DNA from: Pezizomycotina sp. ARF18
Lineage: Eukaryota > Ascomycota
Length of the DNA stretch: 64,000 nt
Assembly: GCA_002224055.1 (NCBI GenBank)
Contig: AZLU01000100.1
Span: forward strand, 81,350-145,349
Reading direction: 5' to 3'
Under the pieces are notes generated by a model. It had not been told where the DNA came from, made no database searches, and worked only from the letters and a program-made list of their open reading frames with translations. The stretch's first letter is position 1, and the number at the start of each line of letters is the position of its first letter. The position numbers and the translations under genes are program-made. This document shows positions 1 to 64,000 of the stretch, piece by piece.

Positions 1-2095
1 TTCGTCGGCAGTGGGTGTTCGTGGATACGGATCCTCATCCTGCGCGCGCAGCGCTCCATGTAGCACTTCTTGCAGTTGCGGTCGTCGTGGAGCGTCATGT
101 TCGTGCCGTCGGTGGCGATGTAGTAGATGCAGGCCGTGGAGTTGACCTTTTTGATTACTTCTTCGTACTTGCGCGATTGATTTTCCCATTCCACCCGCTT
201 CGCTAACTTGTTTCGCTCGGCGACTTCTTCGATGCGTTCGTGGAGTCTTTTAAGTTTGTCAGAGTCCGCTGAATTGTCGTACCAGCGCTCAGCGAGGCAA
301 CCGTGTACCGGATCGCTGAAGATCGTGAGTTTGCTGCTGCTCAGCGCCGCCCGCTGGCTCAGATATGCCTGGACTTGCTGCAAGATTTGCATGTCGCGCA
401 GTTCCGGGAGCCGCAGGACGTCCAAAGATTCCGGCGTGAAGACCGGATCGTACTTCTCCAGCAGCGGATAAATCCTCACCGCGATCGAATCCATAAAGCA
501 CCACAGTCTCATCACCGTGAGTATCGCTTACTCTTCCCTTCCGGATTCCGTCGTAGTTGTCCCTAACCGATCCCATGTACTTGTGCATATCTGCAGCTAT
601 CTTCTCCAGCTGCTCGCAGTGGTAGCTTTTCAGTCCGGAATTCGGGAGGTCCGCGAGCTGCGTTAAATAATCGTATTTTCCCTGTAATTCCTCCTCCAGT
701 TGTGAGAGAGTGTAGTATTTATCCGCAAAATTTCCGAACGATTTCCTCGCCATTGCGATTACAGCCGAAGATTCCACGTCGAGGTTTAAAGTGCTGTTTC
801 CTTGTCCCCTCTTCTTGCTTCTCAAGGGATTATTCAGGATCTGATGGACGTAATCGTAGCTGTTCGTCAGGCTCAACCTCGTATCCTCCCCGCGCGCCTT
901 CATCGGCAGCGGCGCGATCCTCCTTTTCGTCTCCGACTTGAAGCTCTCCCACATGGACTCAACAAATCTACTCGCGGCGTGGACGCTGCCCATGATAATC
1001 TTCCCGTGCTTGTTGAATAATTCGTCGTATACCTCTCCTTCGATCTCCTTTATCTTCTCCAGCTTTGCCATGCGGCGGCACAGCTTCGCTTTCAATTCCG
1101 TCACCGCCTGGGGCGTAACACCCTTGTCAATTCCCGCCTCCAGGAATTTCGATAGCACGATCCCGATGAGGAATTTATAGTAAGCGAGCCCGTTTTCGCG
1201 TCCGAGCGCGTGGCTGAGCTGCCGCTCCACCGCGACGCGTAGTACCACCCAGTACGCGCTCCTCCTCCACGGATTCTCCGCGCCATCAGACCACGACACG
1301 CTATCCCTCACGCGCTTCCTGAGTACTTCCTGATCGACGCGTTTCCCGTTCGCTTCCAGCAGCGTCATGAACATGGACGTGATCAGCGTCGGATTCGCCG
1401 TTTCGCGGCTTTCGAAGGTTGACGTTCCGGAGCGGGCTGCGCGTGCTGCGAATTGCTTTACCGTTTCTGAGGATGCTTGCGAGAGGAAACGGGAGACTTC
1501 TTCGAGAGGGAAGGGGTTGAGAAGGTGCCGTAGGGGATTGAGACTGATGAGCCCGGGAAGTCGCGGGCCAGCGCGCCGGATTCGGATGCTAAGACGTCGG
1601 AGGAGAGAGAGGAGGCTTCGAAGGCTTCGAAGATGACGTTGTCTCCGGATCTACAGGTAATCCCCAACATCGTCAGCTTAAAATGAGATCCGCTCGCAAG
1701 AAAACCAGTGATGGAAAGAGAGAGAAAGCTACTTACGACCTATCCCAAACCCTCCTCACGATCAAGCCAGCATTCTGCCTCGTGACGTGCAGCACCAAGA
1801 ACCCACCGCTCTGCATGTTCCCCAACTCGTCCACCAAGCTCGCCTGATTGATCTTCCCCGGTAGGTTGACGGAGCGGGAGGCTTCTAGGCAGCGGCGGAT
1901 GACGTCGAGCTCAGAGTAGTAGCTATCGTACGCGGCGTCACGGAGGCTACGAACGGAGGCGATAAGCGCGTCGGCGAGGGCGGTATTAACGCTGTTCAGG
2001 AGAGCGTCTTCGCGTCCGGGAAGGTGATGAGGAAGGACGAGGTGGTCGATAGCCGACGCCATTGCCGCCGTGGAGAGCGTTGATAGCAGCACCAT
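1..2095 (-). CDS. N-terminal part of a giant DUF6606/DUF3638-family protein (partial, two frame breaks)
   Basis: The start is near 2095, with a second Met at 2062. The protein opens with the family hallmark around 'DHLVLPHHLPGRED', then 'LVLHVTRQNAGLIVRR'. An 86-nt intron (1651-1736, GTAAGT...TAG) follows, and exon 2 resumes with 'DNVIFEAFEASS' and 'DFPGSSVSIP'. Further on come 'LRKRVRDSVSW', 'WRRSAYWVVLRVAV' and, toward the window edge, 'KKCYMERCARRMRIR'. This order matches the N-terminal DUF6606 region of very large (about 3000 aa) fungal proteins that also carry DUF3638 and DUF3645. Their molecular role is not established. The gene continues past position 1. The conserved reading leaves its frame near 1515 and again near 530, each by one base. 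I infer sequencing or assembly indels, but cannot exclude a pseudogene. Confidence 0.85.
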
Positions 2096-2368
2096 CGAGT
2101 AGGATTGTGATGTTTGGCTTTTAAGAATGCTGGCTCCGAGGAGCAGACTCGGATCGTTAAGATGATGGAAGAAGATGAGATGTACGAAACTTGTCTCGTC
2201 TTCGTCAGTTCGTAGCAGTAGTAAAAGATGCGTTTAACAGTAGTTGAAGGCGTTAAAAGTGCGTGACTGTTAGTGATTTTGGTTGTTGGTGAAGCGAAGA
2301 AAAGCAGAAGGAGATAGAAGCGGCGGAGGAAGAAAACGGCGTACATAAATAAGTAAATTCGGCAGCCG

Positions 2369-2430
2369 AAAAAAAAAAAAAAAAAAAAAAATTTTTTTTT
2401 TCAATAAGTATATTAATTAATTAATTAATT
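2369..2430. repeat. A23/T10 homopolymer junction plus TTAA microsatellite
   Basis: A run of about 23 A is followed directly by about 10 T and then by four to five TTAA units. It lies about 275 bp upstream of the DUF6606 gene start, so it may sit in that gene's promoter region. The rest of 2431-3700 holds no gene I can support, apart from the hairpin listed separately. Confidence 0.8.
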
Positions 2431-2796
2431 GGTTCCTCCAAAGCCTTATACAAGCGTATGACCGTTATAATGACATCTCACAGTGATTTCTACTAATATG
2501 CATATATGTACTGCAGGCATACAAAAGTATTCCTCACTGGGAAATGCCTTTCACGTTTGTATTCCTTCTAGTGGCTTCCTTTCGCCTTGGAAGCAGCTAT
2601 GGTGATGTACGTCCTCAGCCTCGTGTTGAAACGCCAACAAAAAAAAAATACTCCATGGACGAGCTGTTTTGCTGTGGTGGAGGGATAAAATACTCCATAA
2701 TCCTTGTGGAATCCACATCTGCGGCGCTTAAGCACTAAGGTGTCTGATGCCGATGCCAAAAGTGAACAAACAAAGGATTGTAGTCGCGGTCTAGAC

Positions 2797-2831
2797 GGGG
2801 CCTATTTTACCACTAACATGGTATAGGCCCC
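2797..2831. other. GC-rich hairpin in gene-free stretch 2431-3700
   Basis: GGGGCCTAT...ACC pairs with GGTATAGGCCCC across a short loop, giving a stem of about 12 bp. It precedes an open 67-codon stretch (2843-3046) with no recognisable features. I see no coding gene between 2431 and 3700. The hairpin could be a terminal-repeat remnant or a transcript structure; nothing decides between these. Confidence 0.5.
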
Positions 2832-3715
2832 GGGGGTAGTGCATGTTGGGCGCATGTGTTGGCATGGTTTTCGTTCTCGCGGCAAAAATTGAGAGGCTCG
2901 CGGCTCAGTGCATGAAGTCCACTGCCTCAATAGGGCAAAAACCAATCGGAGTCCCTGGCTGGCCTGGTAGAAACACGGTTATTGTAGGCTACTATGGGCT
3001 AAAAACTGCCGCGCACCCCGATCTTGTGGATTGGCTGGAAGGCTAGATAAGGCAATGTAACGGTCGCGTTTTGGGGAAACAAAGCTCAAGTTGTGGGCAA
3101 GTCTTAAAGGCTGGAAGTATGCCACTTGAAACCGTCAATGATCGCTTGCTCTTTTCGAAGCAACATTTTGGTTTCTATATTAAGAGCTTCTAGTTCTTAG
3201 CAGAAGCAGGAACGAATGACATAAACCAGCGCGCAGACTAGAAAACATCACGCCGGCAAGGGAAGTAGTTGCGCTATTATAAGGTGCAACATAAATGTGC
3301 GTTCTTTGTAAGCAATAACGCGTTTTATATCCAACGTACATACATCTAGGGCCGTTATCTGTGGAAGTGGAAAGGATAATATCGTGACTTACTACGGAGT
3401 CTAGATTCCTTGAGCGATGGGTTTGATGATATTGCTGTTGTATATTAGATATAAAAATCGATTTAGCCGACATTAGACGACGTCACTACTATTGAGATGA
3501 GATCTAGATGTATGGATGGTCAGTTTAACATTGACTACAAATTATTCATTAAGACTACTACTATTACTACTGCTAACACTAATGTTCGTGATGGGATATG
3601 TCGCTCTGCTAACAATGAAAAGAAATTGAAACAAAAGGGATGACGTGCAAGGACATTAAGGGCAGACCATCGATCGTACCGGAGAATTTGGAAAGAACCA
3701 ACACTCATTCTACCC

Positions 3716-4248
3716 TTAGAAGCTACCACCGCAATACGCGTACTCCCGACAATTCACATTCCCCGGCAAGCACTGTATGGCCTTCTGCCCGTCCGACATC
3801 CCCGGCAACCAATCGCTCTTAAAGCACCACTCGCTAAAAAACATCGCTCTCATCGTTACTATTCTTACAATACACCCAGCCAATATGATCCGTGACGCTA
3901 ACCTGCGCATTTTCGTACGTCTCGCTCTGCCAGTAATAGCAATCGTACGCGTTGACGCGGAAGTAGATGGATTGCTCATTGGGGATTACGCCGTTGACGA
4001 TGGAGGGGTCGTTTATGGGTTGACGGTAGTATTGCACCGGTCTTCGAGCTGGGAGAGGTTTGTGTCGTAGGTTATGGAGGAGGTACAGTCGGCGGGTGGG
4101 GAGCGGGGGTCGATTTGGTCTTGGAGAGGCCGGTGCATTGGGTGCATTTGTTGAGGGAGATGCGGGTTAGTTCGTTGGGCTCCCAGATTGCGGAGGCGGT
4201 GGAGGAGAGGAGGGCGGCGGTGAGGGATAGGATGGTTGACGTATACAT
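3716..4248 (-). CDS. Small secreted cysteine-containing protein (frame broken)
   Basis: The start at 4248 opens a typical signal peptide (MYTSTILSLTAALLSSTASA) followed by a mature part. The mature part has paired cysteines ('KCTQCTG'), a Tyr-rich middle ('AYDCYYWQSE', 'HIGWVYC') and a Cys-containing C-terminus ('WCFKSDWLPGM', 'CLPGN', 'CREYAYCGG'). The total is about 175 residues and about 9 Cys, in the size range of fungal secreted effectors or surface proteins. The frame shifts by one base near 4125, 4045 and 3840, each at a C or T homopolymer, while cysteine spacing and composition stay coherent. I do not recognise a named family. The prediction of export rests on the signal peptide. Confidence 0.6.
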
Positions 4249-6841
4249 TTGGCGGTGGTGGAAGGAAGAATTTGAAAGAGCGACGAATTTGAATGGAAAA
4301 GAAAGAGCGGCGAGTGGTTTGTAAAAGAGCGACTACTGGTAGGTAAAAAGAATGACTGTAAGCGTGAAGAAGTCGAATCCTTGCGATCGATATGTTGCAA
4401 GATGATGGTGAAAGAAAACAGAGAAGAAAGAAACAGAAGAAAAAACCTCCGGTACTATTAATATATTCAATTGTCCCAGAGTTCGTGTAAGTAAGACAAA
4501 ACTCAATGTTGAATGTGTTTAGGACACGAGACCCTCGTAAACCAAACACTTTTTCGAGATCCGCTTTACACGTTGGTACTACGGTAGATCCATCTCGGGC
4601 AATTCAAATGTGAAAAGGAAAAATGCTATTGTCAACTTGAACTTCCTGTCGATCGTTCCAAATACTTCAAAATTCTCCGGATCATCAATTCATAGAACCG
4701 CATGGATATAAGTATATCTATAGGAACACCGATCATACCATGTTAAGGATTTATAAAGGCCAAAGAATGTCAGATGTGACATGGTGCCTTCGAAATATTG
4801 GCTTAAGAAGGGGGCGCTCGTGGGAGATGTATCATGGTCTTCATGCTCGATCGAGCATATAGCGCGAGAGATCTAAATTCGTTTATAAAACTTAATGGCC
4901 ACGGTAAGGCGGTATTATTTCCCACCGACGTTTATACAAATAACGCTTCGAAACAAGAGGGTTCTCTAGTGGAGCCCCCCGGAAGGTTTCCTCATGTAAA
5001 TTGATGTAACTATGGATTAAAGGTTGAGCATAAATGAGATCCAGTAAAAGTTATAGCTTTCTACGAGGTACCGGTTGTATCCCGTCGAAAAATTCAGCAA
5101 TCGGTTGAGAGGTTTGGCGAAGCATGACCGTAAACGTTCAGAATACCACATCGTGATTAACTCAACGGGCCCGGCTGGTGCAAGCTCTCTCTAAAGTCCC
5201 CTTTACAACTCTATAGTATCAATCCTTTAACGATAACATTATGCCTTAGACCTAGTCGCGGATCAACTTTCTGTTTCTGATAGAGTCAAAACACTGAGGC
5301 TCGTATCGTGATTAGCGTGTTTCTACCGATTCCTCTTTACCGTCCTCCATTTTGAAGTGTGCCTATTTGAAACCGTATTCGAATTTTTCGTTTTTTCACA
5401 AGTTATTCCAGAAACATTGCAAATATTTTTTTGAATAAGCAGTTTAAACTATAAGCAGGCTTTTGCAGGTTTACAGTGATATTGAATTAGTTAAAGCCTC
5501 TTCCGTGCGTCCAGCTTTCCTACGAGGTAGCTATTTTTAGTTCGATATTTTTTATTTTTTATTTTTGGGAGGAGCCGACTTGATAGTACACCTCAGCGAT
5601 GCTTTATAAGAGTTCAACTGAGCTTGAATTTAGAGCTTGGATTGGAGTACACCAACGTAACTATCAGTCTAGTTTTATTGAAACAGCACCGGGCTATTCC
5701 ACAGGTCAGTACAGTGTCGTTTCGAGGTTCTAGCAGGCGTATATTCGCCGGAAGTCATCGTTAGACCACCAGATTAGCATATATTTTTCAGCGTTGTCAA
5801 CCAAAAAAAAAAAAAAAAAAAAAAAACTGCGATTACAGTACCTTTTCCGGGAAGTTACCGCCAGAGAAGGATGGCTTGAACTATTCCTCCGACTATACAA
5901 CACTCGAGTATTTGCACTGGTACCGTTCTACAAGAGCTATCATAGCTATACGTTGTATCAGGAAAGATCTTACTCGTCGTCAGAACAAAATAGGCAGCCT
6001 ACTCCAAAAACATGATTATATTTCGGAGTTGAGACCGAGACTTAAACAATACTACTCGCCTCAGTAGGACAACTATCACTGAGGTCTGGCGGGAGCTAAA
6101 AATCAAGGCATCCAATCTGAACCCTCCTAAACGCCCACTTCCCCGCTTTTTTCGTTCGTCGCGAGAAATCTGTCAAGATATAACTAACCAACTGCCTTGC
6201 GCACGGATAAAAGGGGCTGAGCTGCTGATGTTGAATACTTCGGATTTGATTCCTTGATACTTGGAGGATTAGTTAGTTGGTCGCTGCGAATCGCTATCCG
6301 GAGGTTCCGGCCACAAGGCAGCAACAACAAACCCCGGAAAAGACGAGAGCCAATGATGCTATTCTTGGCGGTTGTGGGCGGCGACCTTGTCAACGAAGGG
6401 ACCTGGAAATTTTATAATTTGAAACGAACGGTCAATCAGAAACGCATGTTTGGCACGTTTTGCTAGCTAGCTGAAGAAGGCAGCTGGATAAGCTTCGAGA
6501 GAAAAGTTTCATGTTTTGAGGTGGAAAAATGCCGCCATAGGGCATGTTTGTTATGAAATTAATATTAAACACAAGAAATGGATTTGAATAACAAAGGAAT
6601 TGTAAAGAAAGAAAGAAAAAAATGGTATCTCGAAGGGTATCGTAGCTATGAAGCCTAAGAAAAAAAAGAGGAAATATTGAAAGGAAAACGTAAGATGTTT
6701 AAAGGAATGTAGAGAAGTGAAGTGTGTGCAATATGGAGACAAAGGAAGAGAAGTGAAAGATATACAAGGTGAAAGCCATTTACAAAGTTGATAGTATAAA
6801 GTGAAAAGTAGGACAGATGGTTATTTGGCTTAGTAGTCGTA
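4249..6841. other. Gene-free interval
   Basis: No open stretch here has family motifs, a signal peptide or splice-supported structure. The only clear features are an A24 tract at 5803-5826 and T-rich low complexity around 5548-5567. Pyrimidine/purine-biased sequence at 6600-6840 gives Phe/Leu-rich spurious ORFs on the minus strand. Confidence 0.5.
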
Positions 6842-8844
6842 CTAAGAAGCGGGAGTGGAACTCGTGGAAGCCTCCGCAGTCTCAGTCGGGATGGGACTCT
6901 CGTAAGCATCGGTTATAGAGATGACGCTAGGACTCTTATAAGCGCTCGTCGTAATAACGGTAGCCGGACTGGAAACGGCCGCCGGGACAACGCTCTAGAC
7001 CGCAGCAGGAACAATGCTCATCGTGGTACCGTTAATCCCGCTAGGTTTCTTACCGGCTCCCTTCCTAAAGCAATCCTGTCCAAACCCACACTCCGGATCG
7101 TCCTTATGGAACCAGCTAGAGATCTCATTGTAATTCCAGCAGTGGTCCAGATCTTGACCGGATCGGTCTTCCACAGGTCGTAGTCATGCTTACCAAATAT
7201 GTCGAGCGTGGCGTACAGCCTGTTGTCGAATCCCATCTCGAAGCTCATACCTTGACAACTGGCGTCCTTGGGCGACTGCATGTTCGTGATAATCTTTCCG
7301 TTGGGTCGAGGTAGGTGGAGAGACCCGCACCGGCTTTAGCGTAGACGGAGGGTTCTTCGGTTACACTTACGCCCTTCTTCCAGGTCCTGCCGATGGTGAT
7401 GCTAACACCGAAGTCAAGAGAGAAGCGGACACCGGCGCGTGCTTCGGCGGAGATTTCGGCTTCGAGGTCGAAGATGGCTTTAGGAGTGGGGGACCAGTTG
7501 TTCTTTTGCGAGTTGGCGAAGTTAGTAAGGTCGATCCGAGCGTTCGCGTTGTCCCACTGGAGACGCCGCCGATGAGGACTTTTCCGGTGGTCTTTACTTG
7601 ACCTTGGAGGAATGGCTCGAGCGAGAGGGAAGGACCTGCGGTGAAGAAACCGCCGAGGGTGAACGGAGACAAAGGGTACGTGAAAGTCTTGGAGATTTCG
7701 GCAGATAGCGGGTTGGTGCCGCCGTCTCCGCCGTGAGTGGCGTACTGCTCGTTCGCGGAGACGCCGATGGCGATCTGAGCCAGCGAGGACTGCGCGACGA
7801 TCGCCGTAGCGCCGGTAACACCCCTGAACCAGCTCCAGGAGATGGAGCCAGAAGTAGAGATCGTGCCATTAATTCCGCAAGCGACACAAGCGACGCTAAG
7901 ACCCGCCTCATCATCGGACCAGAGGGTCTTTCCGGGACCCCAGGGGTATTATCGTCCATGAGCCTGAAGTCCACATAATGCTTCTTGTCCCAGGTGTAAC
8001 CGCCCCAGCCCAGACCCCTACGCTTCAGCGAGGTCTTCCCCGTCATCGGTACGAGACCAGTCTCCGGCCACGTACCCTCGAACTGCAATTCCAGATCATC
8101 AACATCGCGCTTCTGGTACTCGTAACCAGTTCCGTGCTGCGAGTTCAAACACTTCTTGTGGTCGTTGCCCCAACCAAGTCTGAAGTCAGTCACGACTTCC
8201 CCCTCGGTAGGTCGTCGTAGCGTATCGTCAGCGTCCACTGGCTACCCTCCTTAACGGGCGTCTGGCGGACGTCGTACGACTGCTTGAAGAACTGCAGAAC
8301 GTCGGGCTTCCCGCATCCGGAACCGTACGCGTCCATGAAGGTTTGGCGGTTGTTCTTGTTGCCCCACCAGAGATCCATGGCAGCTTTCGCGTCCTTCTCG
8401 GACTTGAAGGATACTTTAAGCTTTGCGTTGCCCGTGCTATCGGGTTCATGGCATTGGATATCGGATACCAAATCAGATGCGCCGAGATTGATAACCGGCG
8501 TTTTAAAACTGACGAGCAGAGCGGCGGCGACGGGGCGTTGTCCGTTCTCGGGTTGGAGGTTAGAGTCGGCGAACCAGAGCAGGTGGCGAGGCTTCGGCTC
8601 GAGGCCGTCGATTCGATCCACGGCCGAGTCAGGGTGGTTTAGGGGAGCGAGAATGACGTGAGGAATGCCAGAGTGATCCGTCTCGTTGTATGGCCACATA
8701 TCCAATTGCGGCGTTGCCCGGCGCCGGAGCAGCCGCGGGAGTCGCCTGGTAAGTGTTGGTTGTTTGGGGCCTGTTTACGGCGGCGGCAAGCACCGCCGTG
8801 GCCGTCAGTGGAACCAGTCCCAAGGGTATCAACGAGAACTTCAT
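6842..8844 (-). CDS. Secreted DUF7029/DUF7223-type protein with Ser/Thr-rich C-terminus
   Basis: The signal peptide starts at 8844 (MKFSLIPLGLVPLTATAVLA). A DUF7029-like region follows: 'VINLGASDLVSDIQC', 'LKVSFKSEKDAKAA', 'GSGCGK', 'TDFRLGWG'. A DUF7223-like region comes next, with the Cys pair 'SVACVACGINGTIS', repeated beta-type segments ('FTLGGFFTAGPSLSLEP', 'AEISAEARAGVRF') and a tail ending in a Ser/Thr/Pro-rich stretch. These domains occur in secreted fungal proteins of unknown biochemical role. The frame shifts at about 8705, 8200, 7935 and 7150, and probably in 7370-7600, all at short G/C runs. An in-frame TAG lies at 6995-6997, but 50 further codons of matching Ser/Thr-rich composition run to the stop at 6842. 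The reading therefore probably extends that far. No intron is needed. Confidence 0.75.
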
Positions 8845-10399
8845 GTTTTGAAATATATATTTGAGAGAATGGAAAGGAAACAAAAAAAATGTGTGACTGA
8901 AGAACTATATATATGAAGTGAAAAAATATCAATAACAATTTCAAAAAAAAAAAAAAATGAATAGCACAATGGCTCTCCTGATTGAGCTTCGTGAGTTAGT
9001 TAACAGTAGTAGGAGCCTGTGGCCTGGCGAGCTTGAAGCAACGAACAAAAAAAAGAGAGAATGACGAAGGCGAACAGTCTCCATCTTATAATCTTTCATC
9101 GCAAATCTAGACGATATATCTTCAATTGCGCTACTGGGTTTGCTGTTCGTCCATTTTCCATCGGTGTAGCCGGGTTCGTACATCCTCTCGTTATCTTAGC
9201 ACTCGCTCGTCGAACCAGCGAAAGTTCCCTAGCAAACTCAGGTTGAAGGGCAAATAGCCTCGCTCAGGTACATTCTGGTTGGCTACCCAGCGGCACTCCT
9301 TACCGTAACCAGTAAGAGTGGCAATTTCCGTTTTACCAGCTCTTGAGGCTCCCCCTAGCCAGGCTATGGTGTGATCCTTGCGGTGATTGGACCGCGGCTC
9401 CCTTGTTTAAAACTGCAAGGTACCGTTGACAGCCCACAATTTGAACCAGAAAGTTCTGAACCCCAGGCAAAAGGAATCTACCGGAAGTCTTAGGAACTGA
9501 ATATCTTAGCTAAGGGGGAAAAAAAGAGGTATAATTTTCTGGGCAGACTGCCGGATGGGAAGGTAACGGTTCTTTTCTTTGCTCGAGTGATATGATTAGA
9601 GGCCTGTCGAGTTCGTTTCTTATCGCAGTGTGGTTCCTGAGTAACTGAGTTAAAACAACGTGGGTGTGTCCAGTACTTGCGAGCACAAAGCCTCAGGAGC
9701 CGAGGCTTACGTTTACTCTGAATCCAAAGAATACATCGTGGCGATATCTATATTTGTCACCGGCAAATATGTTTAGAATCGGATGGTAGTAACACGCAAG
9801 GATCGCGATTCTGAACATGATGAACCGAAGAAGTGAAGGTCCTTGTCAAATTACAGTGGCCTCGCAAGGAGAGGAGAAGAGGCTCCGCGTGTCCTGTCCA
9901 TATCAGGCGGAGGTTCTTCAGACCTTCCGTTTCAACGGTGGTTTCTCACTAAAAATGATTTGCTGTTTCTCGCTAAAACTTGGGGAATGTTTCAGAGAAC
10001 AGGCATACTCCTTGATAGTATCACCAATATATTATAGACATCGCAAGGGTTATTGTCTCTGGAGGAAATGATTAAGAAGGAGAAATATCTAATCTCTCTC
10101 AGCATCGGTGATCCATGTGATATCCGTTATTTAGCGGTCGGGAAAGTCACGAGGAAGCCATGTTTCTCTCGATCATCTCTTCACCTTCGTCTTTCAGGAC
10201 GGGATGACTATTTTGACTATTTTTGCAAAATTTGGCGAGGTGCATACGGCCACTTTTTAATCGAACCTTGTCAGGACACATGGAATACTCTTGTTCTGAA
10301 AGTTCGTCAAGTTATCCTGATGAGGTTAACCAAAACGTAAATCCGGAATTACTCCTGATCTGCGATGGTTGAACATGTAAACAGGCATATTCAAGACAA

Positions 10400-10579
10400 T
10401 CATCTCCATCCGCGCTCGTCCATGGTCAATTGCTTGCCTTGAGGATTAAGTATCATGAGCCTGGCCATGGAGGAGTATCTTGGGTTCTTTTTGACATCCT
10501 GGGAGGTGGAGAATGCATAAGGATTCGTCCCCACACAAGTCATGGGATGAGTGCGATTTGGAACTCCAACGTCAATGCA
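10400..10579 (-). pseudogene. Coding-like 3' exon remnant, unknown family
   Basis: The minus strand is open for about 59 codons, ending at a TGA at 10400-10402. Its protein-like composition includes 'DVGVPNRTHPMTCVGTNPYA' and 'YSSMARLMILNPQG'. The residue pattern and lack of low complexity suggest a genuine protein C-terminus. I cannot name the family and find no clear upstream exon. It may be the last exon of a degraded gene. Confidence 0.35.
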
Positions 10580-11088
10580 TGAGAGCTCGCATTAACGATT
10601 TCTCGGAGATACGACCTCAGACTTGAGACTAAGTCTAAGCCGCAGTTGTAACGAGCCCGCTTCAAGCGCCCAGTCGTCAGAGCAATTTAAAGAACCATTT
10701 ATTTCTCGGTCGTCGAGTCTTTAATGGAATTCCGGAATTACATCGAGCTATAGCCTATACATCCATCTATAACTCGAATTCCTCCGCGGAACTTAGGCAT
10801 CGTGAGAGTTCGATGGGCGTTCCGTGATTCACCGCCTTGCAAGATATAATAGCTGGTACAAGTCTACCTTCATGCGGGACATGACCTGTAATAGCTACAA
10901 CCCTTGAGGGTTTGCACTGGCGGCGCCGGTGGTTCGCCGGTATAGGCAGTTATGCATACTTGAAGATATTTCACTCGTCGTTTCATCATTGCCAGTGGTA
11001 TCTAAAGTATCGTGAGTATAATAGCTTGCTTGTGGTTGTTAGACTTGGATAAGAGCCGTCCCAGTCTACACTTTACAACTCGTTCGAG

Positions 11089-11110
11089 AAGGTCTGTATA
11101 TACAGACCTT
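11089..11110. other. 22-bp perfect palindrome
   Basis: AAGGTCTGTAT is followed immediately by its exact reverse complement. It lies in gene-free DNA. It could be a dimeric binding site or the joint of a small inverted element; no neighbouring gene tells which. Confidence 0.7.
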
Positions 11111-11307
11111 GTTTCCCTTCAGCCGGCCAGTAATAGATAATGAAGAACGAGGTTAAGCTGCATGTAGTCTTCCAAGACTCACGATAACGCAGATTCTGTT
11201 ATTCGAAGGTTCCTTGTTATGGCGGCTGTCTTCAAGATAAGACGGACGATGTCACCTGTATGTCATAGCGCATTATCCCGAATAACTATGGCTATCACTA
11301 TCATGAT

Positions 11308-11311
<4 letters not shown>

Positions 11312-11345
<34 letters not shown>
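11312..11345. repeat. T34 homopolymer
   Basis: This is an uninterrupted run of about 34 T, the longest homopolymer in the window. No gene is adjacent. Confidence 0.9.
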
Positions 11346-11346
<1 letters not shown>

Positions 11347-12369
11347 GAGAAAACAATGCGGTGTTTAAGACGAAACCCTTGCAATTTTTGCGAATGTACC
11401 TACGAACCCTGCAACCTGCCACGCATATGACTAGAAAAGCTTCGACTCCAAAGCAAGCGAGTTCAGCGGTTTATCAGACAGATGAGAAGCTTTGCGCTGT
11501 TTCAAGAAAACTGATATTCCGAATTAGTATTACGAAGTTGCCGGTTCAGGAGTTTCGAGGTAGCCGTACTGGGGACTAAAAGTATGCGTTTACCAGTTCA
11601 CGATATGTCGTCGCGATTTACAGGTTGTTGAATGCCTAAGCTTTTCTTTACCCCTATAGACCTATTCATCACGCTAAGAAGAAAAGGGAAGCTGATTTCT
11701 TCTGATATTTTCTGATAAATTACCGAGATACACGGGCATATGATCGATGGAGTAATGAGAACTCCGAGACGGAAAACGTTTTTTTGTATTCGGAAGATAA
11801 ACGAGGTGTAAGAAAGATCAAAAATGACGGAGTGACATGATATTAAACTTCCATAACTAACGGAGTTGCCAGTTTTAGTATCCCTGAGAACCGAATCTGA
11901 TTGCCTAACCTTACTGAGAACTAGCATCCTCCTAGTAGGAGGCAGGAGAGCTCAAGGGATTGAAGCGAGAGGGGTGGAGCGCATGCAGAGGTACGAATTG
12001 GCTTTAGGCAAGGAAGAGAAATTAACCATTGATATTATCATTATTGAATTCTACAGAATATTTTACTGCCAATCGCAAATTAGTGTAATTAATCATTTGC
12101 GATCCTGTACGCTCGATGTTCGCTGTTGCACTAGGCTTCCGCTGTCGTTGTGAGAAATAACCCACGATTGCGCGGAAGTTTGCACAATGTTTCTTTTAGC
12201 AGCGGTGCTGAGCCAGGAAGCCTTCTCTGGAGATTTGCGTTATGTCACGGTGAAACCTTCGATACAGTGCTGAGACTCCTTCTGCAAAGAGCGACACATA
12301 CCCGGTATCGAGAACGCCACGATCAAAAGTTGTTGTTGTATATCTGGAGCTTCTAGCCTTGAATCGGAA

Positions 12370-12424
12370 TTTTTTTTTTTTTCTTTCTTTCTTCTCTCCA
12401 ACGTCACCGACATTAGCACCAACA

Positions 12425-12456
<32 letters not shown>
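12370..12456. repeat. T13 and A29 tracts in inverted orientation
   Basis: A T13 run followed by (CTTT)n-type sequence is separated by about 45 bp from an A29 run followed by A/G-rich sequence. The arms are therefore complementary and could fold. I see nothing coding around them. Confidence 0.8.
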
Positions 12457-12458
<2 letters not shown>

Positions 12459-13253
12459 AAAGAAAAGATAAGAAAAGAGGATGTAGAGAGAGACGCAATA
12501 TACCTGAGCTTAGGACTCGGAGTCTAACGAAAATATGGGTTCTAAAGGCAAAGACACTACAACGAGCCTTGCGCGTCGGAGATCGAGATCCCAGTTTTGC
12601 CGACAAAGATAGGATATAAGGGAAAATGGCAAACTGCTTTCCTTCTGGAGTCGCTATAGTGCTCCGCTTTGAGACCTTGAATTCTTTAAGCATGTTTGAG
12701 AGACTGGCAGTATAAAGTAGAACAGGCACAGATGTAGCCTCTGCAATCTTTTGACAGGACTGCCTAGTCGCTCCTACAAGGACCTGAAGGCCCCGTTAAT
12801 CAATGCTCGAAGACTGGGGGCGGCACGGAGCATCAACGGAGGTCATGCAGTTTTACACAAGGGTCCATCCTTGGTTGCAAGTAAATCTTTGAAAGTATCT
12901 TCAATGCTAGAACAGCGTCAGACTCACGATATACAATTGCTAACCAATTTTCCTGGAACTTCTGAGTCTGTCCGAGGCTAGTGGATCACAAGAATGTGCA
13001 AAACGGCGGACTTATGACGGATCTAGTAGGTAGCAATCAATAATTATGATGAAGGTCTCTAATAATAGACTCAAAAGAAGGGTTTGGTTGAATTGGAAAA
13101 TAGAAGGTGGAACGCAGTGAGATAAGTCGATGCTCATGGGCAGGCACCGCTGCTTACAACAAAATGCATGTCAATAAAAAAATAATTGGAACGAATATCC
13201 AGTAGTTATCATACAGAAATCACGTATCATCTGTTCTCCTAAGCAGGTAGATA

Positions 13254-15023
13254 CTAATCCTCAGTACGTATACATGCGTCGCGAGGAGCGTGAATTGAAC
13301 AGGTAGTTTCAAAGACATAGCGCTGGAATGAAAAATGAGAACGCATTTTCTTACGGTACCCTGGCACTACTTCACTCCTACTACTTTCTTTCGAAGACTC
13401 GTCGGTCGACTTGTAGTTCAGCGAGACGTCACTAGCCTGTACAGTCGCTAGTCCTCCAGCCCGCTCCTCCTCGACGAAAATATCACGCTCTTTCTCAACC
13501 ATAATCCGACCTCCACCGCCGCCTTCACGAGGTCCAAACCCCATTTCCTCGTCCCTCGACCTCCTATCGCTACTAACCGTCGTCGCCGTATTCTTAGACT
13601 TCAAATCATCCTCATCTTTACTGCCAAACAGGAGCGAGTCGCTCATCTTCTTCCACGCCGACGGTTTCGGTTTCAGTTGAATGTCGTTGGCCTTTGCTAT
13701 CGTGTTGTCGTCCGGTGTCGACTTGCCGAGTATGGACGGCGCATATCTGACGACGAATGACTTGATCGCGGGCACGCACGAGACGATGATCGCCAAGTTC
13801 ACCTCCGCGACGGACCATATAATCGCGTCCGTAGTGTCGTAGGTGTGATCTGCCGCGGACACAAACTCGGAGATCTTGAATAGGCGAAGAAACGACGCGA
13901 CGCAGACGCTAAAGCCCCGTTAATATTTCTCTTAAGAAAAGGCGGGCGTGGACGGACAACTCACAGCGAGCCAATGGCGAAGGTTCCAATGACGATAGAC
14001 TTCTCTCGAATCCTCAAGGGTAACTGCCACACGATGGTATCGGTAGCGTCCAGATTATCACGTCCGTGATGATCTGCAGTATACCGCTTAGGTCGTAGAC
14101 AACCACCCTCGGTAGGCACTTTGCCGTGAGCGGATGGTTCCAGAAGTCGAATGGCGTGCAGCCGAATGTGATGAAGAATATGCCTAGTATTATTCCGACT
14201 GTGACGATGGCGAGGGTTGCGAAGCAAGCGCGGCGAAATTACCATGAGGTGAAAGACACAGGTAGAAGAGCAGCAGAGATACCTTGACGGTGTTGACGGC
14301 AAAGTGGTACAGGTACCCGCCGATAACAATGAACAGTGAGCAGTTCTTGACGTTGTTGTATGAGATGTTGTAGATATGTTTGCCTTCATCGTCTATTCAA
14401 CGCAGATTGCGAGTTAGTAACTTTTGATAACTCTTGCGAGATTCCGATACGGAACTTGAAGTCGGAAGGAAAGGCTATTTGCTTCATACACATGTGCACC
14501 GCTATTGATATTAAACATAATGGTTAGTCAACTTTGGTTTTTCGGGATTAATCAAAGACATTAGTGCAACATACAGTATATCGTAGTAAACGCCAGTCCG
14601 ATTGACAGCAGCATCGCCAGCGCTGCCACCCAGTCGTACAACTGATCTCCTCGTTATCCCTGCTCTGGCGTATAATCTCACGCCCATGGCTGCAAGCGCA
14701 GCTAAAGTCAGGATCCACGTCGAAACCGAAAGCTTTGCTTGCGTGGTCTTGTTGTCGGCTAACACAGTCAGAAATCCGTCTAGGGCAGCTAAAGTCTCTG
14801 AAACGTTGAGCGTGGAACCGAATATTGGCTCCATGAGTACCGTCACGTTGACCGGCGGCAGGCCAGGGTACGCTGTGGAATTTGGAGAGACGATTGCGGG
14901 AATAACTTCGTTCATCGGTAGAGCCTGATACGGCGCCGGTAGGAAGTACTCGATGACGAGGCCGACGTTGATCAGCGCGTCGATCTGGGACGCCGTAGGC
15001 GGTGAGGGAGCTGTTCCGTTCAT
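13254..15023 (-). CDS. PTH11-type seven-helix receptor-like membrane protein
   Basis: The Met at 15023 begins an extracellular-type N-terminus with N-glycosylation sites. It leads to helices 'STWILTLAALAAMGVRLYAR' and 'LYDWVAALAMLLSIGLAFTT', then 'NCSLFIVIGGYLYHFAVNTVK', 'LLLFYLCL', 'ATLAIVTVGIILGIFFIT' with 'CTPFDFWNHP', and 'IITDVIIWTLPIP'. The LYDW helix, the Lys before LLLFYL and the F..C.P...FW motif are typical of the fungal PTH11-like/'rhodopsin' family, proposed plasma-membrane receptors. A 56-nt intron (13909-13964) precedes the last exon, which encodes one more helix and a long charged cytoplasmic tail with Gly and Glu clusters. At least two more introns lie between 14390 and 14580; one has the branch site TTACTAAC. 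The frame shifts near 14630, 14230 and 14030. Confidence 0.8.
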
Positions 15024-16049
15024 CTTGCAAGTTTCGATGTTTTACACACGCTCCAGGAACGAGAAAACAAGTGAATAGAGAAGGACCGCAGAGTACCCAG
15101 AAAAGCCCAAGAGAATTGATACGGATAATAGAGAGCCCGATGCACGGATTAGGCTGGGCATCGGGGTTATAAATTCTAGAGACAGAGCGGAATGGGAGGC
15201 TCAGGAACATAACCAGCACAGAGACGAAGCACAAAAGTCTAGACAAGACTGGAGCTACGAAGTCCATTGATACGCCTTCAAGAAGCCACCCTCGTATAGG
15301 GCGACATGATCACCGTCTGATTGGTCGTGCTGCATCTTATCTCCGCTCATTACGGGACATTTATGGAGAAAAATTACGGTGGCGTTTTTAGCGCAAGCGC
15401 CATTGAGTCAATATGCATAGAGTTCAAGAAGTTGGACCGTGACCCCCAACGCTTAACATGGTTTGTTATGGCCCTGTATAGCTTTTATCTTTGTACATGC
15501 TTGAGCAGAAAGCGCCACTCCATGCCCCACAATCGTGGTAAGAGAGGACGTTTAATTGCACTTTGTAAACTTTGCGCGAGGGAGGCATTCGAGGACACTA
15601 CGGGTGGCAAAAGCAAGCGAATACGAAGTGTTCGTGTCCTGCACCGTGACGTGCCGACTGATGTATGCACCGCTCGATATTGGGGTTCATCATTGCAAGT
15701 ATCGATGGATGAGTTGAGCCTGATTTTTTAGCTTCGCACAACCTCTCAAATGGACATGCGATTGCTATCGAGATGAGAATTTATGCATCAACAATGGAGT
15801 CCTGAGAATGTGGTACAGATGTATCTTCCCAAGATCGAGCCCACGAAAATTCCCACTTCTACATTTATGTTTATATACATTCACCATCTAAAAATGAACC
15901 TATCAACCCTAAAAACACCTATCGTCTTATGTATCGAAGTTTCAAAAAAATATACAACTTTTTCTTAATTTTACTAAACATTAAACCGCAGCTTCGACCT
16001 TCGATGGTTTCATGCACGATCTGCTGGATCTCCCCGTCCTACATCCCTT
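15024..16049. other. Intergenic, no gene seen
   Basis: One open stretch of 136 codons (15321-15731, +) has no motif, signal peptide or compositional support. I see nothing else. The first 250 bp are the upstream region of the PTH11-like gene. Confidence 0.4.
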
Positions 16050-16934
16050 TTAACAACTATACCACTTCACAATAACGTTCCATTTCCCATCATCAAACAG
16101 CTGTCCCTTCGTCAGGTCCGTGATCCTGCTGCCGCAGTGCTCCGCTACGTACGAAGCGTAGTTCGCGACGTCCTTGCAGCGTACCGTTATCGGTTGCGGG
16201 TTCTAAGTCATTCATCAGCAAAAGAATTTCCTTCTCTCAACTCTTCACAAATATACGAAGTAATTAAAAAGGGGTGGAGCGAAAGGGGAGATGAAAGGAC
16301 ATATGTCGTTGCAAAGCGTCACGCCGACATTCCACGAGCAGCTGAGCCTGCTGCAGCCTCCCCAACCCTTCGGCGCGCCGCAGAGTCCCATGCCCATCTT
16401 GTACAGCGTCTCGATCGGTTCGCCCGTGCGGGAGAGGCGGCACTGGTCACCTTCGGATTGCAATTCAACTGATATCCAAATACTCTCAGCAAAACTCTTA
16501 CTCATTTCTACTACTTGTAGAAAACAAGAAAATATAGGCGGAGAAAGAATTTTGGCTGATATGTTGAAGTTGTGCTTACGTTAATACCACTCTTCTGCAT
16601 CTTCGCCCTGAAATCCGCTTTATGCTCCTCTATAGCTTCGCTTTCGTCTCCGGAAACCGCTCGGGTCGAAGTCCGGGTTTAGTTTTAGGAGTTGGTCGTA
16701 ATGTAGATCGATTCTACGGTGCCGAAGAGGGTGTGGCGTTCGCCCCCCGGTTTGACGGGACTCGTCCACGATATGCCCGTAACGTCGAGGGCGTCGTCGT
16801 AGTGTGAGAGGGTGGACTGGTTTGCTCAAGTTAGCTGCTATGGTATAGTAGAAGAGGGAGAGATTGAAGGGTAAAGAGGGAAATACAGCGGACACAGCGG
16901 TTGCGACGCTGAGAAGTGGGAGGAGGAACTTCAT
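16050..16934 (-). CDS. Secreted cysteine-rich protein, 'SCSWN...CN...NVIV' type
   Basis: The start at 16934 gives a signal peptide (MKFLLPLLSVATAVSA) and 'VFPSLPFN'. The pro-region ends near 'DFRAKMQKSGIN', where a GTAAGC intron begins (about 16582). The next exon carries 'QCRLSRTGE', 'LYKMGMGLCGAP', 'GGCSRLSCSWNVGVTLCN'. A last exon after a TTAG acceptor carries 'RCKDVANYASYVAEHC' and ends 'FDDGKWNVIVKWYSC'. I recall this Cys/Trp layout from small secreted proteins of plant-associated ascomycetes, function unknown. One-base frame breaks lie near 16790 and 16640, and the second intron's 5' site is unclear. Confidence 0.65.
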
Positions 16935-17142
16935 GTTTGCTCGTAAGAAAGATGTGAAAGGCGCGATTTTGTGGTACAAGGAGATCGGGAGGGTTTCGAT
17001 GATCTGGCTGGTGATGGATTTTTCAGACGTAGATAACGAAGGGCTTTTATATTCTCCTAGATATTCTCATTTTAAGTTTTTTTCTTCTTTCCAAGAGAAA
17101 AGTGCCCTGTGCTAAAAGTCATGAAAAACGGGAAAACGTGAT

Positions 17143-17358
17143 CTAATCCTTAATAGTTGCCTCAAGAATAACCTTCTCCAAACGCCCCTGCACAGCGGTA
17201 AAGGGGGGACGGCTCCTACCGTTAATAATCGGCATAGCTATAGCGGAGCCCTCTGTTCCCTTGTAATCTCTGGTTCGCTGTATCGTGAACGCCTCCCAGG
17301 ACCCTGGTTGAGCTTGCAGTGTCAGGCAACGGTATGTAAGCGAGATGTCAGAGGCCAA
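17143..17358 (-). CDS. Possible C-terminal coding fragment, unknown
   Basis: An open 71-codon minus-strand stretch has balanced composition ('SAIAMPIINGRSRPPF', 'AVQGRLEKVILEATIKD'). No upstream exon, promoter or family signature could be established. It may be the 3' remnant of a decayed gene, or chance. The rest of 16935-18245 shows no gene. Confidence 0.2.
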   Translation of the reverse strand: MASDISLTYRCLTLQAQPGSWEAFTIQRTRDYKGTEGSAIAMPIINGRSRPPFTAVQGRLEKVILEATIKD

Positions 17359-18245
17359 GCAATAGTATTGATTTTAAGAGTTTCACGATATAAGCCGGCA
17401 GGGGAGAAAGCATCTTCCATGCGCTCTTCCTACCAACGGCCGATAATCGGATTCGGTACGGGTCGATCAGTTTTCCGAACACGTGCTAGAGAATTTGTAA
17501 TTAGTTCCTTGCGAATGGGGAAGTTGATAAGTTCAACGGCGAAGAAGCAGGCATATTTTTCTCCTACCAATACAGCGGAACTCCTTAAGCCTTGGAACTT
17601 CGGAATCGGGCACGATTCCTAAATTATTGCAAGCTTGAATCACTGGTTAGATACTGATAGGCGACTCGGGACCTGGCGAAAGAATAAGGTAAGGGTCAAA
17701 AGTTTGGGGAGGTATTGCAGTCTCTCGTCTCGGCACGATGAACAATAAGCCCATTGCCGCGGACCGGTTTGATCTATCACAGGGGCATGTCAAATAGTGT
17801 GTATTTGGCGCGCCGGTTCAGGGTAAACTGGTATACAGTGGGACATGAACTGGTAATAAAATTAAATATCTTGTTTACGTCTCCCCTTGTACTTCAGAGC
17901 AGATGGCCATGATAATACTCTAGATAGAACGAGTACCCGGCAAATAGTATATAAAAGCGCAACGATAGTACTAATATACAGAAATTCCTCATTGGTATGG
18001 TATCAAAAACTAAAAACGCCATTGAAATGCCCTAATAAAACACCGAAAAACTGCCATAAAGCCAATATAAAACACCTGACAAGAAGAGGATAAGAAGGGA
18101 GAAAGATGCAAATGCTGGTAAATCAGAATAAGGCAAGTTTTATACAATATTAGTTGGTGATGTTTGTTCGTTTACCGCCCACGCCCACGTCCCGCCTTCG
18201 GTTTTTTATTTGCCACGATTGTTGTGTTTGCGATATGATTCGCGT

Positions 18246-19945
18246 CTAGTCCTTCCAGCGCTCTCCGCTTAGCGGTCTGGGAGCGTGTACGTGCGCGATT
18301 TTGGCTTGTCGGCGGGATAGTAACTTTTGATTACGTTTCTGCTTGCTGACTTTGGACTTATCTAGAACGGGAGACGTCCTCGCGTGTTTCCGTAGCGACG
18401 TACGTTGAGATGGTATCGTATCGCGAGGCGGAGACCTTTTGTTATTCGGTTGTAATTGTGAGGAGGAGGGTGGTGGTGGTCTAGCGGGAGTTTCGCGTGA
18501 CGAAGTAGCGGTAGGTTGCTGGGTTTTGAGGCGTTTGGGAGGGACGACGGTTGGTCAATGGATTCGTCGGCGGCGCGCTTCTTCGATGTCGGCGGGGACG
18601 GTGTTGCTTGGGGAGTTAAGGGTGCATTATCGTCGGTTGCGCAAGTACGGCGGTCGTAGTAGGGGTGTGTTGTGCTAACGATGCAGATGGCGACGAAAGT
18701 CCCAGATCCCTCGCCGATTCCACGACCAGTCCACCGAGGTGGTGCATCAAAACGCACAAGTTTCTTAGAATTATCCCATCTTCGCCTTCTCGTGTTGTCG
18801 CAGGGAAGAATTCTATGATACGGGCTTGTATGTCTATTTCGTCGGGTGTAGTCGTAGTAGGTGAGGATGTCGGTTTCGAATCTTTCATATTTTCGAGATA
18901 TGAGGCGGAAAAACGGCCGGTTAAGGTTATGATGTCGAGGGCGGAGCGGGAGTTGTCGGTGTGGTTGCTGCGGGAGAGGATTACATGGGACTACAGTCCA
19001 TTAGTTTAGCGATTGACAAAGAAATGGAGGAATGGATTGGAGTGCTTAGGGGGATACGTACGGTATAAAAGTCCTGCCGGGTACCCTCGACAACTGCTCC
19101 TGCGCTGATCCTATTAATATCGCGAAGAGGACGGGGTCCAGGCTGTCAACGTTTACGGTGGATAGTAACCGCTTGTCACGGGCGGCTTCTTCACGTAGAG
19201 CGGACTTGGCGAGTCGTCTAACGTTCGAGAGTCCTTTCGTTTGATAATGTTCCTGGGGTCGATGGTAGCGTCTCTGCCGTCGCCGATTGCGTCTGCGTCG
19301 ATGAAAGCGAGGATGGGAGCCCTAGTGTTAGTGGATCGTGTTACGAGTTCGAGGCCGCCAGTGAAGCGGACTTCTGCTCTCCATTCCATGCAATGAATAT
19401 ACACGCTGTACGACGAGAATGGGAATTAGTAAAACGTTCTTAAGCATGAAAAGATAGTCCTACGAAAGTTTTTTGGAGTGCCATTACTTCTTCAATTCAT
19501 TCCCATCGCTCCCTTTATGGTCCAGATACCAATCCTTATTCGTGATCGCACCCTCGGGAAAAAATACTCGTCCTTTTCCATCCGTCATGAGTTGCTGCAG
19601 GACGGCGAATATCTCGCCGGCTGTCGCTTCCAGGTAAAATTGCTTCGATCGGACGAAGCGCCTGATACCGTTCGCGAGGGGAAAGTTGAGGAGGATGCCC
19701 TTGACCCAAACGTCGAGCCGGTCGGTACCCACCGGTGTCCTCAGACGGAGCATCGCGAGACGCTGCCGGGTCGGGCTCGTACGATTGGGTTGGGGAAAGA
19801 CGTATTGATGAAACGGAAAGCGCTTTTTCGATGCCAGCGCCCGAGTATGGGACGGATCCCAGAGATAAGGGACGACGACGCGGGGCCGCCTGGTGGTTCC
19901 GAAGACGAAGGCCCTGAGGAGGGCCTTGATGTCTAGGGAGACCAT
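18246..19945 (-). CDS. Uncharacterised multi-exon protein with disordered basic tail
   Basis: Exon 1 (from 19945) is open for about 150 codons: 'LLRAFVFGTT', 'VVVPYLWDPSHTRALA', 'LRLRTPVGTDRLDVWVKGIL'. An intron with branch TACTAATT ends at a GTACAG acceptor. The next exon gives 'LREEAARDKRLLSTVNVDSL' and 'PVLFAILIGSAQEQLSRVPG', and a GTACGT donor follows. A further exon carries 'RSALDIITLTGRFSASYLEN' and 'RNLCVLMHHLGGLVVESARD'. The last part is Pro/Ser/Thr- and then Lys/Arg-rich, ending 'RRQAKIAHVHAPRPLSGERW' before the TAG at 18246. I do not recognise the family. The ordered exons and basic tail suggest an intracellular, possibly nuclear protein. Single-base frame breaks occur, for example near 19220 and 18560. 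Confidence 0.5.
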
Positions 19946-19992
19946 TTAGTCAAAGAGGTATTTATCGCTATGGTAGAAATATAAGGGTGTTC

Positions 19993-20338
19993 CTTCGGTA
20001 ACGGAATCATGCGTGAAGTTGAAGCATGAAGTTCGGCGTGAAGTTGGCGTGAAGTTGGCGTGAAGCTGTTTGGTGGTGTGGTGGAGGGTGGGGGGAAAGG
20101 GAACTTCACGTCCAGCTTCACGGGGTGGTTTTGTATGTGAAGTTTTGGTGGCACGGGGGATTTTTTGAATTTCTTGATTGGGGGTTTGTTTTGATTTCGA
20201 AACTCGTGGCAACGGAATCACGTGATTCTTTTTGCCGGATTAGTCATTGTGCGCGTTTTGAGCCTCAGCTTTTATACTTCAACTACTTCACGCTTCAACT
20301 TCACGACACCCGCTTCTGGTAATCAAATGGTACCGAAG
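19993..20338. mobile_element. MITE-like element with imperfect terminal inverted repeats and GTGAAGTT repeats
   Basis: The left arm (19993-20025: CTTCGGTAAC... CGTGAAGTTGAAGC) is matched in reverse complement by 20292-20338, sharing CTTCGGTA.C and CGTGAAGTTGAAGC. Inside, about 20027-20066 is a tandem array of an 11-bp TGAAGTTGGCG unit. Further copies of the TGAAG(C/T) motif occur in both orientations up to about 20370. There is no coding capacity. Length of about 350 bp, terminal inversion and AT/GC structure fit a non-autonomous DNA element. I could not define a target-site duplication. Confidence 0.5.
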
Positions 20339-20590
20339 CAACTTCATGGACTTCACGCTGGGTGAAGCTAGACGCCGGACGACTCTATCATTCCGAAGGG
20401 TATATATGTCTTTACGATTACCTCGAAATAAATGAACTACATAGAAAAAAGAATCGATATATCGATATTATATCGAACAGACTCTATAGAAATTTTGAAA
20501 TTTACGATCCTTGACTAATTACTAGCAAAATGTCACAAAGCTAAGTACACTTATCGCAAACCAGGAAGAGACGTTTAGAGACCAGGTGCA

Positions 20591-22455
20591 GTGACCTATA
20601 TTGAAGTATCGTGCCTAAGGGCGTATCGGACCCGCGATAATGAGGTCAGCGGACTTCTGCGACCGAGTGTAGACCTTCATAGCCCAACCCACCTCGAAAG
20701 CGCATCCGGCAGCCACTGGGATAGAAAGCAGCTCGAGGCTTTCAAAGTTTCATTCGAAACGGCTCCAGCGAAGGGCGGTGGCTGCCTTCCGTCTCTACAA
20801 GCGGTATCGAGTATTATAAACCGCTTCTTACAACGGCTCGTAATAGGCGGCGTCAGAGCCTCGCAGACAGTTCAGCTCTCGAGGCTTACGAATCGCTAAG
20901 GAACTTCATACAATATGGTGCAGATGTCTCTTCATACGTTCACCCGATGGATTTACTGCGGTCTGCCGAGATCGGAGGGCAGTTTTACCACGACCTGGCG
21001 GTGGCATCCCTTCGAAATTTTCAGGTCGCGGATGAAATAGAGGATGAGGAAGATCTGGATGGCAATCTTGACGGTATGGATTCGAATGATACTACGGTTC
21101 CCAGGCTTAGATCACGGACCAGAGCAGTGACTTCGCAGGCGGAATTCCATATTATCCGCCCCGACGTCGTCGCTTCCCCTACCGGGTCCAAGGTCGTGAT
21201 GCTCGAGCTCACGACCCCAGAATCCAAAACGTCCATGCCGATGGCGGACCCGAGCACTGGCACCACTGGCAGAGCATCTTACAAGCCGTCGAGCGAAGTT
21301 TCAATAGAAATAGACGACTTACTACCTTCTCCCCTCGTAAAACCCGAAACAGTTACGCAGGCTGTAGCAAAAGCTTCATCGAAACGGTCTTGTCTTTAAG
21401 ACCAGACTCTTCAGTTGGGGATAGCTTCGACGACGTCAGGCTATCTTTCCTTATTGGACAAAATACTTTTAGGCTGGATCTACCGGCTTTTCGATGTACC
21501 ATTATTAACGATGGCGGGATAGTGTATACCAATGCGAGGACGGGAAAGGTCCCTAGCAACAGGGTATTTTTATCTCTCGAAGCGAAGGCGAAACAGCAGC
21601 AGCGTTCCGCGCCGGGATTCAGCAGGGCGGGTCAAACGACTACCGCGCTGAAGGGGATATTGAGATACTGGCGCAGCAGTGCGCTGAGCTTGTCGGGCAG
21701 GCGGACTCGGATCCAAGGTTAAAAAACGGAACGGGTGATAAAACCTATACGTATGCCTCTAATTTTCGCTTTTTTTTTTCTCTTTTTGCCTCGGAGATGC
21801 CTTTTGGCGAATTCTCTCTACTTAAATTGAAGGGACGCTAATATTTCTTTTTTTTTTTTTTTTTTTTTTTTTGGTCTTGGGGAAAATCCGTAGATATTAC
21901 CTCGTATCCCTAACTGGCTGCGCCATATCCTTCCTCTCCGCCACGTTCACGCCAGCTTACGTCGACTACCTCTACTCCGCCTGCGAAAACTCCCCCTGCA
22001 AGCCCGATCAGGACGGCACCGCAAGCGATACCAACGACCGGAGCAGTAGCGTAGACGCCATGGGATCTGAAGGCTCAAGTTCGAACGTGCGAGCCCAAAC
22101 AGCCCGTAAAGCTTTCTCCTTCGACCAAACCGTCCAACCCCTCGACTTCCACCGCCCCGCAACAACGACGGCTGCTTCGCCGGCAGACTTACCCTCGTCA
22201 GCCACGCCTTCGCTAGCATCTTCCCCGTCCGACCGTACGGCTTCAAGCGTGACCGCAGCGATTTGACGGACGAGGGGCTGAGGAATACGCGGGAGCTGGA
22301 TACCAGCGAGGGCGACGTCGCGGTCGGAGGTGTAAGGCTCAAGGTGGTAGGTCGAGGGAGTTTTTGCTGACGGAAGTTGCGGGAGGGTCGGGGCTGTTGC
22401 GCACTTGCTGGCGCTGTTTGATGTCTTTGAGGAGGAGACGGGGCGGAGGTTTTAG
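20591..22455 (+). CDS. Uncharacterised protein with possible PD-(D/E)xK nuclease-like core (frame broken)
   Basis: Coding signal runs through several frames: 'SHWDRKQLEAFKVSFE', 'AYESLRNFIQYGADVSSYVH', 'HPMDLLRSAEIGGQFYHDL', an acidic linker near 21040-21075 and 'DVRLSFLIGQNTFRLDLPAF'. Then come 'SNRVFLSLEAKAKQQQ' and, after an intron-like region with long T runs (21721-21872), 'SLTGCAISFLSATFTPAYVD' and 'RDRSDLTDEGLRNTREL', ending at TAG 22453-22455. The hydrophobic-strand-then-E-A-K motif with an upstream Asp, followed by 'Y..L' helices, recalls the PD-(D/E)xK fold. This is weak and unverified. The start is uncertain, since the first Met at 20591 may not be used. Breaks are at about 20800, 21390, 21650 and 22350. 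Confidence 0.4.
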
Positions 22456-22640
22456 TGAAAGCTAGGACTTTTTCGCGGCGGAATTGGAAAAGTACCCGCG
22501 AGGGGAATGGCGCCACCGTTCGTGCGTGTACGTGTATTACTCGCATGGAAAGCCGGGAATAAAAAGGGACGAAAAGTTTTCGGTCTCCTCCGGATGGTGA
22601 CAGCGCGCACGTAGCGAGGGCACGGTTGTTATAAAACTGA

Positions 22641-22848
22641 TCAAATCCTCAACGTATCGAACCCCACCGGATGCGAGGTACCATCCGCGATCAGCTTCAG
22701 ATTGCCGACGTACGACTGGGGTATGGGGTCTACTAGCGTTGCATGACCCCGAGTGCTATCAAGCCACTCTATGATCGATTTCTGCGACAGGAACTCGGTC
22801 CTGGAATCTGTGGGGGCTACGAAGCACTCCAGGAGCGTGAAGAGCGAA
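22641..22848 (-). pseudogene. Orphan 3' coding fragment
   Basis: The minus strand is open for about 69 codons to TGA at 22641-22643, with protein-like sequence ('LSQKSIIEWLDSTRGHA', 'VDPIPQSYVGNLKLIADG'). Its upstream end runs into an AT-rich repeat-like region at about 22870, with no further exon found. This looks like a gene truncated by repeat insertion. Family not recognised. Confidence 0.4.
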
Positions 22849-22869
22849 GAATGGTTTTACCCGGTGCTG

Positions 22870-23265
22870 GCGCAGATGTATGGTATGATATCTAATAATG
22901 TAGGATAGGATCGAACTTGTAGATTTGACTGCTAAACTAACTAGACTAACTAAGGAAATATACGATATTATATATAATAAACTAACGATACTATAATCTT
23001 GATATAATATATATAATCTACCTTAACGGCTCGTAGAGCCTTATCGTCGTAATCTCCTTAATATCTATAGGTAAGGTCTTGATATCTCTAGCTGAAGTCC
23101 CTTATTCCTTAGCTATATAAGCATTACCTCGATGCTTATAGATTTGTCATGCCTCTTTGGCATGCCCAATAGCTAGTACCCGGTCCCTATTCGTAAACGT
23201 CGCAGCCTTGTAAAATCATTTGTGCGTCCGGAGGTGCTGAAAGTAAGCGATTTTTTTTTTTTTTC
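22870..23265. repeat. AT-rich repeat relic (LTR- or MITE-like, possibly RIP-affected)
   Basis: The sequence is dense in TATA/TTAT words and CTAACTAG-type repeats, with a short CATGCC...GGCATG hairpin (about 23139-23155) and a terminal T14 run. Base composition differs sharply from the adjoining coding fragment it interrupts. No open frame. It is probably a decayed solo LTR or other repeat. The remainder to 24300 shows no gene. Confidence 0.35.
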
Positions 23266-24351
23266 AAAATAGAAATACGCACCTAGCGATGGGCTCCGGG
23301 AATATGATTGTTTCGTAATGTTCAGATATGGCGCACTTGCACGGCGTCCGGAGATTTGGCGTCTATCAAGCCATCCGGCAAGCCTTGATTAGAGATATAC
23401 AATAATGATATAGATGTAGCCTGATACGGATTGTTGTATTGAACGGTGTTTGTGTATCGCGCTCGGAGCGAACCGAGATTTCATGCAATACTCATGATCT
23501 CGGAGGGTTTAGCTGCCCATTGTCGCGATGTTTCACATCGGAAAATAGCTTAGATCACGTCCTCACATGACGATATCTCATTTATCATTCATAGAATTAT
23601 TACGTATCATTGGTGAAAACCTCATCGTAAGACATATTGGTACCGAAGAGATTTTCCGATAGGGCTGTCATGCCGTTTCCTACCAAAACGTGGTGTGTTC
23701 TGATCATTTTGGATTAGAACATGGGCGGTGAACAAGATCGGGAATACGCAAAGATGAGATCCAATTTCTGGCGGATTCCGATATCGAAATTCCCTTTATA
23801 GTTTAGCCGTATGGTCAGATCCGTCTGTAAAGGGTTTTTCTAGCCAATCTGAGCCGTATTGAAAATGTCTGGCACTTGCGGTGTTCGGCGGTGCGGACTT
23901 TCAACCACACCATTTGCAGAGATTTTCTCCTAATAAAAATATTTATCACACCACACATTTTCCGCTCATACCACCCACTGAACTGAATGTATTTTTTAAT
24001 TGAATCACTCCACCAGACGCAATAAACGACCATGCTCCCTTTAGAACAGTCCTTAGAGACTTTCGCTGCCATTCGCGCTTACGTCTTATGATTTATTTTC
24101 TTGGGTTTCGGCCGCCGCCGTGCATAAAATGTAGAGCCATGTTTTTTGGCGGGGAAATGATGTGTTTCTCGAAATGAAATGATCAGATGTACCAGGAGAT
24201 CTCGAACCATTGCTTGGATTTTTTTCCGTATGGCCATAGCTTCCAAAGCTCTCAGAAGCTTCTGAACCATGGACAGCACAGAGACAGTGAATCACGACAC
24301 TTTCACAGCCCACAAGTCACTCTATCCATCCGAACCCCTCGTCCAACCGTG

Positions 24352-24357
24352 TATAAA
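24352..24357 (+). promoter_or_regulatory. TATA box of the 94-aa gene
   Basis: TATAAA lies 173 bp upstream of the ATG at 24525. It is followed by a CT-rich stretch, (ATC)n and a CA/AAC-rich leader ending CACAAAA-ATG, the classic layout of a strongly expressed filamentous-fungal promoter and 5' leader. Confidence 0.7.
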
Positions 24358-24524
24358 GATGTCCCATCCACCTCCTGTTTCTCTTTCCTTCCTCCGTCAT
24401 CATCATCATCATCAAGCATCAACAAACAATCATCGAACAATCATAAGTTTCAAGCCACATAAAGCTTACCTACCCTCCCTACAAACCAACAAACCTTGAA
24501 AAACCTCCTTCCAATCTCACAAAA

Positions 24525-24809
24525 ATGACCTTCTTCGAAACCGTCAAGGCCTCCTTCGAGTCACACTTCCCCGGACTCGGTAACGTCACGGGTCCCTTCC
24601 AGAGCCGGAGGAACAACCCTAACTACTCCGTCGAGCCTATTACCTTCGAGAAGTTCACCTTCGGCGCCGACGACCACAAGCAGGCTGCACCACGCTCGCG
24701 GGCGCGTCCTAACCTGGGCAACGCCATCAGGCAGGAGCTCGACCAGCAGGCTTCAGTCACCCAGAGCAAGAAGAGCGATAAGGTCCACGATATGCTCGAG
24801 GTCCAATAA
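24525..24809 (+). CDS. Small conserved-looking intracellular protein, 94 aa
   Basis: This is a clean intronless ORF with a good fungal start context (CACAAAAATGACC) and its own TATA box. The protein starts 'MTFFETVKASFESHFPGLGN', has 'VEPITFEKFTFGADDHKQ' in the middle and a Lys/Gln-rich helical end. There is no signal peptide, membrane helix or cysteine. The strong promoter and GC-rich third positions suggest high expression. I do not recognise a named family. It is one of the few genes here without a frame break, possibly because it is short. Confidence 0.75.
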   Translation: MTFFETVKASFESHFPGLGNVTGPFQSRRNNPNYSVEPITFEKFTFGADDHKQAAPRSRARPNLGNAIRQELDQQASVTQSKKSDKVHDMLEVQ

Positions 24810-25329
24810 ATCCACCATCCCGTTTATCCCTACATACATACATACGAACAATAAAAGCGGGTTTTCAGGAGTCCTCGGGGACTTCGTTCATTCTTATTAA
24901 TACCTAAAAGGCGTTGGATATAATAATGTTTCTCTTTTTTGTCATGCCATAGAAATTTTCTGGAGATAATCGGTGTTTCTTCCTTCTTGTACAATAGTTT
25001 TTTGCGAAGTTTGCGCTATACTGCAGCATAGTCCAGCTTCCATTCATCATAAATTTCAAATAAATTTACCTACAACAAAAATTTTTCCAAGTGAAGTGAA
25101 GTGAGCTCGCATCCATTCCGGTGTTGCTATTATTCTTCACATTTTCCTATCACTGGCATCAACTCAGAGCAATGAAGCCTAGAAGACTTAAGCTACAATA
25201 TTTTCGGATCGTCCGAAAAAACCGAATGATAACGACGACGTGGATTTTTATAGTTTAACAATAGATTTTAAAGCCTTTTCAGGGTATTAGTATAGTAAAC
25301 CGGCTGCAATTTGATGAGTGTTTTTTTTT

Positions 25330-25617
25330 TCACCAGGGAGCATGCGATCTCAGAGTATAAGATCGATGTTTATAAGCTTGAGATTTATCGAACAATGATG
25401 TACTTAGAGTAATTATCTCGTATTTTCTCTCTTGTGATTGTGAGTCAGTAGCCTCTACGTAAGATCTGAACTCGTCATCAAAGCTTCGGTATGTAATGTG
25501 TACGGACGATAATGAACTTGTTAATGTCGCTTTTGCATTGTCGATCTCAAGTTTTCCTGGAAACTTGAGGGCTGTGTCCATGTCTTTTGCTAGGGACGCG
25601 AGCTCATGAATGTTACC
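25330..25617 (-). pseudogene. Orphan 3' exon, unknown family
   Basis: A TTTTCTAG acceptor at 25618-25619 with upstream branch TTGACTATT opens an exon beginning 'GNIHELASLAKDMDTALKF'. It continues 'NAKATLTSSLSSVHITYRSF', has Ser/Gln/Glu-rich helices and ends at 25330. The expected upstream exon would fall where the first array gene and its promoter now lie on the other strand. The exon may be a remnant separated from its 5' part by the expansion of the array. Confidence 0.35.
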
Positions 25618-25645
25618 CTAGAAAATAGTCAACAGAATGGTTGGT

Positions 25646-25652
25646 TATAAAA
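25646..25652 (+). promoter_or_regulatory. TATA box, array gene 1
   Basis: TATAAAA lies 153 bp upstream of the ATG at 25799. Comparable boxes precede most other array genes. Confidence 0.5.
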
Positions 25653-25798
25653 GTTCATTACGGTGTGGCTTCCTGTGCATCAATCAGCGGCTTCCTTTGT
25701 GAAACTTCAACATCACGAGAAAAGTCATTATATCCATAAAAAATATTTTTATCTGGAAATCTTCGACAAAAAGCAGGCAACTTCAAAAAGCCCAAAAC

Positions 25799-26013
25799 AT
25801 GTGCCAAACTATCAAATACCATTACCAATGCGGCTGCAAGGTTCCCGGACACCTCTGTGGGCATGCAAGGACTATCAACGAAGCAGAGGCAAAATCCCCT
25901 GCATCCTTAAAGAGGATATTGTCCGCATGGACGGTCAATGCCGAGTATGTCAAGGAGCGTATGATACTTGGATTCTAATGGCAAAACCTGAAGAGATCGC
26001 ACAGGATAAATAG
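25799..26013 (+). CDS. Array gene 1: small MC...CxC...CxxC protein
   Basis: The ATG is chosen at 25799 because Met-Cys starts every copy. The protein reads 'MCQTIKYHYQCGCKVPGHLC' and continues for about 40 residues. After a one-base frame break between about 25865 and 25900 it ends with 'DGQCRVCQGAYDTWILM' before the TAG at 26011-26013. It is about 71 residues long with eight Cys (MC, CGC, C, C, CxxC plus one). No signal peptide. The cysteine spacing suggests zinc or other metal binding in the cytoplasm or nucleus; this is inference. An A21 tract follows at 26076. Confidence 0.65.
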
Positions 26014-26301
26014 TGTAAGGGGGCTCAATTAGGAGGAATCGCTAGTTTGAGGTGACGTTATATTGGACATAAATTAAAAAAAAAAAAAAAAAAAAATAGT
26101 GTACATTATTAGGGTAAAGCCTATATCAGATTTTGCCTCTAAAGCGAATCCCGATGCATAGAATCCGCGTAGCAATACAAAATCCAGCGATTCACGTATT
26201 GTTTCTGAGAATTTCAGATGTTATATATCTCTAGTTAAATGAGCGCAAACTCAAGAATGTAATCTCAATTGAACTTCAAAAGATAATCCACCGGACAGAA
26301 G

Positions 26302-26308
26302 TATAAAT
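26302..26308 (+). promoter_or_regulatory. TATA box, array gene 2
   Basis: TATAAAT lies 172 bp upstream of the ATG at 26474. It is followed by a CA/CT-rich leader ending ACCAACCTCAGC-ATG. Confidence 0.5.
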
Positions 26309-26473
26309 TCAACGGCCGCCAGCAGACTCTGCCTTTAGTAATTGCTGTATCGACCAGCTCGTTACTCGCAAGCATACAACGTCCTAATCTTCTAACTCCT
26401 CAAATTACCATTTGCGTCAACCGCGGTCAAAATCACAACCAAAAAAACAGGGGCAGCTCAAACCAACCTCAGC

Positions 26474-26662
26474 ATGTGCCTCAAATCGGACTTAGGTATA
26501 ATTTTGCAGCTGCCTTTACCGGTGCGTCATAGCCGAGTGCTCTTGCGTCGGCTTCGGCGCCAGCGGGTCGATCCGTAACCCTGCAGAGGTGGATGTTAAG
26601 CATATAGAGGTCGGTGTAGCGATTGTTGGCGGTCACATATGCGCCAAGCCTTCTACTCCTAG
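26474..26662 (+). CDS. Array gene 2: MC...CxC...CxxC protein (frame broken)
   Basis: The start is ATGTGC at 26474 ('MCLKSDLG'). In the next frame the CxC block 'CSCLYRCVIAEC' closely resembles 'CDCLYRAYLTQC' of array gene 4. The terminal block 'RCSDCWRSHMRQ' lies in yet another frame before a TAG at 26660-26662. All three blocks occur in the order and spacing of the family, so I treat this as a member despite at least two single-base breaks. It could also be a decayed copy. Confidence 0.5.
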
Positions 26663-27401
26663 GTCTAACCCCCCGAGGATCCCGTACTCATGGGATCCGG
26701 GCTTGGAAGATCTGGATAAACTCGATAGAAGCATTATCAAAAGAAGTATCTACCGCATGTTTTTTTTTAGTTTGTTTTTTTTTTGTCGGTAGCATGTTAC
26801 ATCAAAGGGCACTGGCAATTTAACATATTACGGATTTGCCCTGCTCTTGTCTTATTACATCATTCTCTATTCTTCTATCATTCTCTATTCTTCGGTATTA
26901 TTAACGTTCATTGAACCGTCCAATTACGTATTACCGTCTGTTATGTAGTGATGTACTTGATTTTGTGCGGTTTAGTGCTTTCTTCAACTCATATTATTTG
27001 AAAAATGCAGCCCCTCAAGTTTCACTCTACTAGAAAGATAATGACTAGAATTCATTGATTTCAGGGTCGAGTAAGGATACATCGATATATCAAGATAGAA
27101 CTTTGCAGAGGCTCCTTTGCATTCTTCTGTTGCTTTTGTTCGCCTATTCAATACTTTGAAAGCTAGCTTTTCAAATGAGATTTGTCCCGAAAGCTGTATC
27201 AAAAGATTCGTTCTTTGGAAATAAGATAAAGGCCAAAATCGTTATTTCTTATCGACATAATACGATACTCTTCGTCAGGCTCGTGGAAGTTGCTCTCATT
27301 CTCGCCTTTCTACACAATTCAAGTTTGGTGTCTCGATTTTACAGTGTGCGAGCCCGGGAATAATCAGGACACTTTCCGCAGGATACTTTGTAGAGAGGTA
27401 A

Positions 27402-27409
27402 TATAAATA
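27402..27409 (+). promoter_or_regulatory. TATA box, array gene 3
   Basis: TATAAATA lies 195 bp upstream of the ATG at 27597. The leader between them is CA/AAC-rich, as in expressed fungal genes. Confidence 0.5.
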
Positions 27410-27596
27410 TCACCTTGCACTACTTGTATCCTCTGCTTCCAACAACAACTCTTCAAGCATCATACCGACTAAAGATCAATAACGAAAACTTACGTAGGAG
27501 TTACCAACGGGAAATCACACGAGCAACACTTCCACGATCTCAAAAACGTCCCCTCGCCAACACAGAATCTCCAAAAAGAAGTCTACTACAGTAGCC

Positions 27597-27750
27597 ATGT
27601 GTAATGAGATACACATTTACTTCACAGTTTGCGGCTGTATTTTGAACAATATCCTCCACGGATTGAACAGTGCGATCGCGTTCGCCGAGACGGAGACGGA
27701 CGCCTTTGTGATCCCTTGAAAGTGAAACTTGTCGGTTGATAGTGGCGATA
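27597..27750 (+). CDS. Array gene 3: MC...CGC protein (3' end unclear)
   Basis: 'MCNEIHIYFTVCGCILNN' is in frame from 27597. A charged Cys block 'EQCDRVRRDGDGRLC' resembles the middle of array gene 5 and lies in a shifted frame at about 27666-27710. I cannot place the terminal CxxC block with certainty, so the end given is approximate. An A24 tract follows at 27936-27959. Between it and array gene 4 I see only that gene's promoter region. Confidence 0.45.
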
Positions 27751-28823
27751 CACGGACAAGTGTAAGCGGCTGGAAAGATAACCCACGCCCCACGTCGGTG
27801 TGATCCAGCGGTACGCGTGGATCTAGGGGGCTTGAAATCGAGGAATTAGTTTCTCGGCTGGTACGTTTTCTCTTTCTTTCTTTCTTTTTCCAACTATGGC
27901 GGGTTAGGAGAAGGGATCTGTTGAGATCGTTTAGGAAAAAAAAAAAAAAAAAAAAAAAAGACAAATACTTTAGTTACTCACAAGCAAACTTGATCAGGAT
28001 ATCAGCCTGTGCATCTGCAACAAAAGTTTTTTTCTCAGTTGAGGTTTCTTCGACGTCTCGTGTCATAGCTTTTTGTCCATTCCCGCTACACTGCGATACA
28101 TACAGTCTGCTTTTAAGCTCATTAATTTTATAAATAAGGAAAACTCCTCAAAATCGAACCAATGAATCAAGTGAAGAGCTGTAGCATTCAAAACCGAATT
28201 GTTACTCACGATCTCGTTCGGGCAATTAGTGTACACAATTTAGTTTCGCTTTATAGATAAAATAAATAAATGAATAAATAAGGAATAGAGAATGATAGGG
28301 GCGCTCTGTCCATTGCATGAGGAGACCCGTTATGCGTTATCAGTAGCCAGGCGAGGACCATGCATAGAAATGTTCGTATTTTTTTAGTTAAAGATAATCG
28401 GGATTTCAAGTCGCTTATACATGCCGTAGCTTTCATCTGCGATATACTGCCGCATGCTTAGCCTTTTTGACACTTAATAAGGAAATCGATCCTAAAGAAA
28501 AGACGGTAAACCACCTACGTGACCTCGTGCAATTGTAATATTCTAATTTATTGTTTAATGGCACAAGTCTAGAATAGAGGGAATTAAGTGAAAAGATCTC
28601 GATATCATTTCGAGACGAGAGTTATTTGTAATTGTACTTTCATATCTCTTATCTTCCTGTGGTACCGTTATTCTCAATTCGAGCTCTACACGACGGTCAA
28701 TTATGAAGCAGGTATACCAGATTGCATCCTATGCTGTTATGCAAAGTCATGTCGATATATCTATTGGGGCAGACAAGCTCAGGGATAACCCCTCCCGGAG
28801 AATGGCGGAAACTGGGAAGAGGA

Positions 28824-28830
28824 TATAAAA
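28824..28830 (+). promoter_or_regulatory. TATA box, array gene 4
   Basis: TATAAAA lies 188 bp upstream of the ATG at 29012. A GGAGCTACAA motif lies about 95 bp upstream of the ATG and recurs before array genes 5, 6 and 7. Confidence 0.5.
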
Positions 28831-29011
28831 TAGACTGGTGTGGAGGTCTCGGTGACAATAGATATATCGAGTAACTTCAACCACGAAGTCGTACTAACTC
28901 ACAGCTAAAAGCACCTTGGAGCTACAAAGTCATTAGATCAGCAATTAACGACATTCAGCACATGTGTTGAACACCCCCCACCCCCCCTATTTTTCAAGAA
29001 TAGCTTCGACC

Positions 29012-29274
29012 ATGTGCGTCAGGAAAGAAATCTACGGAAGCTGCGACTGCCTTTACCGAGCCTACTTGACCCAGTGCGAACAATCCACCTCTACCGCTAC
29101 CGAGTTAACTTGTATTCCTAAAATCTGTGCACGCGATCGTATAAAAAGGAAATTACTCGCATGGATCTCCCCTGCGCCGATTGCCAAGATGGACACGATA
29201 AAAGGGCTCATAAGAGGAAAATTCCCGGCGTGGGATATCTAGGGTCCGGACCACCCCAGGTTGGGAGAAATTGA
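29012..29274 (+). CDS. Array gene 4: MC...CDC...CxxC protein
   Basis: The ATG at 29012 gives 'MCVRKEIYGSCDCLYRAYL' and 'TQCEQSTSTATELTC'. The terminal block 'LPCADCQDGHDKRAHKR' lies one base out of frame at about 29160-29215, and its frame closes at TGA 29272-29274. The unshifted frame would stop at 29242. Predicted size is about 87 residues with 8 Cys, no signal peptide. The CDCLYR stretch is the closest link to array gene 2, suggesting that these two are sister copies. Confidence 0.6.
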
Positions 29275-29893
29275 AATCGGTAAATTCATTTTGGGGATAC
29301 TGTTTGAAACGTCAAACCTTCACTGGACTCGGATACGAGTTCTGTAGTTACAGGCTCGTTAATTCAGGATATTATTATACCTAGTTTTTGAGTTCAGTAC
29401 CAGTTTATTGGTAATTGGGATTATTGCTGTCTATATTTTCTGTTGCATCATACTAAACATTAAAAAAAAGAGTTAAAATCTTTTTGAAAGCAAATATATA
29501 CAAATGCAAAGATATAAAGGAGTAATGCGAATATCTATATAGGGCGGACAACGTATAAATTCAGACAATGATATCTGAGACCAGGTTATGAATTGCGTTA
29601 TCCTTCGGCGTCTCTTTTAGCAGTAAACTGAAAAAAGCCCTCCAAAACTGTAACTCAACGAAGAAATTTCCTTAATTTTCTGTGAGCTTGTAAAATATAT
29701 TATTTAAAGTAAAGGATTCATAGCGCTGTTATTGCATTTTTGATGGCCCGCGTGAAGAGTTGTCTCGGATGGATGACTGGCTTTCCATTGAGTAATTTTC
29801 ATTGTTAGCTCTTCCGTAAGGTTGGGTAAATATTTTATTCAGGCATAGTATAAGGTTAAGGGTACGTCCCGAAAGAATCTTGATGAGCGATGG

Positions 29894-29900
29894 TATAAAT
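29894..29900 (+). promoter_or_regulatory. TATA box, array gene 5
   Basis: TATAAAT followed by TCAAC lies 172 bp upstream of the ATG at 30066. The same TATAAATTCAAC word occurs before array gene 2 (26302), pointing to a duplicated promoter. Confidence 0.55.
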
Positions 29901-30065
29901 TCAACTACAACTGGTGATAGACCCTGCGCTAATCATCGTATTGACAAGAAAACAGAGGATTCCATCTAGGAGCTGCAATACCAAAAATTATCAAAAGGAC
30001 GCTACTATACACGCACGAATATTTCCAAGACATCGAAAAAAGAAAATCTCTAGAATACCTTCAAG

Positions 30066-30297
30066 ATGTGCTTCAGAATCTTAACCCTCGATCTGGTCTG
30101 CAAATGCCTTATAAACGTCAGGTAGAAATGTGCCGTCGCGCCGACCCAAGCGGTAACCCAGAACATTGTGAACTTTTCCAAGTCTGGGTTATCGACAGCT
30201 ATTAATATATTGCTCGGTACCAGACCGATGCGACGCTTGTCAACGAGAGCATGATGCCAGGACTGCCGAACGAACGGCTGAAGGAACGTCTGAGTAG
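30066..30297 (+). CDS. Array gene 5: MC...CKC...CxxC protein (frame broken)
   Basis: The start ATGTGC at 30066 gives 'MCFRILTLDLVCKC'. The middle 'YKRQVEMCRRADPSGNPEHC' follows one frame over. The last block 'DRCDACQREHDARTAER' follows in a third frame and closes at TAG 30295-30297. The final block is a near match to array gene 7 ('GRCESCQQTYDARLAE'). None of these pieces is long enough alone to be noticed as a gene; order and spacing identify it. A T21 tract follows at 30376. Confidence 0.5.
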
Positions 30298-30840
30298 TTG
30301 GTGGGAGAGACTTTGGTTGCCGACGGGCTTGATACTTGCACCGCTTTCCAATACCAGCAGTATCTGACTTCTCTCTTTTTTTTTTTTTTTTTTTTTCAGA
30401 AGCAGGAATGGGGTTACGGTTTTTTTTTATTATTATTCGTAGAACTTTGCAAGAGCATAATTAATTTTTAGTGTACCTACGTTTTTATTTCGCGTTGTAG
30501 AGGTAAAAAGAAGAGGAAAATAAAAGAAAAATAAAAAAGCGAGAATAGAACAATTGGAACGCTACTACTAGTATCCATTCGGTGAGACTTCCCAATCGAA
30601 GCTTCTCGAAGGGCGGAACCTAGTCAACAGTGGCAGCCTCAAGCATTCCGATGCTCTGCGGCGGTCCTGTCTGGCAAAGCAGAGCTCGGATATATCATCC
30701 ACCGGGGACGGACTGCACTCTAACCATCAATAGACCAAGAACACGGCCAAACTACCTCTGAGCTACAACCCGACAGTTCCAAATCAAATCGCCACCTACA
30801 GAAAAGATAAACAGCACTTCAGAGCACCATCAACTTGAAG

Positions 30841-31074
30841 ATGTGCACTATTTCGGAACAGCGCTGGAGAATTTGCGACTGTCTTCTCAAATTCAGTTTG
30901 GTGCTTTGCATTCGCTCCAACGACCCGAAGGGTTGTCATGAAAAACGCGCTGGAATTACCTATTCTGGGGAGCTATGCCGCGAACATCAGCAATTATACG
31001 ACGACATACTCGCTGAGATGAGTTCATCATCTGAGTCTCCTATAACACCGAAATCGCCTCAGAAAGAGCTATAA
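30841..31074 (+). CDS. Array gene 6: MC...CDC...CxxH protein, 77 aa, unbroken
   Basis: This is one of three copies open from ATGTGC to stop. It reads 'MCTISEQRWRICDCLLKF', 'LCIRSNDPKGC' and 'ELCREHQQLYDDILAEM', then a Ser/Pro tail. The terminal CxxC is replaced by CxxH, which would still allow zinc ligation. A GAGCTACAA motif lies 79 bp upstream. No signal peptide. Its leader (CATCAACTTGAAG-ATG) looks like a functional fungal 5' UTR. Confidence 0.65.
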   Translation: MCTISEQRWRICDCLLKFSLVLCIRSNDPKGCHEKRAGITYSGELCREHQQLYDDILAEMSSSSESPITPKSPQKEL

Positions 31075-31795
31075 ACCGTGGACAGCGCAAGCTATTCAGC
31101 ATTGAGGATCCTGGAAGACTACTATTAGTTTACTATAGATTATTACTATGTAAATTACCTATTTATTGGCACGTTGGACCATCAGTAGTGTTTACAGTGG
31201 CAAATGCTAGACCCCCCAAAAAATAAAATAAAATAAACGCCTAAATAAAAATCAATGAAAAAAAATCGAAACTTAGAAATTCAACTGATCATGTCAAGGC
31301 TGAGCATGCCAACTTGCGAATCCAGGCTCTACATACTATGTAGAAGTTTTTTTTTTTTTTTTTTCCTTCAAAATTGGGTTTCAAACATGCCATGGGATTT
31401 TAGATTCACTCGTCTCGCCAATCTAATACCGCTAGCATAATAGTACGTGTAGTCGAGGGATATCTGTGAAATAATGACGTTCAGGAGTACGTAGTGCAAT
31501 TCCTGAGTTCATAAGGATAGGTTGATGTCTGAAGACGACTGGATGGAATTTAATTGATATCACTTGTCACTCTTTCAAGCTAGACCGAAAAACTGCATCG
31601 GATTTTGTATGGGAATGAGCAATGGGGCGTGAAATAATTATAACAATGAGGTAACGAATCTTTTTCGGAGTAATTCTCCAAGTCCAGCCGTTTCTGCAAC
31701 TTCAAGATGATACTTGCAGTGCCTGCCCCTGGCAGTGAGCTTAATGATATATACATCCTAAAGAACTTGAAGCCTTGTTGAAAAATGCAAGGCGG

Positions 31796-31803
31796 TATAA
31801 ATA
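31796..31803 (+). promoter_or_regulatory. TATA box, array gene 7
   Basis: TATAAATA lies 138 bp upstream of the ATG at 31934. GGAGCTAC lies about 73 bp upstream of the ATG. Confidence 0.5.
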
Positions 31804-31933
31804 TTTTACCTTGGACCGGTGGCACTGCTCTCGCCATACCCATCAAAGTCACTACTTACCTGGGAGCTACTGTACAATCATCTACGAAACAGCCATCACT
31901 ATATCATAAACAACACTTTAGAACAGCCGCAAG

Positions 31934-32128
31934 ATGTGCATTTCATCAAAAACCTACTGGGAAACTTGCCTCTGCCTTTGTTATCACAACTTCGTAAAAT
32001 GTATTCGCGTGAACCAAATTGGTTCGCAGGGCTGTGATATGGTAAAAAAGGGGATCTTTTTCACCAAGGGTCGATGCGAATCGTGCCAGCAAACGTATGA
32101 TGCGAGGCTAGCTGAATTACTTTCATAG
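31934..32128 (+). CDS. Array gene 7: MC...CLC...CxxC protein, 64 aa, unbroken
   Basis: This is the shortest intact copy and the best reference for the family. It reads 'MCISSKTYWETCLCLCYHNF', 'KCIRVNQIGSQGC', 'KKGIFFTKGRCESCQQTYD' and ends 'ARLAELLS'. It has eight cysteines in 64 residues, basic, with no signal peptide or membrane helix. The layout of N-terminal Met-Cys, a CxC pair and a C-terminal CxxC-Q knuckle suggests a small metal-binding fold. The acceptor or partner is unknown. Confidence 0.7.
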   Translation: MCISSKTYWETCLCLCYHNFVKCIRVNQIGSQGCDMVKKGIFFTKGRCESCQQTYDARLAELLS

Positions 32129-32765
32129 CAGCAATCCTAAGAGAAATCAGCGGTCTATTTAGCTCAGAGAGATTTTCTACTCTCAAGAAGATTTAGGCCT
32201 ATCTTAATATTTTAGAATAGGATTTTAGAAAATATCACTCTGTTTTAATCAAATAATAATAAACTATTTATTCAAGTTGTTCACATTTTAGTTTGACTAT
32301 AGCTATGAGCCTGGGGAGGGACATGTTAAGGACGTATGTCGGTCTGTATTCTATTTGAGAGCCAAGAGCAGAACCGAGCCATAAACATTAAATTCTCTCT
32401 ATTTTATGATTCTTTTCTTCGTATTCAGTATTGTTATGAATATTCATGGCGAATAACAACGAATTTTGCTTCAAGTCTCATAATACTTTTGTGACAACAC
32501 TGAGGCAAAATTTATATGGATAAGCTTCGGTAAACCAACGTGCTTGATGTGTAATGACTAACGGCTGGTAAATTCAACCTTCCACCTGAAGCTCATGGTG
32601 CCCGATGCAAGCTGGTGCTTGAGCGTCATGATAAATACCAATTCTCCGGCTTTTCCATAATCCGCCGGACTCTAGTTAATCAATATTAGCCACAGAACTA
32701 TTACTCTAATCAAGGCGACATTTCCTGCATCATCATTCTAAATTCTAGGATTTTCTGATCTAAAA

Positions 32766-32772
32766 TATAAAG
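32766..32772 (+). promoter_or_regulatory. TATA box, array gene 8
   Basis: TATAAAG lies 65 bp upstream of the ATG at 32831. Confidence 0.45.
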
Positions 32773-32830
32773 CCCATATACCATTAGCGACCACGAGACA
32801 CGTTATAGAGAAGCTCCGAATTCTGGAACA

Positions 32831-33788
32831 ATGTGCCTCAACGTGTTTTACTGGTACAGCATATGTCATTGTAAGGTCGACGCCAAGGTCCTCAGAACCT
32901 GCGCGCGCCGTCTGGAACCCATCAAAGGACACAGGTCTTACTGCAAAGAACCTAGAGATCTAACTTTCGAATTTAAAGAGGAGATGTGCTCCAAGTGCAA
33001 ACGTTTACCAGGGACAAACGCAAAGAGATAGAGCTGAAGTACAAGAGCGGCTAGACCGACGGAAAAAGGACAAGCAGAGACTCGACAAGGAGTGGGAGCG
33101 GCAACCGTGGATCAAGGAGGCGGAGAAGAAGTTGAAGGAGCAGGAGCGCCTGGGCAAGAATTACCGCGGGAGTGATCGAACTGGTGGAGTGAGGGATGGA
33201 GATGAACAGAATTTCGACGATGTGGAAGTTGTTGACTGGACGACCTGGATTCGGATGAGAAGAACGCCTACATCACCCGGACGTGGAACGACCTCAAGAA
33301 CCGCGCTTATGGTAGCCGCTCCAGTAGCCACCCTAGACGCGCCACGACGATCGTCCTGATACTCGCTCTAACAGTCGTCCGGACACTCGCTCTAGCAGTC
33401 GTCCGGACACTCGCTCTCGTAACCGTCCTCCTACTCGCTCCGGCAGCCGGCCACGTGTGCACTTTGAGGACGAGCTTGATAACGCCCGCTCCGCCAAGGA
33501 GTTTAGCAGTAGCTCTGACGATGATCTGCTTGATATTCGCCCCAGCAGTCGCCACGGGCAAGAGCCCGATCTGATAATCGCGAGGAAGTTGAATACCGTA
33601 CTAGTAGTCACCACCATCATCGCCACCGTCACCGCCATCGCCATCGTTCGCGTTCTCGTTCGCGTGAACGGGAGGGCGATAGCGGCTCGCAGACCAACCT
33701 TACTGAGTTCCGCCCAATTAGCTCCCCTACTTTCCGACCCGGCACCCGCCCTAGTAGTCACGATAAATCTCGCAGCCATCGGTACTAA
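32831..33788 (+). CDS. Array gene 8: MC...CHC...CxxC protein with long coiled-coil, RS-repeat and His/Arg-rich tail
   Basis: The N-terminus is a standard array member: 'MCLNVFYWYSICHCKV', 'LRTCARR', 'SYCKEP', 'EEMCSKC'. After a one-base break at about 33000 the frame continues without stop through a Glu/Lys/Arg-rich helical stretch ('RDRAEVQERLDRRKKDKQRL'). After another break near 33240 come 'ITRTWNDLKNRAYGSRS' and a tandem RPDTRS(N/S)S array (33352-33450), then 'VHFEDELDNARSAKEF'. A last part alternates His/Arg ('SHHHHRHRHRHRHRSRSRS') and ends 'PSSHDKSRSHRY' at TAA 33786-33788. The RS/RH-rich tail resembles nuclear-speckle-type low-complexity proteins; that is inference. Confidence 0.55.
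33352..33450 (+). repeat. 24-bp coding tandem repeat (RPDTRSxS)
   Basis: About four units of CGTCC(T/G)GA(T/C)ACTCGCTCT.. encode repeated Arg-Pro-Asp-Thr-Arg-Ser octapeptides, with the last unit diverged to RPPTRSGS. Units differ mainly at single positions. The frame is kept within the array, so length change here would alter repeat number without disrupting the tail. Confidence 0.7.
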
Positions 33789-34645
33789 GCATCATGCCTC
33801 TGAGAGAGACTGCTGTGACAACTCGGACTTTGTGATATAGTTTTTATTTCGAAGTGGTAGTACCTGCCATAGAAGAATAAATCGCAAAAGCAGGCTTTCA
33901 GGACAGATTTGAAGACGCTTCCGCTTGTTTAATAATATTATTAGCTATTTGACACAAACCACTGATTAGTATATAAACACTCAATAGCGAAAGCCGAATG
34001 TGTAAGGTAACATCAATGTATAGCAGCGTAGACTTGATCAGTAAGTAAAATGCACTTACTGCCACATTGGAAGAAAAAAGAAATTGCATTTGTACTCGTT
34101 TCATTCGTATATCTCTAGCTCAAGACCAAATATGATATCTTGCGCCGAGTTTATCTATACAGTTAGTTATTTCCCATGTGATCGCCGTTTACTCTTCTTG
34201 ATATTAGGCGCTATAAGTGTCACAGAAGCACAGAGCCATTTTGATTCTCTTTTTAGTAATATAACGATTATCCGGCACGGAGACGCAATGGCCGATGTAA
34301 CAAATTATAGTCCGGTTTTCTCCGTTTCAAAATCGCCTGGGCTGAATTCCATGCCTGCACTACCTTGCCGGGCTATATTCTATAGTTGCACAACTTCAAT
34401 AACCCGGGGTATCGATACTTAAAACATGTGTAGACGCTTAGTCCGTACAAGCCCGAAAAGGGCCTAAATGCAGGGTATGGTACACACTTGAGGCAGGTGC
34501 TGATATTTCAGCTCCTTACGGATAGTAATTTACTTGTCCTCTCGTATCCTCGGATGATTATAAGATAACAGTCGGTTCCCAGTCACGATCCAATTGAAGG
34601 TTGTGTACAAATATACCACAGAACTACGGTCTTCATTCTACATAC
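33789..34645. other. Spacer between array genes 8 and 9
   Basis: No gene supported. An open 112-codon stretch (34084-34422) lacks the family signature and any signal peptide. One ATGTGT at 34426 opens only 13 codons without CxC, so it is not counted as a member. Confidence 0.4.
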
Positions 34646-34653
34646 TATAAAAA
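34646..34653 (+). promoter_or_regulatory. TATA box, array gene 9
   Basis: TATAAAAA lies 95 bp upstream of the ATG at 34741. Confidence 0.45.
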
Positions 34654-34740
34654 TTACCGAAATCTAATCACTGGCCCAACAATTCATTAACACTTATAAC
34701 CAGAAAATAAAGTCCAAAATCTCAGATTATCCGATAGAGG

Positions 34741-34983
34741 ATGTGTTTTCGATACACATACGTTTACTCGTGCGGCGAAAGGCAGCCTGGAAAGACCCAA
34801 AAATGCGACGAGGAGAAACTTGCAGTGTGGGGACGCGAGCATTGTGAAAAGGTCCGACAGTTAACGCAGGATGTACCAAGGCGTTGTGGATATTGCTTCC
34901 CTTACTGCTACAACATCGAGATACTCATGAAGAAAAAGAGGGACGCCGAAGTCGGTGAAGAGCTAGGGGGAAGTCCAGCCTGA
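34741..34983 (+). CDS. Array gene 9: divergent MC...CG...CxxC protein, 80 aa, unbroken
   Basis: Open from ATGTGT to TGA: 'MCFRYTYVYSCGERQPG', 'KCDEEKLAVWGREHC', 'VPRRCGYCFPYCYN', then an acidic/Gly tail. The CxC is reduced to Cys-Gly, and two extra cysteines follow the CxxC. This version resembles dispersed fungal predicted proteins that begin MC(F/Y).(D/x)..Y.CG and are annotated hypothetical. It may link the array to a broader undescribed family. Confidence 0.65.
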   Translation: MCFRYTYVYSCGERQPGKTQKCDEEKLAVWGREHCEKVRQLTQDVPRRCGYCFPYCYNIEILMKKKRDAEVGEELGGSPA

Positions 34984-35826
34984 AAGACACTCGTGGGCGC
35001 ATTGACCAGTCGATAATATAGCTGGAGCCTTGCAAGGTACACGCGGCGCCGGCAGACATATCTTTACTATTATCACTCGACAATTGGGTATCGGAGCTAG
35101 CTCTGTGTCAATAAGTTACGTTGGTAAGGAACTATCCCATGATTCGATCGATATGCTTACGTCTAATTGAAAGTGTATTGTCCAATAGAATGGCCGCCGT
35201 CAGATCGATATGTTTTTCCCCACCGACAATTGAAATCGCTTCTTGCTTCCTGACCATAGTATTTTAATTCGACTCCAGATTACTTATACATTAGTTAATA
35301 TACCTTCTTTCTTTCCACCCTCTCTTCATAGATCTACATTCCTTGATCAATACCGCTCCTAAGGTGGAGTACATGTAAGGTTCTCGTGCCATGAAACGGG
35401 ATAAAAATCACTGTATCGATAAGATAGACAAATAATAACGTCTGGAGCGTCGTATATAGTGCGCTGAGAGATTGGGTTATTTCTGCAGATACCGTAAAAA
35501 TTAAATTTTCTGCAGACGGTGTTCCAGGATACGATCGCCTCGAAGTCTCCTGGGAGAGATCAGATGATCTGTTGCGATGGCGGTTGTTGCAATGGTTGGT
35601 TACAGCCAAGACTGCCTAGTGGCGTCCAATCATATGCCTAGATTACCGTCACTTGTTCATGCTTTTGCCGCCTTTCCCGGGCTGTGAATCCTGCCAAGTC
35701 ACTCGCCTCGACCGAAAAGTATCGTGTATCAGATATATAGATGTCATTGTCTGACCAAGGAACACCCAAGTTCTTAAGTTATTCTATTTTAAATACCTCC
35801 CCAGAATTCGCTCAAAATTTCTGAAA

Positions 35827-36026
35827 ATGTGCAACCAAGTGTCGATACAATACGTTAGATGCGGTTGCATTGTTCCGCACAACTCCGTTAAGCTTGCCCG
35901 CGGGTGGGAAAATATGATCCAATCTGTCTAGAGCTTGGCCCCCCAATTCTAAAGACTTACAACATCCGCTGCTCGACTTGCGAGGGCGATTACGCGCGAT
36001 GGAGAGCTGAGCGCTTAGCAGGTTGA
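35827..36026 (+). CDS. Array gene 10: MC...CGC...CxxC protein (frame broken)
   Basis: 'MCNQVSIQYVRCGCIVPHNS' is in frame from 35827 and would stop after 34 codons. One base over, 'YDPICLELGPPILKTYN' and the terminal block 'IRCSTCEGDYARWRAERLAG' complete the family signature to TGA 36024-36026. Length after the break is about 65 residues, matching intact array gene 7. A weak TATATAG lies at 35734-35740. This is the last copy; 36027-36796 has no gene I can support. Confidence 0.6.
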
Positions 36027-36796
36027 AGGAACACCTTTTTCGAATTTTGCCCTGATGTAGGTAACCAAAATCAATCCTAGTTAAAGTTATAGCTGAATCA
36101 TTTCTCAATTTTTCATATCAGTAATGCTCGAGGAGGTCTCCGCGAATCAAAAAGACACAGATCCTGCGAAGTCTTATCAAGTTTCACTATTCCATTTACA
36201 GCTTGGTCTCGCTTAGCGAAGTTCGTATAGCCTGGTTGCCTCATTGTTTGTTTTGTATTATAATTTATAATCTTTCGTTCGCCTGTTCTCAAGCGATTAC
36301 AAAAGAAAGCCTACCGAATAAATGAAGGATATGCCTAGTGTACTTTCCTCAGATTTGACTCGTCTCTTTTCTCAGATATCCCTTCTCAAAAAGATCAGGG
36401 CAGTTGATGGAAAGGGTTTAATACGGGCTTGGTTCTATCCTCTTCTTTAGTGTATTGATAATGTCCCTTATCAGGCGTAGCCTGTCTGTTTTTGTAATAC
36501 CGTTCTACGATGTCGCGTGCCGTCTCTTCAGACGTTTGAGTTACCGCCTAAGAAATATCACCAATACCAGTGGTGTCTCGCGTCTCGTCAGAATCAGATG
36601 GCGTTCTTAGTTTCTACAGCCATATAAAAAAAGGGAGGGTTCTACTTCGATTATACAACAGCTATACTTCTTAGAACTACTTAGAGTAAAACGCTCTTGG
36701 AAGCTCCTAGAAACAAAAGAGTTGTGATGTGGGCCACTAGAGGCTGGGAAAGTAGGCATTAACATGTGATTATTCGCGGATGTTTCGCAATAACTA

Positions 36797-38938
36797 ATGG
36801 CTGAGCGAGGGCTTTCACCCGACGAGGCCTTCAAGGAGAAGAATTTAAACCCATGCATCGCGCCAATTCGCCGCTATATAATTAGATATCCAAATTCCTC
36901 TTCCTTCAAAGTTCAGCGTCCCTTGTTTTTCTTTACAAATTGTCTTAGTGACCCAAATTTGTATCATAATATCACTCTAAACCACGCAATGGTGTTCCTA
37001 CAACTCTGCCTGTTCTATGAAACGCGAACTCCCAGATATTAGTATGCAGATATCCACAAACCGACATACATAGCAATCTCGCACATTTGGACCGATGAAG
37101 CTAACTGGACGCAGAGAGATGTTAAGGCATCACAACAAAAGACGCGATTCATAAGAGAGAAGATCCGGATCTTGTTGGAGAAACTCCTTTTGATGGATAT
37201 CCTGGCGGTAGACCAGCACGACCGAGCGGCTGCCCTCTCCGTGGTAGAGCACATACCTACGATTTACAGAAATGCAAGCAAGATGATCGTAGTTCGCGAA
37301 AGCGGTGGTTTCGAAGAATGCTGCCTCAACATGGGTATAGATAATCCGACACATGCGCCGATGGTGGTTGATCATATACACCACTTTCATTCCCCAGGGT
37401 TCTCGGAGAAATGGCTCACCAGAGTTTGGCCGTATCAAGAAATGAAGTTATCCTATACCTTACAATTTGTGGTTTGTGATGACTACCATTGGCAGAGACG
37501 ACCTCACTTCGGTTCACACGACCATGATCTCCAGGGAGCAATGATGACATATTTTGCCAGCATCCTGAAATCGATCGTCTTGGTCGGGAATGGCTGGCTA
37601 CTGGGGAGCCACCATGGGGGGGCGCTAAACCCTTCGACATTATTGAAATGGTCTTAATCTGGATTAAAAGATTTCAGAAAGTCCGACTTGAAAGGTTTCG
37701 AAAAGCGTTCTTCTACCGCGGTACAATAAGCAAGGGTTGTGCAATCCCGATTGGACGGCCCGAAAAGACATAGGAAATTATCGAGTATCATCTTAGCCTA
37801 TGACGAAAGCGGGGCTTGCCAACGGATAGCGAGCAGGCCTTGTGATTTTATACTATCCATTTTCCCGACGTTTAACTGGTACAAACTACCGCCAATATCC
37901 GAAGCATCTCGATGGGGGATCTTTGGGCCGATGCGCTCCATCAACTCAAGAATAGACCCAAATCTGAGAGGGCAATGCTTTTACCAGGATAGCCCTAGGG
38001 ATGCTGGACGCGCGTGCAAATTTATCGAACTCAGCATGTGCAACTCTAGACATCCGATGCCTTTCAGTTTACGCGAGTGTTGTAGCTTGTTCATCGAACT
38101 TCCATTTCAGCTACCCCCTCATCTTGCAGAGGTGCTGAAGCCGCTCCAAGGTTTCATCGGCTTCTCCCTCTGAAGCAGTATCAAACATTCTGGCTCATTG
38201 AGAACATTGACGACGACATAACACTCATGGAGGTTCTCCAAGCAATAAGCGAAAGCATGGGTTTCCTTCTTGCTATAATATTTAATAACAACGACGATAT
38301 TCCGCGAGAGTTGTTTGACCTCAATGACGTATGCCACAGGAGGGAAGGCGATGATATTAACAAACAGGAAGCAGGACCGAGGTTATTCCAAGGAGCCCTG
38401 ACAAGAGACAGGAACTACACCTCGCGCTAGAGCTTCTTTTGACCATGAACATGTTTTACCTGCGCGTGAAAATCATATTGGCCTCGGATCAAATCGAGCA
38501 GTCTCCGTACGTTTTCAAACGATGGTGGAATGGGATCGCGGTTTCGGTTCGGGTATATGGTAGGCCTTCACTGCGAAAGAAGCTAATGCGTCTTGCGGCG
38601 CTCGGAATATGCGGCCTTCCCCCTTAGCTCTCTAGACTGGTCACTAAAGCACTTTAAACCTTACTTTCTGCGACCTGGAGGTCGGAAATGAACGCCTTGC
38701 TACGGCGTATCCTGTCTTAGCGGCCAAGAACTCGAATCTCCCGGCCGATGAACACGTCGCGCTGGATCAAGGCCTACCAATCATTACCTTTGCATCAACT
38801 CTCCGAACGATCCTACTCACCAGGCATAAGAAACTTCTTACACATCAACCAATACTAGCGGAGTTTAGATTGAAACGTTGCGAATATATATTGGACGATA
38901 TAAACGGAAAGCATGCTGCGGGTTTTAGCTCTCATTAG
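36797..38938 (+). CDS. HET-like (heterokaryon incompatibility) domain protein, frame broken
   Basis: The HET signature begins at about 37042 with 'YIAISHIWTDEANW'. It continues 'KLLLMDILAVDQHDRAAAL' and 'HIPTIYRNASKMIVV', the positions where HET proteins have Y.A(I/V)SH.W, (W)(L/M)D..C(I/V), and IY..A....V. Downstream come 'KWLTRVWPYQEMKL', 'RPCDFILSIFPTFNWY', 'WLIENIDDDITLMEVLQAIS' and 'LALDQGLPIITFASTLRTIL', ending at TAG 38936-38938. HET proteins trigger cell death on non-self recognition in filamentous ascomycetes. The catalytic-type Cys of the usual 'C(I/V)' is absent at 'MDILAVD', so this may be an inactive or divergent copy. Start uncertain; breaks near 37660, 38190, 38440 and 38660. 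Confidence 0.6.
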
Positions 38939-39159
38939 CTCAGCGCATTTGCTGCCTACTGAGCTTTACTCTTTCGCTCTCCAAGCTGTTGAGCTTTCTG
39001 TAACGTGTACTAATTAGATTGAAAATAATAAATGGTTATTTTAACAGCGATAATGTCTATATAGGCTTGCCGTGGCTTCTGGAAGATTCATAGATCTGAG
39101 TATGCCATCCATCACTGGCAAGAGACCGGGTCAAGTAATGCAGTATTTCAGTCGTGCGC

Positions 39160-40425
39160 TCAAGCATGCATGTCTTCAAGCTTCAAGAGCTCATCCACGC
39201 TATCCCTAATTGTATCCTCCCAGCCCCTATACCTCAATTCTAGTGCTATCTCCGCATCCCCATCATCTACGTATGCCTTGATAATATCTCCTTCAGTTTC
39301 CGTCGGTAGCTTATTCACCAACTCCGGAAACTTCTCGCGGATAGTATCAACAACCCTTGTGCTAGAGTAGTACCGACTCCCTAAAACGAATCTCTTATTC
39401 GCTGCGGCGGGCGACGTAAGGGCGTATACGTGTGCATTAGCAAGATCGCGGACGTCAATGTAGGCGGATAAGTACGTTTTCGGTATTTTCTTCCCCGCAA
39501 GTTTACCAGAGAAGAGCTCGTAGAGCATGTCCGTCGTCATGTTTATCTTGGAGAGGGAGGAGATGGGTTGGATGGCGGGACCGAAGACCATTGTACTATT
39601 TTTTTCGGCTTAGCGCATGTTCCAATGATATTAGTTCAGTTATGCCTCAAGCTATATGTGCATACGGATTTATAACACTGATAGAGAAATACGGCTTTTG
39701 CTCTTTGACAAAGTCCCACACGGCGACTTCAGAGAATTTTTTAGCAGCATGATGGCGGAGGAACGGCGAATTGGAATCGCGAGCTTCTTGCATTGTGATC
39801 TATTTCAGGATTAGTCACGAATTCGGTTGACTATACAGATGGGATGGAGAACTCACAGGGTTCCACTCGTTAGCATTAATCGGCTTCTCCTCGGTGCCAA
39901 ACCAGTCCCAAGCCTCAGGTTCGATATACTCCCGTAATAGAGATGTGTTTCACGGACTTCCCATGCCTCTGCGCTGCCCTGAGAACTTCAAGGACACTTC
40001 ACGCCGTGTTAGTATAGAAATCTTGCTCCTAGAACAAACATAATGATGGTATCATGTGTAGGGAATGGACATTACCCATCGATGCCCGGCTTCATCCAGT
40101 CCTTTTCAAAATCCCTCCGCCACCATCTGGAAACGTACCGTCCGGCATCGGCGCGGCCGGATGTAGCACATACTCAATGTCGCCAAAATCGCCGGGATGC
40201 TGAAATATATCGTCCCAAGCTCCCTCCGCCGCGATGTCGGCTACGATGATGAACCTGACGCGCGAGCGTAGAGAAGTTCCTCCGTGTTTCGAGGATCGTT
40301 TAGGATTGCGTCGGCTTTTGACTGAGAACGGACAGTCGCGGTGACGGTGTGTGATGACGCGAGAGGGTGCGAAGGAGGTGCGAGGCGATAAAGCCGTTCG
40401 CACCGATGAGGAGGGCGTGCGGCAT
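39160..40425 (-). CDS. NAD(P)-dependent extended SDR reductase (dihydroflavonol-4-reductase/GRE2 type)
   Basis: The start at 40425 gives the Rossmann signature 'ALLIGANGFIASHLLRTL' (GxxGxxA). 'SHTVTATVRSQSKADAI', 'WDDIFQHPGDFGDIEYVLHP' and 'FGTEEKPINANEWNP' follow across frame breaks. A GTGAGT intron ends with branch TGACTAAT and an AAATAG acceptor before 'AKKFSEVAVWDFVKEQKP'. A second intron (39596-39665, 70 nt, branch AACTAATA) precedes 'MVFGPAIQPISSL', 'YIDVRDLANAHVYAL' and 'KRFVLGSRYYSSTRVVDTI'. The family reduces ketones, aldehydes or flavonol-type substrates with NAD(P)H; substrate unknown here. The fragment starting at 39591 is only the last exon. Breaks lie in exon 1, near 40350. Confidence 0.8.
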
Positions 40426-40932
40426 GGTGGGGTAGGTGTGGTGAACGTGAAAGGAGTGTTACTTGAGAGGATAAAATCGTTTGATTTGCTCTTGTTGCAT
40501 TGACTATGATAATGTTTGAATACTGGTTGGATTCTGTCTTATATCTTAAAAAAAAAAAACGACAGAGAGAGATAGGCGGTGGTAAAGGTTTATTACATTA
40601 GGAGCTTGAATTCGCCATCGTGATAGTTTTTCCAGGAAGCGGTCGGTGCTCACGGTCTTCTCCGAGGAGATCCGGCTAGATCGGTTCCAGAATTTCTAAA
40701 GATCACGAAACGAATGACAAAGCTGGATGCAGTACAACAGGAATACGCGAGCAAGCTAGAATACTCGGCCGAAGCAAATCGCTGGGATGATATCATGTTT
40801 ATTAATTTTACAAATTCATTATTTCGTCAATCCTCGATAAATTACGGTTGTTTTCGAGTACAGTGTCACTTCCGACTTCGTTCCCTAATAGCTTAAACTT
40901 GATTTATGATTCTATTTGTTACGTCGGTGAGA

Positions 40933-41481
40933 TTACTGGACAACATCTTGGAACCACTTGATTGCCTGCTCGTATCCCCTGGCATACTCATTCCTCAGGA
41001 ACTCGTTATCAAGACCGCCTTCCCACCATCCATCCGTGATGGCATCCCTTGAAGTGCTCGACTACACTTTTCTCCTTGACTTTCCCTTCCTTCTGCTCCG
41101 CGAAGATCTTTCTGTACTCTTCGACCACAGCGCGTCCTCCCGTCGCTGGCGTAAACAACATGCGGGAGGACAATCTTCTCTGCGTCCTCCTTCTCTAACT
41201 TGCCCGGGCACCTGAACTGTCGCATCAAACGGTGTGCCCCCGTTCGACCTTAGGGCTATTAGCTTGCCTCCCAGCAGTGACCGATGCACCGATTTTCTGA
41301 ACGGAGGGTATTTCTCCTTAATCGCCTTTGCGGCGCGAGGATGTGCGGGATGGCGCTGAGTAAGCAAATCGGTATATCGGTTTCTTTTTTTGGATCGTAT
41401 AAATCCGTTCGGCTCGGGCAAGAATAAGCTGCTAATGTTGCTCAAGGACTCCGTTGATAGACGATGTCGACGATGCTGCAT
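40933..41481 (-). pseudogene. Dienelactone hydrolase family, 5'-truncated and frame broken
   Basis: Family segments in order are 'AIKEKYP', the nucleophile elbow 'GHCW' followed by 'GGKLIALRSNGGTPFDATVQ', 'LEKEDAEKIVLPHVVYASDG' (Asp region), 'VVEEYRKIFAEQKEGKVKEK', 'HFKGCHHGWM' (catalytic His) and 'LDNEFLRNEYARGYEQAIKW', ending at TAA 40933. They lie in three frames with breaks near 41290, 41190 and 41000. About 100 N-terminal residues expected for the family (about 250 aa) are missing. Upstream the sequence enters an AT-rich, RIP-like patch at about 41585, so the 5' end appears truly lost. Such enzymes hydrolyse lactones or small esters. Confidence 0.65.
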
Positions 41482-41584
41482 GAGGTGCGGCGTGGAAAGG
41501 GGAGGAATGGGCCTGTGCTCGGGGCGAACTGGTGCCTAAGAAGCCGATATATTTTGAATAACGATCAATATTCTCCAGTTACGC

Positions 41585-41925
41585 GATGAGTGGATATTAT
41601 TATATTTCAATGTGTTAAAATATTAATGAATAATAAACTTATATATTAATGAAAATAAATTTTTAGCTAATTAAGCTTAATTTTATTATGTAAATTTAAA
41701 ATTAAATAATACTAGTAATGCTAAATATTATAAAAAATAAATTATAAAGATATTATAATATTAAATATTAATATTAAAAAAAATTCTTTAAAAAATCTAT
41801 AAATAATAAAAACAATTCATAATTTATTTTAGCTTTTAATTTAGTTTAGCCTTTGTATATAAATTAGGTAGGCGGCTTAATCTAAATTAGGACTAGTCTT
41901 ATAAACTATCGTCTCTAATAAAAAA
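41585..41925. repeat. Extremely AT-rich patch, RIP-like relic
   Basis: About 340 bp are almost free of CG and dominated by TTAA, AATAT and TAATAA words, with abrupt edges against normal-composition DNA. Both strands show loss of C, as expected if repeat-induced point mutation acted on a duplicated element. No terminal repeats are discernible. It abuts the truncated hydrolase. Confidence 0.6.
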
Positions 41926-43994
41926 TAACCATGTGTCCTAGCAATTGCCAAGTAGGTTTAATAGTATCGAAGATTATTAATTCATCTAGCAGGCGTCCAT
42001 TCTTTCGCAATCTTGTTGCTATTGCGAAGCGGCCATTTGTCTCAATAATTTTTCCCCCCAGATATCCACCTTTACTAGACTCTTCGCAATACATAGTGAG
42101 TATTTCACGGTTCGTAACATGCTTATATTACAGTATAGTAGGGCTATGGATAGAGATGATTTGAGTTTGGCTGTTTCTCACCGTTAGGGACAATTCTCTC
42201 TCCACTTAGTTAGTTTTGCGGCGATGGTTCCCGGCTCGGTCGGCTTCTGATACTGTCTTTAACCCTTTTCGTTTACAGCCTGTTTCTCTCGTTTATACAC
42301 CGCTCGAAACAAGCTATTAAATCCTCCTATCAGATAGAAGTTTGAAGGGTGTTGGAAAAAGAGATGACGATCATATTTCTTGTTCCATGTTTTGTTTTGT
42401 TTACTTATCGTAGGGCCTAGGGTGGGGGTTTTTAAAAATGAAAAACGAAAAGGGTCCGAACCAACCCGTTTCGAGTTTCACCGCTGTGAGAAAAAGTCTG
42501 GCCGATTTGCAATTTGCGGGGCTCTAGGCCATCGCTAATCTTAATAGCGAGGAAATATAAGATATATTTTCTGTCTGAGAAACTAAAGGGGTCTTAATAC
42601 TTACCAGATAATACCAAAAGCGGAGTGCGCAAATACCGAGCTTTCTAATAATCTTAAGATCTTCAGCGAGCAGAAACTCCAGTCAAAAGATCATAAGAGG
42701 CTTGAAGGAAAGCAGAATGGGGGCCCGGGCAGGGCTTCAAGTAAACGAATTCATATGGCGATTCGGAGCCGCCTGGATAGATATACCCTCAATCGTACGT
42801 AATTTCCGGAGTTAATCGGATGAAATCCGCATTTTACAGATAGTATAAGTCGCTCTTATAGAGGATCTATGGCGAAGAATTCAAAGTTATAGCCACTTAT
42901 TTTCCGGCAGTTCCCTGTCCACCCGGAAACCCAGTCCCCCACTAAATATCGAACTTCTAACAAGGAAGATCCTCGATCAGTAGTGACGGAGACTAATGTT
43001 GAAAAATAAGTCCCGGAGATGACTAGTCTCACTTATACATTGTTGAAGAGGCGCACGGATTCAGCTGCCATTTCACTTCTCCAGATGTTTTAGAGTATCG
43101 AGAGCCAGCTACCGTATGCCGCAATTGAGAGGCGGTGATAGTCTGCGATAGGTTAGTTGCGAAGGCGCATCTCAACGAACCTGATTTCATGCGACTCCCG
43201 GCGCTTGCTTGCGATGTTCCAAACGTTTATGCTTCTCAAGAGACATTCTTGGTTTCTAAGCCCTCGGTAACACCATCAGTGGGGCATCTTGCCTGCAATT
43301 GGTAAGTAAAATGGCGAAACATCCGTCTGATTCTTGCGAAACAATAATACCAGGGCTAGTTGGGGGTATACCCTAACCAAAATCGTAAAATATCCATCGG
43401 CAAGTTCTGAGACAATTGCGTCTAAACGATTCCTGATGAGGTCCTTCAATCCCTGTTTGCTTCCTCTAGCCTTTTTCTCGTATGAATTTTGGAGGGAATA
43501 GTATGTTATTATTACTGCTACCGTGTTGTCGAATTCTTGCTAGTATTGTTATAATCCCCGGCGATCCCCACTCTAATCCAATATATCTGGGACGGGTGGG
43601 TCGCTGAGCATTGCCCCGTAAAACGGCCACTCACGACCCAAAACATGAGTCCCTTAACGATCCCAACAAGCTGGAAACCATCATTTCCGAGATTCAAAGG
43701 AAAGAAGAGACAGTGTAAATGAAAGAGCACAAAATTGAACACCACATAGCAATAGAGGATATATAGTAAACTGTTTCTCTATTTTAAAATCCTATTTATC
43801 TCCTGTACTTTTGCCTAAATATATTCTAACGCATTGTTACTAAATGGATTGAATCTTATACGCTCTTTTTTTTCTCCTCGGTTGGCGGTTGTTGGTTGTC
43901 TTACACACAGACCATATGTTCCCAAATATTACATTCCTTTTGATAATCACCAATACATAGCAATGCTTCACCAAGCGAAACAGGTCAATTCTAG
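41926..43994. other. Gene-free interval
   Basis: Short ORFs only, none with motifs, splice signals or signal peptides. Composition returns to normal after the AT-rich patch. The last 200 bp form the upstream region of the RGS gene. Confidence 0.4.
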
Positions 43995-45388
43995 ATGATT
44001 GATCTATTCTACTCGCGCCCGTCGAGCGCTGAATCGACAAGCACTCTTTCATCTAATTACTCATCCGATAATGAAGCCATCTCGAAGAAGCTCCCGCCGG
44101 GCGTGCCGAAGCGACTTTCCTTCGAGAAGATTGTAAATGGCGAAACATGCTTCGTAAGTTCTCTTATGAGTATCTTTCATCGACCTGTTCGTAGATTAAC
44201 AAGGTCTCAATTTTGCACAGCCATGCCGCACCATCGACTTCATGGCATACTGCCACTTCGTCGAGCGGTCCTCCGAGAACCTAAAATTTTACATCTGGTT
44301 CCAAGGTTACGTACGGCGCTTCGAGGCTCTCCATGATATAGATCAGCGCCTGTCGCCTCCATGGACAGATAGCACCGCTGCAACTCTACGTGCCGGCGCC
44401 GCCGCGGAGAGTTACGCCTTAAACGCCTCAAATTCCAACAAGGCTGCCGCGCTGCTCGGCCTAAGTCTGGTCGGCACTGGCCCTCTATCAGAGCGCACGT
44501 TGAGATCAAACCGTTTTCAATACAGCCGTTCGCACGGAGGTTAACCACATAGCCGCGTTGTTCCTGCATGCGAACGCGCCAATGGAATTGAACATCAGCT
44601 CGAGGGATCGGAGGACCGTTCTCCACGCGCTAAACGAGACGACGCACCCCTCGGCGCTGTTACCCGCGCTGAAGACCGCAGAGCACGCGCTCCGGAGCCA
44701 GAGCCATCCCAACTTCATACGGCGGCAGATATCCAACGCCAACACGCAGCGGGCGGCGAGCTACAACATCATAGGTTACGGTTCCTCATATTATCGCTCA
44801 TATGCGCTATACTCCTAGTGCTATCCGGGAGAAACAGAGCGTGGAGGGTATTACCAGCCTGGGGATTGTCGGTCGCTGCGGGACATATATTTAGCGGTAA
44901 TCGCGCCTTTTGCTGTCGGTTGTTAGTCGCGGCGGGCAGAGGAATCTCGAACCATGGCAGAGTTACGAGGAGTATGACAATATATTAGCGATATCACAAT
45001 TACCAACCAGCAATAATAATTCTTCCGTCGAGATGCTGACCCGGCGAGTTCCCGGAACGCGTCGAGAGATCTTGGGTCTAAGGTCGACGTTCGGGTCACG
45101 ATCGATCTGGAATCCGGAGATAAATTCAAGGCTATGACGCCGTACACTACCAGCGACTGGTCGTTCGCTGACTCGATTGATTATGAGAAGCAAGGTGAGG
45201 AGAATATCGAGAAGTTCTTCGAGAGGAGTACGTATACGAGACTGCAGGAGAATGGTGTACCGGTCCTGGAACCAGCGCTTAAGGATATCCATAGGATCCT
45301 GTTTACCCAAGCGGTGACATTGGGCTTCGTCGTGTGGGGTTGCGCTGCTGCGATTTTGGTGCCACTGCCAAAGTTTGGATATATGTAG
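43995..45388 (+). CDS. RGS-domain protein with C-terminal transmembrane helices
   Basis: The start at 43995 is followed by a Ser-rich N-terminus and 'GVPKRLSFEKIVNGETCF'. A 67-nt intron (44154-44220, GTAAGT...CACAG) joins to 'PCRTIDFMAYCHFVERSSEN', 'LKFYIWFQGYVRRFEAL' and, after a one-base break near 44520, 'MELNISSRDRRTVLHALNET' and 'SHPNFIRRQISNANTQR'. These are RGS-fold landmarks. A hydrophobic stretch ('LILSLICAILLVLSGRNRAW') and 'RNLEPWQSYEEYD' follow. The C-terminus has another helix ('ILFTQAVTLGFVVWGCAAAI') before the stop at 45386-45388. Fungal proteins of this type are predicted regulators of G-alpha signalling at membranes. Further breaks near 44770, 44910 and 45130. Confidence 0.75.
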
Positions 45389-46464
45389 CAAAGCCGGGCG
45401 CGATTCAAAGCAACTAGACGGAAAACATTAAAAAAAAAAAGGAAAAAAAAAGGGTAAATCTACAAATTACAGTATACATTGTTAATTGTATATATTTATT
45501 ACATTTCTTTCTTGTACATTCATTGCTCTGAGGGTGCGCTTTGGGTTTTTTCATCAGCATTTTACAGGGAGCAATCACGTCAGCATCATTATCCTGATAT
45601 CTTATAGAGCATAGCTTGTACTATAAGGCTATAAAGCATTCATATAAGGAAAAGAGAACGTTACAAAATATCTTTCTAGACGACCTAAGTCGTTCTATAG
45701 AGCTCGTGAATATGACATATTCACCGTTTACTGAAGGTTCTTCGTTGTTGATGACCATTCTTTACTCTCCCTTCCAGCGTTCATTACAACAACCCGCATT
45801 TAAGCTCAAACGTGTTTAAAATAGGTTTGAGCTCCTTAGCACAATATGCAAACGGAAACATCAACCTTCCGTGCATTCTAGCCTTCCGAAAGATTTCCTG
45901 ATGGGATGTTCAGGGTCCAGTTGGATTAACGGTTTCAATCGCAATAGAGGTGATATACCAAGATATCATGAAACCAGACCAATCGAGACGCAATAGCCCT
46001 GAAGATTCCGTCCAGTAATTACCGATATAAAAATTCTGTCTACTAATTACCGAGATCAGGTTATACGAAGATTTCACGTAAGTAACTGCATTCGGTAACA
46101 GCAGCTGCAGGGTTTATCAGTGGTATCCCGCATTTGTGCCATGGCGCCAGCCAAGCGTTTTCTGCAGGCGGAAGTTATTCTTTGACTTGATGGGAAATCG
46201 TATAATTATAGCAAAGCAATTGACAGATTAAATGGTTGAGAGGCAAAGCGGGGCTCTATTTCGTACAACAAGATCGTCGCAATGCCACTCGCACACGTTG
46301 GCGGATTCATATAAGAATTTCATGAATTCATTTCGTTATTATATATGATATTTGTAATAGTTATATTAAGGACAGGATGAACTTATATATTCATCTAGTC
46401 TCTGGAAGAATGCCTAGCCTCCTTTGTATAGTCTTGATCAAACTCGCCTGCTCTTTCCGCGATG
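45389..46464. other. Intergenic between RGS and SHD2-like genes
   Basis: A-rich tracts at 45430-45452 follow the RGS stop and may belong to its 3' region. No gene is supported in the remainder. The neighbours are convergent, so this holds two 3' ends rather than promoters. Confidence 0.4.
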
Positions 46465-47139
46465 TCACCCGCTCGAGTCCTTATATTTGACTTTGATGAA
46501 CCTCATAACGCGCAAGATATCGCCCGTCTTGAAGTCCATGTCCCGCAGAGTCTCAACTTTAACGAGCGGCAGTAAATCTTCGTCCATGTGTTCCTCCTTG
46601 AACTTTTTTGCGTAGTCCCTGGCTAGTTCCGTTTCCACACCACAGGAGCGGAAAAAGCCGAACCAATTATATTCCCCGTTCGCGTCCTGGTCATAACAAT
46701 ATCCCAGAAGGTCCCCTTGTCCGCATGGGTTGGCGACTGTCCTTCGAACAGCTGCTCGGTCGGTTTGTTGCGCTTGTACTGGTGAACGAGCCAGGGAATA
46801 TACCTCTTCTTTACGTGGGGTTGTAGCCTCCTGTGGATCCTATCGTGGAGTTCGCGTTTTGCGTCGCCGGTTATATCAGGCCAGCCTGGCGTTGCGTTGC
46901 ACTCGTCGCGCGTTACCTGCTAAACATTTTAAGGTTTACCGATACATATTAGGAATCGATGTTATGCTGTGCAATAGCCAGGGGAGCTTCTGATAGGAAT
47001 TTGCTAACCTTACCTTGAAATTGAGGTACTTCGTCTTGTGTCTCTCGTCGTCCGGATCCAACCCGTGCTCCTTTTTCCATTGGTTCGCGCTCCCGGATAT
47101 CGGGAAAACTCTTTCGTCTTCCCCCCGTGTTCCACTCAT
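46465..47139 (-). CDS. Protein with Sla1 SHD2/SAM-like domain
   Basis: Exon 1 (from 47139) encodes 'SGSANQWKKEHGLDPDDE' and ends 'KYLNFK' at a GTAAGG donor. The intron is 46917-47013 (97 nt, AGCAG acceptor). Exon 2 gives 'VTRDECNATPGWPDITGDA', a basic stretch and, after a one-base break near 46700, 'YNWFGFFRSCGVETELARDY', 'MDEDLLPLVKVETLRDMDF' and 'KTGDILRVMRFIKVKY' to the stop at 46465. The W..FF..CGV, L..L.V..LR and GDILRVM.F pattern matches the SAM-like SHD2 of Sla1, which self-associates in endocytic actin patches. The protein is much shorter than Sla1 and lacks SH3 domains, so it may be a stand-alone adaptor. Confidence 0.65.
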
Positions 47140-47982
47140 GGTATCCTTAGTCGCTGAAGGTAGAACTTGCTCTTTGTATACCGAAGACTCCCTTTCCTTG
47201 CATTACAAAGGACAGGCAACCCCGTGTTATATAGATCAGTTCAGTGAGAACGTTGACTCCGACGACTCAACAAAGGACACCTTGAAGAGGGCACTGGTCA
47301 ATAAACAACGCGAGATGAGACTCGAGAAAAAGGAGGGATGCCAATTCCAACAACGCACAGACGTCTCCGAATGGATGCACCTGCAGCGTGACTAAAAACT
47401 AATAAACATCCTTGCATGCGTGTAGAGAAAATCATTCGGTTAAAGAAAGCAGTAAAAAGAAGAAAAGGCAGCAACAAAAAGTCGCGAATCCGCCCATCTG
47501 CTTGACTCAGTTTGACCACCCGGCGACCCGGAGGCTGTGGATGTGTGGGTGTTCAGGCAGTTGCTTTGCCTAAATTGCTTTTTCATCCTCTCATTGGGCG
47601 GTTGGCGGTGCCGAGGCTGCCCCTACGATCGAGATGAATTTTCTGCGAAGCGCGCGGTTTTTAAATAAAGTACTGAGGGTCTAACATGGGAATGTTGGGA
47701 TGGAAAAGATACTGTTAGGATCCATATAGGAAATATCCACGCGATTCACATCATTATTTATTTTAATGACTGTTTGACTACGTGTTATGATCCATACCAG
47801 TACGTTGTTACTGTTCCAATCACAGGAGAGCTCACAGAAAACACCAAATAGCAGTATGTTTAGCGGCGTTTCTTCGCCGAGGAGGGGAAGGTTCATAAGT
47901 CTAATACAATATGATACGAGAAGAAGTGTAAGAAAGTAATTTACATTTACATTCACAAAGGTTGAGACTATTATTAAAATTC
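47140..47982. other. Intergenic, no gene seen
   Basis: This holds the presumed promoter of the SHD2-like gene and the 3' flank of the LysM gene. Open stretches overlapping 47140-47400 on the plus strand have no recognisable features. Confidence 0.4.
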
Positions 47983-50149
47983 CTACGCCTGAACGCAGTA
48001 GGCGTTTCCAACTACAAGATTAGAGCAGGTTGCGTCGATGGCAGGGTGAGCTCTCTGAACTCCGGTAAATGGATCTTCTCCATGCCCATAACCCTGGCGC
48101 ACGTTTCTCCTTGTTTGAAGACGTGCCATTTCTGACAGACCTTCACGGTTCCGCTGGCAGTCGGCCCCGGCGGCTTGACACCTGTTCCCGTGGGAGCATT
48201 GCCGCCACTACTGCTTCCCGGGCTAGCGCTGCTGCTTCCAGGCTTAGCGGTACTTCTAGGTGTAGCCGGGTAGTCTTAGGAGGGGTGGTTGGCTTCGGCG
48301 ATGACTCCGCGGTAGTAGGTATCGGCGCCTGGCTGCTTTTAGAGTGGAACTTGATCTCATCAACGCAGTATGCCGTGTCTAACCAGATGTTCCTGCAATC
48401 GTCATCGATCCAGGGGTTCATAGCTTGGAACTGCTTAAAGGTAATGTTGTTTTTGTCCGAAACACTTTGGCAGTCATCGCCGGCTTTCGTGACGTACCAC
48501 TTAAGGCAATCCTTCGGAGCACCCTCGTTAGTGCCCGTGGGTGGTTCTACGGGCTCCAAGGGGATATCCAGCGGCGGCCAAACTGGCGTTCCGGTTGGCA
48601 GGGGGCACCGGCGTCTATAAGACAGTAGGATGAAAAGACCTTCATCCAAGCTTCGTTTTTTAAAGCGAAGTCTGGGAGCTCACCATTCTCCATGAAGTCA
48701 AAGTCAGGGCAACCGGTGTAGTTGGCCCAACCGACGGCATGGAACCCTTACGTCGGTTTCCGTAATGATCTTGATAGGGTTTGTTTGGTTGGGCCAGATG
48801 TATGTTTTCGTGGCGTTGACAATGCTCGTCGCGGATAGATCGATGGAGCCAGTCATAATATCGCTGGGAAACTGGATACGCGACCAATTTGGATACGACT
48901 TGATGTTTCCAACTGGGGCCACGCAGTACGCCGTACGGCTATAAGGTTACTGCAGTCGGTGCGCACGCCCGGGTTGAGGAACGTGAAATCTTTTTGAGAG
49001 ATACTGAATTCCTCGCCGATCCATTTGCAGCTATCCCCTGCCTTCAGCGTTTGCCACTTGGCGCAGGTATCGGTAGAGCCGCAAGCGCATTTGAAGGCTT
49101 GGGGGCCTTGACGGGAGTCTTGTCGGGGAGCTCTTTCACACCCGGCGGCGTAACGCAGATGCTGTTGCCGACCTTCAGCGGGAGGTTTGAACAACTGTTC
49201 GTGAGACCCAAGTTCCATGATACGAGCTGCGCCTGGGTGAATTTCTTCCCTTCAGATTTAATAATGGACTCGCAGGTATCATTCTTTTGGACTTGGTAGA
49301 TCTTGCATGGCTGCGGCATGCAGAGCTTTTGGCCCGCGTGAGGTAAGTGCAGTTGGCGTCTAGCCCGTTGATGATAACGAGCTCATCCGTAGACACGGAT
49401 TTCGCCTTGGAGATAGATGCGCATGTATCTGTCTTGGCCGCTGTGTACTTAGCATCCGATGGATCGCAGCGCACAATAGGCCCCGAGGAGCCTGTCGGAG
49501 CGGGCGAGCCAGACGAAGGTGAACCGGTCGGCGACCCGGTGGCAGAGGGAGCTCCGGCAGTATAAGTTAGAGGGTATTTGTCGTTACCGATTTTACACGC
49601 CTTCTTATCGTCGGCAAAGGTCGAAGGATCTCCAAAGTCTGGCTGCCCAAATTGTGAATTGAGCGTCATCTGCTGCGTCAAAAATAGCAAGGATCGCAGT
49701 TTACGCCGTCGCTCTGGTTCGCCAGGAGAACTGACTGGCAGTACCTCCCCGCGCTGTTTTTCATACAGGTGACGTTAAAACGCCACAGATTCTGGTCGCC
49801 GTAGAAATACAGATCGAGGGCTGGATCTGGGGCGTTGTTCAGGGGTGTATTTGCCGGACAGCTCTTGTGGACATTATCAACGTAGGATTTGATGGACGCT
49901 CCGCAAGTCGCGCTGCAGAGGTTATCAAGCTGAGAGTCGGTCCACGAGTCTAGACCGCCGTTAACGGCACGGAGGAGGTTCAGACTGCATTTGATAGTAG
50001 TCGTGAGGGCGGCACGACAGCGCGCCGGATGCCCACTGGAAGTGAAGTCGCACCGAGCTTGAAGAGCTGGAAGTCGCTTGAACTGACGGGATGCTAGCTA
50101 AAGCTAGCGCCGCAATAATGGTGCCACTGTGGGCGAAGGAGATTTTCAT
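47983..50149 (-). CDS. Secreted protein with five LysM modules
   Basis: A signal peptide starts at 50149 (MKISFAHSGTIIAALALASIPSVQA). A non-LysM N-terminal part has paired Cys ('NLCSATCGASIKSYVD', 'FNVTCMKNSAGRYCQSVL'), and a Ser/Pro/Gly linker follows. The LysM modules are 'YTAAKTDTCASISKAKSVST', 'IYQVQKNDTCESIIKSEGKK', 'WQTLKAGDSCKWIGEEFSIS', 'WYVTKAGDDCQSVSDKNNIT' and 'WHVFKQGETCARVMG'. Each pairs with a later 'N....C.N(L/I)....(A/S)(Y/I)CV' half. The stop is at 47983. LysM binds chitin oligomers; secreted fungal LysM proteins shield hyphae or sequester chitin fragments. The gene is transcribed away from the chitinase 2 kb to the right, a pairing known for killer-toxin-like chitinases. Several single-base breaks (near 50060, 49330, 48930, 48650, 48045). 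Confidence 0.85.
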
Positions 50150-51240
50150 CTCTGCAAAGAAGATTAATGAAATGAGAGTATGAAGTTAAAACTAGAAGCT
50201 GGTAAAATTCTAGAGAATCTCAAGAACAACCAAAAAGTGTGAACTTTTTTAACTTGAAAGCGAGCTTTCGAGTTTTGCTCAAAACTAGAGACCGTCTCAG
50301 ACGAACGTTCTCTGGATCATCACACTCGAGGCGACCACGCGATGATAAGGAATGGAAGCCTACTCGAGGTCATAGAGGGGAAGCTCAGCTTCCTCAAAGC
50401 CCCACTTCTCTATACCACCCTAGACTGTCTAATCTCCTTTGCGCTTGGCAGTATCGACCTCCTTGTCCTTGCCGACCAAGAGTTCTTTCGTACGAGTGAG
50501 CCTCATTTCAACTTCTGCTAGCCAGTCAGTATCTTGCATTCCGCACTATGGCGCGAACCGTGGAATGATCGCGAAGGATCCAAATCCAGAAAAACTGCAA
50601 AAAGGATCCTGGGGTATTAAAATTTATCAACCTCGTTATTAGACACGTACATGGGCATCAGTCTATCATAATCACGATTTCCCAAATTCAAATCATCATG
50701 GTGCCTCTGAAGGAACCATTCACGAGCAGTAATTAGAGGCGAATACAGGGAGCTCCACCTTGAGCGTTTGCCCTTGCATAGCCGATCTATTCTAGATTCT
50801 CCTGCTTATCGTTATAGCGATAAGGGTTTCTGCAGATTTTCAGGTCTTCCGCGGAACCCTAAGCAGCATGCATGTCTACGGAGTACCGCGAAGCCACCGA
50901 CGCTCTCCGGCTCTATCTACAAATATGTCAAATCTCACGCTGAACTTCTCTATTGGGATATAGATCCCCGTTCAATGACTCTTGGAAAGGTCTTGGAAGC
51001 GCTAACCATAAAGCAGCCATCTTTACCAGTACTGAGCGTATTTCTTTTTCAAAAAGAAAAAAAAAAAAAAAAAAAAACGCTCTCGTGGTTCTTCCTTCGA
51101 TCTTTCATCCCATCATTGTCCAATTAAAAGCACGAGATCGCCATGAAGAATTTATATTTCCTTCTAGGCTACCGGCACCTCGGCAGCGCCACGTTTACCG
51201 TTGAACCATGCCATTCAAGGAACTATAGATTACCAGATCC
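50150..51240. other. Upstream region of the LysM gene
   Basis: No gene supported. It contains an A23 tract (about 51055-51077) and a short CTTATCG...CGATAAG hairpin at 50815-50834. With the candidate gene at 51241 it separates the divergent LysM and chitinase genes and should hold the LysM promoter. Confidence 0.4.
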
Positions 51241-51973
51241 TTGACAGAAACATTACACCCAGGTCCTGCATGTCATCTCCGTCATTTAACTACTCCATCG
51301 TTATTGTCCATCTTGAATCGAAGCGAAGAGTGTAACTCTGACCAGGAATGTCATGATACATTTTCGCTTTCGGCCGGATGGACCATTAACATGGTGTCCA
51401 GTGGAGTATATCTAGACGAAAGGCAGCAAAGAAGACTTTCTCAGACATTGCGGGATTATATGTCAGGGCCAGCTGATATAGCTGAATGTTGGGATTGGAT
51501 TATCGATGGAAAAAGCGACAAATTTCGGATACATTTCTATAACTGCGATCGTGATTCTGGAGCTCCTGGTAAATATATCACGCTTAAAACTTATATAAAA
51601 AAGGCTCTTATAAGCTTTTTCTTGGTTTTCCTTGGCCAGTTACAGCGTATCCTGGATACCCCCAGGGCTAAGCGTGCCAATATTTGTATATTTATATATA
51701 AAAAATCATTAACGAGAGTAATACGGACATTGCCAATGTTGACATGGACATGGGGTCGAATTCTGGAATCATGAGTCTACCAGCGGCTATCGTTGGAGTC
51801 GAGGATCTGACCAAATTGATGTGTCTGGGATAGCATCGCGAAACAACAAGAGAGATGGGATGAAAACACAGTCGAAGGGTTTGGCAAATCTCTCCGCCGG
51901 TCCGGCTGAGCGGTACTCCACACATAGGTTGATATTCGAATTGGCTTTCCAAGGGTGGCCTTCTCGCCCGTAA
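51241..51973 (+). CDS. Candidate small gene between LysM and chitinase genes, unknown
   Basis: Coding-like sequence 'CNSDQECHDTFSLSAGWTIN', 'DERQQRRLSQTLRDYMSGPA' and 'AECWDWIIDGKSDKFRIHFY' ends at a GTAAAT donor near 51570. After about 150 nt of AT-rich intron-like sequence come 'NTDIANVDMDMGSNSGIMSL' and 'AAIVGVEDLTKLMCLG', and one base over 'KSKGLANLSAGPAERYSTH' to TAA 51971-51973. The start is uncertain. I recognise no family. Position and orientation would place it in the chitin-interaction locus. Confidence 0.35.
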
Positions 51974-52164
51974 TTGAAGTCTAGGAAGGGCATCGCTAGG
52001 ATAATTGCCTGTTCATAACTTACTTCTAAAACGACTTAAAACCTGTTCTTCCTTCTTCATGACGAAGGCTTGCCATCGAAAGGCCGACCACTATCTCCTC
52101 AAGTTGAGGAACTGCACTCCTTTGTTCTTGCTTATCGGAACAATCACTTTTCTTATTCTTCAGC

Positions 52165-55100
52165 ATGAAGTTGTTGAAGAGTCAGGGCCTCAATGGCTCT
52201 CTTCCCTTCATTCTCGTTCTCCTACTATCATTCATTAATCTTGTCGCTGCCGATATTCTCTGCAGCGAGACAGAAGAATGCCCCAACAAGGCATGCTGTT
52301 ATATCCGAGGAAAAGGCGATGGTATTTGTGGATATGGGTTCGTTCACTTTCAATTCATACTGCTAAGCAGTTGAGACGCGAAGCTAACGTTGGATTATTG
52401 AATGCTTCAGACCAGACTTTTGCACAAAGAAGGGTAGCAAGCCCAAAGGTTGTGTAAGCCACTGCGATGCCCACGCAGAATGCGGCAAATACGCCGAGAA
52501 ACCTGGGACGAAGTGTCCTTTGTATGGAGACCACGCCATTTGGTTTATTGATTCAATAAACGTAAACATTGCTGACAATATTGTACCATTTCAGGACGTT
52601 TGTTGTTCGAAATGGGGTTTTGCGGTAATACATACACCCTGCCTACGTTCCTGAGACTGCATAAAATCGACTGGTGCTAATGGTAGGAAAATTTATAGGA
52701 ACTGCTGACGACTTCTGCGGCGACGATTGCCAAAGCAACTGTTTCAAGCCCAAGCCTCCGGGCTGCGGCGGCGGCAAGCCGATGGACCGTCGCATCGGTT
52801 ACTACGAAGCGTGGGCGGCTACGCGGAAATGCGATGCAGTTCCACCTGAACACCTTCCGGCCGCGGAGCTGACGCATCTCAACTACGCTTTCGCAACGAT
52901 ATCGGAGGACTACAAGCTCAAGTTAGACAGTAAAATCGGCGGCGACACGGAGCTCATCGAACGTTTCAATAATTTGAAGTCGGAACACCCTCATTTGAAA
53001 ACATATATAGCTATTGGAGGTTGGAGTTTTAACGTGAGTCAATTCACGATCGAACATAGCATTGATACGGTTCTAACCTTCATCCCTCCAGGACCCGCCG
53101 ACTGAGCACATCTTCTCTGACATGGCGGCCGATGGAGGAAACCGCAAAACGTTCGCGAAGAACGTTCTTGATTTCATCAGAGAGCACGGCTTCGATGTAA
53201 GTAACCCGCACGGTCTCCCTGATCAAGGGTCTAGGCGATATATAAGTGCCCTCTAACGGTTGTAACGGATTCTAGGGTGTCGACCTGGACTGGGAGTACC
53301 GGCCGCCAAAGATCGCGGTGGCAAGGAGGAAGATACGAAGAACTACGTCAAGGTCATTGAGGAACTGAGAAAGACTTTTGACCAATCCGGCGGCGGCTAC
53401 GGTATCACCTTTACCATTCCTGCGAGTTACTGGTATTTACGCAACTTCGACGTGTCTGGGATGCTGAACGCGGGTGCGGACTGGGCGAATTTTGTAAGAG
53501 CCATTCCCGTTCTGAGAATGCCGGCTTTTCAGGTGTTTGCTAACTTAACATCGATTTATCCTTTAGATGAGTTATGACATGCACGGCACCTGGGACCGCA
53601 ACTCTACCTGGATTGGCCCAGTTATGGGTGCACACACTAACCTGACTGAGATCGAAGCTGGTTTCAATTTGTTGTGGCGAGACCCAAAGTGAAGGCCGAA
53701 CAGATTGTCATGGGCTTCGGGTTTACGGACGTAGCTTTGCAGCCGAGAGCACCTCGTGCTTGACGAATGGTTGCCCGTTTTCAACAGGTGCTCCAGGCGG
53801 GCAGTGCTCCGATACCGAAGGAATCCTGACATGGAACGGTGAGATATGATCTGAGGATAAAGCGTTCCTCCGTCTGTGACTTCTTTTAGCTAATTATAAT
53901 TTCCGGTGAATTTCAGAGATCAAGGACATCATCGATAGTGGTGAAGGCCAGGAAACTGGAACGAAGAAGCCGCTGTTAATTACATGGTCTACGACGGCAA
54001 TTCGTGGATCTCCTACGACGATAAAAAGACTTTCAAGCAGAAGACGGACTTTGCGAAAAAGTTGTGCCTAGGGGGAATCATGATTTGGGCAGTAGATCAG
54101 GACTCCAAAGGTAACGATAAAACACAAATTGTAATAGAACCAAACGCCAGTATCCGTCATACTAACCAAGCTATTCACCGTTAGACTTTTCTGCTCTCGG
54201 GAACCTCCTGGGAAAAACATCGAAGACGGTCTCGAAGACGGTAAGTCCATCTCTTATGCTACAACAAGATCGAAGCAAGCTAATTAGAACCGACGAACCG
54301 ACATAGAGGAGGACAACGATATCAACGAGCTTAAAGGCGCCAGCGGCGAAAACTGCTACATAAGTAGCGACTGTGGTACTCCCGGTGAGCCGGCCACATG
54401 CGGGAAAGGCGACAGGGTGCTCGAGTTTGTTCATACACCTATGATTATGTCTGAGGGCGACACCGGTAGTGGTATGAGGATGGGTTGCGCAAAGGGCCGG
54501 TTCAGGTCAATTTGCTGTCCGATTAACGAAATGCCTCGCAACTGCAAATGTAAGCTACCTCACGGCTTTTCTTATTTGACTTCTTTTCGACTTATAGACC
54601 GCCATTGACGTACGAACCTATTTTTCTAGGGGGCGGCTGCGGTGACGGAGGCTGTGACCACGAGAAGATCCTGCTCGAGGCGGACAAGAACAAGTGGCGT
54701 GAAGGCGGCCAGATGTGCCCTACCGGGAAAAAGCGCAGCCTGTGCTGTGACGCCGATCCGGCTCTCAACCAGTGTCATTGGGAGGAGTGCTCAAAGACAC
54801 GACGTGCCGCAACAAGTTCAAGTCCGTCATGTCCTCGCCTATCGGACCGGACCTGAAGGAATGCCCGAGCGGCCAGGCGAGCAGTTTCTGCTGCCCGGAT
54901 CCTAACCCGTACAAGAACTGTGAGTGGGCCGGTGCGGATAATGACTGCTCCGATGTCAAATGCAGCGCGGGCAAGGTTAGGATCACGAGCAACTCGGCGG
55001 TGTTAACGCCTTCCAAAGGCGGCACGATTAGCTGCTCTGGAGGCCAAGCCATGAACTACTGCTGCGATGCTCCTAAGAAAGAGCATAAGAACTTGCCGGT

Positions 55101-58100
55101 AGATCCTGCCGATATTTTCAAAAAGCCGCTCGGAGAGGATGACTTCAAGTACCAGGAAGATGATGATTCGAACGATAAGGATACGAATCACAGTCCAGGT
55201 CCAGGTGTAAGTTCAATTCCCGTATGAAGCGTTATTATCCCCGTTGCTTAGAAAGCTTTTGTACAAAAATAGGACGATGCCTTCGCTTTTGTGATGGTGG
55301 ACGGAACCGAAGGTGCGGTCGATAACAGCTTCGATGAGAATTGGACCGTACTTGATGAGCATACCAGCGCCTTCAAGTTGAAGAAGCGTGAGTGGGACGA
55401 GGTCCGAAAGCGGACCAATAGCCCTCCGACCGATACCTTCGAACCACTAGAAGAAACCTACCGGGTTGTCTGCGTTGCGGGCATGTCCGCCGCGGAGTGC
55501 AAAAAGATCTTCATCATGGGCGCTGAGAACACGATCATTAAGATGCCGCCAGGTGTCGGCATGGGCCCGTATGCCCGCATTGTCAGCTTTGAACACGTCC
55601 CAGATGCCGATATACACGGCATAGACAAGCGCAGGATCAAGCGCAGGTCCGAGAAGGTCCTCACGAAGCGCGGCCCTGAAGGGCCCCTCGAAAACCCGCA
55701 GTGTTCAAGATGGTCACGGACTTTAACTTCGCAGCCATCAAGGCGGCAGATAAGCCTGGAGCCGAGGTGCAGTTCCGAGCCGATTATTCCAACCTCGTGG
55801 ACTACTGGGACGAGATCGACGATTCCCCAGCGAACAGCAAACAGAAACGCTGGCTCGGAAGCTTCAAAAACTGGATAAAGAAAGTCTCCACGATCTCAAA
55901 AAGCGACTCTGGAAGTTGGATACGAACTATGAGAAGACTTTCAAGCTCTTCCACTTCGAAGACCGCTGCAAGAAGGGCAACACGGAGTTTAAGGCGAGCT
56001 TAGATCTCGACGCATACATCAACATAGGCCTCTACGCCCAGTATTCGTACCTTTTCCAGGGTCACATCCTGCCTACACCCAAGACGGAGGAAGCATTTGG
56101 CATGTTTTCGGTAGATCCATATATCAATATGATGCTTATGCTGCACGGCAAAGGAAGCGCTCAGTCTACAACGGGCGACACCGATCTCATTACGGGCGTC
56201 AGTTTTCCTGGTCTGTCAGTCAAGGGTTTGATCCGCGTCGGCCCTCAGCTCGATATAACAGGCCGCATTGACGCCTCGCTGGAAGTGTCTGGAAAGGTTC
56301 AAGCCGGTTTCGCCATCGAGTTCCCGCACGCAGCCGTAGCGTTCCCCAGGATGCTGAAGGGAAAGCCGCTTCTATCCATCCGGAGCCGCTCAATAAGGAC
56401 TCGAAGACAGGTACCAGCGTCAAGCCTATCCTGCAGGCGGAAGTTCATGCTGAGGGTCACATAAAGTTTACCCTGACTCCCACGCTGTCGTTCGGCATCG
56501 AAGTTCTCGGCGGTAAACTCGCCAAGGGCGATGTCAAACTTGGCGTCGATAATACGGTTGACTTTGGCGTCTCAGCAGACGCGAAGGCTGCTCTCGATCA
56601 CCCTGCTGAGGCGAGTTCTGCTACTGGGTCGACTACATCTACCGCGTTTTCATCGGTGCGGATGTTAAGTAAGAAAAGATTAAGCCCTCCTTCATGAAAT
56701 GTCGCTCAGCTTGCAAGGACACGACGATATCCTTTCAATACATTTACAATAATCGTTTCGTAAATCACTAACTTTCCGCTTTTTTAGGATTCTCAACGGC
56801 CTCTACGACTGGGGCGCCATTACGACGTCGCGACGCCCGACGAGCCGCTTGCCCTCGCTAAACGAACGTGCGTTAAATATGGTGGTGACGATAGCGGTGG
56901 CGGTCTTGGGGACCTATATCGGTCCTGGCGGAGGTACCGGAATTGGCGATAGCGGAATTGGTGCTAGTGGCCCTGGTGATAACGGTCTTGGTGCCAGCGG
57001 CCCGAGAGGTGGAGGGGGAGCTAGCGGCCCTACCGGTCAGAACCAGCTTGGCGCCAGTGGCCCGGTTAGTGGGGCTGGAGCAGGAGCCGGCGACCCCGGC
57101 AGCAAGAGCGGAGGTACCCTCCCAACCCGGGCAAGGGCGGGCACCGCAGGAGAACCTATAGCAGTGGAACGCCTCTCGAAATTAGAGATGGCAGACTCGG
57201 TGCCGGACCGGTTCAGGGAGGCGGAGGTGCTAGGCCGTCCAGGGCAGCTGGAGTGCCGGACCTATTCAGGGGGGTAATTTGGGTGCTGGGCCGTTCACAA
57301 GAGAACCAGCGACGACCCAGGGATTCGCCGATCCTTGACTGGTCTGATTTACCACTCTTCAAGCGCGATCAGGTGGCTCCGTCAGAAGGCGCTGTCAAGT
57401 CCGTCTTCGGAGGCCTCTTCAATTGTCCTGAAGGTGAAGAAGAGGAAGAAGAAGAACATTGCAGCCCCTTCGGCGACCTCAACAAGCGCGATCTCGAGTT
57501 CCCGGACGCTTTGTGGGTCAACGGCACCTTAGTTAAGCGCCAGGGAGGCAGTAAGGGCGGAGGCAAGGTTGGTTCTGGCAGCAGCCCGGAAGCGGAGGCA
57601 GCCCCGGGAGCGGCGGTTCTAAAGACCCGCCCGGTTGCTACCCCCTCCCGACGCTTTTCTACAACTGCGACATTTCGGCACGTACGTCTACGGCACGAAT
57701 TCGAAGAATAAGAAGACCGGTGGACAACAATTCACCGCCATCGGCATTTGCGAGAACATCATGAACGGCATCAAGGCTAGGTCAGGCCAGCCGGGATTCT
57801 ACGAGAACGCCAAGAGTGCCATCCTGACGTACAATAACGACCCTCGAACTCCAATCGCGATGCCGCCTGCGGGGACTCAAAAAAGAAAAACACTTTCGCA
57901 TGGAAATGCTCTCAAGGTAATCAGGATAAATGGGATGCTAAGAAGCTGGATAAGACGAAGGATGAGGCAAGATGGCTCTCCTGTGACGAATTCCCCTTCA
58001 ACGCTTCCGAAGAAGGCGGTGCTGGTGCGGTAAGTACTTAGTGATGCGCAAAATCATTCCTGTCTTGTCCCCGGGCCTCTTTCACGTCATTCAATACTCC

Positions 58101-59000
58101 CCCCTATTCTTTTTTCTTCGCAGTGTGATATTAGAATAATATCTCTTTTACTGATGACGAGTACCCTTCATTGTTGAATAGACCCTCGCTTGCGTCCACC
58201 AAAATCAACAGGACGTCCAAGGAAGTATTCAGGCGATGGTCAGGAACACGGTTTACAAAGTAAGTACAGGAAGCAAATCAACATTGAAAACGGATCAGTA
58301 CTATTTCCATGGACTTTGAAATCTAATTCGGTGCTTTCATCTATATAGGACAAGCCGTACTGGCAGTGGTCCGACCAAGGCAAAACGGCAAGTACAAACT
58401 CGTACTTTACTACCCGGGTAGCAGCAGCAAGGCGGCCACCGGGAAGTTCGACGAGACGGACCCCCGCTTTCCCGGATAATTGGTGCGATCAACTACTGGG
58501 GAAACCCAGACCTCTCAATTGGGAACAATGCTTTTTGCTATGACGTCGTCGATCCGAACGCGAAGCCATGGGTGCAATCAGTACGAAACCTGGTCTATAA
58601 AAAGGCTCATGCATGCAATGTCGTTTTCGATAACCCCGGGCCGCAACCGATTACCCCTCCGGATGGCGTTCCGGCCAAAGGAAGGCCAAGAGGAGCACTG
58701 CCAGTGGCCATATTGTCGACATCAATGATCCTTCTACTTGGCGTATTAAAGGTAAAGCAAGCACGACGTCTTTTCGCAGTTGTTTCCCTCGCTATAAGAC
58801 AGAAACGTAGCTAACTTGTTTGGACAGAAATCATCATGGATTATAGCCAACCCCCGATAACCGTCGAGCAGGCGATGGATGAACTCAAAAGTATGAGTCG
58901 CCTGCCATCCGCTGTACCAAGTAAAGATCACAAAGGGGCAACAATTCATTATGCTCCCGGTCCTGGAGACCGTGCGCAGGTCCTCGACCAGCATTCTTGA
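52165..59000 (+). CDS. Killer-toxin-like GH18 (subgroup C) chitinase with C-terminal NucA/NucB-like nuclease
   Basis: Signal peptide at 52165 (hydrophobic 'FILVLLLSFINLVAA'). Exon 1 ends at 52337; intron 52338-52410. A hevein-type chitin-binding domain follows ('CGKYAEKPGTKCPL', 'DVCCSKWGFC', 'DDFCGDDCQSNC'). GH18 runs from 'RRIGYYEAW' (52787) through 'TYIAIGGWSFN' to the catalytic 'GVDLDWEY' (about 53277), 'MSYDMHGTWD' and 'GGIMIWAVDQDSKG'. A Cys region has four 'C..G....CC...' repeats (54480-55070). A DUF7223-like beta region (about 55970-56650), Gly-rich repeats (56920-57120) and dibasic KR sites follow. The last domain carries 'CDEFPFNASEEGG' and 'QQDVQGSIQ', as in NucA/NucB nucleases. 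It ends at TGA 58998-59000. Relatives are zymocin-like toxin chitinases acting on other fungi. About eight introns and many one-base breaks. Confidence 0.8.
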
Positions 59001-59114
59001 CTGCCGTACAGACAATTTGTATCTATATTCTAAGTATATAGTATTCCTTAGCACCTGTAAATAGTTAAATTGATTCTTAGTTTAGACTATGTATAAGATA
59101 AAAAGCAATTACAA
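59001..59114. other. Chitinase 3' flank
   Basis: AT-rich sequence follows directly after the stop, without a defined terminator motif. Confidence 0.3.
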
Positions 59115-59360
59115 CTACTTGTCGTCTTCTGTACCACTCTCTATATCTGGTAAATACTGCTCCTGGCGAAATCCTTCGCTCCGGAAATAGCGTGGCCGAA
59201 GTCGCAACGGCCTCCCCTGTTCCGGGTCTAGGAAATTTGGTATAGCATGTGATAGCGACAGCAGCTGAAACGCGCTAAGAACATTTGGACATTTGGACTC
59301 AGTTAGAATTCGCTCTTGTGGGTTTGTACCCATTGGCGGTCTGTGCTTCTCCAATAGCAA
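59115..59360 (-). pseudogene. Possible C-terminal coding remnant
   Basis: The minus strand is open for about 80 codons with charged, protein-like sequence ('PNFLDPEQGRPLRLRPRYFR', 'EQYLPDIESGTEDDK'). No upstream exon or family could be found. It sits tail-to-tail with the chitinase. Confidence 0.25.
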
Positions 59361-59665
59361 ACCATGCTTCAGTAATCAGCGATCACCTCCGCTACCCTTC
59401 CTTCCTCGAACCCACTTTATAGCCGCAGCTGGCCTACGGAAAGCTTACACCCACACTTGGAGACTCTCGATAATTGCTTATCACGCAGGGAGATCAAAGC
59501 ATTCCTCCCGACCCCTTTATAATCGGCTCCAGAACCACATTCCTGGGGTGGCTGTATCTTCCGATCCTGAAGAGGGACCGTTCGAAGTATTCCATTGTCA
59601 TATTTATTTCCCTCAGTTTCCTCCCTGTTAGGTTTAGGAGCAACTAGCAATTCGTGTTTTCGGTG

Positions 59666-61692
59666 ATGACAACACACCCCCGCCCAAACCGGCGGCTTTA
59701 CTGGTCACGCTCGCGTCGGCCACCTCTTTCGCCGAGCACTACCACGCGCACCCGCTCTTCTCGTCGTTCCTCGTCTTCCTAGCTGCCTTCTTCTCGTTCT
59801 TGTTCATTAGGATTATCTACCGCCTTACGCTTCACCCTCTGGCGAGGTTCCCCGGCCCGAAACTCGGTGCGATTACTCACTGGTACGGCGGCTGGTATAA
59901 CCTTTTTGGCAACGGCAGTTTCGTCTTCATTTTCCCGGAGCTGTTTGAGAAGTATGGTGAGTTACCTGATTCCAGGGCGAGAAAATTTTGGACTGAGTAG
60001 CGTTTGGAAGGTAGTCGGGGGGGATGAACGACTCGATGCTTATGGTGTTTCCATTTCAAAAGGGCCGATCGTGAGGATTTACCCAGATGAGTTGATAGTG
60101 AAGGATATCGCGTCTTACAACGAGTAAGTAGACAAATCGATCACGGAACAAATCTCTAAATTCGCGAAAACTTGTTATGGATTTACGTTTTCTAATGGTA
60201 CGAGAACCATTACCTCAGGGCCTTTAAGATTGGCGGTAAATATATCAAGGAACCTGCCTTCTATGAGCACCCGATACTCAGCGAATCGCTCCTCTGCATC
60301 AAAGACAACAGGGCCGCCCGTGAGCGGCGCGACGCATTAGGGCCATACTTCTCCAAGGCGTCGATCCGGCAACTCGAACCTGTCATCCGGTCCAAGGTAG
60401 CCTACTTCCTCCAGCGAGCCGACGAATTCCTCCGCTCCCCGGCAGAAAAGCAACTCTCAACAAATCCCAAGGCCGGAAGCAGGAAAGCGGAACAGTTAAA
60501 CCTGAGTAGAGCCTATCGTGCCTTACGGCGGATATAATAACCAAGTACAGCTACGATAAGAGTTTCGGAGCCCTCGACGACCACGATTTCTTCCCCATGT
60601 TTTTACAGGGGTTCGAAAGCACGGCGAGGACAGGGTGGTTGGAGTTTTACTTCCACACGTTGATGTCGTTCGTGATCACGACGGCTAGGAAGTTACCAAT
60701 GGGCGTTTTGAGGGTTTTGATACCCGAATTGTGGCAGATGTGCGAGTTTGAAGACGTAAGTTCCGCTCCGCGACGTATATGAGACTTGAAAGCGCTGACG
60801 AAGAGTATGTAGCAATGCCGCCGACAAGTGCTCGCCCTGAAATCTAACCCGGACCCGCCACCGAACATTTTGAGAGACTCCTCAATCCTGAACCGAAATC
60901 TCCAATCCTCGCTCGTGCGCAAACGTTCCCCTCCTACAAGGCTCCTGCTTCGCCGACATTGTCCACTAAGCGCGAGATACCCTCCGACGAAATATTAACG
61001 TCCGAAGCGCTCCTTATGGTAGCAGCCGGTATGGACACCACCGGCCACACTCTCACAATGGCACATACTACATCCTCAAAACCCCGACAAGCAAGCCCGT
61101 CTCCTCGAAGAACTAAAGACCGTAATGCGACAGTAGAAGGCGCGGAGGAAATAAGTATCGAGAAGCTGGAGAACCTGCCTTACCTTGGAGCGGTCATCAG
61201 GGAAACACTGAGGATCACGTGTGGGCTTCCAGGACCACTACCGCAGTTGTACCACGGGCGGGGACGAAGATTAACGGAGGGATATACCGGGCGAACATCT
61301 ATTGGCCATGCTCATTATATTTACCATTACGATCCGAGAGTTTTCCCCGACCCACAGGCGTGGAAGCCGGAACGCTGGCTCGAGGCTACGCCTGAGATGA
61401 ATAGCCATTTCATGCCGTTTTCGAAGGGTTCTAGGCAGTGCCTTGGGATGAAGTATGGATTTTCTATTCTGATATATGCTAGTAGTCCCTGTAGAATTTG
61501 ATTGCTAACATGAGGTGTGTACGGCTTAGTCTGGCGTGGGCGGAACTCTTCCATGTCGTCGCGACGGTGTTCAGACGGTATGAGCTATCGCTCACGGAAA
61601 CGGCGGACGAGGATATGCAGTGGAGAGATTACTACGTTCCCGTGACTAACGGGTACCTGCGGGTTGACGTTGATGGGATAAGAAACGACTAG
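59666..61692 (+). CDS. Cytochrome P450, trichodiene-oxygenase-like
   Basis: The ATG at 59666 precedes a membrane anchor ('PLFSSFLVFLAAFFSFLFI') and 'HPLARFPGPKL'. Introns are 59957-60062 and 60124-60218, one near 60757-60811, and one splitting the heme region near 61452-61528. Between them lie 'GPIVRIYPDELIVKD', 'YFSKASIRQLEPVI', the I-helix 'MVAAGMDTTGHTL', the ExxR motif 'VIRETLRI', 'VFPDPQAWKPERWLEATPE', the heme loop 'FSKGSRQCLGM' and 'LAWAELFHVVATVFRRYELS', ending at TAG 61690-61692. The sequence pattern is that of fungal CYPs annotated as trichodiene oxygenase, though nothing here shows a trichothecene cluster. All core P450 motifs are present. Single-base breaks near 59680, 60535, 60880, 61080 and 61240. 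Confidence 0.85.
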
Positions 61693-62189
61693 AACGATAA
61701 TCAACGAGATAGTTGATCGAGAGGTTTTCGATAGAGGTTATCAGACATTGGAAACATCAGACTGGATGGATGATAGTGGAACAACACACACGAGAAACGC
61801 CATGCAATGCCGAGAATGACAATTCAAATAAAAAGTAATTTTGATATAAGTTTTTAATCTACAGTATCGTACCACTTTATAGCTATAATCTTATAAAGTA
61901 ATGCTCGCGATATGATGAATTCTCGAACAGCGTTCTCATACAGAAGACGACCCGGGCCCGTCTCCGCAAAGAAGACTTAGTCAAGACGTTGAACAGGCAC
62001 CGCATGCACAATAGTCACGTCATAGTCGTTGCCGTGTGTACCAGCTTTAACAGGCAAGGTGATCTCGAATGCGAAACTAATACCATCAAATTACGAAATT
62101 TGGACCAAATCATCAACTTTCCAACGCTTTTTGTGTCTCAACGAGGGAACAAAATGGTACTCACTATTGTCCGTCCTTATTCTTCAATA
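61693..62189. other. Intergenic between convergent genes
   Basis: No gene seen; this is the shared 3' flank of the P450 and the small membrane protein gene. Confidence 0.4.
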
Positions 62190-62755
62190 TCAATCTTTCG
62201 TCATCCGGGCCTTGAACGCCTTTGTGTGGGGAGCCAGACCCTGGATGAGCATGCCGTGCTCCGGTGGAAAGCTACTTTCTCCTCGTGCGACCTGTCTACG
62301 CAGCAGTGGTAAGGAGACGCCTGCGCGATGTCGGCTTCGCAGTTCGTTAGAGCCGTGCTCAGCTCGTCGGCGGGCAAGACCTGCTCCCAGCAGCAGCGGC
62401 TGGCGAAGTCCTTATCTCCCGCGACGATGATTGCGCCGGACACGAGAGCGGTACCGGCGATGACCCAGCCGAACGGCGTGGCTGCTGCCATGGTCCCGAT
62501 TGCTGCGGACTGGGCGGCTATCCATGCGGTCGCGACTCCGCCGGCTCCGGCTGTAGCCGCAGTGGCACCTTTTTGATTTTCGGAAGGAAAAAGGTAAGTT
62601 ATAATAATGACCAAGTAAGGGGGTGGGACTGTAGTCCATTCAAGTCGCCGTGGACACTCACCTGCCGCAGACCAGTTGCTCCAACAGCATCTGCGATCAA
62701 AGCTCCGCGGAAGCAACTGCTGCAACCTGGACCTACAACAGCGGCGGTACCCATC
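62190..62755 (-). CDS. Small protein with glycine/alanine-rich helical hairpin
   Basis: The start at 62755 gives 'MGTAAVVGPGCSSCFRGALI' and 'ADAVGATGLRQ'. A GTGAGT intron follows, ending near 62580 (AAAAAG). Exon 2 encodes 'GATAATAGAGGVATAWIAAQ' and 'TPFGWVIAGTALVSGAIIVA', small-residue-rich helices with GxxxA/GxxxG spacing, then 'DKDFASRCCWEQVLPADELS'. After a one-base break near 62315 comes 'ESSFPPEHGMLIQGLAPHTK', ending at TGA 62190-62192. Glycine-zipper helices often pack in membranes or oligomerise into pores. The family is not recognised. Its place next to a toxin-type chitinase locus is suggestive only. Confidence 0.5.
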
Positions 62756-64000
62756 TTGCTTAGGTGTTTAAAATGAATTTATATAAGCAGTGACTAGAAT
62801 AATTTGGAAAAGCCGAAGAGCGTAAGTATAGATTCGGGTTCTAAAAAGACGATTGAAGAGCAAGTTGACTATCGTACGAATTTATAAACTACTTGTACTA
62901 TTGCAAAGGGAAAGCAATGGCTTATGGGTTGTTTTTACTGATTCGTTTGGGAACGGGGAGTTAGATATCCATGGAGAACCCACGTCTATTTATATTAAAC
63001 GTTCATGAAAGATAAACTTGGATTCGTGTGTGCCAGAACCATTGTCCGACTATTCATAAACGCCCTAGAAACCATTTGAAGCCAATCCGCATAGTCAAAT
63101 GAAGTTTTCCTCGCTCTGAGCAGGATTTCATAAGAGACATACTACTTTATTCATGAGCCTCAATTGTTCCTGTCTGATAGGATAGCTGCAGCGAATCGTA
63201 AGCTATTTTAACACAGGCGCGTTTGCATCTGGACCGCATCAACAGATCTTTTGGTGATGCATTAGTGCTTTTAGTCCGCCTCGCCCAACTTGAGCTCCCA
63301 ATCACACAGTGAACCGAGCTTCAGTGGCAAGTTGGAAATTGGGCCACTTGTACAGAACGGTTCCTCTGGAGAAATTCAAAAATCAACTCGTCTCGGACCG
63401 CAGCAACAGACGTGCGGGCGGTGCGAGGCCAAGACATTTTCTTCACCGTATTTTGGACCACCTAAAGGAGGGGGGTTGTTTACGGTTTGCGAATCCACAG
63501 CAGTCCAATCGCTAAGTATTAGTTTCGTCCCCTTTTGCAGTACAGGGGTACGCTAGCACGATTCCCAGCCCATGCTGGTGTCGAAACTAGTAGCTTTTTG
63601 GAAAGGTTCAGCGACCCCAACCTCAAAAGTTCAAGGAATTCACGAACATGGCAGCTAGCATTGTCATCAATGGTGACGCATTCCCAGATGTTCCGAGCAT
63701 CCGCTCTGACGGCTGAATAGAAAAGAACTATGGCTATTCGAACCTTTGAATGTTGAAGAACAGGGCGACGCCCCTTCATACACATCTAAGAGGGGCGATT
63801 ATCCGCTATTTTTTTTTTTCTTTTCTAAAGAAAATGGTGGGGACTCGGAGTCCTTTTGGCTTCCTGTATATCATCCCTTAGTTAATTACTACGATGCATA
63901 CTTTTCTGGAGTATCGTATCTATTATGGCAACATCAGTAAAGAAAAGCTCTGAGCCAACCCAAGCAACAACACTTTCTTTACGGCAGAGATAATTATAAA
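62756..64000. other. Right end, no gene seen
   Basis: Short ORFs only. An open 88-codon stretch (63290-63556) has one CxxC but no other support. A T13 run lies at about 63810. I see no splice-supported structure. Confidence 0.4.

Follow-up and report, generated by a model that had tools for sequence, protein, structure and literature searches.

The question raised by this locus is whether a run of short, cysteine-patterned reading frames on one strand of a fungal contig is a real array of genes and, if so, what its products would be. The window, by which we mean the whole 64,000-nt stretch of DNA that was analyzed, is the end of contig C100 of Pezizomycotina sp. ARF18 (AZLU01000100.1, positions 81350–145349; genome 46.36 Mb, 408 contigs). 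Between positions 25799 and 36026 its plus strand carries ten ATGTG(C/T) starts, all at the places named by an earlier, sequence-only reading of the same DNA, with start-to-start distances of 675–1910 nt (mean 1114). An N-terminal block of the type MC-x7-10-C-(xC or G) is in frame with the start in nine of the ten copies; as the MC start served to find the copies, its presence in every one of them is in part a consequence of the method. In this region the plus strand contains nine such N-blocks against 0.016 expected (shuffle maximum 1) and six C-terminal blocks of the type C-x2-[CH]-[QEK]-x2-[YH] against 0.078 expected (shuffle maximum 2), the expectations being taken from 1000 first-order Markov shuffles of the array region. 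The blocks had first been named on this same sequence, which makes the shuffle test post hoc; even so, a motif chosen in that way could not give an excess of this size. The minus strand of the region contains zero blocks of either type, and the remaining 54 kb of the window contain zero N-blocks on both strands. Three stray C-blocks elsewhere in the window (1438+, 11380+ and 48821−) are part of nothing seen there; the C-block alone is thus nonspecific and counts only together with its place. In nine copies that place is 135–163 nt from the start codon, a spacing figure to which the weaker C-blocks of copies 2, 8 and 9 were added by eye. The array of short, same-strand, cysteine-patterned genes is therefore real. 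The fast-diverging, same-strand arrangement described previously was borne out, as was the claim of three copies open end to end. Copy 2 departs from the described layout in having its CSC in another frame, and copy 3 has no clear C-block (Table 1).

Table 1. Positions of the array copies, their upstream TATA boxes and the second set of genes. Positions without a contig name are those of the window; the others are contig positions.
Feature	Position	Strand	Description
Copy 1	25799..26013	+	MC..CGC N-block; C-block 25939 in other frame, offset 140 nt
Copy 2	26474..26662	+	Least certain copy; starts with ATGTGC; CSC out of frame with the start; C-block 26615
Copy 3	27597..27760 (end approximate)	+	MC..CGC N-block; no clear C-block
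Copy 4	29012..29244 (end approximate)	+	Middle cysteines share the frame of the N-block; C-block 29173 in another
Copy 5	30066..30297	+	N-block, middle and C-block (30229) spread over three frames
Copy 6	30841..31074	+	Open end to end, 77 aa
Copy 7	31934..32128	+	Open throughout, 64 aa; strand-strand-strand-helix predicted, CxxC at helix start
Copy 8	32831..33031	+	Frame open for 66 aa, includes CxC and CxxC
24-nt tandem repeat	33351..33446	+	Arg/Ser/Asp-rich in one frame; within possible copy 8 extension
Copy 9	34741..34983	+	Open end to end, 80 aa; first cysteine of C-block 34885, 144 nt from start
Copy 10	35827..36026	+	MC..CGC N-block; C-block 35970 in another frame
TATAAA, copy 1	25646..25651	+	At −153
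TATA box, copy 2	26302	+	
TATA box, copy 3	27402	+	
TATA box, copy 4	28824	+	
TATA box, copy 5	29894	+	
TATA box, copy 7	31796	+	
TATA box, copy 9	34646	+	
TATATA, copy 10	35734	+	
Second set	C100: 3088, 4716, 6285	−	Further C-block near 1417
Second set	C96: 129156, 130356, 131721, 132832	+	
Second set	C178: 72090	+	
Second set	C43: 29956	+	

Kinship among the copies can still be traced at the protein level. In a whole-genome search, copies 6 and 7 matched each other with 39% identity (E 2e-6 to 3e-6). A profile built from these two only was tested against 13 pieces taken from the remaining eight copies, with 1000 shuffles of each piece; the limits of the pieces were chosen around the blocks, which favours them. 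Eight of the 13 were reached by at most 14 of the 1000 shuffles (pieces labelled by the start of their copy: 25799C, 1; 27597N, 4; 29012N, 2; 29012C, 14; 30066C, 0; 32831, 2; 34741, 9; 35827N, 0). Support was weaker for 30066N (47) and 35827C (88), and 25799N (376), 30066mid (342) and 26474C (276) failed. Seven of the eight copies thus have at least one supported piece, the exception being copy 2, which is the least certain and on its own could be a chance occurrence. Whole-genome searches with copies 4, 8 and 9 matched no other array copy, which shows how far the copies have diverged, and no DNA similarity is left between them. Downstream of copy 8, another frame runs on as a charged, helix-like stretch.

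TATA(A/T)A boxes are located at −60 to −220 of eight of the ten starts, whereas ten random positions nearby gave a mean of 2.1 boxes and reached eight or more in a fraction of 0.0002 of the trials. By this evidence the copies look like separate transcription units. All ten have G-poor leaders, with 9–13 G per 80 nt. Upstream of copy 2, TATAAATTC is found at −172, the same word at the same place as in copy 5, an observation in favour of copy 2.

The most serious competing explanation takes the locus for an old array consisting mostly of pseudogenes, in which only copies 6, 7 and 9 still work. Six or seven of the ten copies are indeed broken when the frames are left as sequenced, with no break repaired. 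The HSP70 genes of the same assembly provide a control for such breaks. The Pfam HSP70 profile matched 38 pieces of the genome; counting only loci with at least three pieces (C44 with two pieces and C10 with one were left out), and scoring a frame change where the DNA gap equalled the profile gap within 30 nt, we found 21 frame changes between neighbouring pieces at five loci spanning 9132 nt, introns included. Two of the 21 may be spurious owing to heavy overlap of the pieces (C3, 198–329/217–441; C70, 59–122/75–148). Fourteen were exactly one base short, and single loci were affected repeatedly, with six changes in 1783 nt at C49:53036–54818 and six in 1609 nt on C70. Introns do not account for pieces that abut. 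As five HSP70 loci can hardly all be truly broken, the breaks point to indels of the assembly, mostly single deletions. In the array, the start and the C-block are in phase in five of nine copies, one base short in three and two bases short in one; judged by phase, these shifts are the same signature as the HSP70 breaks. The one-base breaks noted in the sequence-only reading are accordingly a property of this assembly, shared with HSP70.

Breaks are denser in the array than in HSP70 on average, and their density equals or exceeds the highest values of the HSP70 range, which fits an array of pseudogenes; single copies within the array may be dead. Set against this, the HSP70 genes are broken likewise, and the broken copies retain their blocks, their spacing and their TATA boxes. 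We therefore regard a largely dead array as unlikely. The frame breaks are best explained, for the most part, as assembly indels, and the living fungus probably has most of the array genes in intact form.

AlphaFold2 models of two proteins, copy 7 and C100:6285 (a member of a second set of genes discussed below), were made separately and are of low to middling confidence (mean pLDDT 61.9 and 74.5, respectively). Both show the same order of strand-strand-strand-helix (copy 7: E2–9, E14–21, E39–43, H49–63; C100:6285: E3–8, E14–17, E41–46, H51–59). In both models, a CxC or CxH is placed between strands 1 and 2 and a CxxC at the start of the helix. Small structural zinc sites, such as those of zinc ribbons and treble clefs, are commonly built in this way, from two paired-cysteine turns at an almost constant distance, the first in a hairpin and the second where a helix begins. 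We infer that about ten paralogous, separately transcribed genes would give rise to proteins of approximately 64–90 residues, each folding around zinc. Close to the N-terminus, the CxC (or CG) would form a turn joining two short strands, the CxxC (or CxxH) would open the C-terminal helix, and Cys2 and the middle cysteines would be further possible ligands. A methionine that precedes a cysteine is normally removed, so that Cys2 would become the N-terminus of the array proteins. Such products could act as small protein-binding modules, that is, as adapters or competitors, whose partner-contacting surface would change fast while the metal ligands stay.

The location of the proteins was judged from hydropathy only. 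The N-terminal value is below 1.8 in seven of nine copies and above 2.2 in two, four of the nine N-termini having been judged on 16–23 residues; on this basis seven of nine do not look like signal peptides, which suggests an intracellular location. We thus favour, with a probability of about 0.6, a lineage-expanded array of paralogous, separately transcribed and mostly intact genes for small, probably intracellular proteins that zinc would hold together.

Fast divergence, small size, tandem arrangement and cysteines are also what one would expect of cysteine proteins that are secreted by an unconventional route or directed at a host, such as effector-like proteins or antimicrobial peptides, and the window contains GH18 and, below the cut-off, LysM-type pieces elsewhere. 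That explanation is improbable, somewhat more so than an array of pseudogenes: the hydropathy of the seven N-termini speaks against a signal-peptide-like hydrophobic start, and the CxC/CxxC spacing with a C-terminal helix fits a metal site better than disulphides. The CxC and CxxC motifs could equally recall metallothionein-like metal buffers. Metallothioneins, however, have a very high share of cysteine and few or no aromatic residues, whereas the open copies contain six to eight cysteines (8 of 64 residues in copy 7, 6 of 77 in copy 6 and 7 of 80 in copy 9), all three contain Tyr, Trp or Phe, and a helix is predicted; the cysteine content is too low for this explanation, which we hold to be very unlikely. 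Finally, that a pattern-seeking reader merely lined up cysteine codons is scarcely credible, and is refuted at the level of the whole array, since a motif named after looking and three stray C-blocks stand against the N-block excess, its absence from the opposite strand and the paralogue match between copies 6 and 7.

Comparison with known families yielded no assignment. None of nine window proteins or pieces (copies 2, 3, 5 and 10 left out) and none of four relatives exceeded a curated Pfam cut-off; ZZ_ADA2 and zf-ChsH2 appeared below the cut-off for one relative. The three open copies and the four relatives gave nothing over the cut-off in NCBIfam. Against PDB sequences, profile A1 had 0 matches at E 10 and profile A4 had four chance-level matches (best E 0.087), none of them zinc fingers, and the fold comparison returned no close solved fold. 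The array proteins accordingly resemble zinc-ribbon and ZZ-type small zinc domains in their paired-cysteine turns and CxxC, and differ from them in having no match above the curated cut-off and no close solved fold. A collection of 5.8 billion proteins contained no homologue of copy 9, and alignment A2 of four second-set proteins gave 328 candidates there, none at E ≤ 1. Grg1 is, as far as is known, near-universal in filamentous ascomycetes; this genome's own Grg1, run as a control, matched one metagenome protein only. The collection is thus nearly devoid of fungi, and its homologue negatives carry little weight.

Among the titles and abstract beginnings covered, no description of such a family was found. 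The lack of a match in Pfam, NCBIfam and PDB stands; the suggestion of an undescribed system goes further than a protein collection nearly without fungi and a small body of literature, taken at title and abstract level, can support. Scattered fungal 'hypothetical' proteins are known that begin with MC and continue with CG or CH (MC...Y.CG). They are small like the array proteins and share with them the MC start, a CG/CxC or CxH near residue 11 and a later CxxC; they are scattered single genes, whereas the array has ten genes on one strand in one place. If this likeness holds, the array would represent a family that has been seen before but not studied, here expanded in tandem.

The genome contains further genes of similar layout. 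The N-block pattern, which is blind to members with CxH instead of CxC, matched once in the first 80 kb of C100, at 3088 on the minus strand, and searches from this match led to a second set on C100, C178, C96 and C43, tandem on C100 and C96 (Table 1). Its members start with MC-x-K, followed by C-x-[H/C] at residues 10–13, a YxCxC-like pair and CxxC. In six of nine, those showing the CxxC in frame, it lies 147–153 nt from the start, and six of nine have a TATA box. No further open N-block was seen in the 5 kb flanking the C96 array on each side or in about 5 kb around the C43 gene. The counts are lower bounds, as the genome search scores the best candidates only. Two other matches were set aside: a piece at C178:70534 (E 0.01) is unconfirmed, the scans showing neither an MC start nor a block, and a weak match of copy 9 at C14:234300 (E 0.009) is a chance one, which lacks an MC start and is surrounded by stops in each of the three frames.

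The second set resembles the array in the MC start, the early paired cysteine (C-x-[H/C]), the two middle cysteines, the CxxC spacing, the TATA boxes, the tandem arrangement on C100 and C96 and the predicted order of strands and helix. It differs in the YxCxC-like middle pair, in a PTPxAP-like stretch in several members and in a longer C-terminal helix in some. Comparison of the two with hhalign gave a probability of 1.2%, and none of 12 cross comparisons was clear of its own 300 shuffles (best 23/300). Kinship is possible: the two sets agree in layout, in spacing and in the predicted order of secondary structure, but not in their sequence profiles. The window array is the largest among those found in the genome, but it is not alone, as smaller, similarly laid-out arrays lie on C100 and C96; their kinship with it has no profile support.

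Short genes of this kind are easily overlooked by gene finders, the more so in an assembly where indels recur every few hundred bases, and the annotation of fungal microprotein families may thus be incomplete. The metal-site reading, if true, would make the array a compact example of tandem expansion in which the metal scaffold is fixed and the surface free to vary, with look-alike arrays at other sites of one genome, and the identity of the partner would become a direct question.

A HET-domain gene (C100:118416) follows the end of the array at a distance of about 1 kb. The genome has at least 15 HET matches, one of them beside the array; among 15 such matches none is on C96, C178 or C43, and a general link of such arrays to HET genes is unsupported. 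The neighbouring gene is what a more far-reaching and very improbable proposal draws on, namely that the array supplies the fungus with an arsenal for internal conflict or recognition, made up of intracellular zinc microproteins that evolve fast and in which the exposed N-terminal cysteine would be functional as a metal ligand or as an oxygen-sensitive degradation signal. Besides the HET domain, the Pfam matches over the cut-off in the window, which together indicate a filamentous fungus, are a fungal rhodopsin domain, GH18, P450 and DUF6606.

The open frame downstream of copy 8, an array member open to 66 aa, is charged and helix-like and runs into a 24-nt repeat encoding an Arg/Ser/Asp-rich stretch; frame and repeat together may extend the copy 8 protein at its C-terminus. 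Runs of A or T, 18-24 long, separate array genes at window positions 26076, 27936, 30376 and 31347.

In the HSP70 genes of the whole assembly, which served as a control for frame breaks, approximately one indel was found per 280-435 nt, in most cases the loss of a single base. This resembles an assembly of long reads left without error correction, a sequencing method that we infer.

Elsewhere in the genome, a second set of small MC-start proteins resembles the array in layout; no Pfam match over cut-off was obtained for the four of them that were scanned. HET (heterokaryon incompatibility) matches number at least 15 in the assembly, including the gene ∼1 kb downstream of the array end. In three further stretches of the window, pieces spread over several frames match GH18 with scores over cut-off, and LysM, DUF7029 and DUF7223 with scores below it.

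Features of the window and of the second set (C100, the window's contig; C96, C178 and C43, other contigs)
Feature	Location	Strand	Remarks
Charged open frame into repeat	window 32964-33840	+	3′ of copy 8
HET domain gene	window 37043-37654	+	HET domain match
Second-set proteins	C100:2690-6285	-	MC-CxH-YxCxC-CxxC layout; tandem
Second-set proteins	C96:129156-133128	+	MC-CxH-YxCxC-CxxC layout; tandem
Second-set protein	C178:72090-72569	+	MC-CxH-YxCxC-CxxC layout
Second-set protein	C43:29956-30105	+	MC-CxH-YxCxC-CxxC layout
GH18/LysM/DUF7029/DUF7223 piece	window 48146-49774	-	domain matches
GH18/LysM/DUF7029/DUF7223 piece	window 52665-53102	+	domain matches
GH18/LysM/DUF7029/DUF7223 piece	window 7370-8774	-	domain matches
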